Source: Candidatus Diapherotrites archaeon | GTDB taxonomy: Archaea > Iainarchaeota > Iainarchaeia > Iainarchaeales > 1-14-0-10-31-34 | Assembly: GCA_040755695.1 (NCBI GenBank) | Contig: JBFMAK010000002.1 | Span: 124,001-188,000, forward strand | DNA: 64,000 nt | Direction: 5' to 3' | Notes under the pieces: model-generated | The model's input: the letters and a program-made list of their open reading frames with translations, nothing else | What the model was told of the DNA's origin: nothing | Database searches by the model: none | Translations under genes and position numbers: made by a program | Part shown: positions 1 to 64,000 of the stretch, piece by piece | Layout of the letters: every line of letters starts with the position of its first letter | Numbering within the stretch: the first letter of the stretch is position 1

Positions 1-110
1 TTTACGTTTTGGACGACATAAGCAATGACATCAACATGCCTTCGCATACGAGGACAGACATCTGGACCATAATAAGCCAGTTGGAAGCATTAAAGGAGAA
101 AGCAAAGTGA
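1..110 (+). CDS. UPF0147 family protein, C-terminal end (partial)
   Basis: The 5' part lies outside the window. The 35 visible residues include [16 protein letters not shown] and end in [10 protein letters not shown] recognise this as the C-terminal half of the small archaeal UPF0147 family, whose members end in a similar 'ISNDPNMP..RT.IW' block. The function of the family is unknown to me. The stop codon is only 9 nt before the DP1 start, and the stop overlaps the DP1 ribosome site (GTGAGGT), so the two genes are probably co-transcribed. Confidence 0.8.
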
Positions 111-119
111 GGTAAACAA

Positions 120-1676
120 ATGGAATTAGAAGAAAGAAAAAAAGAGATATTAGGTTTTGCTGAAGAGAACAATCTGGTTTTGGACTCAAAGGCCATGGAA
201 TTATTAGCCGGAAGGCCGATCGAATACAAGGGCCTGCTGAAGGAACTGGCAGAAGGGAACGCCTTCATTATCTCAAAGGGCATGCTGGAAGAAAAAATCA
301 AGGAAAGATTCGGCTTAGAGGAAAAGAAAAAAAAAACTTCGTGCAATGCAAGAGAGCTTCAGCCTGACATAAGGCTTATTGAAGAATTGAATGTAACAAG
401 CAATTCTGTTTCTGAGGGGAAAGTGAAAGACTTTATTGCATACTTTCAGGACAAATTCTTGAGCCTCTCTGAAATGCTCTCAAAAAGGCCTAATTTTAAT
501 CCAAGGCCTATCAAAAGGCTTAGGACTACAACAAGGAACAATGAAATAGAATTAATTGCAATGGTGAGAGAGAAATGGAAGACTAAAGCAGGAAACATTG
601 CATTCAGGATTGAAGACTTGGAAGCAGAGTGCGTTGCAGTAATATCAAAAGACAACCTTCAATTGAACAAGGTTGCAGAAACAATATTGTGCGACAATGT
701 TATTGGAATCAAGGCAATAAAGGCATCAGAGGGAATGATAATAGTAAAAGAACTATTCCAGCCTGAACTGCCCTTAAGGACATTCAAGAAAGCCGAAAGG
801 GAAGTGAATTTAATTGCAATCTCTGACCTGCACGTGGGAAGCAAGCTTTTCCTAGAGCACTCTTTCTATAAATTCCTTGAATGGCTGAACTGCCAGAACA
901 TTCCGGAAAAAGAGATTGAAGCAGTAAAAAAAATAAAGTACTTGCTTATACTCGGCGATATTTCGGACGGAATTGGGGTGTACCCAGAACAAATAAACGA
1001 ATTAAACATAAGGAATATTTATGACCAATACAAGAGGTTCGAGCAATTAATGATGGAAGTGCCTGAACACATTGAAGTAATAATGATTCCGGGGCAACAC
1101 GATGCAGTAAGGTTCGCTGACCCCCAGCCTGCAATCCCAGAAGAATTTTTGCCTGAATTATATGAAAAAAAGAATTTTCATTTCCTGAGCAGCCCTGGGT
1201 GGGCTGAAATAGAAGGACTGAAATGCTTGTTATATCACGGTCCTTCGCTGCACGACCTTTACTCAAGCGTGAGCTTTCTGAGCTACAGCAGGCCTCACGA
1301 GGCAATGATTGAATTGCTTAAGAAAAGAGATCTAATGCCCTGCTACGGCATGAAAAGGCCTTATGTTCCAGAAAAAAAAGATTACATGGCAATAAAAGAA
1401 TTGCCTGATTTATTTTTTGAAGGAGACCTGCACCACAATTCTTACGGTGAATACAGGGGCACAATTGTTGTTAGCTGTGGCACCTGGCAGAAGAGAACAG
1501 AATTCCAAGTAAAGCAAGGACATGTTCCAACCCCTGGAATTGCAGTAATGCTTGAACTGAATACTGGAAAAATAATTGAAAAAAGCTTTTACTCTGAGGC
1601 AGCAGGCGAAGGCACAATAGCAGAAGAAATAGAATTAGGAGAAGAAGAAATAGAAAGCGAAGAGGAAAAAGAATGA
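120..1676 (+). CDS. polB: DNA polymerase D small subunit DP1 (exonuclease)
   Basis: 518 aa. This is the proofreading subunit of the archaeal replicative D-family polymerase. The C-terminal half carries the calcineurin/Mre11-like phosphoesterase motifs in order: SDLHVGS (D236, H238), LGDISDG (D280), GQHD (H327, D328), YHG, and a last motif reading GDLHHN (D436, H438) followed by YRG and GTWQKRTEFQ. The usual last motif is GHxH, so the first His appears replaced by Asp. The N-terminal ~220 residues fit the family's helical and OB regions. The start is supported by GAGGT 7 nt upstream. The gene overlaps DP2 by 4 nt (ATGA), consistent with translational coupling. The C-terminal tail is Glu-rich. 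Confidence 0.97.
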   Translation: MELEERKKEILGFAEENNLVLDSKAMELLAGRPIEYKGLLKELAEGNAFIISKGMLEEKIKERFGLEEKKKKTSCNARELQPDIRLIEELNVTSNSVSEGKVKDFIAYFQDKFLSLSEMLSKRPNFNPRPIKRLRTTTRNNEIELIAMVREKWKTKAGNIAFRIEDLEAECVAVISKDNLQLNKVAETILCDNVIGIKAIKASEGMIIVKELFQPELPLRTFKKAEREVNLIAISDLHVGSKLFLEHSFYKFLEWLNCQNIPEKEIEAVKKIKYLLILGDISDGIGVYPEQINELNIRNIYDQYKRFEQLMMEVPEHIEVIMIPGQHDAVRFADPQPAIPEEFLPELYEKKNFHFLSSPGWAEIEGLKCLLYHGPSLHDLYSSVSFLSYSRPHEAMIELLKKRDLMPCYGMKRPYVPEKKDYMAIKELPDLFFEGDLHHNSYGEYRGTIVVSCGTWQKRTEFQVKQGHVPTPGIAVMLELNTGKIIEKSFYSEAAGEGTIAEEIELGEEEIESEEEKE

Positions 1677-4600
1677 AAGCAAAAATTAAAGAAACAGAAT
1701 TGCTTGCAAGGGAGGACTTAAAAGAATACTTCAAGGAATTAAAAGAGAAAGTAAAAGAAAGGTTTGAGATAGCCGAAGAAGCAAGGGAAAAAGGATTGGA
1801 TACAGAAGAAAAAGTGGAATGCATTCCTGTGACAGACCTTGCAGAGAGAGCAGAAAGCATTATAGGGCCCAAAGGCTTAGCGCAAAGATACAGGCAATTG
1901 TTCAAGGAACTCAAAGGAGACAGAATGAAGGTGATATTCAAATTATTCAAGGAGATAATAGAAGGAGAATGGTGCAAAATAGAAGATGAAGGAAAAAGAG
2001 TTGAACAAGCAATAAAAACCTGTTTGGTAATAGAAACAGAAGGGGTGGTAGTAGCACCAATTGACGGTGTGCCAAAAATCTGCATAAGCAAAAACTTTGA
2101 CGGAAGCAGGTATGTTGACGTATATTATGCAGGCCCAATAAGGGCAGCAGGGGGCAGTTCAACAGTTCTCCCATTAATTTTAGGAGACTACGCAAGAAAG
2201 CTCATGAATCTGGACAGATACAAGCCCACAGAAGAAGAAATAGAAAGATACGTAGAGGAAATAATAATTTACGAGAACGAGATTGTTTCAAGACAATACA
2301 CAATGACAGAAGAAGAAATAAGGGCAATTGTAAGGAACTGCCCTGTATGCATTAATGGAGTGCCCACAGAATTAAGGGAGGTTTCAGTGCACAGGGACTT
2401 GGAAAGAATTCCCACAAACAGGATAAGGGGAGGGGTAGGCCTTGTAGTAACAGAAGGCCTTGCATTGAAAGCATTAAAGGTAATGGACTGGGCAAAACAA
2501 TTAGGCTTGGACTGGAGTTATTTGGAACAAATAGTTAAAGTAAAAAAAGCCTCTGACACGAAAACTGAGATAAAGCCAAACTTCAAGTACTTAGACAGGA
2601 TTGCAGCAGGAAGGCCCTTGCTTGCATACCCAATGAAGCAGGGAGGCTTCAGGATAAGATACGGCAGGGCAAGGAACACAGGAATAATGGGAAAAGGCAT
2701 CAATCCAGCAACAATGATTGCACTGGATGAATTCATTGCAGTGGGAACACACATAAGGATTGAAAGGCCTGGAAAGGCAGCGCAATTGTTTCCCTGCACT
2801 GAAATCAACGGGCCAATAGTACTGCTCAAGGACGGAGAAGTAAGAAGGCTTAATTCAATAGAAGACGCAACAGAACTGAAGAATCAAATAAAAAAAATTC
2901 TTTTCCTGGGAGACCTGCTTGTAACCTATGGAGACTTCAGGAAGACTGCTCATCCTTTGCTTCCATCGCCTTACGTTGAAGAGTGGTGGAAACTAGAATT
3001 AGAGAAAGCATTAAGCGAAAGCAGAAAGATTTCTGGTTTTGACGGAAAGAAGTTGCTTGAAGATATTTATGCAATAGACCAATTCACTGCAATAGAATTG
3101 AGCCTTCAATTAGGAATTCCATTACACCCAAAATTCCTGCATTACTACAACATGCTTTCAAACGAGGAAATGCTTGAATTAATGAAAGAGGCAAGGAAAG
3201 CAGAAAAAATATTCGATGAAGGCAGGATCATTGAAGCAAGATTTGAATTAAAGAAAGAAACAAAAGGAATGCTGGAAAAAATTGGAATCCCACATAAAAT
3301 AAAAGAAGGAAAAATTGCAATCAAAGAGAAATATGCCTACAGCTTCCTCAAAACATTGGGCGCATTAAGCACTCAAGAACTTCCTAAAAAAATTGAAAAC
3401 ATCCTTGAAAGCCTTTCAAATTACTCCGGAATAAAAATCAGGGACAAGATAGGATTCTTTATAGGAGCAAGAATGGGAAGGCCAGAGCAGGCAAAGCCAA
3501 GGGAAATGAAGGGAAACCCTCACGTGCTATTCCCAATAGGCCTTGCAGGAGGCAATACAAGAAGCATTAACAAGGCAATGGAATCCTTTCCTGACAGGAA
3601 CTCAAAGCAGGGGCTCATAAAAGTGGAAATAGGATTGCACGAGTGCCCTAAATGCCATGCAATAAATTTTGGGCAGAAATGCATTGAATGCAGTGCAAGA
3701 ACAGAAAAAATAGGCTCATGCGAAAGATGCGGCACAACAAGCAAAGAAAAAGAAAGGTGCCCAAAATGCAATTCGCGCTTGGTTCAATCGGAGGAGCAGC
3801 AAATTGACCTGCAGGAAATTGTCGGAAAGGCATTAGAAAAACTCAAAATAAAAATGCCTGAAACAGTGAAAGGGGTGAAAGGACTGTTCAATGAAGCAAA
3901 AGAGCCAGAGCCAATAGAAAAAGGCATTCTGCGAGCAAAGCATGACATCCACATTTTCAGGGACGGCACTTCAAGGTTTGAATTATTGAATGCGCCTCTA
4001 ACACACTTCAAGCCAAAAGAGATTGGATTGAGCGCGCAGAAAGCAAGGGAGCTAGGATACAAGCAAGACATTCACGGAAAAGAAATTGAAGATGAAGGGC
4101 AGACAATAGAATTGTTCCCTCAGGACATTGTGGTGAACGAGAAGGCAGGCGACTGGCTTGTAAGGGTGAGCCAATTCATAGACGAAGAACTGGAAAAATT
4201 TTATGGCCTTAAGGCATTCTATAATGCAAAAACAAAAGAAGAATTAATAGGGGAACTTGTCATAGGCCTTGCCCCCCACACTTCGGCAGGAATTGTCGGG
4301 AGAATAATAGGATACAGCAAGGCAAGAGTAGGCTGGGGCCACCCTTACTTCATAATGTGCAAAAGAAGGAATTGTGTTCACCCAAAAACAAAAGTAACAG
4401 TGTGGAATGAGGATACAAAAAAAATAGAAAAAAAAGCAATAAAAGAATTGGTTGAAGAAGAAATAAAAAAGAATGCGAAAAAATTAATAAAAGCAGATAG
4501 TTATGGAATGAAAATAATTGAAAATACAAGAAATCTTTACGCATTTAACTTGAATCCTAAGACAAAAAAAATAGAAAAAAAGAAAATAATTTACTTCTTT

Positions 4601-5662
4601 AAAGGCAAACCGCCAAAGCATTGGATTAAAATAATCACAAAAAGCAAAAGAAATTTTGTTATGACGCCAGACCACAAGTTTTGTTATTTTAAAGGAAGAG
4701 AACTGAAAATAAAAGATGCTAAAAACGCACAAAAAGGCAACTTAATTCCTGTTTTAAAAGGCAGTTTAGAAAAAGCAAAAATTGTAAAAGAAGAAATCAT
4801 TTCTGTAAAAAAAATTATTGAAAACACGCCAAGCTATTGCTTAGAAATAGAAGAAAAAAATGAAACAAAATCAAAAATTATTTTGTGGGGGAATAAACTG
4901 CTTCAGCCTAGATGCGACGGCGACCAAGACTCGGTGTTGCTTTTGATGGATGCATTGCTCAATTTTTCAGAGCATTATCTTTCAGGCTCCAGGGGGGGAA
5001 GAATGGATGCGCCATTGGTTTTCACTGTTAACTTGAATCCAACGGAAATAGACAATGAGGTTTACGAAATGGAGACAGTAACAGAATACCCTTTGGAGTT
5101 CTACGAGAAAACCTTGGAGTTCAATGACAGGCCAATTGAGTCAATTGCCATTGTGAAAAAGAAGCTGGGCACAGGAGAACAGTACACTGAAATAAATTTC
5201 ACTCATGAAACACAGGAATTCGATTTAGGCCCCAAAATGAGCCAGTACGTCCAATTGAAGACAATGGAAGAAAAAATCAGGAGGCAGGCGCAACTGCAAT
5301 CAAAAATAATGGCAGTAGAAGAAAAGGACGCACTGGAAAGGGTGATAGTAAGCCATCTGCTTCCGGACATCATTGGAAACACTAGGGCATTCAGCAAGCA
5401 GAATTTCAGGTGCACCAACTGCAACACAAAATATAGAAGGGTTCCATTAAGCGGCAAATGCACTAAATGCGATGGAGGCAATTTGGTGCTAACAATAGCT
5501 GAAGGTTCGGTGAGGAAGTACTTGAAGATAGCAAAAGACACCATAAGAGAATACGGCCTCAGTGATTATTTGAGGCAGAGGATTGAATTAGCAGAAAGAG
5601 AGATAAGTTCGGTATTCACAAACGAGAAAGCAGAACAGAAGTCATTATACGAGTACATTTAA
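1673..5662 (+). CDS. polC: DNA polymerase D large subunit DP2, intein-containing
   Basis: 1329 aa as encoded, about 1149 aa after removal of a 180-residue intein. This is the catalytic subunit of the archaeal replicative polymerase. Visible landmarks are a conserved N-terminal region containing YYAGPIRAAGG, a cysteine-rich zinc module at about residues 657-703 (several CxxC pairs), the catalytic loop RRN/CDGDQDS, and a C-terminal zinc finger at about 1246-1266 (CTNC...CTKC). The intein is inserted exactly before the Cys that opens the active-site motif CDGD, so the encoded precursor should be inactive until it splices. The start overlaps the DP1 stop. It is the most confident replication gene in the window. 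Confidence 0.97.
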   Translation: MKAKIKETELLAREDLKEYFKELKEKVKERFEIAEEAREKGLDTEEKVECIPVTDLAERAESIIGPKGLAQRYRQLFKELKGDRMKVIFKLFKEIIEGEWCKIEDEGKRVEQAIKTCLVIETEGVVVAPIDGVPKICISKNFDGSRYVDVYYAGPIRAAGGSSTVLPLILGDYARKLMNLDRYKPTEEEIERYVEEIIIYENEIVSRQYTMTEEEIRAIVRNCPVCINGVPTELREVSVHRDLERIPTNRIRGGVGLVVTEGLALKALKVMDWAKQLGLDWSYLEQIVKVKKASDTKTEIKPNFKYLDRIAAGRPLLAYPMKQGGFRIRYGRARNTGIMGKGINPATMIALDEFIAVGTHIRIERPGKAAQLFPCTEINGPIVLLKDGEVRRLNSIEDATELKNQIKKILFLGDLLVTYGDFRKTAHPLLPSPYVEEWWKLELEKALSESRKISGFDGKKLLEDIYAIDQFTAIELSLQLGIPLHPKFLHYYNMLSNEEMLELMKEARKAEKIFDEGRIIEARFELKKETKGMLEKIGIPHKIKEGKIAIKEKYAYSFLKTLGALSTQELPKKIENILESLSNYSGIKIRDKIGFFIGARMGRPEQAKPREMKGNPHVLFPIGLAGGNTRSINKAMESFPDRNSKQGLIKVEIGLHECPKCHAINFGQKCIECSARTEKIGSCERCGTTSKEKERCPKCNSRLVQSEEQQIDLQEIVGKALEKLKIKMPETVKGVKGLFNEAKEPEPIEKGILRAKHDIHIFRDGTSRFELLNAPLTHFKPKEIGLSAQKARELGYKQDIHGKEIEDEGQTIELFPQDIVVNEKAGDWLVRVSQFIDEELEKFYGLKAFYNAKTKEELIGELVIGLAPHTSAGIVGRIIGYSKARVGWGHPYFIMCKRRNCVHPKTKVTVWNEDTKKIEKKAIKELVEEEIKKNAKKLIKADSYGMKIIENTRNLYAFNLNPKTKKIEKKKIIYFFKGKPPKHWIKIITKSKRNFVMTPDHKFCYFKGRELKIKDAKNAQKGNLIPVLKGSLEKAKIVKEEIISVKKIIENTPSYCLEIEEKNETKSKIILWGNKLLQPRCDGDQDSVLLLMDALLNFSEHYLSGSRGGRMDAPLVFTVNLNPTEIDNEVYEMETVTEYPLEFYEKTLEFNDRPIESIAIVKKKLGTGEQYTEINFTHETQEFDLGPKMSQYVQLKTMEEKIRRQAQLQSKIMAVEEKDALERVIVSHLLPDIIGNTRAFSKQNFRCTNCNTKYRRVPLSGKCTKCDGGNLVLTIAEGSVRKYLKIAKDTIREYGLSDYLRQRIELAEREISSVFTNEKAEQKSLYEYI
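4373..4912 (+). other. Mini-intein in DP2 (180 aa, no homing endonuclease)
   Basis: The DP2 reading frame is interrupted between RRN (residue 900) and CDGDQD (Cys1081). The insert begins with Cys901 (CVHPKTKV, block A), has a TPDHKF block B around residues 997-1003, and ends with a block F/G region SYCLEIEE...IILWGNKLLQPR. At 180 residues it has no room for a LAGLIDADG endonuclease. Its DNA is visibly richer in A than the flanking extein. The last residue is Arg preceded by Pro, where inteins normally have His-Asn (or Gln in the Pyrococcus PolII inteins), so the C-terminal cleavage chemistry is in question. Confidence 0.9.
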
Positions 5663-5688
5663 TTGAAATTTTTAATTGAAATAAAAAT

Positions 5689-6168
5689 TCAGTTTAAGAG
5701 TTCCTGCTTGCTGTGGATTATTAGGCCTTCGCTGTGTTCTAATTCTTTTATGAGGGAATATAATTGACTCTGATTCAGAATCTTTTTTATGAGAAAGGCC
5801 CTAAGCAGTTCCTCCAAATCAATAAACCTGGCTTTCTCCCTCTCGCACAATTCATTTAGAAGGTGATCGTTTGAAATCAAAAGGAAATGCCTTTTCCTGC
5901 AGGCAATAAAACAGGACAATTCAGCCTCAAGGATTTCCTCATGCTTTTTTCTTAATTCCTTTAATTCCTTTAATTCAGCTGAATTCAATTCCACTGAATT
6001 GACTGAAGAAAGGATTTTTGCTGAATTCCTGCCAAAAGAATTCTTGAGCTCCGAGGCAACAAAGTTTGAAACAAAAATCTCTTTTTCGCCGAAAAGCTTT
6101 TTTAAAAGAAGAATCCTGTTCTGCTTCAAGAAAATGCTCGCGCAGTCCAGTTCAAGCAATGCCTTCAA
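5689..6168 (-). CDS. PIN-domain toxin, DUF3368-like
   Basis: 159 aa. The chain shows the PIN pattern: an early acidic residue in LELDCASIF (Asp8), a Glu in ASELKN, then EAELSCFIACRKRHFLLISND followed by a helical tail. The layout, with the 'GEAE.ala.....ll.sDd' type block and a final LIKELEHSEGLI helix, matches DUF3368/VapC-type RNases, which cleave RNA as toxins. The start codon overlaps the stop of the upstream antitoxin gene by 4 nt (ATGA), the usual arrangement for co-translated TA pairs. The RNA target cannot be read from sequence. It ends tail-to-tail with DP2. Confidence 0.78.
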   Translation of the reverse strand: MKALLELDCASIFLKQNRILLLKKLFGEKEIFVSNFVASELKNSFGRNSAKILSSVNSVELNSAELKELKELRKKHEEILEAELSCFIACRKRHFLLISNDHLLNELCEREKARFIDLEELLRAFLIKKILNQSQLYSLIKELEHSEGLIIHSKQELLN

Positions 6169-6485
6169 GTAAATACTTCCTTTAATTTTTCGTCAATCTC
6201 TCTTGCCTTTTTTCCTTTGGTCAAGCGCTTTATTCCTCGGTCCTTCAATTTCTGCTTGAATTCTGCAATATTAAGGCCGGCAATCTCTGAAGCCCTGCCA
6301 ATAGAAATCTTCTTGTTCTTGAATAATTCAACAGCAATAACAGTCCTCAATTCAGGATGCATCCTCAAGAGATTCCTGAAAGCATCCTTTATTACCTCGG
6401 ACTTGGAGGAATAATGGCCAGAAGAAACCAAGGCAAAAATTTCCTCTTTCATTACCTTAGGCAGAGAGAAAGCATCAACAGGCAT
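6165..6485 (-). CDS. Antitoxin: ribbon-helix-helix plus UPF0175 domain
   Basis: 106 aa. The N-terminal ~45 residues (VMKEEIFALVSSGHYSSKSE, then VIKDAFRNLL) look like a ribbon-helix-helix DNA-binding domain. The second half (AVELFKNKKISIGRASEIAG then LNIAEFKQKL) matches the UPF0175 helix-turn-helix type, where 'A.elF..g.islg.AAelAGls..eF...L...gi' is the family signature. It is the expected partner of the overlapping downstream PIN gene. The two DNA-binding modules in one short protein are a notable combination. A perfect inverted repeat 32 nt upstream of the start is a likely autorepression site. Confidence 0.8.
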   Translation of the reverse strand: MPVDAFSLPKVMKEEIFALVSSGHYSSKSEVIKDAFRNLLRMHPELRTVIAVELFKNKKISIGRASEIAGLNIAEFKQKLKDRGIKRLTKGKKAREIDEKLKEVFT

Positions 6486-6517
6486 TCAAAAGACCAAAAA
6501 AATTAGGCTATAAACAA

Positions 6518-6536
6518 TTTATAAGATTATTATAAA
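6518..6536 (-). promoter_or_regulatory. Candidate operator/TATA region of the PIN TA operon
   Basis: Perfect 7-bp inverted repeat TTTATAA-GATTA-TTATAAA with a 5-nt spacer, centred about 42 nt upstream of the antitoxin start. The arms double as TATA-like elements, so binding of the ribbon-helix-helix antitoxin here could block promoter access. A second TA operon in this window has a different inverted repeat with the same 7-5-7 geometry. Confidence 0.5.
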
Positions 6537-6676
6537 ATTACAAGATTCGCGCAAAAAAAAACTAATTCAAGGCCAGTGCATAAAAACCCAAAAAAGGCAC
6601 AAAAAGGGTTTTAAAGCCATTACTAGAAATGTTTTTATATTACAAGTGAGTTCTTATATCTGGTTAGTGGTGTATA

Positions 6677-7096
6677 ATGAAAGGAAGTTTTTTGATAAAG
6701 GCAAAAGAACCGAAGGTTATTACAGAGAAGGGGGTAAGGGCTTTTATTATGGAACGCCTCTTGAATTCGCCATTCAACAAAGGCAGCGTAATTAATGTAG
6801 ACGAAAAAACAGTCCAAGTTCAATTAGACGGCGACGAAAAACAAATTAAATTGTTTATGCAAAAACTGGAAAAAGATCTCGTTGCCCAATTCGGGAATCC
6901 TTCAATCTCTTTCACATTATTCCAAGAAAACCCTGCCTTGGAAATCCCTGATTTAATGCGTTCAAGCCAAGCGCTTATGGTTGGACAATTGCAAAAAGGC
7001 ATAAGTGTACAATTGGATATTTCGCAAACCCTGAGAGAAATGTCAAAAGAATTAAGGGAATTGCCAAGAGAATTAGCCAAAATTCTAAAAAGCTAA
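6677..7096 (+). CDS. Conserved hypothetical, possible acylphosphatase-like fold
   Basis: 139 aa. The N-terminal ~75 residues have an alternating strand-helix layout (VRAFIMERLLN, then VINVDEKTVQVQLDGDEKQI and KLFMQKLEKDL) resembling the acylphosphatase/ferredoxin-like fold, with the 'v.G....i..f...l' pattern. The GVGFR-type active-site loop of real acylphosphatases is absent, so enzymatic activity is unlikely. The C terminus is an amphipathic helix rich in Leu, Glu and Lys. A TATA-like element (TTTTTATAT) lies about 40 nt upstream and GTGGTG sits 5 nt before the ATG. Function unknown. Confidence 0.6.
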   Translation: MKGSFLIKAKEPKVITEKGVRAFIMERLLNSPFNKGSVINVDEKTVQVQLDGDEKQIKLFMQKLEKDLVAQFGNPSISFTLFQENPALEIPDLMRSSQALMVGQLQKGISVQLDISQTLREMSKELRELPRELAKILKS

Positions 7097-7136
7097 TTTC
7101 AGTCCACTAATTGAAGTCAGCAGATTTGAAACAATT

Positions 7137-7955
7137 TCAAGGCCAGTGCATAACCCAGCCGTAAGCCCAAAAAAAGGCAAGAATCAAAATAATTATGAGG
7201 AGAGCCCAGACAAACCATCTCCTGTGAGGGGCAGTTGTTGCGCCCAAACCTTTTTTTAGGCCTCCTGCAAGACCAGAAACGATTCCAGCGCTGTACTTCA
7301 GCCAACTGGAGGGCCTCTTCAAATCTGAAAGGGTGTCCTTAAAAATTTCTGAGGCAGTCTGGCCTCTTTCAGGTAATTCAACTTCCGAGAGCATGCTGCC
7401 GTCAACGCCAGAGAAAAGGAATTCTTGCTGTTCTTCACCTTCAATGCTGACAGAAACAAAAACTATTGGAAACAAAACCTTGCGCAATTGATGAATTATG
7501 ACATTGTCCTTTCCAACACCTAATTTTTGGGCAACCTTTATTTGGGCAATCTTTCTTGCCTCGTCCTCAGTCATCAACGTGCTCTTTTCTTCTACCTCAA
7601 TTCCCTTAGGCACCTCAACCTCTTTTGTGAGCTCAATGCCTTCATCAATTGAAGCAGCAATACCTTCCTCCAATTCAGATGTAAGGGCATTCAATGCATC
7701 CTTTCCGTTCATTGTCTCAGAGACAATTTTTTCTGCTGAAATAGAACCCAAACCTTCATCTTCTCCTTCGCCCTCGGGCTCGGGCCTTGATTCAATGAAT
7801 GCATCATAAGAAAAAATAAAGTAAGGGGTAAAAGACATGAAGGCTTCAGCCAATTCAATATTCTTCCAGCCCTTAGGCTCAGCGAATTCCTTGATTAAAT
7901 TTAGGGCTTCCTCTAAAGAAAAAGAAACAGGAAAGGAGTAATCCTTCAATTTCAT
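7137..7955 (-). CDS. Hypothetical tail-anchored membrane protein downstream of sepF
   Basis: 272 aa. It is not recognised as a named family. The first ~230 residues are soluble, with an acidic linker (Glu/Gly-rich, about residues 58-70) and a mid-region DEARKIAQIKVAQKLGV that resembles a small alpha/beta domain. A single hydrophobic segment (WALLIIILILAFFWAYGW) sits within the last 20 residues, so the protein is probably tail-anchored with its bulk in the cytoplasm. It lies 13 nt after sepF in the same direction and is probably in its operon, which hints at a role at the membrane or division site. That role is inference only. Confidence 0.65.
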   Translation of the reverse strand: MKLKDYSFPVSFSLEEALNLIKEFAEPKGWKNIELAEAFMSFTPYFIFSYDAFIESRPEPEGEGEDEGLGSISAEKIVSETMNGKDALNALTSELEEGIAASIDEGIELTKEVEVPKGIEVEEKSTLMTEDEARKIAQIKVAQKLGVGKDNVIIHQLRKVLFPIVFVSVSIEGEEQQEFLFSGVDGSMLSEVELPERGQTASEIFKDTLSDLKRPSSWLKYSAGIVSGLAGGLKKGLGATTAPHRRWFVWALLIIILILAFFWAYGWVMHWP

Positions 7956-7968
7956 ATAATAGAATGAA

Positions 7969-8322
7969 TTATTCCTTTCTCTTAATAATCTTTACTCTTG
8001 CAGGCGTAACCAAAACTCTGTCAGAAGAAATCCTTGCAATGTCGCCGTCAATTTCCTGTGCTGCGTTTTTTATCTGCCCTACCATGTCCCTAAGCTTTAT
8101 TGCATTCCTTTTTGTAAGGTCACCCACATTCAGCAAAATTATGTTTCCCTTCTTCAATTCATCTATGACAATTTCAGGGTCATTGTCTCTTAGCAGAGAA
8201 TAAGGCTTGACGTAAGCATCAGCATTCTCTACAACAGACTCTTCTTCTACATCCAAATTATTCAAGAAATCCTCTATGTCCACATCATCAGTCTTCCTGA
8301 AAAGTTTATCCATGAAAGCCAT
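7969..8322 (-). CDS. sepF: Cell division protein SepF
   Basis: 117 aa. SepF anchors FtsZ to the membrane in archaea. The N terminus MAFMDKLFRK is a short amphipathic membrane-targeting helix, followed by an acidic linker and the SepF core (PYSLLRDNDPEIVIDELKKG, then IILLNVGDLTKRNAIKLRDM and GDIARISSDRVLVTPARVKI). The length is normal for the family. A strong ribosome site, GGAGGGGTGAT, lies 6 nt before the ATG. It is divergently transcribed from cdc6 across an AT-rich gap, so division and replication initiation genes share one intergenic region. Confidence 0.93.
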   Translation of the reverse strand: MAFMDKLFRKTDDVDIEDFLNNLDVEEESVVENADAYVKPYSLLRDNDPEIVIDELKKGNIILLNVGDLTKRNAIKLRDMVGQIKNAAQEIDGDIARISSDRVLVTPARVKIIKRKE

Positions 8323-8541
8323 AATGCTATCACCCCTCCAAAAAAAGTAATTTATAGAAAGAATCTGGGGAAAACATTATTTAAAACATTATTACGGAAA
8401 AAATTTTGCAGGAGAAAAAAAAGCTATAAATAATTATAAACAATTAATAAGATTTTAACTTCGCCATAAAAAAGCAAAATTTTTGGTTTGAAAAACTTAC
8501 TGAAAAAATATTAAATCATTTCCTGACAAAAGGATTGTGTT
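8323..8541. other. AT-rich divergent intergenic region, candidate replication origin
   Basis: This gap separates sepF (leftward) from cdc6 (rightward). It contains a tandem repeat AAAACATTATT at 8371-8381 and 8383-8393, and a long AT-only run around 8425-8460. A 19-nt element at 8437-8455 (ATAAACAATTAATAAGATT) matches 6510-6528 at 18 of 19 positions. In Pyrococcus the origin lies beside cdc6 and the PolD genes. No canonical G-rich ORB box was found, so the origin assignment is inference from position and composition. Confidence 0.35.
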
Positions 8542-9753
8542 ATGGGGGAGAACTTGTTTGAGGCAGAGCTAGCTAGGAGCACTATTTTTAAGGACAGGAA
8601 TGCCATAAGCCAGCATTATGCCCCAAAAGAACTGCCGTTCAGGGAGAAGCAAATAGAGGAAATGACTAAAATTCTTGCTTCAGCACTCAAAAACAGCAAG
8701 CCGGACAATTTGTTTATTTATGGAAAGACTGGGACAGGAAAAACTACAGTCACAAAGCACGTCATGGAGAAACTGGAGGAAGTAACAGAAAAAAGGAATG
8801 CCAAAGTGAAATGCATTTACATTAACTGCAGGAACCATAACTCAAAGTACAAGGTGATGATAAAGGCAGTAAAAGAATTGTTCCCTCAAGAGAACTTCAT
8901 TGGATTCAGCGCAGGCTTTGTTTACGATAAATTGCTGGAATACTGCAATTCCAATTCATTCAGGGTCATAATTGTACTGGACGAAATTGACAAGGTCAAA
9001 GACTTGGATGAACTTGTGTACAGTTTAAGCAGAAGCAATGACGAAATGAAAGGCAACGGCTGTTCAATTTCAATTACAGGCATATCAAACAACCTGATAT
9101 TCAAGGACAGGCTTGACCCTAGAACCAAAAGCTCTCTGTGCCAGCAGGAAATGGTTTTCCCTCCCTACAACGCAGAAGAATTAAGGGCAATACTGAGGCA
9201 GAGGGCAGAACTGGCATTCAAGCCTGCCATAGTGCAAGACTCAGCAATAAACCTGGCAGCAGCAATTGCAGCCCAGGAGTCAGGAGACGCAAGGACTGCA
9301 GTAATGCTATTGCTGAGGGCAGGAGAGATTGCAGACCAAAAAAATTTGAGTTCAGTGAGCGACGAAGAAGTAAAGAAAGCAAAAAACAAAGTGGAAGAAG
9401 AAATTATAATTTCAATGATTTCAACACTCCCAGAACAACAGCAGTTAGTATTAAAGTCAATTGCAGAACTCTCCCTTCAAAAAAAAGGAGTCAGAAGGAT
9501 TACAGGAAAAGAGGAGGAGGGAGTGCTTTATTCAGGGGAAATATATGATTATTACAAGGAATTGTCAAAGAAACTGAATGAAAGCACAGTAAGTTCAAGA
9601 TGGTACAGAGAATACATTAATGAATTAGAGATGTACGGGCTGATATTGACATCTGCTTCTGGTCCGGGCATTAAAGGCCAGACTAAGTTAATCAAATTAG
9701 GCTTTGACGCAAAAAAAATAAATGAAGCAATAGAAAAAGAATTAGAGAAATAA
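8542..9753 (+). CDS. cdc6: Orc1/Cdc6 replication initiator ATPase
   Basis: 403 aa. Origin recognition and MCM-loading AAA+ protein. Walker A is GKTGTGKTT (Lys67), Walker B is IIVLDEIDK around residue 145, sensor 1 is in ITGISNN, and the later RTAVMLLLRAGEIA is typical of the lid domain. The C-terminal third (EIYDYYKELSKKL, then SSRWYREYINELEMYGLI) is the winged-helix DNA-binding domain. The length is normal. It lies a few kb from both PolD subunits, as in Pyrococcales. The start is the first ATG after AAAAGGATTGTGTT. Confidence 0.96.
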   Translation: MGENLFEAELARSTIFKDRNAISQHYAPKELPFREKQIEEMTKILASALKNSKPDNLFIYGKTGTGKTTVTKHVMEKLEEVTEKRNAKVKCIYINCRNHNSKYKVMIKAVKELFPQENFIGFSAGFVYDKLLEYCNSNSFRVIIVLDEIDKVKDLDELVYSLSRSNDEMKGNGCSISITGISNNLIFKDRLDPRTKSSLCQQEMVFPPYNAEELRAILRQRAELAFKPAIVQDSAINLAAAIAAQESGDARTAVMLLLRAGEIADQKNLSSVSDEEVKKAKNKVEEEIIISMISTLPEQQQLVLKSIAELSLQKKGVRRITGKEEEGVLYSGEIYDYYKELSKKLNESTVSSRWYREYINELEMYGLILTSASGPGIKGQTKLIKLGFDAKKINEAIEKELEK

Positions 9754-9754
9754 G

Positions 9755-12700
9755 TTATGGGTTTTCTTTCGGGCAGTCGAAGTTGCAGTTCCCCTTATAT
9801 GTGTCATACGGCTGACATACCCCATCACAGCTGGGGCAGTCTGCACGACAATTGCCTTGCAGGAAATCTTTATCATAATAACATATTCCATCGCAAGGAG
9901 ATGGTTTACAGTCTTCTGGGCAATTAGTATTATTTTCACCATAACTTTTCTCGCATTTTGTGTTGCCGCAGTACGCGCCAGGACAGTCTGAAGGGCATAA
10001 TCCTTCTTCCACGTCTGAAAAGAACTCGCATTCGCCGTTACAATTAGAGTAAGTGCAAAGTTCTGTGTCTATTGTGCAGTTAACGCACATTAAACGGCCT
10101 GAATTAAAGCCAAAGCTGCTGCAGGTTTTGCCTCCAAAGTCTTTAATGTTGTCTTTGACATCGCACTGTTCACCTGCATCTTTTACTCCATCGTGATCGC
10201 ATGAAGTCAAAGGGCAACAGCAGTAATAATTGGTGTTTCCAACAGTATTGCAAACAGTGCTTGAAGTGTAAGCGCCTGGTTTGCCTTCACAGATTCCTGA
10301 AGTATAACAGCCTAAAGCTTGAATTCCTGACCCACAAGCATTATCACATGCTGCACTCAAGCAATTGCTTGTATCAAAAGTGCAGTCAGAACTGCAGTAA
10401 AGAGTTCCTGAATCAAAGCCTAAAGACTGGCAGCTCTGGTCGTTCAAATTAATGCCGTCGCATTGCTCTGTTCCTTCAATTGTTCCATTTCCGCACACTG
10501 CAGGGGGCGCATAAGTTACTTCTATTGCGTCAGCGCATTCCTTGTTATTGCTTGGGTCTTCGGCGCAGACAAGCAGAGAATTAATTCCTGAAAGCAGGTT
10601 AATATCTTTAGAGAAATTTCCTGCAGAATCAAGCGTTGAAGTAATATCCAGTAACACAGTGCTTCCATCTGGCTTAATCCATTCCAAAGAAAGCAATTCA
10701 ATTAGGTCATTGTCTGTTGCAGTCCCTTTTATGGTGAAGGGATTGCTTGAAATTGTTCCGCTTTGGGAAGTGAGAGATAAAGTAGGGCTTTCAGTGTCAG
10801 TGAAAGCAATGCACTCGCTTATGGATTCAACCAATTTCTTTTCTATTGCCCTGTAAAGCTTGTTTGAATTCCACTTAAGCACTGTGTGGTTTGAATAATT
10901 TTCAATGCAGGCGTCGCCTGATTTGAGCATTTCAAGTGCATTGGAAATAGACTTAATGTAATTGTTTTGCTTGAGAGAATCATTGAACTGGCTTCCTTTT
11001 ATTCCATTCAATGGAATCTGATTATAATTTACATTATTGTACAAAGAGTCATTGTCTGCACTTGAAAGCTTAATGTATTCAAATGAACCTAAACTCTTGT
11101 TCTGGGTTTTAAGAGAGAAATTATTGGTGCTCTGCGTTGGAGTAAAAACTGCTGAATATATTGAGAGAATTCCTTTCTTTATGGGGTTCTGCCAGGAAAG
11201 CCTGAAAACATTATTAATTCCTCCTAAAATATTGCTTGAATCAGAAGAATTCGCCTTAGAGTCAAGGTAAGAATAAGGCCTTTCATCCCTGAAGTCAACG
11301 CAATGCTTTCTGTCTGCAGGCATCCATTCAAGGAAAGGCTCTAAGCTTACATCAATCTTTGAAGAAGTTGTAGGATTAATTAGAGAATAATAAATGCTTG
11401 CATCAGAGGGAAGTGAATTCAGTTTTGTTTCAAGCAGCAGAGGGGTCGCATAGGAGGGCAGGAAATCCAAGTCAATGAAGTAATCTGAAATCTTCTTCAA
11501 GTCAAGTAATATTCCCCTGCTCTCGGAATCATTCAATTTATCAGCTGAAGAATTGAGCGTTGAATTCAGATTCCTTAAAGGATTAACGCTTGAATCAAAG
11601 GCATAAGAATTAATTGAAGTGTCATTATAGGAAGCAACAGGAATTTTTTCAGCTGAGTCTCCTGAAAAGCCTGCCCCATAGCCGTCCCTGTGCAGTTCGC
11701 CGTCCTTCAGCCCGATTTCCCCGTCAAAGGGAATGAAATAAAAGACACTCAAATTACTGTCCCCCTCAATTTCTTCAGCACTCTTATTCAAATCCAATTC
11801 AATGTTCACAATTGACGCATCAACAGAAACTCTCACATCGTAAAGCCCTGGCTTCAATATTGTGCGGGGATTAAAATTCATCCTTGTAGAAGAGAAATAT
11901 TTCAGGGAATTTGACATTACTTCACTTGGAGGGAGAAAATTGATGTTGGAAGTCTCATACTTGAAGTCGTCAATGAAATCATCAGTGAAAGCGTCAGCCA
12001 TCAAATAAGACTGGAAGGAAAAACTGCCTGTTTTATTGAATTTAGCGATCTTTTCAGCCAAAGCCATGGAGAACTGGGCTGCATCGCAGTAAATGTAATT
12101 AGTGTCAGAACTCACTTTATTTCCTTTATCGCACAGGCTTTTTCCACTGTAATTTGAATTATCCAAATTGAATTTATCCCAGCTCCAGTTCAATAAAATT
12201 TTGGGTGCAGCCTTTGCTCCTGTAGGACAGGAATCAGAAGCAAATAGTGATGGAATAATCATGACCCTGAAAGGGACAGAATAAGAAGAACAGACACTGC
12301 TCTCCAAGCTTAAATCAATTGAGCCAGTAACAACAACAGGATTCAGCAAATTAGAAACTTCATCTGAGAGGACAACATTAAAGTCCGAGGCAATGCCCTG
12401 GGCTGTAATTGCTGTTCCTTCAATTCTTTCCTTCAATTGGCTTTCAGTTGAAGCAAAATCAATGTACTTGGAAGAAAGATTAAGGTTCACTGAATTAACG
12501 GAAATCTGCGAACCAGAAACATTGTAAAGTATGAAGCTCCTGCCTTTTGAGCCCTCAATGCTGTAAACAGAAACACTCAAGGGGTCAAGCCTGTTGATTT
12601 CCTGTCCGCCAGAAGTTTTTGCCTGAACACAGCTCGGCTTATTCAAATAAATATGAACCCTCATTGGAACTGCACCAGGAAAAACTTGGGAACCAACTTT

Positions 12701-15700
12701 TATGTTCATTAAAATGTTTGCGTCAATAAAATAATCGCTTAAAAGATTTTGTGTATTGCTTGTATCAACAAAAACATTCACGTCAATTACTGTTCCACCG
12801 TCCTTTTCTGTCTTTATTGTTTTATTATAGTAAGAGTAAAGAGCGTCATCCATTCTTTTCTTGTTCAAGTAATTTGAGGAGTCAGCCAAATTAAAGTTTG
12901 AGTCAAGAAGGCTTTCCTCAATTAAGGGCAAACCATCAGAATTCACTGCCAAGTTAGACAAATTCAATTTTTTGGTGTAGGGCCCTGAATCAAAAGCCAG
13001 GACATCAAAATTCAAGGGATTAGAGGAATTTATGGAAGCACCGCTTTCGTCAGTAATGCTGTAAAGGCCTATGCTTTGCACTTCAATTGTTCTCTTTTGG
13101 GTGTAAGACCTCTGGCTGTCAGAAAAAGAGGCATTAATTATTATCTTGTCCCTTATTGCAAGCGCAGGCAGAATAATAGAAGTCTTGCCTTCAGAGTCAG
13201 TTGAAAGAGGGCTGCCGTTTATCTGGCTGCCTGAATTTTCTTCATTCCTGAAGACATCAACTGAAACATTCTGCAAGGGCTGATTGGTTGAAGAGTCAGT
13301 TACAGTAATTGTTACTTCCTGGGAGTCAATGAACGGAAGCAATGGCTCGGGGGAAAGAGAAATAATCATGTCGCCGTCGCTCAATACAACCAATTCTGTG
13401 AAACCTTTGAATAAAGGCTCTGATCTATCGCTTGAATCGTAAAGCAGGACTCCAATCCCTGAATTGGAGGAATCAGAAAAGGCAGTTGGATAAAAAACAG
13501 AGGAAAGATTGATTGCTTCTCCTGCAGAGAAGGATTTCTCGTAAGAGGGCAGAGCATAAGGGGAATTAGAAGGAGGCACTCCATTCATTGCCTGGGTCTT
13601 TGAGGTAAAAGAATAATTCTTGAAAGAAAGGAAGTTCTTTTGATTGAATTCAATTGTTGAATTCTTTACCTCCAAGGAAGAGGAATCAATTTTGTCCGAA
13701 TTATTAATCAAAGCAAAAGAATAATTGTACTCGCACTTAGAGTTAGAGGAAAGCATTATTCCGTAAGAGCTTACATCAGCGTCAATTCCCTCTTTTTGGC
13801 TTGAACCAAAGAACCTTACAGCGCAATTCGGGCCCAAAGAAGAAGATTTGACTGAATCTGAAAAGCAGTAAGGAGAAGAAGCATTACAGAAATAGGAATC
13901 TAAACTTACATCTTTTGTTTTTGCCTTGAAGAAATCAAGGGCTGAAGAGAAAAGCCTTGTGTCTGCAGGATCCCTCATTATTTCAGGGTTGTCCTTGTCG
14001 CCCTTATAACTCAAAGCCCTGAAACTCAATTTGAAGCCGTCAATGCCGGCAACTGAATCCGAAACCTTCACCAAGGCATTCATGATAAGGCTTGAGGCAA
14101 GAGAATAATTTGAAGGCTCATAGCCTAACTCAACCCATTTTGCTTTCTGTTCAGGCGAAAGCAAATTTTTTGAAGCAAGGTCGTCGTTAAAGCCAAAGCT
14201 TTTTCCCCTGCGCTCTTCTGCGAGAAAAGACGGCTCAATATTGGGCAGAATGCTTAAAGGGTCTTTTTCTAATAATGAAGGACTTGACCCTGCCCTTAAG
14301 TGAACTTGGGCATAAAAGCTTTCCTTGTCCGCAGAGAGAACAAATTGCGCACTGTACACCTTTCCTAATTCCAGTTTTTCGATTTGCTGCTGCAGTGGGT
14401 CTGAAGGGTCAAAAATTTTAATGAACTCAATTTTTGGGGGCCCTCCAGCACTAATGCTTTTAGTTAAAGGCACATCTACAACCTGCATTGAACTGTAAAC
14501 AATAATTAACGGAGTCAAAGTTGTGTTATAGCCTTCCTTTGAAATAACAGCATAAAAGCTTTCGCCCAAGGGAAAAGAATAAGTGGAATTTCCGTCCGGG
14601 CCTGGAACCATAAAATAATCGTTTTCAGGCAATTTTTCTTTCCCTTCAATGTCCTTGAAGAAATTAATCTTGAAGTCAGTTATTTTTTTCTTTGAAATTA
14701 AATCAACAACAGTGAATTTCACAAGGCCTCTCTTAGGGTAGATGGGAACATAAAATTCTGTAATCAAATTTGCATCAATTGGCTGGACATCGGAATAGCC
14801 TTCCTCTGTTCTAGTGAAAGCCTTAGCATAATAATTGCCGAGCTTCACCTGCTTTATTATTGCATAGCCTAAAGTGCCTACATTTGCTTTATTGTAAGGC
14901 GCAGGAATGTCCGCTAAATCACCTTCAGCATAATACAATTCAGCCCAGGCATCATAAGCCCTTTCAGGGATACTATTGCGAAACCTGTCAACGAAAATCT
15001 TTGCTGTGCCAGCATTCAAGTCGCTTGCAGCCTTTAAGGTTACATTAATTGAATCGCCTTTCTTCACGTTTGCGTTCTCGTAAGGGAAAAAGCCTTCTTT
15101 TGACACAACCAGAATGTACGGAGTATCCTTCTCTAAAAGAAAGACTGCAGTGTCAACATCCTCCTGCGAAGAAAACAATGATTTGTCAACACTATCATAC
15201 AAGGAAATTTTTGCCTTCAAAGAATTCTTCTGCTTGTCTGCAACAGTTACCCTAACAGAATTCTTGTTTATTGGGCCTGAAATTTTAGTGCAGGAAATAC
15301 TGAATTCTGTTGTACTGCCCGCAACAACATTCTTTGCTGTGCTCTTAGTGCAGGAATACTTAGGGTTTACTGCATCAGGGTCCTGGGCCCTGGCATAATA
15401 GCTGTCCGGGGCCAGGTCAGAAAAAGAGGCTTTCCCTGAAGAATTGGTTGTACTATCAGTATAAGAAGAAGAATCATCATTTTCAGGAAACAATAAGACC
15501 TTCATTCCCTCGAGAGGGCTTGAATCAGCAGAATCCTTTACAGTAACTACAGCACTTCCATTAACTTCCTGAGAATTTTTCTCCTGCAGTGTAATTGTAG
15601 TTCCTGCTGCGCCGTAAAAGTCAGAGTATTTAAGAGAGGTAACAGAAACGTAAAGCTCACAGTCTTCAGTGTAAGAAACTGTAACAGAGCCGTTGCTGAG

Positions 15701-16534
15701 GTAATCAGAAGAATAATTTTTTCCTAAAATTTTTACTTGGCCTACATCGTCCTTGCAGGAAAAAGTTACTTGAAGGGTGTCATCCAGTATCAGTTCGCCT
15801 GTTGATTTAGTGAATTTTATTGTCTTCTGCAGCCGGCTTGTAGATGGCCCTAAAGGCTCAAGCCTTGCCTCAAGGAATTTATCTGAATCAATAGTCCAGG
15901 AATCAGAGAAAGGCCCGAAGCCATGGGCATTAATATCCAAGCGCAGCAAGGCATCCTTTTTTACTTCAGGAAGAATTAATTTTCCTTCTGCGTCAGCCTG
16001 CTTTAATTGCAGGGCTCCATTTTCAATGTAGTTCAATCCCACAAGAATTTCCTGGTTTGGAAGAACTGCATTAGTGTCAGCCCTAAGCACTGAAAGCGTT
16101 ACAGTAAAGGTCGCAGAAGGAAAGATTGAACTCCAACTGAAAGCAATTAGTATTAGAATTACAATAAATGCAATGAATAAAATAAAAGAAGGAAAAATTC
16201 TGTCAACAGGGTCAATTATTTTATAGACTGGAACAACAGAATCAATCTTGTCGAGGATTGAATAATAGCCGTCCTCCAGGAAATAATAGGCTTTAAGCAA
16301 TGGATTGACTGAAGGCTCTTCAGGCTCTTCTAAGGCAAGCGGAGCAGAAGGCACTGCCTGTTTCTCGGGCTTTTTTTCTGCTTTTTTTTCTTTGGGTTTG
16401 CCAGGAACCTTAATTTCTTGAGGCTTTGATTCAGCCTGCTTTTCCTGCCTTTTCTTCTCAAGCCATTTAGGCGCTGTAACCACTTCAAGCTTTTTTTCTG
16501 CAGAGCCAGAGCTCAATTCCCTGAATTTTCCCAT
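9755..16534 (-). CDS. Giant membrane-anchored extracellular protein with Cys-rich C terminus
   Basis: 2259 aa from the ATG preceded by AAGGA; an in-frame TTG lies 33 nt further upstream. The first ~110 residues are cytoplasmic, Lys/Pro/Glu-rich. One transmembrane segment (about 120-145, FILFIAFIVILILIAFSW) follows, and the rest should be extracellular. It contains several carboxypeptidase-regulatory-like (CNA-B-type) beta modules, for example the block with SPLEGMKVLLFPEND and later QPLQNVSVDVFRNEE, and many potential N-glycosylation sequons. The last ~250 residues are Cys-rich, with CGNGTIEGTEQCD-type and CDGVC...GNC..DCP repeats. A surface-layer, adhesin or scaffold role is inference. It ends immediately after cdc6, in convergent orientation. 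Confidence 0.85.
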   Translation of the reverse strand: MGKFRELSSGSAEKKLEVVTAPKWLEKKRQEKQAESKPQEIKVPGKPKEKKAEKKPEKQAVPSAPLALEEPEEPSVNPLLKAYYFLEDGYYSILDKIDSVVPVYKIIDPVDRIFPSFILFIAFIVILILIAFSWSSIFPSATFTVTLSVLRADTNAVLPNQEILVGLNYIENGALQLKQADAEGKLILPEVKKDALLRLDINAHGFGPFSDSWTIDSDKFLEARLEPLGPSTSRLQKTIKFTKSTGELILDDTLQVTFSCKDDVGQVKILGKNYSSDYLSNGSVTVSYTEDCELYVSVTSLKYSDFYGAAGTTITLQEKNSQEVNGSAVVTVKDSADSSPLEGMKVLLFPENDDSSSYTDSTTNSSGKASFSDLAPDSYYARAQDPDAVNPKYSCTKSTAKNVVAGSTTEFSISCTKISGPINKNSVRVTVADKQKNSLKAKISLYDSVDKSLFSSQEDVDTAVFLLEKDTPYILVVSKEGFFPYENANVKKGDSINVTLKAASDLNAGTAKIFVDRFRNSIPERAYDAWAELYYAEGDLADIPAPYNKANVGTLGYAIIKQVKLGNYYAKAFTRTEEGYSDVQPIDANLITEFYVPIYPKRGLVKFTVVDLISKKKITDFKINFFKDIEGKEKLPENDYFMVPGPDGNSTYSFPLGESFYAVISKEGYNTTLTPLIIVYSSMQVVDVPLTKSISAGGPPKIEFIKIFDPSDPLQQQIEKLELGKVYSAQFVLSADKESFYAQVHLRAGSSPSLLEKDPLSILPNIEPSFLAEERRGKSFGFNDDLASKNLLSPEQKAKWVELGYEPSNYSLASSLIMNALVKVSDSVAGIDGFKLSFRALSYKGDKDNPEIMRDPADTRLFSSALDFFKAKTKDVSLDSYFCNASSPYCFSDSVKSSSLGPNCAVRFFGSSQKEGIDADVSSYGIMLSSNSKCEYNYSFALINNSDKIDSSSLEVKNSTIEFNQKNFLSFKNYSFTSKTQAMNGVPPSNSPYALPSYEKSFSAGEAINLSSVFYPTAFSDSSNSGIGVLLYDSSDRSEPLFKGFTELVVLSDGDMIISLSPEPLLPFIDSQEVTITVTDSSTNQPLQNVSVDVFRNEENSGSQINGSPLSTDSEGKTSIILPALAIRDKIIINASFSDSQRSYTQKRTIEVQSIGLYSITDESGASINSSNPLNFDVLAFDSGPYTKKLNLSNLAVNSDGLPLIEESLLDSNFNLADSSNYLNKKRMDDALYSYYNKTIKTEKDGGTVIDVNVFVDTSNTQNLLSDYFIDANILMNIKVGSQVFPGAVPMRVHIYLNKPSCVQAKTSGGQEINRLDPLSVSVYSIEGSKGRSFILYNVSGSQISVNSVNLNLSSKYIDFASTESQLKERIEGTAITAQGIASDFNVVLSDEVSNLLNPVVVTGSIDLSLESSVCSSYSVPFRVMIIPSLFASDSCPTGAKAAPKILLNWSWDKFNLDNSNYSGKSLCDKGNKVSSDTNYIYCDAAQFSMALAEKIAKFNKTGSFSFQSYLMADAFTDDFIDDFKYETSNINFLPPSEVMSNSLKYFSSTRMNFNPRTILKPGLYDVRVSVDASIVNIELDLNKSAEEIEGDSNLSVFYFIPFDGEIGLKDGELHRDGYGAGFSGDSAEKIPVASYNDTSINSYAFDSSVNPLRNLNSTLNSSADKLNDSESRGILLDLKKISDYFIDLDFLPSYATPLLLETKLNSLPSDASIYYSLINPTTSSKIDVSLEPFLEWMPADRKHCVDFRDERPYSYLDSKANSSDSSNILGGINNVFRLSWQNPIKKGILSIYSAVFTPTQSTNNFSLKTQNKSLGSFEYIKLSSADNDSLYNNVNYNQIPLNGIKGSQFNDSLKQNNYIKSISNALEMLKSGDACIENYSNHTVLKWNSNKLYRAIEKKLVESISECIAFTDTESPTLSLTSQSGTISSNPFTIKGTATDNDLIELLSLEWIKPDGSTVLLDITSTLDSAGNFSKDINLLSGINSLLVCAEDPSNNKECADAIEVTYAPPAVCGNGTIEGTEQCDGINLNDQSCQSLGFDSGTLYCSSDCTFDTSNCLSAACDNACGSGIQALGCYTSGICEGKPGAYTSSTVCNTVGNTNYYCCCPLTSCDHDGVKDAGEQCDVKDNIKDFGGKTCSSFGFNSGRLMCVNCTIDTELCTYSNCNGECEFFSDVEEGLCPSDCPGAYCGNTKCEKSYGENNTNCPEDCKPSPCDGICYYDKDFLQGNCRADCPSCDGVCQPYDTYKGNCNFDCPKENP

Positions 16535-16640
16535 TAAATCCTTCAAAGCCAAAAGATATCCCCACAATTCAATTCAATTAAATTACAATAAATAGAATAA
16601 ATTCACGAATTTAAATATTTATGCCGAATTTCAATTAATT

Positions 16641-18830
16641 TCAGTAGTCAGCCAAATCAGTCTGCCCTGACCTTTCAACTGCCTTTACTTCACTTAATTT
16701 GGTTTTAGAGAATTTTTTTGCCTGGCCTAACTGGCCTTTCACGCTCAAGGCAACAGTGGAACCTAAAATTCCAGCAAGGTCTTTTACATCAATCCTCTTC
16801 AAGTCAGAAACAGAACGCACATTTGAATTAAAGAGCCTTCTTGCTCTAACCCTTCCAATTCCGCGCAACTCAATTAACGGAAGGAGCTCTTCCCTCACGC
16901 CATACTTGAGCCTCTTCCTGAGCTTGTACACCAAAGGAAGATGCTGCCTCTTGTTCAATATTAAGGACAATTCAGAAAGGCAGTAGGAAAGCCAGTCCAG
17001 AACCAAAAGCTTTGAGTAAAGAATGCCTGGCTGGATATTAAAATTCTTTCTAAGGTGTTCCTCGCTTGCTTCGTTCAGCCAGTCCTTCAACATTAAAGCA
17101 GAATTGAATTTCCTGAGCAATGAAGGGTCAGAAAACATTTCCCTCCCCAAATCAATTGGAAGCAGAGAGGAAGAAGAATTCAATTGAAGCCATAAGTCCT
17201 GCTCCTTAGAGCGCGGAAGGGAAATAAGGGGGAAGAATTCATAAGAAGAACAGAAAAGAAAGAGCGCGCCAAAATCATTCAAGGAATTCTTGTTCAAATA
17301 ATTAATAAAAGAAAAAGCTGTGAGCGGATCCAAGTACAATTCGCTTACCCTTACGCCCAAAGGGGTTGCCTTAAAGAATTTGTCAGTGCACTCAATGAAA
17401 TTCATCTCCTTTAATTCCTTGAGGATTTCATTAATCTTCAAGAACAATTCATTTAATTCCTTGAACTGGAAAGCATAAAAAGTTTTTCCGAAAAACTGCT
17501 CCAAAGACTGAAGGTCAAAAACAAAACCTGAAGCAATAGAAGCAAGAACATGGGTTCTCAGCACAGGCTCCAAGCCGAGCTTGGAAGAAGAATCCTCGAC
17601 TTCACCCAAAACAAAGTGTTCCCTCAATTCATCCAACTCAAATTCACTCCGGGCAATAAGAATGCTCTCGCCAGAAGAATCATATTGCGGTCTTCCTGCG
17701 CGACCCGCCATCTGGCGGTAATCTCGCACAAGAATCTTCTGGTTCCCGAAAGCAGTGAACCTGTAAACTGAAGGAATGATAACACGAAAAGCAGGAGTGT
17801 TGACTCCGGCTGCCATCGTTGGGGTCGAACACAAAATCTTCAAGTGATTGCTCTTGAATAATTCCTCAATCAAATGCCTCTGCTTTGACATCAAGGCAGC
17901 ATTATGGAACGCAATCCCTTTTTTTATCAGGGAGGAAAGAATCCTGCACTGCTCTGTAGGGCTCTCCAAGACATTAAGGGTCTCCTCAGATTTTTTCTGC
18001 AATAAAATTTTTTCTTTCCCTGAAAGGAATTTTTCTGTCAGAGAAGAAAGCTTTTTTGCAAAGCCAATGCTCTTCTGCCTTGTATTGCAGAAAACCAGAG
18101 CCTGCTTTTTTTTGTCCAAGGTATCAGAAACAATTGATTCAAGCTCACTGCCTTTCTCCTCAATGAATTCCTTTTCTTTCTCAAAATGGATTTCAGAATT
18201 AAAGAAGATTCCCTCCTTCAATTTGACAGGCCTGAAAGAAGACTCAATTAGTTCACCCTTAAGCCACTGGGAGAGCTCCTTTGCGTTAGGGACTGTAGCG
18301 CTCAAGGCAAGAATTCTAATAGAAGGATTCAAGAGAAGGAGTTTAGTTGCAACCATCTCTATTGTAGGGCCTCTCTCAGAATCAATTTCATGCACTTCAT
18401 CTATTACAAGAAGCCCTATCTCGCCAAGCCATTCAGCCCTGTGCCTCAAAAGGCTTTCGGCCTTCTCATAAGTAGTGAAAATTATATCATAATTCTGCAG
18501 ATACCTTGAACTGGAATCAAAGTCGCCTGTAGAAATAGTAATCCTGACACCAAATTCCTTCTCGTATTTTCTCTTGAACTCGCGGAAATGCTCTGAAGCT
18601 AGAGCCCTCAAAGGGCAGGTATACAAAACCTTTTTCTTCTTATTAAGAACAGAATTTAGGGAAACTATTTCTGCAATCAAAGTCTTCCCTGAAGCAGTTG
18701 GGGCAGAAACCACAAAATTCTTTTCAAACAATTTTTTGCTTAAAGCCTTCTTCTGCAACGGATTAAAAGAGATATTATTTATTGCCTTAATCCTTTCAAT
18801 CAATTCTTTTTCGTGCATTTTTGGGCCCAT
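16641..18830 (-). CDS. hel308: Hel308-family Ski2-like DNA helicase
   Basis: 729 aa. This superfamily 2 helicase acts on stalled forks in archaea. Motifs seen are APTASGKT (motif I, Lys49), DEVHEI (motif II), SATVPN (motif III) and QMAGRAGRPQYD (motif VI, about residue 373). A C-terminal helix-hairpin-helix block, LIELRGIGRVRARRLF, lies near residue 657. The length fits the family. A second in-frame ATG four codons in is also possible. It lies between the giant surface protein and the methylase gene, with only a 35-nt gap to the latter. The ratchet and HhH domains separate it from plain DEAD-box helicases. Confidence 0.93.
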   Translation of the reverse strand: MGPKMHEKELIERIKAINNISFNPLQKKALSKKLFEKNFVVSAPTASGKTLIAEIVSLNSVLNKKKKVLYTCPLRALASEHFREFKRKYEKEFGVRITISTGDFDSSSRYLQNYDIIFTTYEKAESLLRHRAEWLGEIGLLVIDEVHEIDSERGPTIEMVATKLLLLNPSIRILALSATVPNAKELSQWLKGELIESSFRPVKLKEGIFFNSEIHFEKEKEFIEEKGSELESIVSDTLDKKKQALVFCNTRQKSIGFAKKLSSLTEKFLSGKEKILLQKKSEETLNVLESPTEQCRILSSLIKKGIAFHNAALMSKQRHLIEELFKSNHLKILCSTPTMAAGVNTPAFRVIIPSVYRFTAFGNQKILVRDYRQMAGRAGRPQYDSSGESILIARSEFELDELREHFVLGEVEDSSSKLGLEPVLRTHVLASIASGFVFDLQSLEQFFGKTFYAFQFKELNELFLKINEILKELKEMNFIECTDKFFKATPLGVRVSELYLDPLTAFSFINYLNKNSLNDFGALFLFCSSYEFFPLISLPRSKEQDLWLQLNSSSSLLPIDLGREMFSDPSLLRKFNSALMLKDWLNEASEEHLRKNFNIQPGILYSKLLVLDWLSYCLSELSLILNKRQHLPLVYKLRKRLKYGVREELLPLIELRGIGRVRARRLFNSNVRSVSDLKRIDVKDLAGILGSTVALSVKGQLGQAKKFSKTKLSEVKAVERSGQTDLADY

Positions 18831-18865
18831 AAAAAAATAAACTTGAATTGTAATTTAAGTTTCTC

Positions 18866-21310
18866 TTACAAATAAAGCTTTAATGACTTCTGAACCTCTT
18901 TTGTTTCTTTTGGCAGTTTAAACAATTTTTCAAAATCACTCAAAGAGAATTTTTTATGTTTTTTATTAAAAAAGTTTTCTAAGTCTTGGTAAAAGATAAA
19001 CCTCCAATCTTGTTTTACTATGTTTTCATTTATCATTGGGTCTTTCATTTTTCTGTACAATAAATTTTCTCTTTCTTTAGGGATAACTATAACTCTTCTT
19101 AAATTATTTGGAGGAATATTTGAGCCCCTTGAAATAGCTTCTGTTATTGCTGTAGTGTTTTCAACCTCAAATTCAAAAGCAATTCTCCCCCTATCATGCC
19201 AGACTACATCTATTTGGTTGACTCTATCCCAATTAAAGGTATTAACAAATCTCCACACAGGCTTTTTTATAGTAACCAAAGAATTCAGTTTAGTTTTGTT
19301 ATATTCTTGTGATTGTTCTTTTTGCCCAACCCATACATCAAAGCCTGCTTTTTCGCCTAACAGTGCAAGCATGTAAATCATTTTGCTATGCGCTGATTCG
19401 GTTAAATTCAACCTTATTTCTGGTCTTAATTTCCATTTGCCATCAGAAGTTACAGCATATTCTTTGAGAACATCTTTTATTTTTTCTGTTTCCGGTGTTA
19501 AAGCATTAGGGAACTCAATAAAAATAGCTTGCAATATTTCATCAAAAGAAACTTTTATGTTATGCTCCAAGACTTCAACTATTTTTCTTTCAACCCTATC
19601 GCTTAAAGTGGGTTGACTGAAATGAGAAATGTCGGCACCTTTCAGCCACCATTTTTTGCCGATGGTTTTTCCTTTATCATCTTTAATATTTATTACCTCA
19701 AATTCTTTTTCTATGTGTTCTTCTAAAACTTCTTCAATGTTTTTTGCACCAACAGGAACCCTTCTTCCCCCCTGAAGTTCTGCCATAATACCATTTAAGA
19801 TGTGTTGGTATATTGTAGGTTCTCCTCTTTCCCCGATTATTCTCTGCGCTGCATCCACAACCTCCAACTCGTAGGTTTTAAGGTCTATCTCTTTTTCTGT
19901 CTCCAAAGCTTCCTTTTCGGGCTTCATGAACCTAATATAATAATCCCCAACAGCAGAACCGTAAGGTTGTAACTGTCCTTTAGCTGAAGGCATTGGGGGC
20001 GGCTGATAAATTATCTTTTCTAACTTAAAACCAACCATCACAACAGCCTTAATAATAGAATTCCATACCTTTATGTCGGTGCTGTGAAATGTAACAGTCA
20101 TATATTTTCCTGGTTTTAATACCTGGTAAATCTCCTTGAATGAAGCCCTCAGCATTTTGTGGTAATATCCAAAGTCTTTCTTTTGATGCAGGTTTACAGT
20201 AATCTCATCATTGTAATCTAAATCCATTTTTAGCCAAGAAGCCCACAAAGTGCTTAACTCAAAATATTGAATTGAACCGCCATATGGGGGGTCAGTAAAA
20301 ACATAATCAATGGAATTAGGTGTTACCACTTCAGTAAGCTCTAAAGCATTATGTGTTTTGATAATAATATTTGCTCCATCGTTAAAGTCAGAAAATTTTT
20401 TTGCTTCTTTATAATTTTTAATTAATTGATTAGACTCTTTTTTTCCTCTTAAAATTTCATTAAATCTTAACCTAAAATAAATTAGGACATTAAGTTCCCA
20501 GTGCTGTGTGGGCACCCAATAACTGTGAACTGTCCAGCCCTTACATATTTTTCCAACGCTTTCTTTGATATAAGGCATCATTTTACTTGCTTGCGGCAAA
20601 GTAGAAGAAAAAACAAATTTTAACATATCCCTAATTTTATTATCATCTGTCTTTTCTATTAATGATAAAATTTTTGATAGAATTATCAAGTTCCTTTTTG
20701 AAAATAGTTGGTCAACAGAGTCTTTTTTTTCTTTTTTTAAGAACGAATTTCCGTTGTAATACATTTTTGTTGTTGGATACCATTCTTTAATCTTAATTTC
20801 TTCTATTTTTTTCATTTTTTTAATATCAAAATCTGTAATTTTTCCTCTTTTTTTTCCACATTTAGGGCATTCGTAAACCATTTCAAAAGGGTTACCGTTA
20901 TCGTATGCCATTCCAATAATTACTGCTTTAGAATTACATTTAGGGCAGCTAGTTTCATATAGTTCTTCTGCAAGAGGATTTATTTCTTCTTCAATTTTTC
21001 TGAAAGAAACTTCAAATTTTTTTAGGTCAACAGGCATTGTGGTGCATTTTGTAATAAAAACAGAAACTGGGTTTAAATCAATAGCAATTGCTTTTCTTCC
21101 TAGCTTTATGGCTTCAATTGCTGTTACGCCAGAACCGCAAAAAGGGTCTAAAACAATTTCTCCTTCATTGGAATAATGTTTAATATATTCTGCTACCACA
21201 TTATGGGGTTTTCTTGCCCAATACTTGTGCATTGAATACATTGGAGGGTGTGTTTTAGGAACTAATGCGTAATCAATGTGTTTTATTGTGTTTTTCTCCC
21301 CTTTAACCAT
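18866..21310 (-). CDS. DNA methyltransferase with Zn-ribbon and nuclease-like C terminus
   Basis: 814 aa. The N-terminal region has HKYWARKPHNV and the SAM-binding DPFCGSG (55-61). A zinc ribbon follows (CPKC at about 100 and CPKCGKKRG near 130). The catalytic motif is DPPYGG (340-345), the N6-adenine or N4-cytosine type. This order resembles the Zn-ribbon adenine methylases of COG1743. After ~500 come helical and winged-helix-like stretches, then a block IDVVW (Asp701) and FEFEVE (E713-E717) that looks like a PD-(D/E)xK nuclease core. The gene is visibly more A/T-rich than its neighbours, suggesting transfer. A TATA-like ACTTATATAAAATAAA precedes it. No separate restriction gene is adjacent. 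Confidence 0.85.
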   Translation of the reverse strand: MVKGEKNTIKHIDYALVPKTHPPMYSMHKYWARKPHNVVAEYIKHYSNEGEIVLDPFCGSGVTAIEAIKLGRKAIAIDLNPVSVFITKCTTMPVDLKKFEVSFRKIEEEINPLAEELYETSCPKCNSKAVIIGMAYDNGNPFEMVYECPKCGKKRGKITDFDIKKMKKIEEIKIKEWYPTTKMYYNGNSFLKKEKKDSVDQLFSKRNLIILSKILSLIEKTDDNKIRDMLKFVFSSTLPQASKMMPYIKESVGKICKGWTVHSYWVPTQHWELNVLIYFRLRFNEILRGKKESNQLIKNYKEAKKFSDFNDGANIIIKTHNALELTEVVTPNSIDYVFTDPPYGGSIQYFELSTLWASWLKMDLDYNDEITVNLHQKKDFGYYHKMLRASFKEIYQVLKPGKYMTVTFHSTDIKVWNSIIKAVVMVGFKLEKIIYQPPPMPSAKGQLQPYGSAVGDYYIRFMKPEKEALETEKEIDLKTYELEVVDAAQRIIGERGEPTIYQHILNGIMAELQGGRRVPVGAKNIEEVLEEHIEKEFEVINIKDDKGKTIGKKWWLKGADISHFSQPTLSDRVERKIVEVLEHNIKVSFDEILQAIFIEFPNALTPETEKIKDVLKEYAVTSDGKWKLRPEIRLNLTESAHSKMIYMLALLGEKAGFDVWVGQKEQSQEYNKTKLNSLVTIKKPVWRFVNTFNWDRVNQIDVVWHDRGRIAFEFEVENTTAITEAISRGSNIPPNNLRRVIVIPKERENLLYRKMKDPMINENIVKQDWRFIFYQDLENFFNKKHKKFSLSDFEKLFKLPKETKEVQKSLKLYL

Positions 21311-21383
21311 TCAGCCACCTACACATAACTAACTTATATAAAATAAATTTTAATTGTATTCTTTTATTGAATATGCTTTTAAT

Positions 21384-21614
21384 TCACTCTTTCAGTGAAA
21401 TGAACCTGAAGGCTTCCTGCAATACAAGAATAGCTTTCGGAATATCGTTTACCCTGAGAGAACTGCTTGACTTCCATTCCTCTTCAGAATTCTTATACCT
21501 TCTGTCAATTGTTACAGTGTTAAAGCTCTTCTCTATTCCGTTCTTTTCGCTTGAATTCTCCCACACGGAAACAACAATGCCTCCTGCAGAAAACTTCTTT
21601 ATTGGAGCACTCAT
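21384..21614 (-). CDS. Small conserved hypothetical protein (76 aa)
   Basis: The chain opens with KKFSAGGIVVSVWENSSE and ends with SLRVNDIPKAILVLQEAFRF. This pattern (basic strand, 'v.vWeN', 'W....sl..nDipk...vl..a...l') resembles a widespread family of small archaeal and phage proteins, possibly with a PC4/ssDNA-binding-like fold. I cannot name it with confidence. The start is set by a strong ribosome site, GGGGTGAT, five bases before the ATG. It is a separate gene upstream of the methylase in the same direction. Confidence 0.6.
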   Translation of the reverse strand: MSAPIKKFSAGGIVVSVWENSSEKNGIEKSFNTVTIDRRYKNSEEEWKSSSSLRVNDIPKAILVLQEAFRFISLKE

Positions 21615-21734
21615 TCATATCACCCCGCTCAAGTTTTATGAGCCGGTTTTTTGAGAACCTAAACCTGAAAAATTAGTGCAGGAAAGAATTCTTCAATGCT
21701 TTCGGAAGTAAGATGCCGGTGAAACACCGCTTTT

Positions 21735-21757
21735 AAAAAAAGCAGTGGCGCAAAAAA
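21735..21757 (-). terminator. T-rich terminator after the 218-aa gene
   Basis: Read on the minus strand, the stop codon is followed by TTTTTTG, then CTTTTTTTAAAAG, two T-runs typical of archaeal intrinsic termination. A short hairpin (CGGTG-aaa-CACCG) lies a little further on at about 21717-21729. Confidence 0.5.
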
Positions 21758-22414
21758 TTATTCCTCGCTCCATTTCTGCAGGGCATTGTACATTTTGATG
21801 TCTGAGTCTATTTCTTTGAGCTTCTCTTTGATTTCCTTCATCTTGTCTTCGGAGATGTTTTTCCTGAATTCCTGCAGGAAGTTGGCGTATCTTCCTAACT
21901 CCTTCCTGTCCCTGTAGACAATGGAATGCTCTATAGTCTCAATCAACTGCCTCCTGTACTCAGGGTCATTCACAAACATTTTGATCATCGGCTTGAATTT
22001 GGGGTCTGCAACCAAGTGAGTGGGCAGCTTGACTTTCTGGGCTTCGTTCCTGTAGCTTTTGTCTTTTATGGACTTGATTGTATGATCCCAGTAAGTCCTG
22101 TCAGCAAACTTCTTTAGCTTAGTGAACATCTTGTAGGTTTTGGCTTGGAAGTGCTTCTGCTGCCAGTCGCCATGCTTCCTTGAAAACAAATCCTTTTTCT
22201 CATTCAATTGCTGCAGCATTTCCTTTATTCTATGCTTTGAAGGATAAGTAAGCTTGGGCCAGCCGGAAGAATTCGGGAGAATTGAAACAAAGCCCCCTTG
22301 CTCGAAGTATCTATTTAAGGCTTCAACCCTTTCATTGTTAGAGCTTAAATCAATTTTTCCTGCTGCTGTCCTAAACTGGTTGAAAGAAGAAATAATCCCT
22401 TTATGCACCGGCAT
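21758..22414 (-). CDS. Hypothetical helical protein (218 aa)
   Basis: Not recognised. The protein is highly charged and mostly helical, with many Lys/Arg/Gln blocks such as RIKEMLQQLNEKKDLFSRKH and a C-terminal coiled-coil-like stretch DKMKEIKEKLKEIDSDIKMY. I choose the ATG beginning MPVHKG. The reading frame extends 48 nt further to a TTG, but that would add a hydrophobic leader overlapping the TATA-like element (TAAATTTAATTG), so the shorter leaderless start is more likely. No transmembrane segment is present. It is divergently transcribed from the NAC gene. Confidence 0.6.
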   Translation of the reverse strand: MPVHKGIISSFNQFRTAAGKIDLSSNNERVEALNRYFEQGGFVSILPNSSGWPKLTYPSKHRIKEMLQQLNEKKDLFSRKHGDWQQKHFQAKTYKMFTKLKKFADRTYWDHTIKSIKDKSYRNEAQKVKLPTHLVADPKFKPMIKMFVNDPEYRRQLIETIEHSIVYRDRKELGRYANFLQEFRKNISEDKMKEIKEKLKEIDSDIKMYNALQKWSEE

Positions 22415-22493
22415 AAAAGAAAAATAAGCTAAAGCAATTAATAAATTTAATGCCAGAAACAATTAATATTGCATTAAAGGAGGCAAAAAAAAC

Positions 22494-22838
22494 ATGTTTC
22501 CAGGGCTAGGAAAAATGAATCCAAAACAAATGCAGGGCATGCTGAAACAGTTCGGAATTAAATCCGAAGAAATAGAGGCAAAAAAGGTAATAGTAGAATT
22601 AAAGAACGGAAAAGACATTGAAATAGAGGAACCAAACGTCACAGTAATGCTTGCGCAAGGACAGAAGATTTACACTGTAATGGGCGGAACAGAGAAAGAG
22701 AAGAAAGAAGAGGTTCCAGAAGAAGACATTGAAATGGTCATGCAGCAGACAGGCAGTTCAAGGGAGAGGGCAGTGGGCGCATTAAAGAAATCAGAGGGAG
22801 ACTTAGCAGGGGCAATCTTTCTCTTAAAGAAAAAATAA
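22494..22838 (+). CDS. nac: Nascent polypeptide-associated complex protein (NAC alpha)
   Basis: 114 aa. Ribosome-bound chaperone contacting emerging chains; archaeal NAC forms homodimers. The N terminus MFPGLGKMNPKQMQGMLKQ and the NAC core (VIVELKNGKDIEIEEPNVTV, then QGQKIYTVMGG) are clear. The final ~40 residues (EEDIEMVMQQTGSSRERAVG then ALKKSEGDLAGAIFLL) are the UBA domain. The length is normal. AAAGGAGG lies 10 nt upstream of the ATG. Confidence 0.95.
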   Translation: MFPGLGKMNPKQMQGMLKQFGIKSEEIEAKKVIVELKNGKDIEIEEPNVTVMLAQGQKIYTVMGGTEKEKKEEVPEEDIEMVMQQTGSSRERAVGALKKSEGDLAGAIFLLKKK

Positions 22839-22844
22839 TTGCTT

Positions 22845-22961
22845 TTACTTGTACGCCTTATAGTTGTGTATTCTGGTCAGCCTGAACAGGATTACAATTG
22901 CAAGGATTATGTTAATCACCTGCGCAATGAAAACCCAGAACAATTCAATCTCAAAAGTCAT
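22845..22961 (-). CDS. Membrane microprotein (38 aa)
   Basis: A short reading frame beginning MTFEIELFWVFIAQ and ending RLTRIHNYKAYK. It has one hydrophobic helix of about 20 residues (FWVFIAQVINIILAIVILF) followed by a basic tail, so it should sit in the membrane with the C terminus inside. GGTGA lies 7 nt before the ATG, matching the ribosome site used by other genes here. It is convergent with the NAC gene, ending 6 nt after the NAC stop. Function unknown. The good ribosome site and clean topology are why I call it a gene. Confidence 0.55.
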   Translation of the reverse strand: MTFEIELFWVFIAQVINIILAIVILFRLTRIHNYKAYK

Positions 22962-23013
22962 TTTTAAGTCACCGCAAGAAATAAAGAAAAAGAAATTAAA
23001 AAGCTTTGCTGAA

Positions 23014-24420
23014 TCAGGGCACTGTTAAAACTTCTTCTTTCGGCGCCTCAATTGCTCTCACATTTAGTGCTTTGCCCCTGTAGCCCTCATAATAGACAAG
23101 CAATTTCACTAAATCGCCTTGCTTTCTGCCCGCGTCAATCAAGCCAAAAAAAGAGTTCTGGTCATAGACAAAGGAAGAATTGGAGTCCGCGTCATAAAAA
23201 GAGGCTGCCTCAAAAGAGGCCTTCTGCTTTAAGTTAAATGAATCGGGATTAAAGTAATTGGAGAACAGGAATTCAGAGAAAGAATTCTTGAATTGGCTTG
23301 CGTCAACTGAAATATTCAAGTCGCCGCTCACTGCAGCCCTTGATTCAATGAAAGAATACTTTGATTTAACAACATTCAGGTCTGCAAGCATCAAGGAAAT
23401 GCTGTCTTTTACTTCATCAATTTTTGCTCCTTCAACAAAATTGATTTGAACAGCAAATTTTTCTCCGCTATAAAAACTGAAGCCTTTTATTCCTGTGTCA
23501 GCTGAAAGCATTGAATTGAAGTCCTGTGATTTAAGGAAAAAGGAATTGTCGTCAATTGAAAGAGAGAATGCCCTCTCCGCAGGCAACACTTCAATATTTG
23601 AGCCTAAAATGCCTGAAAAAGAGGAGAGCTCCTGCTTCAAGGCATTAGCATCAGAATATTTTTCGTAAAAAGAATAATTCAAGTCAGCATAAAAGGAAAC
23701 ATTGTCAAACAAACTTTTTACGGGAAGCTCTAATTGCCCTGAAAGGCTTTTTGTTGCGCCAGTAATATTTGAGGTCATAAAAGACACGGGATTCAGTATA
23801 CTTTTTCCGTCAAAGTCCGCTTCAATGGAAACCTTTAATTGGTCCTCCTTCAGGGCATCAAGACCTACATAGGAAAGAACCAAGTCATTAAAAGAATAAT
23901 TTTGAGCCAAATTCATGTCAGAATTAACAAATTCAATCTTCTCTGGCACGCTGATTAAAGCCATCTCGTAAGCGCTTGCATCCAAAAGCACTCCTTTAGT
24001 GTTATCATTTATTTCATTGAAGATCTTTTCAGCATTTGTAGAAGAATTATTGAATGAAATCTCGGCAATATAAAGCAGGGAACCCCTAATGCCGTAATTC
24101 TGGCTGTTCTGGGAATAACGAGAGTTAACCTCTTCAATGCCGTTTGCCTTAAAGAGCAGGGCGTCAATTACCTCCTTCTCTGCCTCATCTGTTCCAGCAG
24201 AAAGAACAATCCTTGAAAGGACTTCAACAACCCTTGCGTCAATATCCTGGGCGCTCACAGAAACAAGGTTAGGCTGGGAAGGCTCATTGTTATTAGGGGA
24301 TGAAGAACTTCCCTCATCGCCCCTTTCAGTGAAATAAATAGCAAAGCCAATGGTCGAAGCAACCATCACAATAATCACAAACCAGCTTCCGAAAGTCTTT
24401 ATCTTCATAAAAAAAGCCAT
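23014..24420 (-). CDS. Hypothetical membrane-anchored extracytoplasmic protein
   Basis: 468 aa from the ATG starting MAFFMKIKTFGSW; a second ATG four codons in is equally possible, and an extended start 90 nt upstream is unlikely. One N-terminal transmembrane segment (SWFVIIVMVASTIGFAIYF) is followed by a Ser/Asn-rich linker and a large soluble part outside the membrane. The exterior shows repeated alpha/beta pieces such as YGIRGSLLYIAEISF, LELPVKSLFDNVSFYADLNY and AAVSGDLNISVDAS, which may be divergent internal repeats. I do not recognise the family. It is divergent from the FKBP gene, across a 73-nt gap that must hold both promoters. Confidence 0.65.
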   Translation of the reverse strand: MAFFMKIKTFGSWFVIIVMVASTIGFAIYFTERGDEGSSSSPNNNEPSQPNLVSVSAQDIDARVVEVLSRIVLSAGTDEAEKEVIDALLFKANGIEEVNSRYSQNSQNYGIRGSLLYIAEISFNNSSTNAEKIFNEINDNTKGVLLDASAYEMALISVPEKIEFVNSDMNLAQNYSFNDLVLSYVGLDALKEDQLKVSIEADFDGKSILNPVSFMTSNITGATKSLSGQLELPVKSLFDNVSFYADLNYSFYEKYSDANALKQELSSFSGILGSNIEVLPAERAFSLSIDDNSFFLKSQDFNSMLSADTGIKGFSFYSGEKFAVQINFVEGAKIDEVKDSISLMLADLNVVKSKYSFIESRAAVSGDLNISVDASQFKNSFSEFLFSNYFNPDSFNLKQKASFEAASFYDADSNSSFVYDQNSFFGLIDAGRKQGDLVKLLVYYEGYRGKALNVRAIEAPKEEVLTVP

Positions 24421-24493
24421 TAAAATGCAGATTAATAATTGTTTTGCTGAAAAAATTAATAAATAAAACAGTAAATGAAAGGTGAAAAACAAA

Positions 24494-25141
24494 ATGAACA
24501 ACGGAGACATAGTGCTTTTAAGCTTTCAAGGAAAAGACTTAAGCAATGAAAAAATATTCGATGAAACAAAAGAAAAGCCAGTAACAATAATTTTAGGCCA
24601 TAAAGAGCTTCTTCCAGCATTAGAAGAACAAATCCTTCCAATGAAAGAAGGAGAAGAAAGAATTATTATCTTAAAACCAGAGCAGGCCTTCGGGGAAAGA
24701 AAAGCAGAATTGGTGAGGGTAATTCCATTACAGGAATTCAGGGCAAGAAATCTCTCTCCTTACCCTGGAATGATAGTAGAATTGAATGAATTAATAGGGA
24801 AAGTGCAGAGCATTTCAGGGGGCAGGGTTAGAGTGGACTTCAACCACGAGCTTGCCGGCAAAAGCCTGGAGTACAAGATAAAAATAGAGAAAGTGCTCAA
24901 AGAAAAAAAAGAGCAAGTTCAGGCACTCCTAGGAAAATACTTCCCTAAAGCAAAGGAGCCAGAAATCGAATTCAAGGAAAAAGAAGTAGAAATAAAACTC
25001 AAAGGAAAAGAAGCCTTGGAATCATTCCAGCTAAGGCCAATATTCTCTTCAATAGTACTAGAGCACGTGCAAGGAATAGAAAAAGTGAAATTTGTAGACG
25101 AATTCGAAAAAAAAGAAGAAGAAAAAGAGAACACGCAATAA
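24494..25141 (+). CDS. FKBP-type peptidyl-prolyl isomerase, SlyD/FKBP26-like
   Basis: 215 aa. Prolyl isomerase and chaperone in the cytoplasm. The FKBP core is split by an insert-in-flap domain as in SlyD: GDIVLLSFQGKDL and TIILGHKELLPALEEQILPM, then KEGEERIIILKPEQAFGER, an insert (ELVRVIPLQEF to GGRVRVDFNHELAGK), and the closing LEYKIKIEKVLKEK. A C-terminal extension of ~70 residues matches the long archaeal FKBP26 type. The start is the ATG 9 nt after AGGTGA; an upstream GTG overlaps that site and is rejected. Confidence 0.92.
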   Translation: MNNGDIVLLSFQGKDLSNEKIFDETKEKPVTIILGHKELLPALEEQILPMKEGEERIIILKPEQAFGERKAELVRVIPLQEFRARNLSPYPGMIVELNELIGKVQSISGGRVRVDFNHELAGKSLEYKIKIEKVLKEKKEQVQALLGKYFPKAKEPEIEFKEKEVEIKLKGKEALESFQLRPIFSSIVLEHVQGIEKVKFVDEFEKKEEEKENTQ

Positions 25142-25175
25142 AATTATTAAAGGATAATGCATACTATTTATCGAA

Positions 25176-26204
25176 ATGGTTCTAAGCAGGGTGTTTGATT
25201 CTTTGGGCGTGCAGTCCAAGGCAAGGAATGCCTTCGTAATGGGGGCATTCTACGCAATAATTGGAATAGCGGTTGCCTTCCTTTTCTTCCCGCAGCACAC
25301 AGGTCTTGTTTCTGTTTTCTTTACTTCAATGGCAATGATGCCTCCAATCAACAAGCTAATAGAACAATTAGTTTTAATGGAGGGAAGAGAAAAAGAAATA
25401 ATTGAAGGAAACATCAAACTTACAGAATTCAAAGTGAAAGGTATAAAGTTTTCATTGAGGGGATTATGGGACGACCACAAGCACTTAATCCTTGCCTACC
25501 TGTTCTCTTTCTTTGGGATATTCTTTGTTTTCTCTGCATTTACCTTAATGCTGCCATCAGAATCACAGCCAGTTTACTCAACAGAGAAATACGGCGGCAT
25601 AATCCAATTGCAGTACTTCAACGAAAAAGGAGAGAAAGTGCTTTTAACCTCAGACAAGATGTTTGCAGAACAAGTGCAAGTAATAAAAATGATTACAGGA
25701 CAGAGCGCTACAGGCTTTGCAGCAGAAGAAACAACAGACGAATCAGAACAAAACAAAACGCAATTCATTAAAATAATCCAAAACAATTTAGGCGTTCTAA
25801 TAATAACCCTTATTGTCTCAATAATTTTCGGCTTTGGGGCCATATTCATTATAGGCTGGAATGCATCAGTATGGGGCATAGCATTCGCACAAAGGGCTTT
25901 AAGCTTCATGCCAATAGCAGAAGCAAACCCTCTGAGATACTTTATTTTCATAATGCTTGCAGTTCTCCCGCACACAATAGCAGAAGCAATGGCCTATTTA
26001 ACTGCAGCAATTTCAGGGGCAATAGCATCCCAAAGCCTAACCAAAGAAAAAATATTTGATGACAGGTTCTTCCACCTAATAAACCAGGCCCTCATAATAC
26101 TCATAATTTCAATCCTGATTGTGGTCATCGCAGCCTTCCTTGAAGTCTACGCCCTAAAATACTTTGTGAACATAGCAAACATCATAGTGCCAGTGCAAAG
26201 ATAA
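25176..26204 (+). CDS. SpoIIM/DUF95-like integral membrane protein
   Basis: 342 aa. The archaeal stage II sporulation M-like family is a multi-pass membrane protein of unsettled function. Hydrophobic segments lie at about 20-38, 105-128, 208-245, 250-285 and 305-330. The motif region AFAQRALSFMPIAEANPLRY and LAVLPHTIAEAMAYL is typical, with the conserved 'PH...E' in a helix. The soluble loop at 50-100 and the 130-200 section are charged. It follows the FKBP gene by 34 nt. Confidence 0.85.
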   Translation: MVLSRVFDSLGVQSKARNAFVMGAFYAIIGIAVAFLFFPQHTGLVSVFFTSMAMMPPINKLIEQLVLMEGREKEIIEGNIKLTEFKVKGIKFSLRGLWDDHKHLILAYLFSFFGIFFVFSAFTLMLPSESQPVYSTEKYGGIIQLQYFNEKGEKVLLTSDKMFAEQVQVIKMITGQSATGFAAEETTDESEQNKTQFIKIIQNNLGVLIITLIVSIIFGFGAIFIIGWNASVWGIAFAQRALSFMPIAEANPLRYFIFIMLAVLPHTIAEAMAYLTAAISGAIASQSLTKEKIFDDRFFHLINQALIILIISILIVVIAAFLEVYALKYFVNIANIIVPVQR

Positions 26205-26305
26205 AAGGAAGAAAAAAAGGCCTGAATTCAAAACCTTTTTAAACTTTTAGGAAAGGAAATATGATTGATAGGCATTAAAAAACTGATTTTTTTAAGGGAA
26301 CTTAA

Positions 26306-26938
26306 ATGACTTCAAGCAAAGAGATAAAGACTGGAACTACTACAGTGGGTTTAATTACAAAAGAAGCCGTAGTATTAGCTTCAGACATGCGAGCATCAAT
26401 GGGAAACCTTGCATACGATGAAGAGACAAAAAAGATCTATAAGATTACTGAAAATATTGCAATAACAATAGCAGGCTCAGTAGGAGACTGCGCTACCTTA
26501 ATCAGGTTCCTTAAAAGCCACTCCAAATGGTACGAAATAGAAAGAGAAAAAAAGATGAACCCGAAAGCATTAGCCAATTACATTTCAAACATACTCAATG
26601 CAAACCGCTTTTACCCGTTTTTAGTGCAGTTCATTATTGGAGGAATAAACACAAAACCAGAAATCTACGATGTAGACCCTAGTGGGGGCGTTCTCCCGAG
26701 AGACAAATATGCTGTAAGCGGTTCAGGAACAGAACTTGCATTGTCGCACTTGGACTCAAACTACAGGAAAGAATTGAGCGAAGAAGAAGGAATAAAATTA
26801 GCAGTGAATGCAGTGAAGTCAGCAAAAAAGAGGGACATATTTTCAGGCGGAAGGTCAATTAATGTAACAGTGGTAAGCAAGAAAGGCGTGAGAGAGCTCA
26901 AGGACGAAGAAGTGCAATCATACATTGAAAGCAACTAA
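26306..26938 (+). CDS. psmB: 20S proteasome beta subunit
   Basis: 210 aa. This is the catalytic subunit of the archaeal 20S proteasome. A 10-residue propeptide ending in TG precedes the nucleophile Thr11 (mature TTTVGL). The other active residues are in place in mature numbering: Asp17 in VVLASDMRAS and Lys33 in EETKKIYKI. The motif SGSGTEL near residue 144 is conserved. A TATA-like CTTTTTAAAC lies about 65 nt upstream of the ATG, so the transcript has a short leader. No alpha subunit is in this window. Confidence 0.96.
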   Translation: MTSSKEIKTGTTTVGLITKEAVVLASDMRASMGNLAYDEETKKIYKITENIAITIAGSVGDCATLIRFLKSHSKWYEIEREKKMNPKALANYISNILNANRFYPFLVQFIIGGINTKPEIYDVDPSGGVLPRDKYAVSGSGTELALSHLDSNYRKELSEEEGIKLAVNAVKSAKKRDIFSGGRSINVTVVSKKGVRELKDEEVQSYIESN

Positions 26939-27049
26939 GAGAGAAAAAAAATTGATTATTTTAATTAATTAAAAATTATTGCAGAATCATATCAAGGCAA
27001 GGCAATTACTTATTATTAAATTTTATTTTGCAGTCACTAAAGTGAAAAA

Positions 27050-28939
27050 ATGGAAATACTAAAGGAAATCAAGGAAATAGTTACTTCAAGCCTTCCAGAA
27101 GAAACACAGATAACAAGCATTGAAATGGAAGGCCCAGAAGTAGCAATATACACCAGAAACCCGAAAGCTTTTTTTGAGAACGAAAACTACGTTGCAAAAA
27201 TAGCCTTTGACCTGAAGAAAAGGGTAAACATCAGAACAGACAAAAGCCTGCTGATAGAAGAAGAGCAAGCCAAAAAAACAATACAGGAAATAGTACCACA
27301 AGGAGCAGGAATAAAAGAAATATACTTCAACCCAGCGTTCAGCGAGGTAGTAATAGAAGCAGTAAAGCCTGGTTTGGTCATAGGAAAAGAAGGGCAGACA
27401 TCAAAGGAAATAATACTCAAAACAGGATGGACTCCAAATATATTAAGGAGCCCAACATCAGAATCAGATATACTGAAAGGAATAAGGCATCACCTGCACA
27501 AGTACAGCGCTGAAAGAAAAAAGATACTCCAAGAAACAGCAAAAAAGATTTACAGGGAACTTCCAAAAAACAACGGCTGGATAAGAATGACAGCATTAGG
27601 AGGATTCAGAGAGGTAGGAAAAAGCGCAATACTGATTGAAACACCAGAAACAAAAGTCCTCTTAGACTGCGGGATAGATGTGGCAAACTCCGAACAACCC
27701 TACCCATACTTTGACGCAATAAGATTCCCAATAGACCAATTGGATGCAATAGCAATAAGCCACGCCCATGTAGACCACTCAGGCTTTGTGCCATACTTAT
27801 TCAAATTAGGATATCGCGGACCAATCTATTGTACCCGCCCAACGAGAGACTTAATGGCATTACTACAATTCGATTTCATTGATGTTGCAGTGAAAGAAGG
27901 AAAAGAGCCTCCATACAATGAAAGGGATGTAAAGGAAATGATAAAATACTGCATTCCAAGAGAATACAGAGAGGTAACAGACATTGCGCCGGACATGAGG
28001 CTGACCTTCCACAATGCAGCACACATTCTAGGCAGTGCTTCAGTACATTTGCACATAGGGGAAGGCGCACATAATTTAATTTACAGCTCAGACTTAAAGT
28101 ACGGATTCACAAGATTATTCAATAATATTAACTTGAAATACCCAAGACTCGAAACACTCATAATTGAAAGCACTTACGGGGGCAGAGAAGACATCCAGCC
28201 TGAAAGGCAGCAGTCAGAGGAAAGACTTATTCAAATAATAAAAGAAACAATTCACAGCAAAGGAAATGTATTAATCCCTGTTTTCTCTGTTGGAAGAGCA
28301 CAAGAAATAATGCTGGTAATAGAAGAATACTACAGGAGAGGAATGCTCGAAGGAAAGGTATACATTGACGGAATGACAAAAGAAGCTTCAGCAATTCACA
28401 CAGCATACCCTGAATACTTAAGGAAAGCAGTTCAGAGGAGAGTTCTCCAAAATGATTCTCCTTTCACCTCAGAATTATTCCAAGTAGTGGACAACAAGAA
28501 CAGAGACCAAATAATATCAGAGTCAGGTTCAATATTCTTGGCTTCATCAGGAATGCTCACAGGAGGGCCTTCAGTGGAATACCTGCACAAGACGGCAGAA
28601 GACCCTAGAAATACATTAATCTTTGTTGGATATCAAGGTGAAGGTTCATTGGGGAGAAGGATTCAGGGTGGAACGAAGACCCTTGCAGTAAATGCAGGGA
28701 ACGGAAAAACAAAAGCATTAAATATCAACATGAGAGTGGAAACAGTAGAAGGATTCTCAGGTCATAGTGACAGAAACCAGTTGGTGAACTACATAAGAAC
28801 ATTAAACCCAAAGCCTAAAAGAATTCTTGTAGACCACGGAGAAAAAGATAAAGCAGTAGAGTTCGCAAAATATATTTCAAATAAATTCCAGATAAACAGC
28901 ACAGCAATAAGAGACTTAGATAGTGTAAGATTGAAGTGA
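27050..28939 (+). CDS. fttA: FttA (aCPSF1) beta-CASP ribonuclease, transcription terminator factor
   Basis: 629 aa. This archaeal homologue of CPSF73 cleaves nascent RNA to end transcription. It has two N-terminal KH-type domains (about 1-145; GKEGQTSKEIILKTGW is the KH loop), then a metallo-beta-lactamase core with HAHVDHSG (H238, H240, D242, H243), a beta-CASP domain, and the closing motifs FSGHSDRNQL and VDHGEKDK. Length and KH domains separate it from the shorter aCPSF2 found later in this window. It is followed by a strongly T-rich region suited to its own termination. Confidence 0.96.
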   Translation: MEILKEIKEIVTSSLPEETQITSIEMEGPEVAIYTRNPKAFFENENYVAKIAFDLKKRVNIRTDKSLLIEEEQAKKTIQEIVPQGAGIKEIYFNPAFSEVVIEAVKPGLVIGKEGQTSKEIILKTGWTPNILRSPTSESDILKGIRHHLHKYSAERKKILQETAKKIYRELPKNNGWIRMTALGGFREVGKSAILIETPETKVLLDCGIDVANSEQPYPYFDAIRFPIDQLDAIAISHAHVDHSGFVPYLFKLGYRGPIYCTRPTRDLMALLQFDFIDVAVKEGKEPPYNERDVKEMIKYCIPREYREVTDIAPDMRLTFHNAAHILGSASVHLHIGEGAHNLIYSSDLKYGFTRLFNNINLKYPRLETLIIESTYGGREDIQPERQQSEERLIQIIKETIHSKGNVLIPVFSVGRAQEIMLVIEEYYRRGMLEGKVYIDGMTKEASAIHTAYPEYLRKAVQRRVLQNDSPFTSELFQVVDNKNRDQIISESGSIFLASSGMLTGGPSVEYLHKTAEDPRNTLIFVGYQGEGSLGRRIQGGTKTLAVNAGNGKTKALNINMRVETVEGFSGHSDRNQLVNYIRTLNPKPKRILVDHGEKDKAVEFAKYISNKFQINSTAIRDLDSVRLK

Positions 28940-28969
28940 AAGAAAGCCAAAAATATTATTTATACATAA

Positions 28970-29025
28970 CCATTTTTTCTTTTGCCAAACTGCTTTTGTA
29001 CTACATAAATTTTCTATTTTTGTTT
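28970..29025 (+). terminator. T-rich terminator region after fttA
   Basis: Several T-runs (CATTTTTTCTTTT, GCTTTTG, TTTTCTATTTTTGTTTTTG) follow the fttA stop within about 85 nt. U-rich tracts are the sites at which FttA and RNA polymerase terminate in archaea, so this is a plausible terminator for the gene's own transcript. The rest of the gap to 29162 holds a TATA-like box and no other gene I trust. Confidence 0.5.
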
Positions 29026-29162
29026 TTGAGTGTCTACATTAAGAAAGCGCTTTGCTTTCCTTACTTTTACATAAAAATTTTTTTGGATTTTTTTTCAACC
29101 GAAAAAAATTTAAATGGAAGCATCATATTATTTAATTCTATAAAAAAAATGAGTGAAAGAAA

Positions 29163-29297
29163 ATGGACAAAGCAAAAGCAGAAAAATTATGCAAGGCCCT
29201 TGAATGCGGAATAAAAATGGAAAATGAAGAACTTGCATTAAACAAAAAATTTTTTATCAACAAAAAAGGCCTGAAAACACTCAATACAATTCTCTGA
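29163..29297 (+). CDS. Small charged protein (44 aa), tentative
   Basis: Reading frame MDKAKAEKLCKALECGIKME, then a second half ending FFINKKGLKTLNTIL. GAGTGA lies 6 nt before the ATG, and a TATA-like AATTTAAAT about 55 nt upstream fits a separate promoter. The next gene (AK6-type kinase) begins 52 nt later and may share the transcript. There is no recognised family. Codon use (AAA, GAA, GCA, GGC) agrees with its neighbours. The shortness is the reason for low confidence. Confidence 0.4.
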   Translation: MDKAKAEKLCKALECGIKMENEELALNKKFFINKKGLKTLNTIL

Positions 29298-29349
29298 ATA
29301 ATACAAACACTGATTCTCTTTTCTTTCTTTGCCTGCAAAAAAATAATCT

Positions 29350-29835
29350 ATGAGAATTATAGTTACGGGAACCCCTGGAACAGGCAAGAGCACTATAGCA
29401 AGGAAAATTGCAAAAGAATTCAAATGCAAGTTATTAAATGAACTGCAATTCGCACAGAAAAAAGACCTTGTGAAAAAGGAAAAAAAAGAAAAAGTAATTG
29501 AAATAAAAAAATTAGGGAAAGAATTGAACAAGCTGCTCGCAAGAGAAAAAAACATTGTAGTGGAAGGTCACCTGCTCTGCGAAACAAGATTAAAGAACAT
29601 AGATTGCATTATGGTGCTGAAAACCAACCCAAAGGAATTGAAGAAAAGACTTAAGAGAAAAGGCTACAGTGAATTGAAGGTTCAGGAGAACTTATTCTGC
29701 GAGGAAACAGGCTACTGCCTCAAAAAAGCCCTAAAAAATTACCCTAAAAGCAAAATAATACAAGCAAAAAACGAGAAAAATTTAAAGAGAAGCCTAAAAT
29801 ATATTATTAAAGAAATCAAAAGGAAAACAAAATGA
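29350..29835 (+). CDS. AK6/Fap7-type adenylate (NMP) kinase
   Basis: 161 aa. Small P-loop kinase of the AK6/Fap7 group, which in archaea and eukaryotes combines NMP kinase activity with a role in small-subunit ribosome assembly. The P-loop is GTPGTGKST (7-15), VVEGHL matches the conserved 'viVdtH' position, and VLKTNPKELKKRLKRKGYSE is the lid region. The C terminus is basic. It overlaps the next gene by 4 nt. The sequence is very Lys-rich, so calls beyond the family are uncertain. Confidence 0.85.
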   Translation: MRIIVTGTPGTGKSTIARKIAKEFKCKLLNELQFAQKKDLVKKEKKEKVIEIKKLGKELNKLLAREKNIVVEGHLLCETRLKNIDCIMVLKTNPKELKKRLKRKGYSELKVQENLFCEETGYCLKKALKNYPKSKIIQAKNEKNLKRSLKYIIKEIKRKTK

Positions 29836-31031
29836 AAACAAAATTCATTCTAATACCGCTTTTTTTTGCTTTTGTCCTTGCATCAGCAAGCGCTGCAGTT
29901 ATCTCAGAGCAAAGCTTTGAGAAAATGGGCTACAAAGACACATTCATCGTAAGCGGGGTCCAGCAGGAAGACTGCGAGCAAATAATATTCTACCAAACAA
30001 GCCTTCCAAGCGAAGGCCAATTTGTTGTTCTTTCAGTGCATGCAGAATTCAAGCCTCTGCCCCAGCAGCCTGCTGGAATTGCGGTTTACCTGAACGACGA
30101 GAATACAGCGCTCAAGGAAGTGAAAGCACCGGAATTCTTGAATGGGTGGAGCAGGATTGTTCTTCCAGCAGAAAAAGTAAAGGAAAACAACACTCTGAGG
30201 ATTTGCGCCGGGACATCTAATGCAACAATCGAAACAGATATACTGCCTAACTCAATGATTGGGACATACTTGATGCCTTATTTCCCTGAAGGCTCATTCA
30301 CAAAAGAAGTAAGCGTAAAACACCCGAAGCTCAGGGAAGAAATTAAGGTCACAGTCAAATTAAAGAATTACGGCAGCGAGAAAACCTATGCAGAAATAAA
30401 ACAGAAGAAGCCCGAAATAGACAGAGAAGATGTAAAAGCAATTTCTGGTGCAACAGAATGGAATGGAGAACTAGGACCAGGGCAAGAAGCAAAACTAGAG
30501 TTCACAGTAAGGATAACAAACCCCAATACAAGGGTTCTGCCTGCAGCACAGGCAACCTTCACCAACGTGTTTGGGGAGCAGGAAACAATTTACTCCAATT
30601 ACCCTGAGGTAGTTCCAATAGAGCCCAATACCTTAGAGCCAGTAATCCTTCTTTCAAACCCAATAAATCTTTTAGGGGAAAACTCCGAGGTAATCCTTGC
30701 AGTCAAAAACAACGGCTCCAACCCATTATACAATGCCAGCGCTAAATTGATTGTACCCCAAGAATTATTCTTTCAAGGGGCCCTGGAGAGAAAGATTGAC
30801 GTAATACAGTCAAACCAGACATTATACTTCAAATTCAATGCAACAGCAAACACTCAAGGGAAGTTCCCCTTAAACTGCATTGCAAGCTTCACTGATGTAA
30901 ATGCTTACACATTCAACTGCGACGAAACAATCATAGAGTACAGGAGTCCTGAATCCAATCTGGGCCTTTCGGTCGGAATAATAATGCTCATAATCGGAAT
31001 ATTCTTCTATGCATACATCTATTTTAGGTGA
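29832..31031 (+). CDS. Secreted protein with C-terminal membrane anchor (CARDB-like)
   Basis: 399 aa. A signal peptide (MKTKFILIPLFFAFVLASAS, cleavage after ASA) is followed by extracellular beta-rich modules, then one transmembrane segment at the end (LGLSVGIIMLIIGIFFYAYI). The middle contains two stretches of the archaeal COG1361/NEW3 type (VKHPKLREEIKVTVKLKNYG and LLGENSEVILAVKNNGSNPL), where 'vtv.l.N.G' is the signature of these adhesion-like domains. The start overlaps the AK6 gene by 4 nt. It converges on the 1382-aa coiled-coil gene. A cell-surface role is inferred. Confidence 0.8.
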   Translation: MKTKFILIPLFFAFVLASASAAVISEQSFEKMGYKDTFIVSGVQQEDCEQIIFYQTSLPSEGQFVVLSVHAEFKPLPQQPAGIAVYLNDENTALKEVKAPEFLNGWSRIVLPAEKVKENNTLRICAGTSNATIETDILPNSMIGTYLMPYFPEGSFTKEVSVKHPKLREEIKVTVKLKNYGSEKTYAEIKQKKPEIDREDVKAISGATEWNGELGPGQEAKLEFTVRITNPNTRVLPAAQATFTNVFGEQETIYSNYPEVVPIEPNTLEPVILLSNPINLLGENSEVILAVKNNGSNPLYNASAKLIVPQELFFQGALERKIDVIQSNQTLYFKFNATANTQGKFPLNCIASFTDVNAYTFNCDETIIEYRSPESNLGLSVGIIMLIIGIFFYAYIYFR

Positions 31032-31043
31032 ATTAATTTCCTA

Positions 31044-34000
31044 TTAATCCTTCTTTGGCAGCCTTCTCAGCTTGACTTTTTCTTCTTCTTTTGTTCTGTT
31101 GTTTGGGCGCCTGAATTTCATGAAGCAGAAAATCAATGCAATGGCAGCCAAAGGAACCAGGGCAACAATTGGAAGAAAGCTTTGGGGCTTTCCCATTGCA
31201 TTCCTCGCCTGCCTGGAGAAATTGATTGAGTCAAAAAAATTGTTTGAATTAAAGGTCTTACGGGCTTTTGAGAGGAGGACCTCAGATTCCTTTGAGCCGT
31301 AGTTTTCCTGAAGTTTTGCTGCAGTCTCGAGTTCAGCGAAACTGTCTTCCCTTATCTTATTGAAAGCGCTGTCAAGCTCTTGTTCTAAAACAGAAAATTT
31401 GCTGTTCTCTTTATTCAATTTTGATTCAACAGAAGAAGCCTTGCTCAAGGCCTTCTCAAAATCATTTGAGTCAACTGCCTCCAAGAATTCTTGGAACTTT
31501 GAGTCAAAAGAAAGGTCCTGTTGCAGCGAATCCAATTTCAGCTTGATTTTCTCCAGCCTGCTCTTTGTAAGGGGCAGAACATAATTTTTTGGTATACCCC
31601 CAGAAAACAATTTATTGAATGACTCCAATAACTTTTTTGTTTTAGAATTTTCTGTTAGGCCCTTGATTTTTTCTTTCAATCCTGAAAGCTTTTTTGAAGC
31701 AAGTTCCATGAAAGAAGAATTTAAGTCTGAGGCCCTGGAGCCCAATTCAAGCAAAGATTTTTGAGCTTTATTCAGGTCATTTTCAGCCAGAGCAAAGGAA
31801 AGCCCTTCGTCCAAAAAAAGGAATTCATTCTTTAAGGGAGAAAGCTCTTGTTGGAAAAAATCAGAGGAAAGAATTTTACGCAAGGAGTCCTTTAATTCCT
31901 TCTGCTTTGAGCCAATGAGCTTTGCAAGAGGTTGTATTTCAGAGCCCTCAAGAAGGCTTTTAGCCTCAAACAACAAGTTGAATGATTCTTTTTCTGAGCT
32001 TGCAAAAATGGATTCTGCTTCCCCAAGCAATTGCATTGCTTTCACGGATTTTTCCTTTAAGGAAGAAGCCTGAGAAAAAAAATTTGAGTCCTTAAGGAAT
32101 TGAATGTTCTGCCCTGCTTCATCCAATTTGCTTTTGATTGAATTCTTCAATTCATCGAAAGAGAGCCTTGAATTAACGGAAGAATTATTCAATGAAAGAA
32201 GATCATTGGTTTTTTCTCTTAATTCAGTTAAACTTTTTATTTCTGAATCAGAGGAATAACCAGAAAAAGAAATTGAGTTAAACTCACCCTCCAATTCTTT
32301 TGCTTTCAGGGAGATTTTATTATTAGAAGAAAGGAGAAGTTCACCCAAATCGCCCTCAAGCTTTTGCCTGAAGGAAAGCCAGTAATCCTTCTGGTTTTCA
32401 ATCAAAATTTTCAGGGAATAATTCCTTGCCTGGCCAGGCAGAATTTTACCGGAAGAAAAAGAAAGGCTGTTATTGGAGAGAACTTTAGTTTTAATTTCGA
32501 TTCCGTCAGAGGAATAAAGGCTCGCCTGCTTAATGTTCTTTGAATCAAAATCCAGGGGAAGAACCAAGTTCACTGAATCAAAGGAAAAAGAAGAATTGTT
32601 TCCCACAATCAAATCATATAAAATTGACTGGCTGTTTGAGTCAGTCTTCTGCTGGGAAGAAAGAGACAACTGCAGTGAGATTGGTTCAGGAAGAGAATAA
32701 TACAAAAGCATCGAATCATTTCCCTTGAGCCCTTCAAGCAAAAAAAATGCCTTGCCTGAATAAAAAGAAAAGGGAATGCTTTTGCCGTTAAAGAAAGCAA
32801 ACAAGTCAAAAGCTTTTTCGCCTAATTCAACTGAAAGCCTCACCCTTGAAGCCAAAGGCTTTGAATTAAAGGAAACCTTCTTTTCAACAACAGCCTTGAA
32901 CTGGTCTGAAAAAAGAAGTTCCTCTTTTTCTTCAGAGCTTAAAACCATTTTATTCAAATCAAACTCCATTAAAGTAAGGCCTTCGGGAAGAGAATTCAAG
33001 TCAATCAAAATCGCATTATCCTTTACTCTCGCTGCAATAACATTAAAAGAAAAGGAAACTAGAATAATTTGGGAGTCAGGATAATCAAAAGGAATTCCTA
33101 AAGTTAAAGGTTTGCTTATAGAGAAACTGAAATTGTTGTTTAGGGAGAGCCTTGCTCGCGCAGAAAAAGGCTTGTTTAGTTCAATCTCAGGCACGCCAGA
33201 AAAAAAGAATTCTGCTTTCTCTGAAACCTTTTTTTGAATTTGCTCTGAAACAAAACCTTCAAGGTTTGAGGCAAAGCTCGAAAGCAAGGAATCAACTTCA
33301 TCCAGGGAACCAATTGAATTATTTAAATTTAATTTTCCTTCAGAAAAGTACTTGCTCAAAGAAGAGAAAACATTGGCGAAGTTCTCTTTTTGGGGGAAAG
33401 AATTAGATTCAGTCAAAGACATCAGTTTTGAGGCCTCAGAATAATTGGAGTTAATCCTTGCAATCGCCTCGTTTTCAGAGAAAAGAAAAGACTCAACTGA
33501 AGACTCGAGGCCAGAGCACTGACCCGCTAAAACTGAAGGATCGATTGAAGTATCAGCCTTTAATTCCTTTAATTGATTGAAGCCCTCCAAAAAATTGCTT
33601 AAATCCAAGCCAGAAGAGAAAGCCCTATCAAGAAAATCAAAGCAGTCCTTGGACTTCATTGAGTTCGCTGCCTGAAAAGAAGAAAAATCTTTTGAAGCAG
33701 AATCAAACCTTGTGAATGAAGCCAGAACCTGAAAGCAGAAAAAAATCTTATCTTTTGGTTCAGAGGAATTCCTGTACTCCAAAACCCTGAAATCAAGCCT
33801 TGCCTTTAGGTCTAAAAGCTCAATGGAATCCTTTTGGCCTTCAGGAACTTTTGTTCCAGCAATTGAATTAATTCTTGCATCACACAAAGCAATAAGACCG
33901 TTGACTGCATCAGAGCTGAAGAAATCAATTTTGGAATTAAACTGATTTACGGACAAAGAAAGGGCCTTCAGTTTGCTAAGCTTTTCAGGCAATGAAATCC

Positions 34001-35192
34001 TGCCTAAAAAGAAGCCCTGCTGAAGAGAAAAGAAGTCTTGCTTCAATTCACTGAGTTTTGCAGAAGAATCAGACTTAAAGGACCCTAAATCAGAGAAAGA
34101 AGCTTCTTCAGAAGAAGAAATAAAAGACGAAACAAAAGAATCATTCAAGGAAGACAAAAAATTTTGATTCAAGCCCTCAAAAAAAGAAAGGTCCTGAGAA
34201 TTCAATTTATCATCAATTTCAGTAAATTTTTTATTCAATTCCGATTCAAGGGCAGAAGACTTTTGCTGTAATTGAGAGCGGTGCAGTGCATCATTCTGAA
34301 CAAGTAAAGCAAAAGAGGCTGCAACAGAATTCCTGCTTCCTGCAACAGAATCATAGAATTCCATTAAAGAAAAAGCAGGCATTGAACGCAAAATCTTGAT
34401 TGTTCTTGCAAACTCATCCTGTCTCTCAAGGAAAGAAATTATTCCCGAAAAAGCCAGCTTCATTACAGGAACAAAAATATTTTTTGACTGAATATTCTCC
34501 ACAGTGCGCTTCTCCATGAAATCAAGCAAATCATAAGAATTGAATTCCTGCAGGTAATCGCTCTTAAAGCCATTCTCAGAAAAAAAAGCGCTCAACTCTG
34601 ATGCCTTCAACTTGTACTGGGAGGCAAAAGAATTAGCATCAAAACTAATTGATTTCTGGCCTAATTCATTCAATTCATTATTGAAGAGAATGAAGTCATC
34701 AAAGAGGGCTTCCTCTTTCACCAGAGAAATCTTCTCTCCATCCAATGAATCTGATTCCAGTTCAACGAAGGCAATTGAATCCTTCATGGAAGAATCATAT
34801 TCCTGCAGGGAATTGGAGAGAAAAAAATTCAATTCGTTCACATGGGAAGGCAGGATTTCAGTCGAACCAGAAGAGCACAAGGAATTAATGGTCTTAATCT
34901 CCTTCAAAGCCTTGTTGAAATAAAGCCAGGAGGCAGCCAAATGGTTCTTGAATTCATGCAATCGCCTATTAGAATTAAATGAAAAAATACTTTGGTCAAA
35001 AGAAAAAAAGTTTTTCTCTACAGAATTAAAGCATTCCTCCTGCGAACTGCAATCAGGAATAGAAGAAGCAGAATTCTGAGACAACACAATGCAGTCATTC
35101 CTTGCCTCAAAGAGCTTCTTCTCCTCAAAGCAGCCGCTCAAGAGAAGCAGGAACAAAAACAATGCAGTAAACAGGAATAAACCAACCCTCAT
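31044..35192 (-). CDS. Very long coiled-coil lipoprotein with C-terminal membrane segment
   Basis: 1382 aa. The N terminus has a lipoprotein signal (LFLFLLLLSGC, lipid Cys at residue 21). The bulk is Ser/Leu/Lys/Glu-rich with long helical, coiled-coil-like stretches (for example near residues 1000-1330) and a central beta-rich part (about 690-960). A hydrophobic segment (SFLPIVALVPLAAIALIFCF) lies near the C terminus, with a basic tail KFRRPNNRTKEEEKVKLRRL. If both anchors are real, the chain starts and ends at the same membrane with the middle outside. It has no named family. A structural envelope role is inference. Confidence 0.8.
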   Translation of the reverse strand: MRVGLFLFTALFLFLLLLSGCFEEKKLFEARNDCIVLSQNSASSIPDCSSQEECFNSVEKNFFSFDQSIFSFNSNRRLHEFKNHLAASWLYFNKALKEIKTINSLCSSGSTEILPSHVNELNFFLSNSLQEYDSSMKDSIAFVELESDSLDGEKISLVKEEALFDDFILFNNELNELGQKSISFDANSFASQYKLKASELSAFFSENGFKSDYLQEFNSYDLLDFMEKRTVENIQSKNIFVPVMKLAFSGIISFLERQDEFARTIKILRSMPAFSLMEFYDSVAGSRNSVAASFALLVQNDALHRSQLQQKSSALESELNKKFTEIDDKLNSQDLSFFEGLNQNFLSSLNDSFVSSFISSSEEASFSDLGSFKSDSSAKLSELKQDFFSLQQGFFLGRISLPEKLSKLKALSLSVNQFNSKIDFFSSDAVNGLIALCDARINSIAGTKVPEGQKDSIELLDLKARLDFRVLEYRNSSEPKDKIFFCFQVLASFTRFDSASKDFSSFQAANSMKSKDCFDFLDRAFSSGLDLSNFLEGFNQLKELKADTSIDPSVLAGQCSGLESSVESFLFSENEAIARINSNYSEASKLMSLTESNSFPQKENFANVFSSLSKYFSEGKLNLNNSIGSLDEVDSLLSSFASNLEGFVSEQIQKKVSEKAEFFFSGVPEIELNKPFSARARLSLNNNFSFSISKPLTLGIPFDYPDSQIILVSFSFNVIAARVKDNAILIDLNSLPEGLTLMEFDLNKMVLSSEEKEELLFSDQFKAVVEKKVSFNSKPLASRVRLSVELGEKAFDLFAFFNGKSIPFSFYSGKAFFLLEGLKGNDSMLLYYSLPEPISLQLSLSSQQKTDSNSQSILYDLIVGNNSSFSFDSVNLVLPLDFDSKNIKQASLYSSDGIEIKTKVLSNNSLSFSSGKILPGQARNYSLKILIENQKDYWLSFRQKLEGDLGELLLSSNNKISLKAKELEGEFNSISFSGYSSDSEIKSLTELREKTNDLLSLNNSSVNSRLSFDELKNSIKSKLDEAGQNIQFLKDSNFFSQASSLKEKSVKAMQLLGEAESIFASSEKESFNLLFEAKSLLEGSEIQPLAKLIGSKQKELKDSLRKILSSDFFQQELSPLKNEFLFLDEGLSFALAENDLNKAQKSLLELGSRASDLNSSFMELASKKLSGLKEKIKGLTENSKTKKLLESFNKLFSGGIPKNYVLPLTKSRLEKIKLKLDSLQQDLSFDSKFQEFLEAVDSNDFEKALSKASSVESKLNKENSKFSVLEQELDSAFNKIREDSFAELETAAKLQENYGSKESEVLLSKARKTFNSNNFFDSINFSRQARNAMGKPQSFLPIVALVPLAAIALIFCFMKFRRPNNRTKEEEKVKLRRLPKKD

Positions 35193-35305
35193 GAAAAGAA
35201 AACAAAACAGAAAAATTTAAATAAATTTTCCAACGTGAATTGACGAAAAGAAAGCTTTTTATTTTATTTTCATAATGAAATGGTACTAGAGAGTTGGTTA
35301 AGAGA

Positions 35306-35635
35306 ATGAATGAAAAGGACCGGCAGCAAAGCTTCAGCGAATATCTTGACAAGGCAAAAGAAAACAAATTGTTTGTAAGGTTTGTTTTCACGCCTGATTT
35401 TAAAGAAGTGGAAGAATTTGCAGTAGTTTATATAGCAATTATCAGGGAGAAAAGCTTTGAGACAATGCGTTATGATTGCAGCAGCAAAGAAGCAGTGAAT
35501 GTGCATCAATTCTTTTACAGAAAACCTGAAAAAAGATATTTAAACAAAGAAAAATGCTTTGAAACACTCCAAGAATTCATTGAAGACATCAGAAGAAACT
35601 GGATTCATTACAGGCAGAAATTTTTGGAAAGATAA
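35306..35635 (+). CDS. TumE-like toxin (DUF6516)
   Basis: 109 aa from the ATG starting MNEKDRQQSF; a TTG four codons upstream is possible but less likely. The end of the protein (RYDCSSKEAVNVHQFFYRK then EFIEDIRRNWIHYRQKFLE) matches the DUF6516 signature, where 'yDc.......H.hh' and 'I..nw..yr..fl' are conserved. NCBI names this family TumE, the toxin of a type II toxin-antitoxin pair. The next gene has the expected TumA-type helix-turn-helix. The mode of toxicity is unknown to me. Toxin-first order is unusual for classical vapBC but normal here. Confidence 0.7.
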   Translation: MNEKDRQQSFSEYLDKAKENKLFVRFVFTPDFKEVEEFAVVYIAIIREKSFETMRYDCSSKEAVNVHQFFYRKPEKRYLNKEKCFETLQEFIEDIRRNWIHYRQKFLER

Positions 35636-35643
35636 CCGAAAAT

Positions 35644-35653
35644 GTTATATAAC
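35644..35653 (+). promoter_or_regulatory. Palindrome before the TumA-like antitoxin gene
   Basis: GTTATATAAC is a perfect 10-bp palindrome, followed by AGTTATAATG, and sits 35-44 nt upstream of the antitoxin start. Placed in the 52-nt gap between toxin and antitoxin, it could serve as a TATA-containing promoter and operator that lets the antitoxin be made on its own. Confidence 0.4.
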
Positions 35654-35687
35654 TTTATGAGTTATAATGTATTAAGGTGGCCCAAAA

Positions 35688-36038
35688 ATGGAGCAATTAA
35701 TCATTAAAGTAGGAGAACACATGGACAAAGACTTAAGAGAAGTATTCCTTGAACCAAAAAAAGCAGTGCCTGGCACCCACACCCTTTACTTAAAAAATTT
35801 GGGTGAATTGCAAGGAATTCTTTCCCCGAAAAGATTAGAGCTTTTAATACACTTAATTAAAAACCAAGAAGAAAAAAATACTGTAAGCAAGCTTGCAAAA
35901 GAACTTAAAAGAAAACAGGAAGCAATAAGCCGAGACTCAAACATTCTAGTAAAACACAACTTAATAAAAAAAATCAAGGAAAAACAAATGGTTTACATTA
36001 AAGCGCTATACAAGTCGTTAAACATTCAATTATCTTAA
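35688..36038 (+). CDS. TumA-like helix-turn-helix antitoxin (HVO_A0114-type)
   Basis: 116 aa. A winged helix-turn-helix covers about residues 45-105 (LSPKRLELLIHLIKNQEEKN, then TVSKLAKELKRKQEAISRDS and NILVKHNLIKKI), the MarR-like fold of the archaeal HVO_A0114 family that partners TumE toxins. The N-terminal ~40 residues (KVGEHMDKDLREVFLEPKKA) should bind the toxin. AAGGTGG lies 7 nt before the ATG. It probably represses its own operon. It ends head-to-head with a leftward operon. Confidence 0.75.
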   Translation: MEQLIIKVGEHMDKDLREVFLEPKKAVPGTHTLYLKNLGELQGILSPKRLELLIHLIKNQEEKNTVSKLAKELKRKQEAISRDSNILVKHNLIKKIKEKQMVYIKALYKSLNIQLS

Positions 36039-36064
36039 AAAAAAACATAAACAATTTAATTATC

Positions 36065-36229
36065 TTAATAATTTTTGGTTCCTTTTTCCTTCATTTTTAT
36101 TTCTAATTTTTGCTCGCCTTTCTGGCTTTTAAGGTACAGATAAATCAAATATAAAATTACGGCAATTATCACTACAATAATAACAAGCAACAAAAAAAAG
36201 AAACCAGGAAGAAACGAAAGAAAAATCAC
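36065..36229 (-). CDS. Small single-pass membrane protein (54 aa)
   Basis: A short frame beginning at GTG with the ribosome site AGGTGA 5 nt upstream. One long hydrophobic helix (about 4-35: FLSFLPGFFFLLLVIIVV then IIAVILYLIYLYL) is followed by a charged tail ending KMKEKGTKNY. It begins 15 nt after the YbjQ-family stop codon, so the two are probably one transcript. An upstream in-frame GTG overlaps the ribosome site and is rejected. Function unknown; possibly a membrane partner of the YbjQ protein. Confidence 0.55.
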   Translation of the reverse strand: MIFLSFLPGFFFLLLVIIVVIIAVILYLIYLYLKSQKGEQKLEIKMKEKGTKNY

Positions 36230-36243
36230 AAAATTCACCTGAA

Positions 36244-36579
36244 TTATTTGGTTCTCTCTGCTATTTGCAGTGCTGTCCCTGTCGCAGAGATAAGGACTAT
36301 CCCCTGGTAGACCTCGCTTGTTTCAACGTCAACGCCTACAACAGCATTTGCCCCGAGAGCCAAAGCCTTTTCCTTCATCCTGTCAATTGCCTGAAACCTT
36401 GCCTTCTCCATTTCAGAAGTAAAAGCAGTTACCTCCCCTCCAATCATGGATTCAAAGCCAGCAATAAATTTTCCGCCCATGCCTCTTGTCCTGCAGGTAA
36501 CCCCAGTAACAATACCAAAATTTTTAACAATTTTGTATTCCTGCGGCAACATTGTTGTCATCAAAATAAGTTCAACCAT
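36244..36579 (-). CDS. YbjQ/UPF0145 family protein
   Basis: 111 aa. Pentameric 'heavy-metal-binding' YbjQ family of uncertain function. The family blocks are all visible: VKNFGIVTGVTCRT, EMEKARFQAIDRMKEKALAL, GANAVVGVDVET, and the final ISATGTAL. The start is the ATG with AGGTGA 5 nt upstream; a TTG one codon earlier is ignored. It probably forms an operon with the small membrane protein downstream. Confidence 0.88.
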   Translation of the reverse strand: MVELILMTTMLPQEYKIVKNFGIVTGVTCRTRGMGGKFIAGFESMIGGEVTAFTSEMEKARFQAIDRMKEKALALGANAVVGVDVETSEVYQGIVLISATGTALQIAERTK

Positions 36580-36684
36580 CAAAAATCACCTTCCTATGTA
36601 CTTAACGCCCATTTCTATTTATTCTTTTTGTTAAATCAAACCCTGAAATGCAAACAATTTAATTTCTTTTTAGGGCATTAATTT

Positions 36685-37344
36685 ATGGGCAAGGGCGCGG
36701 ATAAAAAATCCAACTCTCTCCCCTTGCCCAATGGAGAAATTATAATGCCGCAGAAATACTCTTTGAAGCAAGGGGAACAATTGGTGAAGTTAGCCAGAAA
36801 GTCCATTGCGTACTATTTGCATACAGGAAGCGCGCTGAAAGACCAGGCGCCAGAAGAATTCAGGGAAAAAAGAGGCCTTTTCACCACAATTCACTCTTTT
36901 CCTTCAATGGAGCTGAGGGGCTGCATTGGATTCCCTTTCCCTGTAATGCCTTTATGGAATGCAGTAATTGAAAGCGCTGTAAGTGCTGCCTTTTCCGACC
37001 CCAGGTTTCATCCATTAGAAGCAAAAGAATTAAACTCAATTATTGTCGAACTATCAATTCTGACTCAGCCGGAAGAAATAAAAGAAGAGAAAGGGAAAAT
37101 TGCAGGAAGTTTAAGGAAAGGGACTGACGGCCTAATAGTAAGAAAAGGAAATAATTCAGGCCTTCTTTTGCCCCAAGTGTGGCCTGAACTGGACTGCAGG
37201 GCAGAAGAATTTTTGGCCCACACCTGCATGAAGGCTTGGCTTCCAGAAAACTCATGGAAAGACAAAGACTGTAAGGTCCTAAAATTCCAGTGCCAAATCT
37301 TCAAAGAAAAAAAACCCGAAGGAAAAGTAAATGAAGAAAAATAA
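36685..37344 (+). CDS. AMMECR1 domain protein
   Basis: 219 aa. Universally conserved AMMECR1 fold of unknown biochemical activity. The signature LRGCIGFPFPVMPLW lies near residue 75, preceded by GLFTTIHSFPSMELR and followed by SAAFSDPRFHPLEAKEL and VELSILTQPEEI. The later GLLLPQVWPEL and FLAHTCMKAWLPENSW are also typical. A TATA-like AATTTAATTTC about 28 nt upstream makes the first ATG a good leaderless start, adding a 20-residue N terminus before the domain. Length is normal. Confidence 0.93.
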   Translation: MGKGADKKSNSLPLPNGEIIMPQKYSLKQGEQLVKLARKSIAYYLHTGSALKDQAPEEFREKRGLFTTIHSFPSMELRGCIGFPFPVMPLWNAVIESAVSAAFSDPRFHPLEAKELNSIIVELSILTQPEEIKEEKGKIAGSLRKGTDGLIVRKGNNSGLLLPQVWPELDCRAEEFLAHTCMKAWLPENSWKDKDCKVLKFQCQIFKEKKPEGKVNEEK

Positions 37345-37371
37345 ATCAAATTCTTCTTTTAGGTTTTTGGT

Positions 37372-37914
37372 TTAATTTCTTATGGAATGCTTCAAGTATT
37401 TTTCAATTGTTGCTTTTTGTCTGCCTGGAAGCCTGCTTGCAGGGCCCAATTCTTTCTCTAACCTCAAGAACTGATTTCTAATCCTGGGCACATTCATTAA
37501 ATCTGACTTAAACTTTTGCGTTGAAGCCATTGCCTCAAACAAGGGCTTTTCAATTAATCCATTGCAGAAATCCTTGAATTTGCGGTCTGTTGTCTGATGA
37601 GAGGTTTTGGCAAACTCAGCGAATTTGTTTCTAATTCTCTCCATTTCCTTTATTTCTCTCATATCAAAGGTTTTAGGCTTTAGATATCCTGCACCAAATA
37701 AATTTTCTATAACCCCAAAAAAATTTACGGTAACCCCGAAAGGAATTGCCTTCTCCATTTTCTCTTGTGAAAAATTGAATTCTTTTCGTGCTTTAGTGTG
37801 ATAATGCAAAAGCATTCTTTCGGCTTCATCCAGTCTTTCTTTAGGAATCTGCCAGCCTTTCTCGTACTCAATTACAAGCTTTGCGGCCTGCTCCAAAGAT
37901 ATTTTTTGTTCCAT
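37372..37914 (-). CDS. Hypothetical helical protein (180 aa)
   Basis: Not recognised. The protein is soluble and helical with a basic C terminus. It begins EQKISLEQAAKLVIEYEKGW and contains KTFDMREIKEMERIRNKFAE and FKSDLMNVPRIRNQFLRLEK. Its start codon follows the stop of the upstream membrane gene without any gap (TGA/ATG), so the two are translationally coupled and may work together. Confidence 0.65.
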   Translation of the reverse strand: MEQKISLEQAAKLVIEYEKGWQIPKERLDEAERMLLHYHTKARKEFNFSQEKMEKAIPFGVTVNFFGVIENLFGAGYLKPKTFDMREIKEMERIRNKFAEFAKTSHQTTDRKFKDFCNGLIEKPLFEAMASTQKFKSDLMNVPRIRNQFLRLEKELGPASRLPGRQKATIEKYLKHSIRN

Positions 37915-38178
37915 TCACTCACACTTTTGTGGGTCAATGTTATTGGATTCAAGGCAGGAGAAAAGAGAATTTATTTCATTGTCCTGCACTGCCTTTTTGG
38001 CCTCGCAGACAGCAAGGCCTGAAGTCACCTGCTTGTTAAAAGAAGGCTCAATGAACTGGTGGGCAACATAAACCCCTACAATAAAGCCAAAAATTAAAAG
38101 GAATAACATGAAGATCTTCTGCACAGACCAGAAGCCCCTGCCCTTTGAACGGCCTAAGCCTTCATCTTTTTTTGCCAT
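37915..38178 (-). CDS. Small membrane protein (87 aa)
   Basis: A Lys/Gly/Arg-rich cytoplasmic start (MAKKDEGLGRSKGRGFWSVQ) precedes one transmembrane helix (FMLFLLIFGFIVGVYVA). An outer part of ~45 residues has three Cys (VCEAKKAVQ, FSCLESN, PQKCE), which could form disulfides. GGTG lies 5 nt before the ATG. It is coupled to the downstream 180-aa gene. No family recognised. Confidence 0.65.
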   Translation of the reverse strand: MAKKDEGLGRSKGRGFWSVQKIFMLFLLIFGFIVGVYVAHQFIEPSFNKQVTSGLAVCEAKKAVQDNEINSLFSCLESNNIDPQKCE

Positions 38179-38552
38179 TTAAACACCATGAAAAAATAAG
38201 GGCATTAGAGATTAAAAAAGATATGCCTCAAAAAAAATTCGTTGAAAAGCGAACAATTTTGCATTATGAGAGAATTAAAAAGAAAAAATAAAGAAAAAAA
38301 AGCAATATACATAACCAATTTTTTGTATTCCGTGCCCTGCGCTTTTAGAAGGGTTTTTATTCTTAAGAGACTTATGTAGATGGAGTGAAATGGCTTTCAG
38401 GCAAAATGAAAATTCTTTGGAATGGCACTATAAGCAGGAAAGCGTAATGTATAAGCCCTAAAAATAGTAACATTTATAAAGGAAAACGACTTTTATAAAT
38501 ATAATAATTTAGCATTTGTGGAAAAATAAAAAATTTTAAAGGTGAAATAAAA
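38179..38552. other. 374-nt intergenic region with tiny ORFs and promoter
   Basis: This gap lies between divergent genes. On the plus strand it holds a 37-codon frame (38266-38379, MRELKRKNKE...) and a 23-codon frame (38390-38461, MAFRQNENSLEWHYKQESVM...). The latter has GGAGTGA just before its ATG and a TATA-like TTTTTATTCTTAA about 30 nt upstream. Either could be a microprotein or simply transcribed leader. The right end carries the inverted repeat listed separately and a GGTGA for the PRC-barrel gene. Confidence 0.35.
38472..38500 (+). promoter_or_regulatory. Inverted repeat with TATA boxes before the PRC-barrel gene
   Basis: ATTTATAAA, an 11-nt spacer, then TTTATAAAT form a perfect 9-bp inverted repeat 53 to 81 nt upstream of the PRC-barrel ATG. 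Each arm contains a TATA-like core, so this is either a regulated promoter or two overlapping promoters. Confidence 0.4.
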
Positions 38553-38822
38553 ATGTACAAATACACTGTTGCAAGGCAATTGGCTACAAAAAGGGTTATT
38601 ACCAATAGAGGCGACGAAGTAGGAAAGCTCACAGACCTTCTAGTGAACGAGGTAACAGGAGAAATTGAACATCTTCTGGTTGAAGTTGACAGAGACAGCA
38701 AGGCAGTGAGAAGAATTGGGGCAAAAGAAAGAATTCTAAATATTCCTTACACGGCAGTAACAGCAGTAAGCGATGTATTCATTGTAGACGAAAGAGAACT
38801 AGCAGGAATGTCAGGGGAATAA
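38553..38822 (+). CDS. PRC-barrel domain protein
   Basis: 89 aa. A single PRC-barrel covers almost the whole chain: VARQLATKRVITNRGDEVGK, LTDLLVNEVTGEIEHLLVEV and NIPYTAVTAVSDVFIVDE. Stand-alone PRC-barrels are common in archaea and some (CdpB type) take part in cell division with SepF and FtsZ. This one could do so, given sepF elsewhere in the window, but that is inference. AAAGGTGA lies 8 nt before the ATG. Confidence 0.88.
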   Translation: MYKYTVARQLATKRVITNRGDEVGKLTDLLVNEVTGEIEHLLVEVDRDSKAVRRIGAKERILNIPYTAVTAVSDVFIVDERELAGMSGE

Positions 38823-38883
38823 AGCAAAATCCAGCTGAAAAGAATTAACATCTAAATATCGATAATTTTCTTTTTGTAATTCT

Positions 38884-40047
38884 TTAATCTTTTTTCTCTA
38901 ACACCAGCTTGTTTTTGGTTAATTCTACGACTTTCAATTCAGGCGCATTAGACTGAAGGAAAAGATTAAGCTTATACATAAGTTGCTTTTGGTTTTCGGA
39001 ATCAGCTAGAGCAATAGGAGAAGTAGTAGTAGCAGCAGCAATTATTGAAAGAAGATTCTTCAAGATGCTTTCATTCAAATAAATGAGTTCTGCCTTCAGT
39101 TTATTCTGCTCTGCTTCACTTTCAAGGCCTTTTAATGCGCTCAATTGATTGTTTAAGGAATACTCTAATGCCTTGATTTTATGGCTTTCTTCAGCGCTTT
39201 CCTTTAATTCATTTTTTTCTTCTGTCCCCAAGATTTTGGGGGCAAAATATTCGTCCAAAAACCCGTTCAGGCCCTGGCTTAATTCAATCTGGCCTGCAAT
39301 GCTCCTGAAAGGGAAGGGAAGAAGAAATTCCTCTTTCTCTTTCACTGCCTTGACAGGCTTTAATTTCTTTAATTCAATTGAATGGATTGAATGCATTGCC
39401 TCAAAAACCTTCTTTGATTCTTTTTCTGAGAGCTTTGAAGGCGCCATTTTTTTGTCCTGAGAGCACTGAAATATTATCTCCTCTGCAACAATTGGGGCAA
39501 TCTTGAATCTCTCCATCAGGAAATACACTAAGGTTTTCTCGTATTTTGCTGCTTCACCCATGAATTCCTTGAAGGAAACACTTTGGGGATTCAATTTGGA
39601 GCTCTGGGGGAATTTGTACTGAAGGCCCTTCTCTATTTTCCTGTCCTTCCACTCCTCTTTTTTTAGTGCGCCGTCAATCAAATAATTCTTGTCTGTAAGA
39701 ATAATGTTCCCTTTAGCAAACAATTCAATTACAAGATAAAAGGAATCAAACTCTAATTCCGCCACCCTGTCAAACTCTTTCTGCTTAACTGAAATAATCT
39801 TTTTTCCCTCAAGCCTTTTCCTCAAGAAAGCGCCAAAGCCTGAAGTAAGCTTTTTTGCATCTAACTTAAATTCAGAAAGAAAGAAGATTTCTGGCGTCAC
39901 AATCAAGTTTTTTGCTCCCTGCCTTGAATGCAGCTTGAACTTGAACTTGTCTTTATCCAGTTCCTGCACTTTGTTCACGAAAGAGCCTTCTAGGAAAGGC
40001 CTTAATTCTTCTACAAGAAAAGCCAGGGAAAGATTAATCAACTGCAT
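38884..40047 (-). CDS. NFACT/NEMF (Tae2/RqcH-like) protein lacking the NFACT-R domain
   Basis: 387 aa. Ribosome quality-control factor family. The NFACT-N domain is clear (VEELRPFLEGSFVNKVQELD, KLTSGFGAFLRKRLEGKKI, EFDSFYLVIELFAKGNIILT, then a later EEIIFQCSQDKK), followed by a coiled-coil and helix region to about residue 360. Full-length archaeal homologues run to roughly 600-700 residues with a C-terminal NFACT-R domain. Here the frame stops right after the coiled coil (VVELTKNKLVLEKKD). Reading past the stop gives no NFACT-R-like sequence, so the domain is absent rather than frameshifted. Confidence 0.85.
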   Translation of the reverse strand: MQLINLSLAFLVEELRPFLEGSFVNKVQELDKDKFKFKLHSRQGAKNLIVTPEIFFLSEFKLDAKKLTSGFGAFLRKRLEGKKIISVKQKEFDRVAELEFDSFYLVIELFAKGNIILTDKNYLIDGALKKEEWKDRKIEKGLQYKFPQSSKLNPQSVSFKEFMGEAAKYEKTLVYFLMERFKIAPIVAEEIIFQCSQDKKMAPSKLSEKESKKVFEAMHSIHSIELKKLKPVKAVKEKEEFLLPFPFRSIAGQIELSQGLNGFLDEYFAPKILGTEEKNELKESAEESHKIKALEYSLNNQLSALKGLESEAEQNKLKAELIYLNESILKNLLSIIAAATTTSPIALADSENQKQLMYKLNLFLQSNAPELKVVELTKNKLVLEKKD

Positions 40048-40084
40048 AAAACAACCTTACAATAATACTTGGAGTGAAAAACAT

Positions 40085-40123
40085 AATAATTAAATATATC
40101 GTGCGTACACAATAATTAAATAT
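40085..40123. repeat. Direct repeat AATAATTAAATAT in a divergent promoter region
   Basis: The 13-nt sequence occurs at 40085-40097 and again at 40111-40123, with CGTGCGTACAC between the copies. The region separates the leftward NFACT gene from the rightward lipoprotein gene and contains TATA-like elements for both. The copies could be regulator sites or duplicated promoters. Confidence 0.4.
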
Positions 40124-40167
40124 CAATTAATTGTTTTTGTTATAATTTAAAAGGGGAAAAAAAACAA

Positions 40168-40572
40168 ATGAACAAAGCAATTTTAGTGGGACTGCTTTTA
40201 ATCATATTAATCGCACTTTTTGGCTGCACTCAGCCGAGCGGTCAGGCAGTAACGCCAGCAGAAGAATTAAATGTCCTTCCAACAGCAGAAGCTGGAGGCC
40301 CTTACACTGGAGGGGTAAACAAGTGGATTCAATTAACAGGAAAGGGAAGCGACAACCCTAACGGCGTAATAAAAAGCATTGAATGGAGTGCAGACAGCCA
40401 AGACTGTTTTGTTGATGAGCCAAGCATTGTAGTGCAAGGCAAGGGAATGCCCGACGCAGTAAATTACTCCTTCATTGCATGCAGTACAACAGGAACATTT
40501 AATGCAACACTTACAGTAACGGACAACTCAGACGGAACAACAACAGCAAAAGCACAAGTAATCATTGAATGA
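40168..40572 (+). CDS. PKD-domain lipoprotein
   Basis: 134 aa. The signal peptide ends in the lipobox LIALFGC (lipid Cys at 20). A single PKD-like beta domain follows (PTAEAGGPYTGGVNKWIQLT, GKGSDNPNGVIKSIEWSADS and TGTFNATLTVTDNSDG). Two further Cys (QDCF and IACS) could form a disulfide. It is an extracellular, membrane-tethered binding or spacing module, and its ligand is unknown. A TATA-like TTATAATTTAAAA lies about 25 nt upstream, with AAGGGG close to the ATG. Confidence 0.85.
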   Translation: MNKAILVGLLLIILIALFGCTQPSGQAVTPAEELNVLPTAEAGGPYTGGVNKWIQLTGKGSDNPNGVIKSIEWSADSQDCFVDEPSIVVQGKGMPDAVNYSFIACSTTGTFNATLTVTDNSDGTTTAKAQVIIE

Positions 40573-40595
40573 GATTGAATATTAATTTGCTTTTT

Positions 40596-41807
40596 TTATT
40601 TTTCTTTTAAATACTTGAGGATTATTTTCAGCAGGCCCGGGTGCATTATAAGCTTTTTTGTGGCAATGGCAATGCTCTGCATTAGGTCGCCTTCAGCCAA
40701 TTTGAGTACATCCTCCCCGCTCATGGAAGAAGCAAGAGTCTCAAAATCGTTATCACTTAAAGCCTCAAACATTTTCCTTCTCTTTAAAATTGACTTCAAT
40801 TGATTGCCTCTCTTTTCATACCATAAGGGGTCAAACTGAAACAAGAAGTTCTGACTAAAGTCTTTTGCTTCATGAGCCTTCTTTATTACTTCTGCTGCAA
40901 GCCTTCCAGCCTCTATTGCAAGGCCCATTCCGCCTCCATGAATTGGGTTAACCTGATGGGCTGCATCCCCTACAACAATCAAACCGTTTACTGCGTGATG
41001 TTCCAAAAATCCTCCAACAGGAATGCCTCCGGCCATGACCTGAATTATTGAACCCTTTTTTAGCCCGGGCATTGAATCAATCCATGCGTCCAAGTAATAT
41101 TTTGCAGTTTCTTGAGTATTTGCCCCAATTCCAATTCCTACATTAGCGTAATCCTTTCCTTTCGGGAAGATCCAAAGATAACCGCGACTCGCGATTTTAT
41201 TTCCGAAGAACAAGTGAATCAAATTTTCTTCGCCGAAATCAATTCCAGCCATTTCATACTCAAAGCCTGAGTCAACATGATATAAGGTTTGGGTTGTCTG
41301 CATTCCAGCCATTCTCGCAATCTTGGATTCAAAACCGTCAGCTGCAACAACAATGTTTGCTCTAACTTCAATTTCTTCTTGAAAGTGCTGAACTTTAACT
41401 CCTTTCACAAATTCTTTTTCCTTAATTAAGTCTGTTACAGTGCTCTTGCAGTAAATCTTTGCTCCCTTCCTTGCTGCCTCTCTGGCCAAGAATTTCTCGA
41501 ATATTTTTCTTTCAAGAACATAACCTGAAGTCTTCTTGAAATCCAATACCAGTCTCTTTCCCGAAGGAGAATATAGTGCTGCCCCTGTAATTGGCTGGAC
41601 AGCCCAGCAAGGGTCCGGCTGAAGGTCAAGCCTCTGAAACCATCCTGCGCCTAATCCTTCACCACATCTTACAGGCTCTCCTATTTCTTGATCTTTTTCA
41701 AAGAGTATTGTACTTAAACCTAATTCAGCGCATTTTGCTGCTGTAGCAAGGCCTCCTGGGCCACCGCCGACAACAATTACATCATAAGAATTTTTTACTC
41801 CGCGCAT
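40596..41807 (-). CDS. Digeranylgeranylglycerophospholipid reductase (GGR)
   Basis: 403 aa. FAD-dependent enzyme that saturates the isoprenoid chains of archaeal membrane lipids. The N-terminal Rossmann motif VVGGGPGGLATAAKCAELG and EKDQEIGEPVRCGEG are conserved, as is the later GDAAHQVNPIHGGGMGLAIE. The start is the ATG (MRGVKNSYD) with GGTGG 5 nt upstream; the 21 extra codons in frame are rejected because they overlap the ferredoxin gene. The ferredoxin 11 nt upstream is its likely electron donor, since GGR in Methanosarcina is known to need ferredoxin. Confidence 0.94.
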   Translation of the reverse strand: MRGVKNSYDVIVVGGGPGGLATAAKCAELGLSTILFEKDQEIGEPVRCGEGLGAGWFQRLDLQPDPCWAVQPITGAALYSPSGKRLVLDFKKTSGYVLERKIFEKFLAREAARKGAKIYCKSTVTDLIKEKEFVKGVKVQHFQEEIEVRANIVVAADGFESKIARMAGMQTTQTLYHVDSGFEYEMAGIDFGEENLIHLFFGNKIASRGYLWIFPKGKDYANVGIGIGANTQETAKYYLDAWIDSMPGLKKGSIIQVMAGGIPVGGFLEHHAVNGLIVVGDAAHQVNPIHGGGMGLAIEAGRLAAEVIKKAHEAKDFSQNFLFQFDPLWYEKRGNQLKSILKRRKMFEALSDNDFETLASSMSGEDVLKLAEGDLMQSIAIATKKLIMHPGLLKIILKYLKEK

Positions 41808-41818
41808 TATTCCACCAA

Positions 41819-42004
41819 TTATTTTTCTCTCCATGCCCCTACTGGACAAATTCGGACGCAGGAATAGCATTTAATACATTTTTTTTGGTCCATCAGGATC
41901 TTTGTTTCCTTTAATTCGATTGCCATTGAAGGGCAGACGCCAACGCAGGCACTGCAGTAACAGCACAGTTTTTCATTGAATGAAGGGAAAGCCTTGTCTT
42001 CCAT
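41819..42004 (-). CDS. 2[4Fe-4S] ferredoxin next to GGR
   Basis: 61 aa. Two CxxCxxCxxxCP motifs are seen (C14, C17, C20, C24 in CCYCSACVGVCP, and the second in CIKCYSCVRICP), so it binds two [4Fe-4S] clusters. The frame extends 57 nt upstream, but the ATG at MEDKAF is better because the upstream part overlaps a TATA-like TTTATAAAATTT. It is in an operon with the lipid reductase and probably supplies its electrons. Confidence 0.9.
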   Translation of the reverse strand: MEDKAFPSFNEKLCCYCSACVGVCPSMAIELKETKILMDQKKCIKCYSCVRICPVGAWREK

Positions 42005-42119
42005 AAATCCCAATCCAATAAGCCGACTGAATAATTTAGCCTGAAAAATTTTATAAATCAATTACTTCCAGCGAAAATTTATTAAGGGGTTTCAATGTAA
42101 GATTTGTGGGGCAGAAAAA

Positions 42120-42950
42120 ATGGATTACGAAAGAATCCTTTCAGGCGGATTTGACTGGGCTAAAGACAGGAAAAGCATCCTCTACATTGCAGTAATTCTT
42201 GTCCTTTCAGTTGCAATGTCTCTTTCAATTACCTATTTAACAAAAGATTTAGGCATGAGCGCGGGGCAGGCCAATGCATACGAAAGGATAAGGGAATTGG
42301 CAGCGGCTGCACTCGCAATTATTGCTGCGGTAATAGTAATAGGGCTGATTGAAGGATTCTTTTCTGCGCTCTTGAATGTAAGGGCATTAGAATTGAAGGG
42401 AATGGAGCCAAAGCCCTTCTCTGTAATGAAATATATTAAATTGATTGCGCTTGAAATAATTGCATTCTTTTACGCATTATTTTCATTGAAGAACAAATAC
42501 TTCCTCTGGTTTTTTGCCATAATTTTAGGCTTGTTCATTTTAGGCGCAATACTCTCAGTTGTGCCTGTAATCAATATTTTCGGCTTGCTTTTGCTGTTCT
42601 GCGCCATGATATTATTCATACCCTACCTGATTATTGTAGTGTACAATTCAATCAGGTACAGCATGGCACCGCAGGTATTCCTGCATAAAAAGGACTCAAT
42701 CATTGAATCAATAAATGAGTCTTATGAAATCACAAGGCCACATGTGTTCTCTATTTTCGGGGTAATTCTGATTTACGGGATAATAATTGCCATTATTGCA
42801 TTCATCTTTGTTGCAGCAAACTTTGTCCTGAAAGGAAACCTTGCCTTGAACCTAATAAACATAATAATAAACACTTTTTTGGCCGTAATATTCCTGTTTG
42901 TTTTCGTTGGATTATACCAGCAGATAACTGAAAGAACAAAAGCAAGGTAA
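42120..42950 (+). CDS. Multi-pass membrane protein (DUF4013-like)
   Basis: 276 aa. About six transmembrane segments: near 22-40, 65-88, 108-122, 127-148, 155-180 and, at the end, 215-240 and 250-268. The pattern of long Ile/Leu/Val helices with the N-terminal EYERIL-like start (MDYERILSGGFDWAKD) resembles archaeal DUF4013-type proteins, for which no function is established. It precedes hypC by 6 nt and is probably co-transcribed. Confidence 0.7.
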   Translation: MDYERILSGGFDWAKDRKSILYIAVILVLSVAMSLSITYLTKDLGMSAGQANAYERIRELAAAALAIIAAVIVIGLIEGFFSALLNVRALELKGMEPKPFSVMKYIKLIALEIIAFFYALFSLKNKYFLWFFAIILGLFILGAILSVVPVINIFGLLLLFCAMILFIPYLIIVVYNSIRYSMAPQVFLHKKDSIIESINESYEITRPHVFSIFGVILIYGIIIAIIAFIFVAANFVLKGNLALNLINIIINTFLAVIFLFVFVGLYQQITERTKAR

Positions 42951-42956
42951 AGAAAA

Positions 42957-43187
42957 ATGTGCCTGAGCCTGCCCTGCAAAGTAATAGAAACAGAAGAGAA
43001 TGAAGGAAAGGCAGTAATCGAGTTCAATGGCATAAAAGCAAAAGCCTTCAATATAGCCAAAGCAAAAAAAGGCGATTTTGTCCTTGTGAAAGAGCAGAAC
43101 ATAATTGAAGTGCTTAGCAAGGAAGAAGAAAAAGAAACACAGAAAGCGTTAAATGTAATTGTGGGAAAAAAGAAGAAAAGGCATTAA
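42957..43187 (+). CDS. hypC: HypC/HupF-family hydrogenase maturation protein
   Basis: 76 aa. HypC carries the Fe(CN)2CO group with HypD during [NiFe]-hydrogenase assembly. The essential N-terminal motif MCLSLPCKVIE with Cys2 is intact, and the OB-like core (KAVIEFNGIKAKAFNIAKAK then GDFVLVKEQNIIEVLSKEE) is normal. The Lys-rich C terminus is slightly longer than usual. No HypD, HypE or hydrogenase gene is in this window. A DUF6390-like gene lies less than 1 kb away. Confidence 0.88.
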   Translation: MCLSLPCKVIETEENEGKAVIEFNGIKAKAFNIAKAKKGDFVLVKEQNIIEVLSKEEEKETQKALNVIVGKKKKRH

Positions 43188-43203
43188 TTTTAAATATTTA
43201 TGC

Positions 43204-43222
43204 ACACATAATTTGTATGTGT
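43204..43222 (+). promoter_or_regulatory. Candidate operator of the VapBC operon
   Basis: Perfect inverted repeat ACACATA-ATTTG-TATGTGT with 7-bp arms and a 5-nt spacer. It lies between a TATA-like TTTAAATATTTA (just upstream) and the antitoxin ATG 7 nt downstream, exactly where a VapB repressor would bind. Confidence 0.55.
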
Positions 43223-43228
43223 TAATTT

Positions 43229-43471
43229 ATGGCTAATGTCACTATATCTATTATGGAAGAAACAAGGCGCAAGATGAAGGAACACCCAGAGGTGCGGTGG
43301 TCCAATGTAATCAGGGCAATTATTGAGAGAAAACTGCAGGATTTTGCTGTAGCTGAAGGTCTGGCCAAAAAAAGCAGCCTGACAGAGAAAGACGTTGAAA
43401 TGCTTTCAGGAAAAACAGCCAAAAATTTTGCAAGGCACGCAAAGAGGCTCCTGAATGAAAGTAACAGTTGA
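43229..43471 (+). CDS. vapB: VapB-type ribbon-helix-helix antitoxin
   Basis: 80 aa. An N-terminal ribbon-helix-helix (ANVTISIMEETRRKMKEHPE then VRWSNVIRAIIERKL) should bind the inverted repeat just upstream. The C-terminal ~40 residues, helical and basic (SLTEKDVEMLSGKTAKNFAR), should neutralise the overlapping toxin. The gene overlaps the PIN gene by 17 nt, a typical vapBC arrangement. Confidence 0.85.
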   Translation: MANVTISIMEETRRKMKEHPEVRWSNVIRAIIERKLQDFAVAEGLAKKSSLTEKDVEMLSGKTAKNFARHAKRLLNESNS

Positions 43472-43865
43472 TGCCAATATTCTTTTCTCTGCCCTGCTGA
43501 GAAAAGGCATAACAAGAAAAATATGGTTTGTGCCTGAAATAGAATTGTATGCCCCCAAATTTCTCTTAATAGAACTCCAGAAGTACTGGGCGTTCCTGCA
43601 AAAAAAATTTAATGGGCCAAAAGAAGAATTCATAGTGCTTTTAGAGAAACTGGTCTCGCAAGTTCGTTTTATTCCAGACCATCAACTGAAACCTTTCCTG
43701 CCGGCAGCTGCATTCCTTTCCAAGGACGCCAAAGACTGGCTTTACCTTGCCTGTGCTTTAGAAGAGGACACAATTATTTGGAGCAATGACAAAGGCTTTA
43801 AAACACAAACAAGAGTAAAGATATTAACAACAGAGGAAATGAAAAAAGAATTTGGCGTGCTTTAA
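43455..43865 (+). CDS. vapC: VapC-type PIN-domain toxin
   Basis: 136 aa. PIN RNase toxin. The active-site acidic residues are visible: Asp6 in VTVDANILFSALL, Glu40 in KFLLIELQKYW, the pair in SKDAKDWLYLACAL, and Asp in IIWSNDKGF. PIN domains of this 'DANILFSALL' type cleave RNA, often tRNA. The start lies inside the antitoxin gene. Its sequence is unrelated in detail to the DUF3368-type toxin at 5.7-6.2 kb. Confidence 0.88.
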   Translation: MKVTVDANILFSALLRKGITRKIWFVPEIELYAPKFLLIELQKYWAFLQKKFNGPKEEFIVLLEKLVSQVRFIPDHQLKPFLPAAAFLSKDAKDWLYLACALEEDTIIWSNDKGFKTQTRVKILTTEEMKKEFGVL

Positions 43866-43876
43866 ACAATTACTAT

Positions 43877-44602
43877 CTATTTCCTCTCTTTGTTCGCGAA
43901 ATCTAATGCCTGCTGCGTGTAAAATGAAAGGCTTTTCTGCTGGTCCCTTGAGAGCTCTAATACAGCAAAATCCCAGTGGAAGGCAATTGTTGCTCCAATC
44001 TTTGTTTTAGGAAAGAATTCCTTGTGGAATTCAATTTCTTTTTCAATTAAAGGGCCTAAAAACAATTTCTTATTCAAAGAAACAATAGGCCTGAATTCAA
44101 TTAAAGCGCTTTCATCAGAGAACTCTTTTAATGTGCCCCAGCACACCCTGTCCTTGTCCATGAAATCAACTGTGGCTTTACTTAATTCAGTCATTGCCGC
44201 AATATTCAGCACATGAAAGGAATGATGCGGTACCGCGCTGTTAGGAACACCTAAAGCAATCTTCTGCGCAATCTCAGGGCTGAGCTTGTACCACCCAGCA
44301 AAATTTTCTTGAATAAGCTTCCTTATGTCAGAGCCATTGCATTTATTCAAGAGAGAATTGCCTATAAAATAGGCTTCAACAACAGAAAAATCAATGAGGT
44401 CTTCAACATAATTCTTTTGTGCTATAAGCTTAAGGTAAGGGAAGGCAACCTCAAACTGCCTTATTCCATACCTTATCTCAGATTCATCCTTGTGCCTTCC
44501 TGCAATAAAATCATAAAATTTCTGGTGGAAGTCTTTTGGGCCGCATAAATTCAGCTTGTTAGGCATTAAAGCAAAGCGCGCAAAAAGCTCCAAGCCACTC
44601 AT
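43877..44602 (-). CDS. DUF6390-like protein
   Basis: 241 aa from the ATG that overlaps the upstream stop codon by 4 nt (ATGA); an ATG three codons earlier is possible. Conserved blocks are FALMPNKLNLCGP, FEVAFPYLKLIA, VVEAYFIGNSLL, PHHSFHVLNI and VCWGTL. From memory these match the DUF6390 family, in which His-rich 'PHHSFHVf' is the core. DUF6390 genes often occur near hydrogenase-related genes in bacteria. The hypC gene is nearby, though in another transcription unit. The enzymatic role is unknown. Confidence 0.7.
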   Translation of the reverse strand: MSGLELFARFALMPNKLNLCGPKDFHQKFYDFIAGRHKDESEIRYGIRQFEVAFPYLKLIAQKNYVEDLIDFSVVEAYFIGNSLLNKCNGSDIRKLIQENFAGWYKLSPEIAQKIALGVPNSAVPHHSFHVLNIAAMTELSKATVDFMDKDRVCWGTLKEFSDESALIEFRPIVSLNKKLFLGPLIEKEIEFHKEFFPKTKIGATIAFHWDFAVLELSRDQQKSLSFYTQQALDFANKERK

Positions 44603-45522
44603 TTTAGCCATTTTTTCACTCCAACAGTTTTTGGCTTAAGGAAAAACTCTTTTTCCCCGCAATTTATGAGCAAATAAAGCCCTATTGCGAGAACAGCATA
44701 AGCAATGAAGGGCACTGGAAAGATTGCTTTTCCAGTGAAAAGAGAATTTAAGAGGGCTGTAACAGGCAGGCCGAGCAATAGAATGCTTGTGGCAAGCGAG
44801 ACAGGAATTTTTTGTAATGAAGAATACCAGAAGAGGACATAAGCGAACAGGAAGAGAGAGGTAATTAAGAGCCAGAGGAAATGAATTGAGGTAAGAGAAT
44901 TAATTAAAGCCAGTTTGCCTGTGAATGCAAGGAATAAGAGCAGGAAGACTGAACCGAAGAACATTCTGCCGAAGGCAAGGATTTTAGGCTGGATTTCCTT
45001 GAGCAAATGCTTTGAGTAAACATTCTCTGCAGCCCAGAGCGCTGTAGCTGTAAGTATCATTAAGTCAAAGGAATTAAATGCCTGGACATTAATTCCGAAC
45101 AGGAGGGTTACTGCAAAAACTAAAAGCACTGAACCAGCAAAAACTTTCCTGTTCAATTTCTCTTTCAGAAATATGACTGCCAGAACTGCAACAAAGAGGA
45201 ACATGAGCTTGTGGATAAAGCCTGCATTAACTGCAGGCGTATGGCTCAAGGCATTAAAAAACAAGAGAAAGGGAATGCTTCCCCCAATCAATCCAATGAA
45301 AGCCAACTGCAGCCAGTTCCTTGCTTTCAGGAATTTTAGATGCCTGAATTCTCCTAAAATTAAAATTAAGGAAAAAAGGAATACAACCACAACCAAATTC
45401 TTTAAGGTCGTGAAAAGAGACTCGTTGAAAGACTGGACGGCAAAAGAATTAATGAAGATTGAAATCCCGCTAACCAGGGCAGTAATTAAGGCAAAAAATA
45501 TTCCTTTCCTGAAATTGTCCAT
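44599..45522 (-). CDS. EamA/DMT-family transporter
   Basis: 307 aa. Ten hydrophobic helices in two repeats of five, as in the drug/metabolite exporter family. The first repeat begins KGIFFALITALVSGISIFIN and the second around FDLMILTATALWAAENVYSK. The substrate cannot be read from sequence. It overlaps the downstream DUF6390-like gene by 4 nt, so the two are coupled. Confidence 0.88.
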   Translation of the reverse strand: MDNFRKGIFFALITALVSGISIFINSFAVQSFNESLFTTLKNLVVVVFLFSLILILGEFRHLKFLKARNWLQLAFIGLIGGSIPFLLFFNALSHTPAVNAGFIHKLMFLFVAVLAVIFLKEKLNRKVFAGSVLLVFAVTLLFGINVQAFNSFDLMILTATALWAAENVYSKHLLKEIQPKILAFGRMFFGSVFLLLFLAFTGKLALINSLTSIHFLWLLITSLFLFAYVLFWYSSLQKIPVSLATSILLLGLPVTALLNSLFTGKAIFPVPFIAYAVLAIGLYLLINCGEKEFFLKPKTVGVKKWLK

Positions 45523-45583
45523 CTCAATTCAACCCCTTAAGCCTAATTCTAAAATCAAAGGAAATCATTAAAAATTTTTTGTT

Positions 45584-46786
45584 TTAGGATTGCAGTACCT
45601 TCAGTGCAGGCAGCTCTTTTCCGCTCAGGAAATCCAGGGAAGCCTTTCCGCTGAGGGAAATGTAAGAATATTTTTTCTTGTTTAATTTGAGTTTCTCTAT
45701 TGCTGTAATGGTGTCTCCGCCGCCGAGGAAAGAGAAAGCCTTGGAGGAAGCAATTGACTGAAGGACAGCTTTAGTGCCCTGAAAGAAATTCTTTTCCTCA
45801 AAGACCCCCATTGGGCCATTAAACACAATCAGTTTTGCCTCCTTTATTTCCTTGCTGAATTCAATAATTGTTTTTTGGCCTATGTCCTTGCACCAATACT
45901 TTGAGGGAAGGTCGTGCACTGAAAGCTCTTTCCTTGAGCCCAATACATCCAATGCAATATCTGAAGGCATCAGAATTTTTGGCCTGAAAGAAGAGAGAAT
46001 TTCTTTTGCTTTTGGAATCAATGCATTCAAATTATTGTCCCTGAAAAACTTTTCTTTTCCCCCCAAATCATAGCTTGAAGCCTTCAGGAACAATTCACCT
46101 AAAGCGCCACCTGCTAATACTTTGTCTGCTTTTCCTTTGGACAAGAAAAAAGAAATTATTCCAATTGAGTCAGACAATTTCACTCCACCCAACACTAAAA
46201 GCTTTGGGTGAACTTCAAGAGATAAAGCCTTATTTAAGTTAAGGAGTTCTTCTTCGAGCACTGGCCCCACAAAAGAGGAAAGCAATGGAATGAAGCCTAC
46301 TACTGTAGCATGGCTTCTGTGGGCAACACTTAAAGAGTCCAAAACATAATAGTCTGCCTTTGAAGCCAATTGCTTTATTATCGGGTTTTTGGAGTGCTCT
46401 TCAGGGCTTTTTTCCTCTGTCTCAAATTCAAGGAAGCGAGTATTCCCCAAGAGCAATATTTGACCTTTTTTTAAGGAGGAAATTGCGTTCAAGTAATCTG
46501 AATTCCAATCCAAAAATGAAATTTTCTTTCCAACAAGCCTTGAGAGGGCTTTTGCGTGCTGCTGCAAGGAAACAAAATCGCTTTCTCCTTTTCTCCCCTG
46601 GTGCGAGAGAACAACAATCTTTGCCCCTTTTTTTGAAAGAAACTTAATTGTTTTGGCGTGAGCCCTGATCCTTTCAGCAAGCTGGATTTTTCCCTTCACC
46701 ACATTGGAGTTCAAGTCAACCCTAAGCAATAAGGTCTTGTTTTTTACATTAACTTTAGAAATTGATTTAAGTGCCATAAAATTCAT
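45584..46786 (-). CDS. pgk: Phosphoglycerate kinase (archaeal type)
   Basis: 400 aa. Converts 1,3-bisphosphoglycerate and ADP to 3-phosphoglycerate and ATP. Recognisable are RVDLNSNV (motif RVD.N), VVLSHQGRKGE (archaeal form of SH.GRP), GNTRFLEFETEE, DSLSVAHRSHATVVGF, GGVKLSDSI, NGPMGVFE and the final GGGDTITAI. It is somewhat divergent but all key blocks are present. The ATG is 3 nt after the stop of the 50-aa gene upstream, so the two are translationally coupled. Gap lies just upstream in the same direction. Confidence 0.93.
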   Translation of the reverse strand: MNFMALKSISKVNVKNKTLLLRVDLNSNVVKGKIQLAERIRAHAKTIKFLSKKGAKIVVLSHQGRKGESDFVSLQQHAKALSRLVGKKISFLDWNSDYLNAISSLKKGQILLLGNTRFLEFETEEKSPEEHSKNPIIKQLASKADYYVLDSLSVAHRSHATVVGFIPLLSSFVGPVLEEELLNLNKALSLEVHPKLLVLGGVKLSDSIGIISFFLSKGKADKVLAGGALGELFLKASSYDLGGKEKFFRDNNLNALIPKAKEILSSFRPKILMPSDIALDVLGSRKELSVHDLPSKYWCKDIGQKTIIEFSKEIKEAKLIVFNGPMGVFEEKNFFQGTKAVLQSIASSKAFSFLGGGDTITAIEKLKLNKKKYSYISLSGKASLDFLSGKELPALKVLQS

Positions 46787-46789
46787 TTT

Positions 46790-46942
46790 TCAATAAAATT
46801 TTCTTCCAAAATTTTTTTTAATTAAGGCAATTCTTTCTTTTCTGGATAATTTTTTCCTGAAAATTTCTCTTACAGGCTTACCCCCAATAGGATTCACTAA
46901 ATTTGCTTTATTGCTTTTGGAATGCTTTGGTTTTTTTCCCAT
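46790..46942 (-). CDS. Basic microprotein between gap and pgk (50 aa)
   Basis: A short frame beginning MGKKPKHSKSNKANLV and ending KKNFGRKFY, very rich in Lys and Arg. A canonical ribosome site AAAGGAG lies 8 nt before the ATG. Spacing to neighbours is tight: 20 nt after the gap stop and 3 nt before the pgk start, so it belongs to a gap-X-pgk operon. The basic composition suggests RNA or ribosome binding. The family is not recognised. Confidence 0.65.
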   Translation of the reverse strand: MGKKPKHSKSNKANLVNPIGGKPVREIFRKKLSRKERIALIKKNFGRKFY

Positions 46943-46962
46943 AAAAAATTCTCCTTTCAAAA

Positions 46963-47976
46963 TTAAAATTCTATTTTTTGCATTAGGTCAATGAGCCTTG
47001 AGCTGTAGCCCCATTCATTATCATACCAGGAAAGGGTTCTAATCAAATTGCCTTGCACTACCTGAGTGCTCAAAGAATCAAAAACCGCGGAAAAAGGGTT
47101 TCCAATGATGTCGCTTGAAACCAAAGGCTCTTCAGAATACTGCACAATGCCTTTAAGGCTGGATTCAGAGGCCTTTTTTATTGCTGAATTGACTTCCTCT
47201 CTTGAAGTGCTTTTTTCTGTAAGGCAAACAAAGTCTGTGAGGGAAACATTGGGTGTTGGAACCCTGATTGACACTCCGTCCATTTTTCCTTTAAGTGAAG
47301 GCCACACTGCTGCTGCAGCCCTTGTTGCGCCTGTAGTGGTAGGAATAATATTCAGTGCTGCTGCCCTTGCCCTCCTCAAGTCCTTGTGGGGCAGGTCTAA
47401 AATTCTCTGGTCGTTGGTGTAAGAATGAATAGTATTCATCATTGCTGCCTTTACTGAGAAGTTTTGGTCTAACACCATTGCAATGGGCGCAAGGCAGTTG
47501 GTGGTACAAGAAGCCATTGAAATTATTTTATGATCTCTCTTTAATTCTTTGTCGTTCACGCCCAAAACAATTGTGATGTCGGAGTCATCGCATGGGGCAG
47601 TAATTAATACTTTTTTTGCTCCTGCGCTCAAGTGCTGCGAGGCATCAGCTTTTTTTGAGAACTGCCCAGTGCTTTCTATTACAAGGTCTACTTGAAGGTC
47701 TTTCCACGGAAGAGCTGAAGGGCTTTTCTCTGAAAAGCATTTAATTTCCTTTCCTGCAGTAATAATTGAATTCGAGGTTGCCTTCACTTCATAAGGCCAG
47801 ATGCCATGAACTGAATCATACTTCAGCAAATGAGCCAAAGTCTTTGTGTCTGTTAAGTCATTAATTGCAACGAATTCTATTCTCCTGTTCAATAGGCCTG
47901 CCCTCAAAGCCATTCTTCCAATTCTCCCAAAGCCATTGACTGCAACCCTTATTTTTGAGTTTCCCAGTAAAGCCAT
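46963..47976 (-). CDS. gap: Class I (bacterial-type) glyceraldehyde-3-phosphate dehydrogenase
   Basis: 337 aa. NAD(P)-dependent oxidation of glyceraldehyde-3-phosphate. The N-terminal IRVAVNGFGRIGRMALRAG and the catalytic SCTTNC (Cys157), then TIHSYTNDQRILDLPHKDLR, ATRAAAAVWPSLKGKMDG and SWYDNEWGYSSRL, are all of the bacterial/eukaryotic class I, not the archaeal class II enzyme. The ATG at MALLGNSK is used; the 19 upstream codons are hydrophobic and overlap the likely promoter (AAATTATTTAATC). Pairing with an archaeal-type PGK suggests transfer of gap alone. Confidence 0.95.
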   Translation of the reverse strand: MALLGNSKIRVAVNGFGRIGRMALRAGLLNRRIEFVAINDLTDTKTLAHLLKYDSVHGIWPYEVKATSNSIITAGKEIKCFSEKSPSALPWKDLQVDLVIESTGQFSKKADASQHLSAGAKKVLITAPCDDSDITIVLGVNDKELKRDHKIISMASCTTNCLAPIAMVLDQNFSVKAAMMNTIHSYTNDQRILDLPHKDLRRARAAALNIIPTTTGATRAAAAVWPSLKGKMDGVSIRVPTPNVSLTDFVCLTEKSTSREEVNSAIKKASESSLKGIVQYSEEPLVSSDIIGNPFSAVFDSLSTQVVQGNLIRTLSWYDNEWGYSSRLIDLMQKIEF

Positions 47977-48029
47977 AAAAATTACGCCATAGACTAAAAG
48001 ACAGCAACAGATTAAATAATTTTGCGTTT

Positions 48030-48938
48030 TCAAACCTGCATTTCTTCTTGTTCAATGAATTGCTCGTAGGAAGAGGAATTGAATTTGTAGAGGAATCTTG
48101 CAATCTTTACGCCGTTGAAGGAATATCTTTGGATTAATTCAGCTCTCTCGCCGTAGAACTCAGTGAAAAGCTTTTTCTGGCTTGGGTCCAATAAAATGGC
48201 TTTCTTCTTGAATTCAGTGAAAACAAAAGCGTGAGTGCTGTTATCCTCTAATTCTACTACAATGACTGAAGCCTTGTCGTCGCCCAAGGCAAGCAGGAGA
48301 GAGCACAAAAATACTGCAAGGTCTTCTGCATCAGCAATCTTGAGGGAAAGGATCTCTTTTGGCAAAAGCCAGTAATTCACATCCAAACCTGATTCAACAA
48401 AATTTATTTCCTTGCAGACGAAATTATAGGCTTCCTCTGCGGCCTTAAGGTAATGCTTTTCAAACTCATAGTCTTCAGGCTTTAAGTCCAATGCAATGGA
48501 CTGTATTGTAAGATCGTCAGCATTAACCAAGGCCTTTATTTCACCAATAGTCTTGCGCTCAAAGCCGTTAATGAGCTCAGAGTAACGCTGCAGTAAATGC
48601 ATGTAGAGCTTGAACTTTAATTCCTTTTCTTCCTGTGTTTTCTCTGCGTCTTTTCCTAAGGATCCAAAAGCAATTCTAAGCCTGTCATATTTTTCCTGCA
48701 AGGAGCCCAATTGCTTATGCTTTTCCTCTAGTTCTGCCTTGAAGTCAATGCATTCCCTTGCAGAAAACAAGGGCGTTGAAAGCTCAAGCAATTTTTCTTT
48801 TAAGGAGGAAATCTGCCTTTCAATTTCTCCTGCCTCATTTTCTGGGGAATTCTCTTTTTTTTCTTCTAATTCCCCTATCTTGGACCAGATCTGCTGCTCT
48901 GCAATAGACTTGGGCTTTTTATCCACTTCAAGCGCCAT
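48030..48938 (-). CDS. Coiled-coil protein with degenerate transglutaminase-like domain
   Basis: 302 aa. The first ~115 residues form a coiled coil (IGELEEKKENSPENEAGEIE, FKAELEEKHKQLGSLQEKYD). The C-terminal half resembles archaeal transglutaminase-like domains: YWLLPKEILSLKIADAEDLA, FLCSLLLALGDDKASVIVVE, STHAFVFTEF and AILLDPSQ. The catalytic Cys position (normally GDCEDLA) is Ala204, while the His and Asp are present, so the domain is probably not a protease or transferase. A TATA-like GTTTAAAT about 28 nt upstream supports the ATG at MALEVDKK as a leaderless start. Confidence 0.75.
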   Translation of the reverse strand: MALEVDKKPKSIAEQQIWSKIGELEEKKENSPENEAGEIERQISSLKEKLLELSTPLFSARECIDFKAELEEKHKQLGSLQEKYDRLRIAFGSLGKDAEKTQEEKELKFKLYMHLLQRYSELINGFERKTIGEIKALVNADDLTIQSIALDLKPEDYEFEKHYLKAAEEAYNFVCKEINFVESGLDVNYWLLPKEILSLKIADAEDLAVFLCSLLLALGDDKASVIVVELEDNSTHAFVFTEFKKKAILLDPSQKKLFTEFYGERAELIQRYSFNGVKIARFLYKFNSSSYEQFIEQEEMQV

Positions 48939-49030
48939 ACAAAAATTAGGCTCAATCAAAGATTTAAACATAACGAGTTTTTTGTTTTCGCTTTTAATTA
49001 CTTTGCCTTCATTTTATTAACTGAATAATC

Positions 49031-50362
49031 ATGAAGATAACCTTCTTTGGCGGGGCAAGCGAGGTAGGAAGGAGTTGCTCCCTAATTGAATCAAAGGGGA
49101 GAAAAATCCTGGTTGACGCAGGAATAAAATTAGGCCCAGAAAAAGAAGAGGAAAGGTTGCCGTTGCTTCCAATAGAATTAATGAAACAAATTGAAGGAAT
49201 AATTGTAACGCACGCGCACATTGATCATACTGCATTCATCCCTTTTATAGTGAAGAATGGTTTTGAAGGGAAAATTTACATTACAAAGCCTTCAAGGGAC
49301 ATCATGCATTTGCTCTTAAGTGATTCAGTGAAGCTGGCTAAATTAAACAAGAAAGACATTTACTCAGAAAAAGATGTAAACAATACAATGAAATTGATTG
49401 AATTAATGGAATACAAAGAGGAAAAAGAAATACTGCCAGAAGTAAAGTTGAAGTTCTATGAGGCCGGCCACATTCTCGGGAGCGCCCAAGCACTAATCAA
49501 AATTGAAGGAAAGAATGTTCTCTTCACTGGAGACATCAATACAAGAGAAAGCAGGCTCCTGAAAGAAGCAGAAATGCCGGAAGAAAAAATTGATGTTCTA
49601 ATAACAGAAAGCACTTACGCAGGAAAGAACGACCTTCTTCCTTCACTAAAGAATTCAAGCAAGTTGCTGGCAGACGAAATAAAGGAGACAATGAAAAAGA
49701 AAGGGAAGGTACTCATACCAGTCTTTGCAGTTGGAAGAGGCCAGGAAATCTTGTTCTCTTTGGAAAACTACATCAGAAGCAATTACCTGCCTGCATTGAA
49801 TGTATTCGTGGACGGAATGATAAAGAAGGCGACAAGGATTTACAGGCATAATGTCATTTACATGAGGCCAGAAATACCGAACAGGATTCTGAGGGCAGAC
49901 GATGATCCTTTCAAAAGCAAATACTTCAAGACTCCAAAGAAAAAAAATAAGGGAGACGTAATGAAGGCAAGGAACTGCGTGATAATTGCAACATCAGGAA
50001 TGCTTTCAGGAGGGCCTTCAATTTCTTATTTGAGGAAGATTTCAAGGAACCCGAAAAACAAGCTCATAATTGTAGGATACCAAGCGCAGGGAACAAATGG
50101 AAGGAAATTAAGCGACGGAGCAAAGCAGATAAAATTGAATGGAAGGAAGACCAAAATCAACTGCGAGGTAAAGGCAGTGAAGTTCTCAGGCCACGCAGAC
50201 CATAATGGATTGAGGGATTATATCCAAAAAATCGGGCCTGAATTCCTTGTGCTGGTGCACGGAGAGAAAGAGAAGATACCCGAAATAAAAGATGCAGTGC
50301 ACAAGAGCCTCAAAGAAACCAAAATAATTATTCCTGAATTAAAGCAAGAAATCCAATTTTAG
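49031..50362 (+). CDS. Beta-CASP ribonuclease aCPSF2
   Basis: 443 aa. RNase of the metallo-beta-lactamase/beta-CASP family without KH domains, the aCPSF2 type of archaea, with 5'-3' exo- or endonuclease activity. Motifs are GGASEVGRSCSLIE, THAHIDHT (H61, H63, D65, H66), EAGHILGSAQ and the late FSGHADHNGL and VHGEKEK. It is the second beta-CASP protein of the window, so both archaeal paralogues are encoded about 20 kb apart. It faces the transglutaminase-like gene across 92 nt. Confidence 0.93.
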   Translation: MKITFFGGASEVGRSCSLIESKGRKILVDAGIKLGPEKEEERLPLLPIELMKQIEGIIVTHAHIDHTAFIPFIVKNGFEGKIYITKPSRDIMHLLLSDSVKLAKLNKKDIYSEKDVNNTMKLIELMEYKEEKEILPEVKLKFYEAGHILGSAQALIKIEGKNVLFTGDINTRESRLLKEAEMPEEKIDVLITESTYAGKNDLLPSLKNSSKLLADEIKETMKKKGKVLIPVFAVGRGQEILFSLENYIRSNYLPALNVFVDGMIKKATRIYRHNVIYMRPEIPNRILRADDDPFKSKYFKTPKKKNKGDVMKARNCVIIATSGMLSGGPSISYLRKISRNPKNKLIIVGYQAQGTNGRKLSDGAKQIKLNGRKTKINCEVKAVKFSGHADHNGLRDYIQKIGPEFLVLVHGEKEKIPEIKDAVHKSLKETKIIIPELKQEIQF

Positions 50363-50421
50363 AATTCAAAAACAATAAATTTTTATGAGGAAGGCTTATT
50401 CTAATTTAAGGTGCAGGAGAA

Positions 50422-50826
50422 ATGAAGGCAAAAGGACAGGTTGCACTGGAGTACTTGTTCCTTACAGTGCTGCTGCTCATAATTGTAGGAATACTTTTCG
50501 TTTACTCTCTTGTAATCTACAATGACTCCCTGAATTCAAGCAAGGCACAGAATTACGTCCAGCAATTAGCAAATGCAGCAGACCAGGCTAGCGCCTGGGG
50601 CCCAGGAACAAAATTATACGTTGAAGCAGAACTGCCTGGTGGGGTGCAGTCTGTAATAGCAACAAACAAGAGCATTACAGTGAAAGTGCAAATGCTGGGA
50701 GGAGTAAGCGACATATACACCTTCACAAAAGCAGACATTACGCCAGTGAGCCTTCCGACAACACAAGGCCTGCAGGCATTAAAGGTTGAAATGGTTGACG
50801 CAAACATTGTCATAAGCACTGCATAA
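50422..50826 (+). CDS. Pilin-like protein with class III signal peptide
   Basis: 134 aa. The N terminus MKAKGQVALEYLFLTVLLLI is a class III (prepilin) signal: a short basic leader, cut after KG by an EppA/PibD-type peptidase, with the conserved Gln and Glu before the hydrophobic helix. The remaining ~100 residues are an extracellular beta-rich head. It is the first gene of the pilus cluster. AAGGTGCAGGAG lies just before the ATG, and a TATA-like AATAAATTTTTATG is further upstream. Confidence 0.88.
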   Translation: MKAKGQVALEYLFLTVLLLIIVGILFVYSLVIYNDSLNSSKAQNYVQQLANAADQASAWGPGTKLYVEAELPGGVQSVIATNKSITVKVQMLGGVSDIYTFTKADITPVSLPTTQGLQALKVEMVDANIVISTA

Positions 50827-50853
50827 TTACAGCCAAGGGGAAAGGAAGAGAAA

Positions 50854-51216
50854 ATGAGGAGAGGACAGATTTCAGTTGAATTACTGGTTGCATTATTTAT
50901 TGTGGCATTCATTTTCGTGCTAATGGTGGTGAGCGTAAGCGAAAGAAATGCAATAAGAGACTTGTACAAAGAGCAGGCAGGAAAAGAAAACGAATGCAAA
51001 AGAATTTCCTTAACCCTTTCAGCAATTGCAACAAACTCAAAGAAGACAACAGTGAATTTTACTGCCTACAAGGATTTCAGTGTAACAGGAAACATTGTGG
51101 ACGTGAATGGAACATACTGCTATTTTGTGGGCACTGCAGAAAGCCCAGGCTCTTACACTAAAGGAGAAATTCAGGCTGTTGCAATTGATGGAAATATAAG
51201 CTTGAGCAATGTGTAA
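50854..51216 (+). CDS. Second pilin-like protein with class III signal
   Basis: 120 aa. Leader MRRGQISVELLVALFIVAFI, with cleavage expected between Gly4 and Gln5 and the conserved Glu at mature +5. The head has Cys residues (NECKR and TYCYF) that may form a disulfide. AAGGGGAAAGGAAGAG precedes the ATG. It lies 27 nt after the first pilin-like gene. Confidence 0.85.
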   Translation: MRRGQISVELLVALFIVAFIFVLMVVSVSERNAIRDLYKEQAGKENECKRISLTLSAIATNSKKTTVNFTAYKDFSVTGNIVDVNGTYCYFVGTAESPGSYTKGEIQAVAIDGNISLSNV

Positions 51217-51243
51217 GTGAATGAAAAAATTTGAGTGAAAAAA

Positions 51244-51759
51244 ATGCTGAACAGAAAAGGCCAGAGCATAATGCTTGACTTGATTTTCGCGATAACAGTA
51301 TTCACCATAATCTCAACATTCCTTTTGGATTCATATGACAGGGACCTTATGGGAATAACAAAAGGCCAGACAATGGATGAACTGCAACAGAAAGCATTTA
51401 CAGCAACAGAAGCCTTAGTAAAAACAAAGGGCCTTCCAGAAAACTGGAATGAAATCAGCTTGAATAGTGTAGAACAGTTCGGGTTGCTTGCAAGGCAGGG
51501 GCAGTTGAGCGAAAGCAAAGTGAATTATTTTATGGGGTTGATTGACTGCAATACAGAAATTAATTCTAATTACAGTAAATCAAAGGAAATAATGAATTTA
51601 GGGCTCTTTGATTATTTTTTCAACCTGCATAACGTAACAAATGACCTGAACGCAGGATGCAATCCTTCTGTTGATGCAGACATTGTGGCTGCAAGAAGGG
51701 TGGTTAACTACAATGGAAGTGAAGCAATTGTTACATTCAAAGTGTACAAGATCAGGTAA
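51244..51759 (+). CDS. Third class III signal protein of the pilus cluster
   Basis: 171 aa from the ATG at MLNRKGQSIMLDL; a GTG three codons upstream is within the ribosome site and rejected. The leader has KG followed by QSIMLDLIFAITVFTIISTF, a class III signal with Asp instead of Glu at mature +6. The exterior has Cys residues (IDCNTE and NAGCNPS). It shares 47 nt with the next gene's start, an unusually long overlap. Confidence 0.82.
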   Translation: MLNRKGQSIMLDLIFAITVFTIISTFLLDSYDRDLMGITKGQTMDELQQKAFTATEALVKTKGLPENWNEISLNSVEQFGLLARQGQLSESKVNYFMGLIDCNTEINSNYSKSKEIMNLGLFDYFFNLHNVTNDLNAGCNPSVDADIVAARRVVNYNGSEAIVTFKVYKIR

Positions 51760-54532
51760 TGGAAGCAAGGGCTTTGCATTCACATTAGATGTAGTATTAG
51801 CATTAATCCTTTTCTTAGGGCTGATAATTACAGCAAAAAGTGTTGCCTTCAGCAATCCAAGCACAAACCTTTCAAAAACCCAGTTAATGCAGTTGAGCCA
51901 TGAAAGCTTCCAGGCAATGGACAGCACAGGATTCATTCTAACACAGATTGACGCAAACTACCTTGACTCAGCAAACCAGATTCACGCAAAAGCCCAAAGC
52001 CTTCTTCCATCAAACCTTGACATGAATGTAAGCATAAAACAGTACACTGCAATCACAAGCAGCACTTGCAGGAGCACAAAAAATTTTTCTGACTGCTTTC
52101 CTGACGCAAACACCCTCACAGTAAGTTCAGGGACTGCAATACCAGCAAACAAGGAATTGATTCACGGAAGAAAGATTTACGTAAAAAAACAGCCTCCAGC
52201 AGACTGCAATACAAGCGTCCAATTAAGCCCTGCAGTAATTCCGGCAATTCCTGCAACAAAGAAATGGAATTCCTATTTACAAAAATACTTCAGCAACCTA
52301 AACAAACCATTGATTTTATACTTCCAGTCCCCGCAAGACCTAAATCTAACATTTGATGTGAATGTGAACCCGAGCAACTTCATTGAATGCGACCAAAACA
52401 TTGATGTTAACTTGAGTATAAGCGTGCCTTCAAATGTAAGGAAAGCAGTAGACATGATGCTTGTAATAGACAGGAGCGGTTCAATGAGCTGGAATGGAAG
52501 AGTAAGCACAACTAATGCGCAAGGATTGGATATAGATGGAAGCTATGTTTACTTTGCAGACGGGTGGGCAGGATTAAGAGACATTAATGTGCTTAACCCA
52601 TTGCTACCAAACCTTGTTGGAACATATAATACGCCTGGAACAGCATACAATGTGGACAAGAATGGAATTTATGCTTATATGGCAGACGGGTGGTGGGGAT
52701 TAAGAATAGTGAATGTAAGCAATCCTGCTTCGCCGAGCAGCACCGGAAGCTATAACAGTCCAGGGACAGCTTATGGGGTTGCATACGATAATAGTTATGC
52801 TTATCTTGCGGATGGTGGCAGCGGACTGCAAGTAGTGAATGTAAGTAACCCTGCAAATCCTTCACAGACAGGCAACTATAATACTCCAGGAACATCATAT
52901 CAGGTTGCAGTGAGCGGAAATTACGCGTACGTGGCAGACGGAACAAGCGGGCTGAGAATAGTGAATATTACGAATAAAAGCAATCCAACCTCACAGGGAA
53001 GTGTTGGAACAAGCAATGCACAGGACATTGTATTGCAAGGGAATTACGCTTATGTGGCAGACGGAAGTGCTGGCTTGAGGGTAATAAATGTAAGCAATCC
53101 TTCCTCCCCTACAATTTCAGGGACTTATAATACGCCAGGCACTGCTTATGGGATTGACATAGTGGACACAAATGCTTATGTTGCAGACAATACGGGTGGA
53201 CTGCAAATAATTGATGTAAGCAATCCTGCTGCTCCTTCACTGCTCAGGAATATTCCTACGCCTTATGCTTTCTATGATGTGAGAGTGAGCGGGAATTTCG
53301 CTTATTTAGCTACAAATATGGGATTGATTACCTTGGATTTAATTAACGGGACAAAAATGGATTCAACAAAGACTTCAGCCAATTCATTCATTGACTTCAA
53401 TGAATGGAAGCCAAGAGACCAATTAGGCATTTCCTCCTTTAATACTTCAGCAACATTAAACAGCCAGCTAAGGCACTTGGATGACGCAAACAAGAATACA
53501 TTGCATGGAGTAATTAATGGCCTTGTGGCAGGCGGAGGCACAGACATTGAGTCAGGCATAAGGAATGCAACAACAGAGCTCACTTCAATTAGGGCAAACC
53601 CTTCGGCCAGAAAATTTCAGGTTCTCCTTTCGGATGGCCAATCAACTGAAGGAGACTCAGCTGATGCTGCAAGGGATGCAAACACTGCAGGAATAACAAT
53701 TTACACAATAGGATACGGAGCAGACGCAAGCGAGTCGGAATTGAGGAATATAGCGAATTTGACTGACGGAAACTATTATTTTGCCTCAGACGCAAACGCC
53801 CTCAGGGACATCTATAATATGATTGCATTAAAGATACAGGAGCAGGCTAGCGCTGCAACAGTATTTGTTGAAAACGAAGGCTCAATCATTTCAGTAGACC
53901 AGAACGCCCAAATTGTTGATGGAAACTTAATTTTCACTGCAGGAAACATTGGACCGAACAGCCCGTGGGCAGGCCATTATACTGTAAGGTTTGACTGTAA
54001 CACCAATTTCGCTTGCGAGGACACAGCAATAACCTTCCCTGGGCCGGGATCATACTTCTCTTATATTGACGAGAACGGGAACACACAGAATGTTCCCTGG
54101 GACCTGAATTCAACCAAAACCCTGCCATTAAAGAGCAGGGACCTCTCAATCGACATTATAAGAGGAGAAATCGCAGGAGAGAACGAATTGTACTTGGATG
54201 TAAATGCAGCAAATATTGGAGATTTGAATACGGGGGCAACAATAGTTAATTTTTATGTAGGGCAGGACAGCAATTGCAGTACAGGAAGCCTTCTTGCGCC
54301 GCCCTCTCCATTGAATGTAATTCCATTGTGCGGGGCAAAAAATTTGGACTGCAATCAATTCTATGTTTACTGGCCTTCAGTGAACGTTGCCTCTGAAGGA
54401 ATAATATGCGCCAAAATAAACGAGGACAAGGCAATAAGGGAATGCCCTCTGCACAACATTGACTCAATTAATTGTTATCTCAGGCCGAAAATTTATTATT
54501 ATGTGTTAGACTACTGGGTGTGGCAGAAATGA
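51713..54532 (+). CDS. Large VWA protein with inserted LVIVD beta-propeller
   Basis: 939 aa from the ATG preceded by GGGTGG, starting inside the previous gene. The leader ends SKGFAFTLDVVLALILFLGL, a class III-type signal with cleavage after KG. A VWA domain begins with the MIDAS motif DRSGSM (253-258) and is interrupted at once by seven LVIVD-type repeats (about 265-545), then resumes at TKMDSTKTSANSFIDF and runs on through GGGTDI and LLSDGQS to about 705. The C-terminal ~230 residues are beta-rich with several Cys. The whole chain except the signal should be outside the cell. It is the likely adhesin or large pilin-like subunit of this system. Confidence 0.85.
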   Translation: MEVKQLLHSKCTRSGNGSKGFAFTLDVVLALILFLGLIITAKSVAFSNPSTNLSKTQLMQLSHESFQAMDSTGFILTQIDANYLDSANQIHAKAQSLLPSNLDMNVSIKQYTAITSSTCRSTKNFSDCFPDANTLTVSSGTAIPANKELIHGRKIYVKKQPPADCNTSVQLSPAVIPAIPATKKWNSYLQKYFSNLNKPLILYFQSPQDLNLTFDVNVNPSNFIECDQNIDVNLSISVPSNVRKAVDMMLVIDRSGSMSWNGRVSTTNAQGLDIDGSYVYFADGWAGLRDINVLNPLLPNLVGTYNTPGTAYNVDKNGIYAYMADGWWGLRIVNVSNPASPSSTGSYNSPGTAYGVAYDNSYAYLADGGSGLQVVNVSNPANPSQTGNYNTPGTSYQVAVSGNYAYVADGTSGLRIVNITNKSNPTSQGSVGTSNAQDIVLQGNYAYVADGSAGLRVINVSNPSSPTISGTYNTPGTAYGIDIVDTNAYVADNTGGLQIIDVSNPAAPSLLRNIPTPYAFYDVRVSGNFAYLATNMGLITLDLINGTKMDSTKTSANSFIDFNEWKPRDQLGISSFNTSATLNSQLRHLDDANKNTLHGVINGLVAGGGTDIESGIRNATTELTSIRANPSARKFQVLLSDGQSTEGDSADAARDANTAGITIYTIGYGADASESELRNIANLTDGNYYFASDANALRDIYNMIALKIQEQASAATVFVENEGSIISVDQNAQIVDGNLIFTAGNIGPNSPWAGHYTVRFDCNTNFACEDTAITFPGPGSYFSYIDENGNTQNVPWDLNSTKTLPLKSRDLSIDIIRGEIAGENELYLDVNAANIGDLNTGATIVNFYVGQDSNCSTGSLLAPPSPLNVIPLCGAKNLDCNQFYVYWPSVNVASEGIICAKINEDKAIRECPLHNIDSINCYLRPKIYYYVLDYWVWQK
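52513..53350 (+). repeat. Seven LVIVD-type repeats coding for a beta-propeller
   Basis: Tandem protein repeats of about 38-40 residues share the core YAYVADG.sGLrivNVSNP.sP. I count seven: YVYFADGWAGL, YAYMADGWWGL, YAYLADGGSGL, YAYVADGTSGL, YAYVADGSAGL, NAYVADNTGGL and FAYLATNMGLI. Seven blades make a closed propeller. The DNA copies are similar but not identical, so the expansion is not recent. Confidence 0.85.
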
Positions 54533-54566
54533 TTTCAAATTTAAGAAAGGAGAAAATTTAAATGAA
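54527..54566 (+). promoter_or_regulatory. Leader/overlap element shared with 56856-56966
   Basis: AAATGATTTCAAATTT, then AAGAAAGGA, then GAAAATTTAAATGAA. It spans the TGA stop of the VWA gene and the ATG of the next gene. AAATTT arms flank the AAAGGAG ribosome site, so the site could lie in a hairpin loop. The two outer blocks (16 and 15 nt) recur exactly around the hairpin array 2.3 kb downstream. Confidence 0.5.
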
Positions 54567-55593
54567 AGAGAAAGGAGTATTGTTCACTGTAATGATTTTC
54601 ATTATAGCATTAGCTTTAATTGACTTGATCAACTTTGCAAACCAGCAGAAGAATTCATCTGAAGGAATAGCAGCAGAAATCTCTGGAGTAAAGGCAGTGA
54701 ACAACAAATTTGAAAACCTTTACTCTGACATAATAGATTATTACAGGACAGGAAGCGCAAAAGCATTCAGGCAGTCCTTAATCCCATTCAGTTATGAGTT
54801 GGATGAAAACAGCTTTAAGGCTGTAATAGACCTTCCTGCAAGAAAAGGCACAAGAGACGGATTCTTTGACGTAATAAACACATTCAAGGTATTCGCAGAA
54901 GACCAGAACTACAGCAGGAATTATGATGGCATAAAAATTCAAGCAGAAACTGTAAGGAATGCAGCATGGGGAAGCCAAGACACAAACGAACTGGCTTTCA
55001 TGTTGGGGCCTGCGTGCCTTTCATTCAAGGTAATAGACTTGAACCAAGCAGGATTTGAAGGTTCTCCAATAAACAATTCATGCAGCACCCAATTCAATGT
55101 GAACAGCCTCCAAAGAATAGACTTGAATATAATAATAAAAGAGCCAATAGAAGACTACAACAGAATTGAATGCCACTTCCCAGACTTCAATGGAGGAACA
55201 GGATGCCCGCAGGAAGCCTTTGACTCACTGAACCCGAATCCTTACATAAAAATAGACTTTAATTCAAGCGCCTGCATACAAAAATGCTCAGGAGACCTAA
55301 ACCAGGCAATAGTAAGCATAAGCCACCACTTTGACCCAAGCCAAGACTTTAATGTTGAAATGAAATGCCTTGCAGGGGCAAGCCAATGCAATTCAATTGA
55401 GCCAGTAACAATCAACTGGTTCAGCATTAATGCCTATGATAAGGGAATAACTGCAGAGCACAGGGGAAACAAGCAGGTGAGAATTGAAATGAAAGCAACC
55501 TTAAAGCAGGCAATAAATTCCTTTGAATTCAAAGACTTCAATTTCACTGCAACAACAAGCACTTTCTCTATAATACAAACAAACAAGAAGTGA
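54562..55593 (+). CDS. Membrane-anchored extracellular protein of pilus cluster
   Basis: 343 aa. N terminus MKEKGVLFTVMIFIIALALI: a short Lys leader with KG, then a hydrophobic helix, resembling a class III signal or an uncleaved anchor. The exterior is Cys-containing (ACLSF, NSCST, IECHF, TGCPQ, SACIQKC, MKCLAG and SQCNS) and otherwise has no recognised domain. The ribosome site AAAGGAG is 9 nt upstream. Its place between the VWA and FN3 genes suggests a minor pilin or assembly component, by inference. Confidence 0.72.
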   Translation: MKEKGVLFTVMIFIIALALIDLINFANQQKNSSEGIAAEISGVKAVNNKFENLYSDIIDYYRTGSAKAFRQSLIPFSYELDENSFKAVIDLPARKGTRDGFFDVINTFKVFAEDQNYSRNYDGIKIQAETVRNAAWGSQDTNELAFMLGPACLSFKVIDLNQAGFEGSPINNSCSTQFNVNSLQRIDLNIIIKEPIEDYNRIECHFPDFNGGTGCPQEAFDSLNPNPYIKIDFNSSACIQKCSGDLNQAIVSISHHFDPSQDFNVEMKCLAGASQCNSIEPVTINWFSINAYDKGITAEHRGNKQVRIEMKATLKQAINSFEFKDFNFTATTSTFSIIQTNKK

Positions 55594-55603
55594 AAGAAAA
55601 AAA

Positions 55604-56797
55604 ATGAGCGCAAAAATTTTCATTGCAATAGTTTTAGTTGGAATAATAATTGCGGGAGCAATTGTATTTAGCATAAAACAGAAAGGCCCTGAAACAGCAA
55701 TTAATACAGCAACAGTAGAAGACTACTTCAGGCTGACAGCCCAAAAAAATGCACTGGCGGGAGAAGAATTTACGGTAAAAATTGAAGCAAGAGAAGAAAA
55801 AGGAATAAAAAAAATAAACTATGAATCAACAGCAACAAAAAAAGAAATTCTTTGCGGGCAAAAAGAATGCGGCATAGAAATAAAAGAAAAGATAAGCCAG
55901 GAAGGAATATTTGAATTAAAGGCAGTCCTGACAAACAATTCAGGGGAACAAAAAACACAGAAAACAATCATTTCAATTTCAAAGGCAAGAGGCTGCAATG
56001 AAACAAAAAACCAGGAATGCAGCGCGCAAAAGCCATTCTACTGCGAAAACGGAATATTAATTGAAAACTGCATTAAATGCGGCTGTACTGGCGGAAAATG
56101 CAATCCAAGCACAGGCAAATGCATTGAAGCAGGAGAAGAAAATTATCTTCTTTCAATAAACTCAATTAACTCAAGCCCTTACGCACAGCCGGGAAATGCA
56201 ATCACAATAGAAATAGACCTAATCAATGACTCAGGTAAGAAAACCACTGCAGGAGGAAAATACCTGCTGGAAATAAACTTTAAGGGGAATGAAAGCATTA
56301 CAAACACATATTCATTCGGCCTAAACAAAGACCTCCAACCAGAAGAAAAGGCAGGAATTGAAGTAAAAGAAAAAGACAATTCAGGCAAAAACTTCACAAT
56401 CACAAGAGAAGGAACCTACACCACAAGCGCAATACTATACTTGCTGGAAGACAACAACAAAACAAAATTAAGCGAATTAAGCCAAGGACAAATAACAATA
56501 AGGAATGACTCAAGCCCTCCCTCAGCCCCAACAGGGCTCAAAGCAGCAAGAAATGGAAACATAATCACCTTACAGTGGAATTCAAACACGGAAGAAGACC
56601 TGAAAGAATACAAGGTATATGAAAGCACAAGCATTCAGGCAGGATACATTGCATACTCCTACAAAAAAAGCGTCGGAAAAGAAAACACAACAACAGAAAT
56701 GAGTGAAGATTCAAACCAAGAAATATATTTCGTTATAACAGCATTAGATTACTTCGGCAACGAGTCAGGCTACAGCAACATAGCAAAAACTTCATAA
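55604..56797 (+). CDS. Fibronectin type III extracellular protein
   Basis: 397 aa. One N-terminal transmembrane helix (IFIAIVLVGIIIAGAIVFSI) is followed by an extracellular beta domain, a Cys-rich knot at about 130-170 (SAQKPFYCENG then CIKCGCTGGKCNPSTGKC), a CARDB-like stretch, and a C-terminal FN3 domain (SAPTGLKAARNGNIITLQWN ... VYESTSIQAGYI ... YFVITALDYFGNESGYS). It probably displays binding modules outside the cell. It lies 10 nt after the previous gene and is the last before the hairpin array. Confidence 0.82.
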   Translation: MSAKIFIAIVLVGIIIAGAIVFSIKQKGPETAINTATVEDYFRLTAQKNALAGEEFTVKIEAREEKGIKKINYESTATKKEILCGQKECGIEIKEKISQEGIFELKAVLTNNSGEQKTQKTIISISKARGCNETKNQECSAQKPFYCENGILIENCIKCGCTGGKCNPSTGKCIEAGEENYLLSINSINSSPYAQPGNAITIEIDLINDSGKKTTAGGKYLLEINFKGNESITNTYSFGLNKDLQPEEKAGIEVKEKDNSGKNFTITREGTYTTSAILYLLEDNNKTKLSELSQGQITIRNDSSPPSAPTGLKAARNGNIITLQWNSNTEEDLKEYKVYESTSIQAGYIAYSYKKSVGKENTTTEMSEDSNQEIYFVITALDYFGNESGYSNIAKTS

Positions 56798-56855
56798 ATA
56801 ACAAACATTAAAAAAAAGAAAGCCCTTAAATAAATAGGCTCCAAAAGAGGCCATC

Positions 56856-56966
56856 AAATGATTTCAAATTTCAGAAGAAAATTTGAAAGAGTTTCAAAGC
56901 AAAGCTTTGAAAATTTTCAAGCAAAGCTTGAAACATATTTAAATTTCAGGGGAAAATTTAAATGAA
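56856..56966 (+). promoter_or_regulatory. Four tandem hairpins in the leader of the winged-helix gene
   Basis: Four perfect stem-loops in series. The first, TTTCAAATTT/AAATTTGAAA, occupies 56862-56888 with a 7-nt loop. The second, TTTCAAAGC/GCTTTGAAA, occupies 56892-56912 with an AAA loop. The third, TTTCAAGC/GCTTGAAA, occupies 56915-56933 with an AAA loop. The fourth, ATTTAAATTT/AAATTTAAAT, occupies 56937-56963 with loop CAGGGGA. The last stem includes the first two bases of the ATG, while the GGGG ribosome site sits in its loop. Hairpins 2 and 3 are near-copies, and so are the cores of 1 and 4. Confidence 0.7.
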
Positions 56967-58752
56967 CAAAAATAATTCAAACAACAAGGAAAAAGAAATT
57001 GAACTCCTCTTACAGCTTGCTGAGCTGCAGAAAATCCAGACACGCAAAAAGAAAGGAATAGGGAATATTTTTTCGGGAATAGCAAGCCTGTTTAAGGGAA
57101 AAAAGGCAGACAAAGAAGCACAGGAAAGGCAGAAATACCCGGAAAAGGTAAAGGGGCTCCAAGAAGAAGAAATCAAAAAAGAAATAATGAAGAAAATGCA
57201 GGAAATAGAAGAGTACGAAAAAAAGCACGGGAAGAACAAAAAGGTGGAAGAAAGCATAGGAAAACTCAAGCAAATAATCAAAACATTGGAAGAAATGGAA
57301 ACGAAAAAGTCAGCGGAAATAAAATTTGAGCCAAAGGAAGAAATTTCAGCAGAAAAAGAGTTTGCAGAACTCATGAAAGAACTTGAAAAAAAAGAAGAAA
57401 AAGCTCCAGAAGAAGAAAAGCCTGCAATAGAAGAAAAAGGGGAAATAACGAAAGAAGAACCTGAAAAAAAGAAGGAAGTTGCAAAAAGAAAGAAAAAGAA
57501 AAGAAAAATCATAAAGAAGAAAAAAAGAAAAAAACACAAAAAAAGGAGAAAAAGAAAAATTGCTGAAACCAAGAAAAGAAAGAAACCAAAGAAAAGAAAA
57601 AAGAGAAAAATAAAAGCAGCAAAAAAAGAAAAGGAAGAAATAACGGAAGAACCACAAAAATTCTTTTATTCTGAGCAGCCTTCATTCCAGCAGGCGCAGC
57701 CTTCAGCTGAAACAGTTGGAGAAGACTTTGAGACACAGCTGGAAGTAGCAAAAGAAAAAATAAAGAACCTTGAAAAAGCATACCTGACAAGGCAGATAAC
57801 AGAAGAAGAGTACAGGATGAAGCTGTTTGAATACAACGAAGAAATAAAAATAATTGAATTAAAGAAAAGAAAAGCAGAAGAAGCAAAAAGAAAGGAAGAG
57901 AAAGAGGAGAAAGCATATGCTGTCCAAGCAAAAAAAGAGGAAAAACCTTTTGTGGGGAGATATGTACCAGGAAAGCCTTTAAGCGAAGGAGAAGCAAAAA
58001 GGCTCAAGGCATTAGAGCAATTCCACAAGGAGTTCACTGCAGAGGAAGCGGCAAGAAGGAGGGAAAGCGAAACCCTCTTTGAAAGAGCAGAAAGGGGAAG
58101 GGCAATAGACTCAGTGATTGAAGAAAAAGTGAGGGGAAAGGTGGATGAAGAAAAACTTAAATCAATAGAAGAAAAAGTAAAAGTTTTGGCTGAAAAATAC
58201 AATATATCAAAAGAGGAGATAGAAAGGAATGTTCAAAAATTGGACACTACAAAACTCCTCACAAACTTTGACAAGCTCATAAGCCTGCTTGAATTAGAAC
58301 ACAAAGCCCACACCGTAAAGGAGGCCCCGCTGGAGTTGGACAAGGCCTTTGTGGGCGAAGTAAAAAAAGAGGAAGTGAAAGGCACACTCAAAGAAATAAA
58401 GAAGTACAGGATTGTGACAGACTACGACAAGATACTGAATTACGTGAACGAGAAAGGAATTGTGAAGAAAGGGGAATTAGGAAAGGAATTAGGAATAAAG
58501 GACTCTGCAGTAAAGCAGTGCTGTGAAACCTTAGAAGAAAGCGGGCTCATCAGAATAGAGTATCCCCCATTAGGCGACGCAAAAATAGTGTCAGTCTCAT
58601 TCGAAGAAAAGAAAAAAGAGAAAACCGAAGAAGAAACACAAGGCAGAGAAAAAGAAAAGATAATAATCGGGGGCTCAGAAGAAGCAGAAACCAAGAAAGG
58701 AGACTTGGAAAGGAAAAGGGAATTAAGGGAATTAATCAAAGGAAAGAAGTGA
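56962..58752 (+). CDS. Lys/Arg/Glu-rich protein with C-terminal winged helix
   Basis: 596 aa. No family recognised. The first ~170 residues are helical and charged. A very basic segment (about 171-235, long runs of KRKKKKRK type) follows, then a coiled-coil region to about 480 with Lys/Glu heptads. A winged-helix domain closes it (DYDKILNYVNEKGIVKKGEL then GKELGIKDSAVKQCCETLEE and SGLIRIEYPPLGDAKIV). No membrane segment or signal is present, so it is cytoplasmic. It lies 13 nt before the pilus ATPase. The basic stretch plus winged helix suggest nucleic-acid binding. A link between DNA and the pilus is an inference. Confidence 0.75.
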   Translation: MNKNNSNNKEKEIELLLQLAELQKIQTRKKKGIGNIFSGIASLFKGKKADKEAQERQKYPEKVKGLQEEEIKKEIMKKMQEIEEYEKKHGKNKKVEESIGKLKQIIKTLEEMETKKSAEIKFEPKEEISAEKEFAELMKELEKKEEKAPEEEKPAIEEKGEITKEEPEKKKEVAKRKKKKRKIIKKKKRKKHKKRRKRKIAETKKRKKPKKRKKRKIKAAKKEKEEITEEPQKFFYSEQPSFQQAQPSAETVGEDFETQLEVAKEKIKNLEKAYLTRQITEEEYRMKLFEYNEEIKIIELKKRKAEEAKRKEEKEEKAYAVQAKKEEKPFVGRYVPGKPLSEGEAKRLKALEQFHKEFTAEEAARRRESETLFERAERGRAIDSVIEEKVRGKVDEEKLKSIEEKVKVLAEKYNISKEEIERNVQKLDTTKLLTNFDKLISLLELEHKAHTVKEAPLELDKAFVGEVKKEEVKGTLKEIKKYRIVTDYDKILNYVNEKGIVKKGELGKELGIKDSAVKQCCETLEESGLIRIEYPPLGDAKIVSVSFEEKKKEKTEEETQGREKEKIIIGGSEEAETKKGDLERKRELRELIKGKK

Positions 58753-58765
58753 AAAAGGGGAAAAA

Positions 58766-60286
58766 ATGAAGGAAAAAACTCTTGAATCATACCAGACTGA
58801 AACAGACAATGTGCTGGTTGAAGTGAACGTAATAGAAAGAGAAGACGCTTATGTAAGGCTCTATTACTTGAATTTCCCTGATGTGGGTGCAGGAACTAAG
58901 GCATTAATGCAGAACCTGAAGATGAGCATTATTGCTGATGCCTCAATCAAGGCAGAAAGGATGATGGACCCAAAATTCATTAAAGCACTCAAGGAAAAAT
59001 TTAACAGCAGGGCTGAAGCAGTCCTGGGAAAAGAGGTTCCGGACATGGACTCAAACACAAAGGCAATACTAATCTGCCTTTTACTGCAGGAAATGCTTGG
59101 GCTAGGGAAAATTGAATTCCTGCTCAATGACGCGAATCTGGAGGAAATAGTAATCAACTGCTCTAGTGAACCAGTCTGGGTATACCACAAGAAATGGGGC
59201 TGGCTCAAAACAAATGTTATACTTCAGTCAGAAGAAGAAATACAGAACTATGCAAGCATTATAGCAAGGAGGATAGGAAAACAGATAACAATTTTAAGCC
59301 CGTTACTGGACGCGCACTTGATAACAGGGGACAGGGCTAATGCAACCTTATTCCCCATTTCAAGCAAGGGAAACACTATAACAATAAGAAGATTCAAGAG
59401 AGACCCTTGGACTATTGTGGACTTCATTGAAACAAAGACTGCAACGCCTGAAACACTTGCCTTGCTCTGGATGGCCATTGAGTACGAATTGAATATCATA
59501 TTCAGTGGAGGCACTGGTTCAGGAAAAACAACTGCAATAAATGTCTGCATGCCGTTCATCCAGCCCAACAACAGGATAATAAGCATTGAAGACACAAGAG
59601 AACTCACGCTCGCAAAGCACATGCACTGGGTTCCATTAACTACAAGAGAGCCAAATGTGGAGGGAAAAGGCGCAGTGCAAATGCTGGACCTCCTAGTCAA
59701 TTCCTTGAGAATGAGGCCTGACAGGATAATTGTAGGGGAAATAAGAAGGGAGAGAGAGGCGGAAGTAATGTTTGAAGCAATGCATACTGGTCACAGCGTT
59801 TACACTACAGTCCATGCCAATACAGCAGACGAAACAATAAGAAGACTGATCAACCCCCCAATCAATATCCCAACCACAATGATGGATGCAGTGCACTTGA
59901 ATGTAGTAATGTTCAGGAATAGAAGAACTGGGGTCAGAAGAATCCTCCAGATAGCTGAATTCATTGCAGAGCAGAGGGGCGCAGAACAGGAGACAGTGAA
60001 AGCAAACGTGCTTTACAGGTGGAGGGCAACAGGAGACACCATTGGAAGACACTCTGAAAGCATAAGGCTTTTCGATGAATTAAGCCTGCACACGGGCCTA
60101 ACAATAGAGGAAATAAACCAGGAGCTTTCAGTAAAACAGAAGATAATTGAATGGATAATAAAACAGAAGATAAGGGGAATTGAAAGCATAGGAAAACTAA
60201 TGGCAGAATACTACATGGACAAGGACAAAATAATCAGCTTAATGGAAAAAAACAAAAAGCCCGAGTTTGGTGAAATAATTGAATGA
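58766..60286 (+). CDS. tadA: TadA/VirB11-type secretion ATPase
   Basis: 506 aa. Hexameric ATPase driving pilus assembly or secretion. Walker A is SGGTGSGKTT (Lys254), with the Asp box SIEDTRELTL, the His box GHSVYTTVHANTADE, and RMRPDRIIVGEIRRE as Walker B. The N-terminal ~230 residues are the usual all-alpha and beta N-domain. The family covers archaellum ArlI, TadA and Ups/Aap ATPases. Two GspF-like partners downstream point to TadA rather than ArlI. GGGG lies shortly before the ATG. Confidence 0.93.
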   Translation: MKEKTLESYQTETDNVLVEVNVIEREDAYVRLYYLNFPDVGAGTKALMQNLKMSIIADASIKAERMMDPKFIKALKEKFNSRAEAVLGKEVPDMDSNTKAILICLLLQEMLGLGKIEFLLNDANLEEIVINCSSEPVWVYHKKWGWLKTNVILQSEEEIQNYASIIARRIGKQITILSPLLDAHLITGDRANATLFPISSKGNTITIRRFKRDPWTIVDFIETKTATPETLALLWMAIEYELNIIFSGGTGSGKTTAINVCMPFIQPNNRIISIEDTRELTLAKHMHWVPLTTREPNVEGKGAVQMLDLLVNSLRMRPDRIIVGEIRREREAEVMFEAMHTGHSVYTTVHANTADETIRRLINPPINIPTTMMDAVHLNVVMFRNRRTGVRRILQIAEFIAEQRGAEQETVKANVLYRWRATGDTIGRHSESIRLFDELSLHTGLTIEEINQELSVKQKIIEWIIKQKIRGIESIGKLMAEYYMDKDKIISLMEKNKKPEFGEIIE

Positions 60287-61175
60287 AAAGAAAAGGGAAA
60301 TGATTCCATTCAGCTTCCTTCCCCCAAAAACGCTCAGGGGCATTGCAAGGCATTTCTTCAGGCAAGGCCTGTTCATATCAAAATCCTTCCCTTACCTGAA
60401 AACAGACTTGAAGCAAGCTGAAATGGATTTCGGAGACGAAGAGTACGGCGCAATAGCATTAATTCTATCAGTAGTTTATTTTTTGGTTATAAGCATAATT
60501 GTTTTTTTTGTAGCACAAAAATTCTCTCCAGAGAACGCGCTTGTATTAAGCATTACCGCAGGAGGCATTGTAGGATTCATGGTATTAATGCAAGTAATAA
60601 TGTACCCGAAAATGGCAGTAAAAAAAAAAGTAAGGGAAATTGAAAGAAACCTTGTTTTCTCATTGCGCACAATGCTAGTGCAAATAAAATCAGGCGTAAC
60701 ATTATTTGACTCAATGAACATGATAGCAGAAGGAAATTACGGGCAACTATCAAAGGAATTCAAGAAAGCAGTAGACGAAATAAACACAGGGTCATTGGAA
60801 GAAGATGCCCTGGAAAAAATTGCAGAAAACAATCCAAGCCCTTTCTTCAGGAGGAGCATCTGGCAGATAGTGAACGGAATGAAGGCAGGCGCAGACGTAA
60901 GCAATTTAATGAACGAATTAGTTTCAACAATGATTAAAGAAGAAACAATCCAGATAAGGAAGTACGGGAATGACTTAAAAATGCTCTCGTTAATGTACAT
61001 GATGATTGGAGTAATAGTGCCTGCACTAGGCCTTACCCTGTTAATAGTGCTATCATCCTTCCCGCAAATACAATTCGGAGAAATATTATTCTGGGGCCTG
61101 CTAGGATTTGTTGCATTAGGGCAGTTCATGTTTTTAGGCATAATAAAATCAAAGAGGCCAAACTTGGTTGAATGA
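60279..61175 (+). CDS. tadB: TadB/GspF-type pilus platform membrane protein
   Basis: 298 aa from a TTG start, chosen because GGTGA lies 5 nt upstream; an in-frame ATG 21 nt later is the alternative. Transmembrane segments are near 62-85, 88-112, 245-265 and 270-292. The GspF-type cytoplasmic loop contains VFSLRTMLVQIKSGVTLFDS. The start overlaps the ATPase stop. This is the inner platform on which the ATPase acts. Confidence 0.88.
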   Translation: MNEKKREMIPFSFLPPKTLRGIARHFFRQGLFISKSFPYLKTDLKQAEMDFGDEEYGAIALILSVVYFLVISIIVFFVAQKFSPENALVLSITAGGIVGFMVLMQVIMYPKMAVKKKVREIERNLVFSLRTMLVQIKSGVTLFDSMNMIAEGNYGQLSKEFKKAVDEINTGSLEEDALEKIAENNPSPFFRRSIWQIVNGMKAGADVSNLMNELVSTMIKEETIQIRKYGNDLKMLSLMYMMIGVIVPALGLTLLIVLSSFPQIQFGEILFWGLLGFVALGQFMFLGIIKSKRPNLVE

Positions 61176-61190
61176 TAAGGTGAAAAAAAA

Positions 61191-62192
61191 ATGTACCAGA
61201 GAATAGCAGCAATCCTGCCGAAAAGCATTACAGAAAAATTCAAGCAGGAGTTGGAGTATTTAGGCATTGACATCAATGAAAGAAAATTTGTTGGCTTCCT
61301 TGTGGTCTTCAGCCTTGCATTAAGCTTGGGCATAGCAGTAAACCTTTACTTATTCTTCCAGATTCCATTTATAATATCATTTGTGTTTTTTGCACTGCTC
61401 TTCTTTGGGGGGGTTTACGCCTGGCTCAGCATAATGAGCGAAAGCAAGGGAAGGTACGTTGAAAAAATTCTTCCTGATGCCCTTCAAATGATTGCCTCAA
61501 ACATAAAGTCAGGCCTTACAACAGAAAGGGCACTGCTTGTTTCAGCAAGACCTGAGTTTGGGCCATTAGAAACAGAATTAAAGGAGGTAAGCAAAAGGAT
61601 TGCAGCAGGCGAAAGAATTGAGGTAGCATTAATGCAGCTGCCAAAAAAGATAAGGTCAAAGATACTAGAGAGGACAGTGTGGCTTATCTCTAAAGGGATA
61701 GGGGCAGGAGGACAGATTGCTGATTTGCTCCTGAAGCTGTCAGATGACTTAAGGGAGGAGAACAGCCTGCAGGAGGAAACAAAAGCAAATGTCTCCATAT
61801 ACATAATTTTGATATTGTTTGCTTCGGCTGTTGGAGCGCCATTGCTCTTTGGCGTATCAAGCTTTATTGTCCAAGTGCTCTACAAGCAGATTTCAACTGT
61901 TCCCTCAGTCAGCCCTGAACTGCTCCAGCAGGGAGGAGGCTCTGCTGCAACCCCAATAATAAGTTCCTTCCTTGTTGGGAATAGGAATCCAATAAAGCCA
62001 GATTTTGCAGTAATGATTGTTTCAATAATACTGGTTGTAGGATCAGTTTTTGCTTCAATGACAATAGGCGTAATCAATACAGGTAAAGAGAAAGGCGGCT
62101 TCAAGTACATACTTCCATTCATCCTTATCTCTTTTGCGATATTCTTTGCTGTAAGAATCATGCTTGCAAGCGTCTTCGGGCAATTAGTCTAA
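61191..62192 (+). CDS. tadC: TadC/GspF-type pilus platform membrane protein
   Basis: 333 aa. It is a second platform subunit, homologous to the one before. Transmembrane helices are near 35-70, 208-230, 280-300 and 310-330. The motif PDALQMIASNIKSGLTTERA is the GspF core. GGTGA lies 9 nt upstream of the ATG. An ATPase followed by two platform proteins is the TadA-TadB-TadC order, rather than the single ArlJ of archaella. Confidence 0.88.
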   Translation: MYQRIAAILPKSITEKFKQELEYLGIDINERKFVGFLVVFSLALSLGIAVNLYLFFQIPFIISFVFFALLFFGGVYAWLSIMSESKGRYVEKILPDALQMIASNIKSGLTTERALLVSARPEFGPLETELKEVSKRIAAGERIEVALMQLPKKIRSKILERTVWLISKGIGAGGQIADLLLKLSDDLREENSLQEETKANVSIYIILILFASAVGAPLLFGVSSFIVQVLYKQISTVPSVSPELLQQGGGSAATPIISSFLVGNRNPIKPDFAVMIVSIILVVGSVFASMTIGVINTGKEKGGFKYILPFILISFAIFFAVRIMLASVFGQLV

Positions 62193-62243
62193 TTAAACAA
62201 ATAACAAAAATAAAAGAAAAAGAAAAAAGGAAAAGGAGAAAAA

Positions 62244-62693
62244 TTACACTTTTCCTGTGCATGTTGTTGTCTTGCTTCTTGAGAAACCATCTTTGTCAGT
62301 GTAAGCTACGCTGAAGTTTAGCCGGTAAGAATCGTTTGCTGTTCCAGTAAGAACAACAGAACATCTTGCTTGCGATGCTGCCGGCAGGTTTGTTGCAGGA
62401 GAACAAGTTCCAGCAACACTGGTGTAACTATTGCTTCCGACAGTTCCAGAGTCTAAAGTAAGAGAATAACTGTTCATTGTTCCAGCAGTTCCATTAGAAA
62501 ATACTATGTTCATGTCTGTTGTGCCTACCTTGTGGTTGATTACAGGAATATCTGTTCCAAAGTTTCCGCAAGAGTTTGCTGTGGGCGTTCCGACCAAAAT
62601 GTAGAGCACTGCTATTACAACCACAATTACCACTAGAGCCCAACCGTAGGTCATCAGGTATTCTAAGGCTGATTGTCCTTTTTTGTTAAACAT
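62244..62693 (-). CDS. Type IV pilin with class III signal peptide
   Basis: 149 aa. Leader MFNKKGQSALEYLMTYGWAL then VVIVVVIAVLYILVG, cut after KKG. The head holds Cys residues (NSCGNF, GTCSP, ARCSV and TTTCTG) that may pair. The KKGQSALEYLMTYGWAL motif recurs in many DPANN pilins. A strong ribosome site GGAGGG lies about 10 nt before the ATG. It is on the opposite strand to the cluster and so separately controlled, as is usual for an abundant major pilin. Confidence 0.92.
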   Translation of the reverse strand: MFNKKGQSALEYLMTYGWALVVIVVVIAVLYILVGTPTANSCGNFGTDIPVINHKVGTTDMNIVFSNGTAGTMNSYSLTLDSGTVGSNSYTSVAGTCSPATNLPAASQARCSVVLTGTANDSYRLNFSVAYTDKDGFSRSKTTTCTGKV

Positions 62694-62770
62694 TCTTTAT
62701 CTTCCCTCCATTTCATTTTTTTTTACAATAATTATTTTAATTGAAGTAATGTTAATGATTAAAGACGCAT

Positions 62771-62780
62771 CATATATAAA
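62771..62780 (-). promoter_or_regulatory. TATA-like promoter of the pilin gene
   Basis: Read on the minus strand, TTTATATATG lies about 80 nt upstream of the pilin ATG, implying a leader of roughly 50 nt that includes the GGAGGG ribosome site. Because the element is nearly palindromic, it could also serve the rightward KaiC gene. Confidence 0.4.
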
Positions 62781-62905
62781 TGTTTTGCGGTTTAAGAAAA
62801 CAAAAACGCCTAAAAAAAGAGTTTTTGGCAAAAAAAGACGAAATCAATTTTAATTAGTTTATGTTTATTTTATTAGTTGCAAAAGAATTTAAAGGAAGGA
62901 ACACG

Positions 62906-63607
62906 ATGGCTGAAAGATCCATGATTAGAACGCGCACTGGCATTCCGGGCTTGGACGAATTAATGGATGGAGGCATCCCGAGAGGAAACCTTGTTGTGCT
63001 GGCTGGCGACCCTGGGTCGGGCAAAACGTGCTTCTGCCTTTCCTATTTATACCATGGGGCATTAGACTATAATGAGCCAGGCATTTACATAAGCTTGGAG
63101 GAATCAGTGGAAGAAATAGCAAGGGACGGAGTGCAGTTCGGGTGGGACATAAAGAAACTAATACAAGAAAGGAAACTCATAGTGGAAACAGTGGAATTGT
63201 ATGATTTTGATAAATTAAAGAACTTGATTGAAGATTCAATCCAAGTAATTCAAGCTAAAAGGCTTGTCATAGACCCTGGGGTAATCTTCAGGCTCTACTT
63301 TGACAGAGAGCTGGATGCAAGGAAAAGAATAATGAGTTTAGGGAAAATGCTGAAAATGATTGACTGCACCACAATAATAACAAACGAAATTAATTTGGAC
63401 AAGACCAGGAGTTTATTCGGATTAGAGGAATACGTTGCAGACGGGGTGATCCTTTTATACCACAGCAAGATAGAGAACAGGTTTGTGAGAAGTATAGGCA
63501 TATTGAAAATGCGTGGGACAAGAATTTCGGAAAAGCTACACCCAATAATTATAAATAGTGAAGGAATAAAAGTATTATCAAAACAGGAATTATTCGAAGA
63601 ATTCTGA
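62906..63607 (+). CDS. KaiC/RAD55-like RecA-superfamily ATPase
   Basis: 233 aa from the ATG preceded by AAGGAAGGA (the frame extends 45 nt further). The family pattern is TRTGIPGLDELMDGGIPRGN, then Walker A AGDPGSGKT (Lys40), SLEESVEEIARDG and the VIDPG Walker B near residue 115. This is a single-domain KaiC-like ATPase of the kind often found with archaeal motility and signalling genes. Whether it acts like ArlH, which regulates the archaellum ATPase, cannot be told from the sequence. Confidence 0.88.
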   Translation: MAERSMIRTRTGIPGLDELMDGGIPRGNLVVLAGDPGSGKTCFCLSYLYHGALDYNEPGIYISLEESVEEIARDGVQFGWDIKKLIQERKLIVETVELYDFDKLKNLIEDSIQVIQAKRLVIDPGVIFRLYFDRELDARKRIMSLGKMLKMIDCTTIITNEINLDKTRSLFGLEEYVADGVILLYHSKIENRFVRSIGILKMRGTRISEKLHPIIINSEGIKVLSKQELFEEF

Positions 63608-63623
63608 TTAAAAGGAATTAAAA

Positions 63624-64000
63624 ATGGGCAAAAAGAAAAAAGCAAAAGTTAAAGCAAAGAAAAGGAAAATAAAAAAGAAAATCAGGCACAAAATCAGGAA
63701 GCCTGTCAAGAAGAAGAGAAGGAAAGCCATAAAAGAAATAAGGTCACTGATTAGAAGGGTCAGAGAGAAAAAAATAGAGGAAGCAGAAGAAGAACTCAAA
63801 AAAGGCAGGCTCAGCAAAAAAATAGAATTCACGGACGTAAAGAAGGAGCTCACGGAAGAAGAAGAACTCGCAGAATTATTGAGCCCGCGCAGGGGCTTGG
63901 ACCTAAAAATACTTCAAATGCTTGAAGACCTCCCAAAAAAGCATTTTACCACCCTTCTTTTGGTTGAGCCCACAACCTTCTCGCGCATAAACATTGAATT
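63624..64000 (+). CDS. Basic N-terminal protein, start of a possible KaiC-like protein (partial)
   Basis: The 3' end lies outside the window. It begins with an extremely Lys/Arg-rich stretch of about 50 residues (KKKKAKVKAKKRKIKKKIR), then an acidic helix region, then the block LKILQMLEDLPKKHFTTLLL with VEPTTFSRINIE. The last part resembles the start of a RAD55/KaiC-type domain. AAAGGA precedes the ATG. It lies 16 nt after the KaiC gene. Its basic N terminus recalls that of the 596-aa winged-helix protein. Confidence 0.6.
   Translation, partial: MGKKKKAKVKAKKRKIKKKIRHKIRKPVKKKRRKAIKEIRSLIRRVREKKIEEAEEELKKGRLSKKIEFTDVKKELTEEEELAELLSPRRGLDLKILQMLEDLPKKHFTTLLLVEPTTFSRINIE

Follow-up and report, generated by a model that had tools for sequence, protein, structure and literature searches.

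The closest described protein to the archaeal protein reported here is CpaL of Caulobacter crescentus, a pilin-VWA protein described in 2025 and a candidate for the tip of the Tad pilus (PMC12607857), and TadG is the backbone of predicted Tad tip complexes (PMC12075869). Both are likened to our protein by their described layout, i.e. a prepilin-like N-terminus, a VWA domain with a full MIDAS, a Tad system and a predicted tip position (PMC12607857, PMC12075869), and CpaL further shares a VWA domain split by a β-rich insert (PMC12607857). The two β-barrels inserted in CpaL occupy residues 204-383, about 40 residues past the MIDAS at 160-164 (published numbering; PMC12607857), whereas the archaeal propeller begins about 5 residues past the MIDAS, in the β1-α1 loop, and relatives hold other folds there. 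CpaL thus differs in the fold of its insert and, by the published residue numbers, in the point of insertion.

Other inserts in VWA domains are known from RrgA, GBS104 and Mfa5 (PMC7835359), which are pilus-tip VWA proteins with extra segments around the MIDAS (PMC7835359, PMC7893114). Their arms, of which none is a propeller, are placed either inside a strand or between β4 and α4 (PMC7835359); these three and SpaC, a VWA tip adhesin of other pili, are not type IV pilins (PMC7835359, PMC7893114). A pilin carrier with a VWA domain or a concanavalin-A-like lectin as grafted effector module is found in PilB and PilC of Streptococcus sanguinis (PMC8179133). In PilC/PilY1, a tip protein of type IV pili, a VWA domain and a β-propeller also occur together, but there the propeller, which belongs to family IPR008707, is C-terminal to the VWA domain, and PilC/PilY1 is no pilin (PMC8179133). 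The archaeal protein does not have this layout, its propeller being of the LVIVD type and nested in the VWA domain. Integrin α subunits with an I domain have a VWA domain inserted in a seven-bladed propeller, a similar nesting with the topology reversed.

In the open-licence literature we found no published VWA domain with a propeller in its MIDAS loop, and no paper that joins Diapherotrites, pili and von Willebrand. A first-pass annotation of this DNA had stated that no protein of this layout was described, which holds in that literature for a propeller in the MIDAS loop and fails for the split VWA domain itself, with CpaL as precedent and further inserts in RrgA, GBS104 and Mfa5. The new element is an exchangeable slot in the MIDAS loop; a split VWA domain on a Tad pilin was already known from CpaL. 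The recognition of hosts or surfaces by DPANN archaea is poorly understood; here a single variable, modular position in a conserved pilus operon provides a concrete candidate for what determines it, open to testing with expressed domains.

The pilus operon and the start of the VWA-propeller gene

Coordinates are positions in the window, i.e. the whole stretch of 64,000 nt that was analysed, from contig JBFMAK010000002.1 of a Candidatus Diapherotrites archaeon (DPANN) with a genome of 1.30 Mb (completeness 99.85%). The locus contains the following features:

50422..50826, +, pilA1, pilin with class III signal (KGQVALEY); weak PF04021 match; conserved neighbour
50854..51216, +, pilA2, small pilin-like protein; conserved neighbour
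51235..51759, +, pilA3, small pilin-like protein; 32-nt overlap with the VWA gene; conserved neighbour
51715..51722, +, Shine-Dalgarno-like GGAAGTGA inside the 3' end of the upstream pilin gene pilA3; conserved in relatives
51728..54532, +, VWA-propeller minor-pilin-like gene; TTG start from conservation in relatives; alternative ATG at 51713
51728..51844, +, prepilin-like signal SKG|FAFTLD and hydrophobic helix, from sequence; helix at 20-39 in the model, low confidence
54562..55593, +, 343-aa protein (d343) with N-terminal hydrophobic helix; conserved neighbour
55604..56797, +, 397-aa protein (d397) with N-terminal hydrophobic helix; not found in some relatives
56962..58752, +, 596-aa protein (d596), highly charged; conserved neighbour
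58766..60286, +, TadA/VirB11-like assembly ATPase; PF00437, E 1.9e-37; TIGR03819 below curated cut-off
60279..61175, +, TadB-like single-domain T2SSF membrane protein; PF00482
61191..62192, +, TadC-like single-domain T2SSF membrane protein; PF00482

A TadA-type ATPase, two single-domain TadB/TadC proteins and pilins lie in one locus, and as the TIGR03819 match falls below its curated cut-off, the system is a divergent archaeal Tad-like one. The order pilA1-pilA2-pilA3-VWA-d343-(d397)-d596-TadA-TadB-TadC is kept in Diapherotrites carrying either class of insert (see below), apart from gaps where contigs end and minor departures, e.g. L077, in which the Tad genes are on the opposite strand. This conserved pilin/Tad operon supports a pilus-borne role.

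The VWA-propeller gene probably starts at TTG 51728. Relatives keep GGAAGTGA or GGAGGCGA followed by TTG, and the upstream ATG is often absent there; the ATG at 51713 belongs to ATGGAAGTGAAGCAATTG, for which relatives have AAAGGAAGTGAAGCAGTTG or AAAGGAGGCGAGGCAATTG at the same stretch, both lacking an ATG. It is because relatives conserve the motif and the TTG without the ATG that GGAAGTGA is read as the Shine-Dalgarno sequence and TTG 51728 as the start. With this start the overlap with pilA3 is about 32 nt and not 47 nt, the figure that had been called unusual in the first-pass annotation. Neither the size nor the adjective can be retained, as overlaps of comparable size with the preceding gene recur throughout the family and are ordinary, as expected of a coupled operon.

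In a classical prepilin signal the acidic residue is at +5. The signal proposed earlier for this protein is only partly of that type: the K-G-F and the hydrophobic helix are conserved among relatives, while the acidic residue is at +6 after K-G, and the pilin fold is poorly modelled. Two prepilin peptidases of the Peptidase_A24 type are encoded elsewhere in the host genome. The displaced acidic residue and the low-confidence pilin model would also suit a surface adhesin that is anchored in the membrane by a plain hydrophobic helix and merely shares the operon, not being a pilus subunit; this we consider improbable, as the K-G-F signal is conserved even in an Aenigmatarchaeota homologue with no insert (described below) and the three genes upstream are pilin-like.

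Architecture of the VWA-propeller protein

The protein is made up of the following parts:

51863..52441, +, N-terminal pilin-like stalk region with conserved cysteines; alignment A2; model confidence low to medium
52448..52489, +, VWA strand β1 and MIDAS loop; DRSGSM at 52469-52486, with D, S and S invariant in A2
52496..53338, +, seven-bladed LVIVD propeller nested in the MIDAS loop; PF08309, E 2.6e-62; 28 strands; pLDDT about 88-97
52496, 52610, 52736, 52862, 52988, 53111, 53237, +, starts of the propeller blades
53348..53848, +, remaining VWA domain, helix α1 (TKMDSTKTSANSF) and β2 to α6; PF00092, E 5.7e-20, from profile position 14, and model
53531..53548, +, MIDAS threonine motif GGGTDI; T invariant in alignments A1 and A2
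53630..53638, +, MIDAS aspartate motif SDG; D invariant in A1 and A2
53849..54529, +, C-terminal β-rich tail with cysteines and a conserved Trp near its end; alignment A1; medium-confidence model

Residue numbers of the protein (P0001) are counted from ATG 51713, and those of the AlphaFold2 model are the P0001 numbers minus 5. In P0001, DRSGSM is at 253-258, TKMDSTK starts at 547 (53351), GGGTDI at 607 and SDG at 640, so that all five MIDAS residues (DxSxS ... T ... D) are present. The LVIVD profile matches the protein with 206 bits, and the seven LVIVD matches of the host genome all fall within this gene. The Pfam VWA match restarts at residue 546, which is profile position 14; the first 13 positions of the VWA domain, i.e. 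β1 and DRSGSM, therefore precede the propeller.

An AlphaFold2 model was built from an alignment of 11 sequences (the VWA-propeller protein and ten homologues). It runs from β1 (241-248) through 28 strands forming seven four-stranded blades to α1 (543-555) and the usual remaining VWA elements, with a mean pLDDT of about 88-97 over nearly all of model residues 241-700; once the insert is skipped, the model and PF00092 give the element order of a Rossmann-like VWA fold (β1-α1 to β6-α6). Foldseek related the propeller to WD40 proteins, e.g. the seven-bladed β-TrCP at about 2.8 Å, and the full model to VWA proteins, the pilus adhesin SpaC being among the top matches.

The propeller thus sits inside the β1-α1 (MIDAS) loop of the VWA domain, both by profile boundaries and in the predicted structure. 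That it is nested in the VWA domain after DRSGSM had been proposed from the first reading of the DNA and was borne out by the Pfam boundaries, the homologues and the confident model; the structure prediction, run as a check, returned a nested insertion and not two successive domains. The model, the boundaries of the Pfam matches and the homologue with an empty slot together rule out two domains that simply follow each other in sequence. An assembly artefact or a fusion of genes has a negligible chance of accounting for the layout, which recurs across numerous independent genomes, the complete chromosome CP010424 of AR10 among them, and is modelled with confidence. The GC composition (insert 0.44, VWA remainder 0.43, N-terminal part 0.40) shows no sign of a recent foreign origin of the propeller.

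Occupants of the MIDAS loop and a proposed role

Homologues were found in 35 of 53 genomes of the order. A profile of the C-terminal part gave homologues in 48 of 87 genomes of the phylum, a count that includes VWA paralogues. Relatives named in an organism-named scan were mostly Diapherotrites, including the complete chromosome of archaeon GW2011_AR10, together with a few MAGs labelled Micrarchaeota. No viral relatives were found among the viral contigs searched.

The comparison of inserts covered 40 genes (34 genomes) for which positions could be assigned to the MIDAS as well as to helix α1 (that of α1 being extrapolated for L057 and L059). In all 40 an insert of 118-1111 residues separates these two points; a VWA domain thus seems able to accommodate up to about 1100 residues in its MIDAS loop. 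Classified by sequence, 21 belong to a propeller group, 18 to a jelly-roll group and one to neither. The kinds of insert are a propeller, a propeller with a nested DUF4082 (L054, L020) or laminin-G domain, PPC-like jelly rolls and laminin-G repeats. Where a laminin-G domain lies within the LVIVD propeller (L055, 7338-12470; L178, 375-5405), the nesting in the VWA domain is of three levels. The jelly-roll inserts range from a lone domain to extended arrays, and one to three Laminin_G_3 domains occur in some of them. For the short jelly-roll insert, Pfam and PDB profile searches gave nothing usable and the structure model alone was informative; this model (mean pLDDT 70.6) best matched the Thermococcus subtilase Tk-SP, in what we take to be its C-terminal β-jelly-roll domain, after which came GOLD domains and, from ColG collagenase, the collagen-binding domain. 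The MIDAS is degenerate in a few members (DRSRP in L176, DRSLT in L181), so metal binding may be dispensable in some of them.

A tree was built from the protein with the insert removed; the class of insert changes on it at least 4 times, the tree being silent on gain versus loss. A single clade for all propeller-bearing genes was rejected (AU test, p = 4.6e-5), from which it follows that inserts have been swapped or lost repeatedly. One propeller gene (L175) is sister to a jelly-roll gene (L051) with support of 100/98, and the gene with DRSRP (L176, 4971-6956), which has no insert, falls among propeller genes on a quick tree. Among propeller-type members the mean pairwise identity is 40% in the insert, about 55% in the VWA remainder and 35% in the N-terminal part. 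As these inserts are no less conserved than the N-terminal part, no unusually fast divergence is claimed for them; what the family does show is change of fold between related genes.

We consider it fairly probable that the protein is a minor pilin of the TadG/CpaL kind in an archaeal Tad-like pilus, showing exchangeable binding modules with the MIDAS loop as their slot. Support for a minor pilin at the tip comes from the operon, the prepilin-like N-terminus and the two prepilin peptidases, and also from the conservation of the metal site and from inserts with binding-type folds; the tip position is probable by analogy with bacterial TadG and CpaL. The variety of binding-type domains in this loop among related archaea points to a recognition head that can be exchanged and is probably located at the pilus tip. 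The N-terminal helix would pack into the end of the filament, and the VWA domain would serve as a structural platform whose MIDAS (β1-α1) loop displays the exchangeable recognition module. By analogy with TadG, CpaL and the modular pilins PilB and PilC, the protein may bind ligands and mediate adhesion; the face or the blade loops of the seven-bladed propeller would then contact a surface ligand. LVIVD propellers have, to our knowledge, no established role in adhesion. Held at both ends beside the metal site, the propeller could also couple ligand binding or pilus tension to the metal site of the VWA domain.

A more extended version is possible but tentative: the MIDAS loop would be a dedicated docking slot in which recombination exchanges entire ligand-binding domains, even where the nesting has three levels (laminin-G in a propeller in a VWA domain), while the platform stays undisturbed; the slot would then determine the surface or host cell that the archaeon grips, and the metal site would report binding or tension.

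The better conservation of the VWA remainder than of the insert, and the place of the gene as a conserved member of an assembly operon, would agree as well with a protein that mainly initiates pilus assembly or senses force, the VWA domain and insert capping or priming the filament and signalling tension as proposed for PilY1 and CpaL, with ligand binding secondary. In line with such a role, piliation drops when CpaL is deleted, and surface sensing is stimulated even without contact (PMC12607857). However, pure assembly leaves the wide variation of the inserts in fold and length unexplained, and we regard this explanation as unlikely. Turnover of insert types, for its part, suits evasion as well as recognition, and the inserts might be spacers or decoys, e.g. 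against viruses with the pilus as receptor, diversified by evasion; that they are recurrently binding-type folds (laminin-G, collagen-binding-like jelly roll) makes this very improbable.

Further variation was seen in the family. Three loci (L050, L055, L056) have tandem pilin-VWA-343 modules, one copy being of the propeller type and the other of the jelly-roll/laminin-G type. In L054 (4160-8032) a further insertion of ~120 aa is present later in the VWA domain, separate from the one in the MIDAS loop. The VWA gene is in two ORFs in L018/L086 (737 + 256 aa) and in L058 (975 + 275 aa), possibly by frameshifts or real breaks. Several Diapherotrites genomes encode a separate second VWA protein of ~1030 aa without an insert in the MIDAS loop (L182, 2573-5683; L183, 3212-6280), with Ig-like domains in L182.

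The slot in other archaea

An operon of the same layout in an Aenigmatarchaeota locus (L092) encodes a protein of 333 aa, MKGFVFSLDALLA...PVDVILIMDRSGSMEGQKIEDAKDAAQNFVDKL, in which the VWA domain is uninterrupted. In this protein, which contains RSGSMEGQKIEDAK, the Pfam VWA match is unbroken over 1-174, i.e. the slot is empty, and the K-G-F hydrophobic signal is present here too. Splitting of a VWA domain as in CpaL is now also seen in archaea, where a range of exchangeable folds and a reference with the slot empty are available. In most other VWA proteins scanned (Methanosarcinales, other archaea and bacteria) α1 is close behind the MIDAS motif. PKD-VWA proteins of Archaeoglobus (L127, 3988-6861; L140, 3883-6867) have 336-377 aa in the MIDAS loop, judged by eye to be PPC-like repeats in L127, and two haloarchaeal proteins (L097, L101) have 51-80 aa, so that the slot is used outside Diapherotrites as well. 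Among the loci examined, a propeller in the slot was found only in those of the Diapherotrites type. The VWA proteins of Methanosarcinales in L091, L093, L096 and L100 are ~1850-2000 aa long and have two DRSGSM motifs 22 residues apart.
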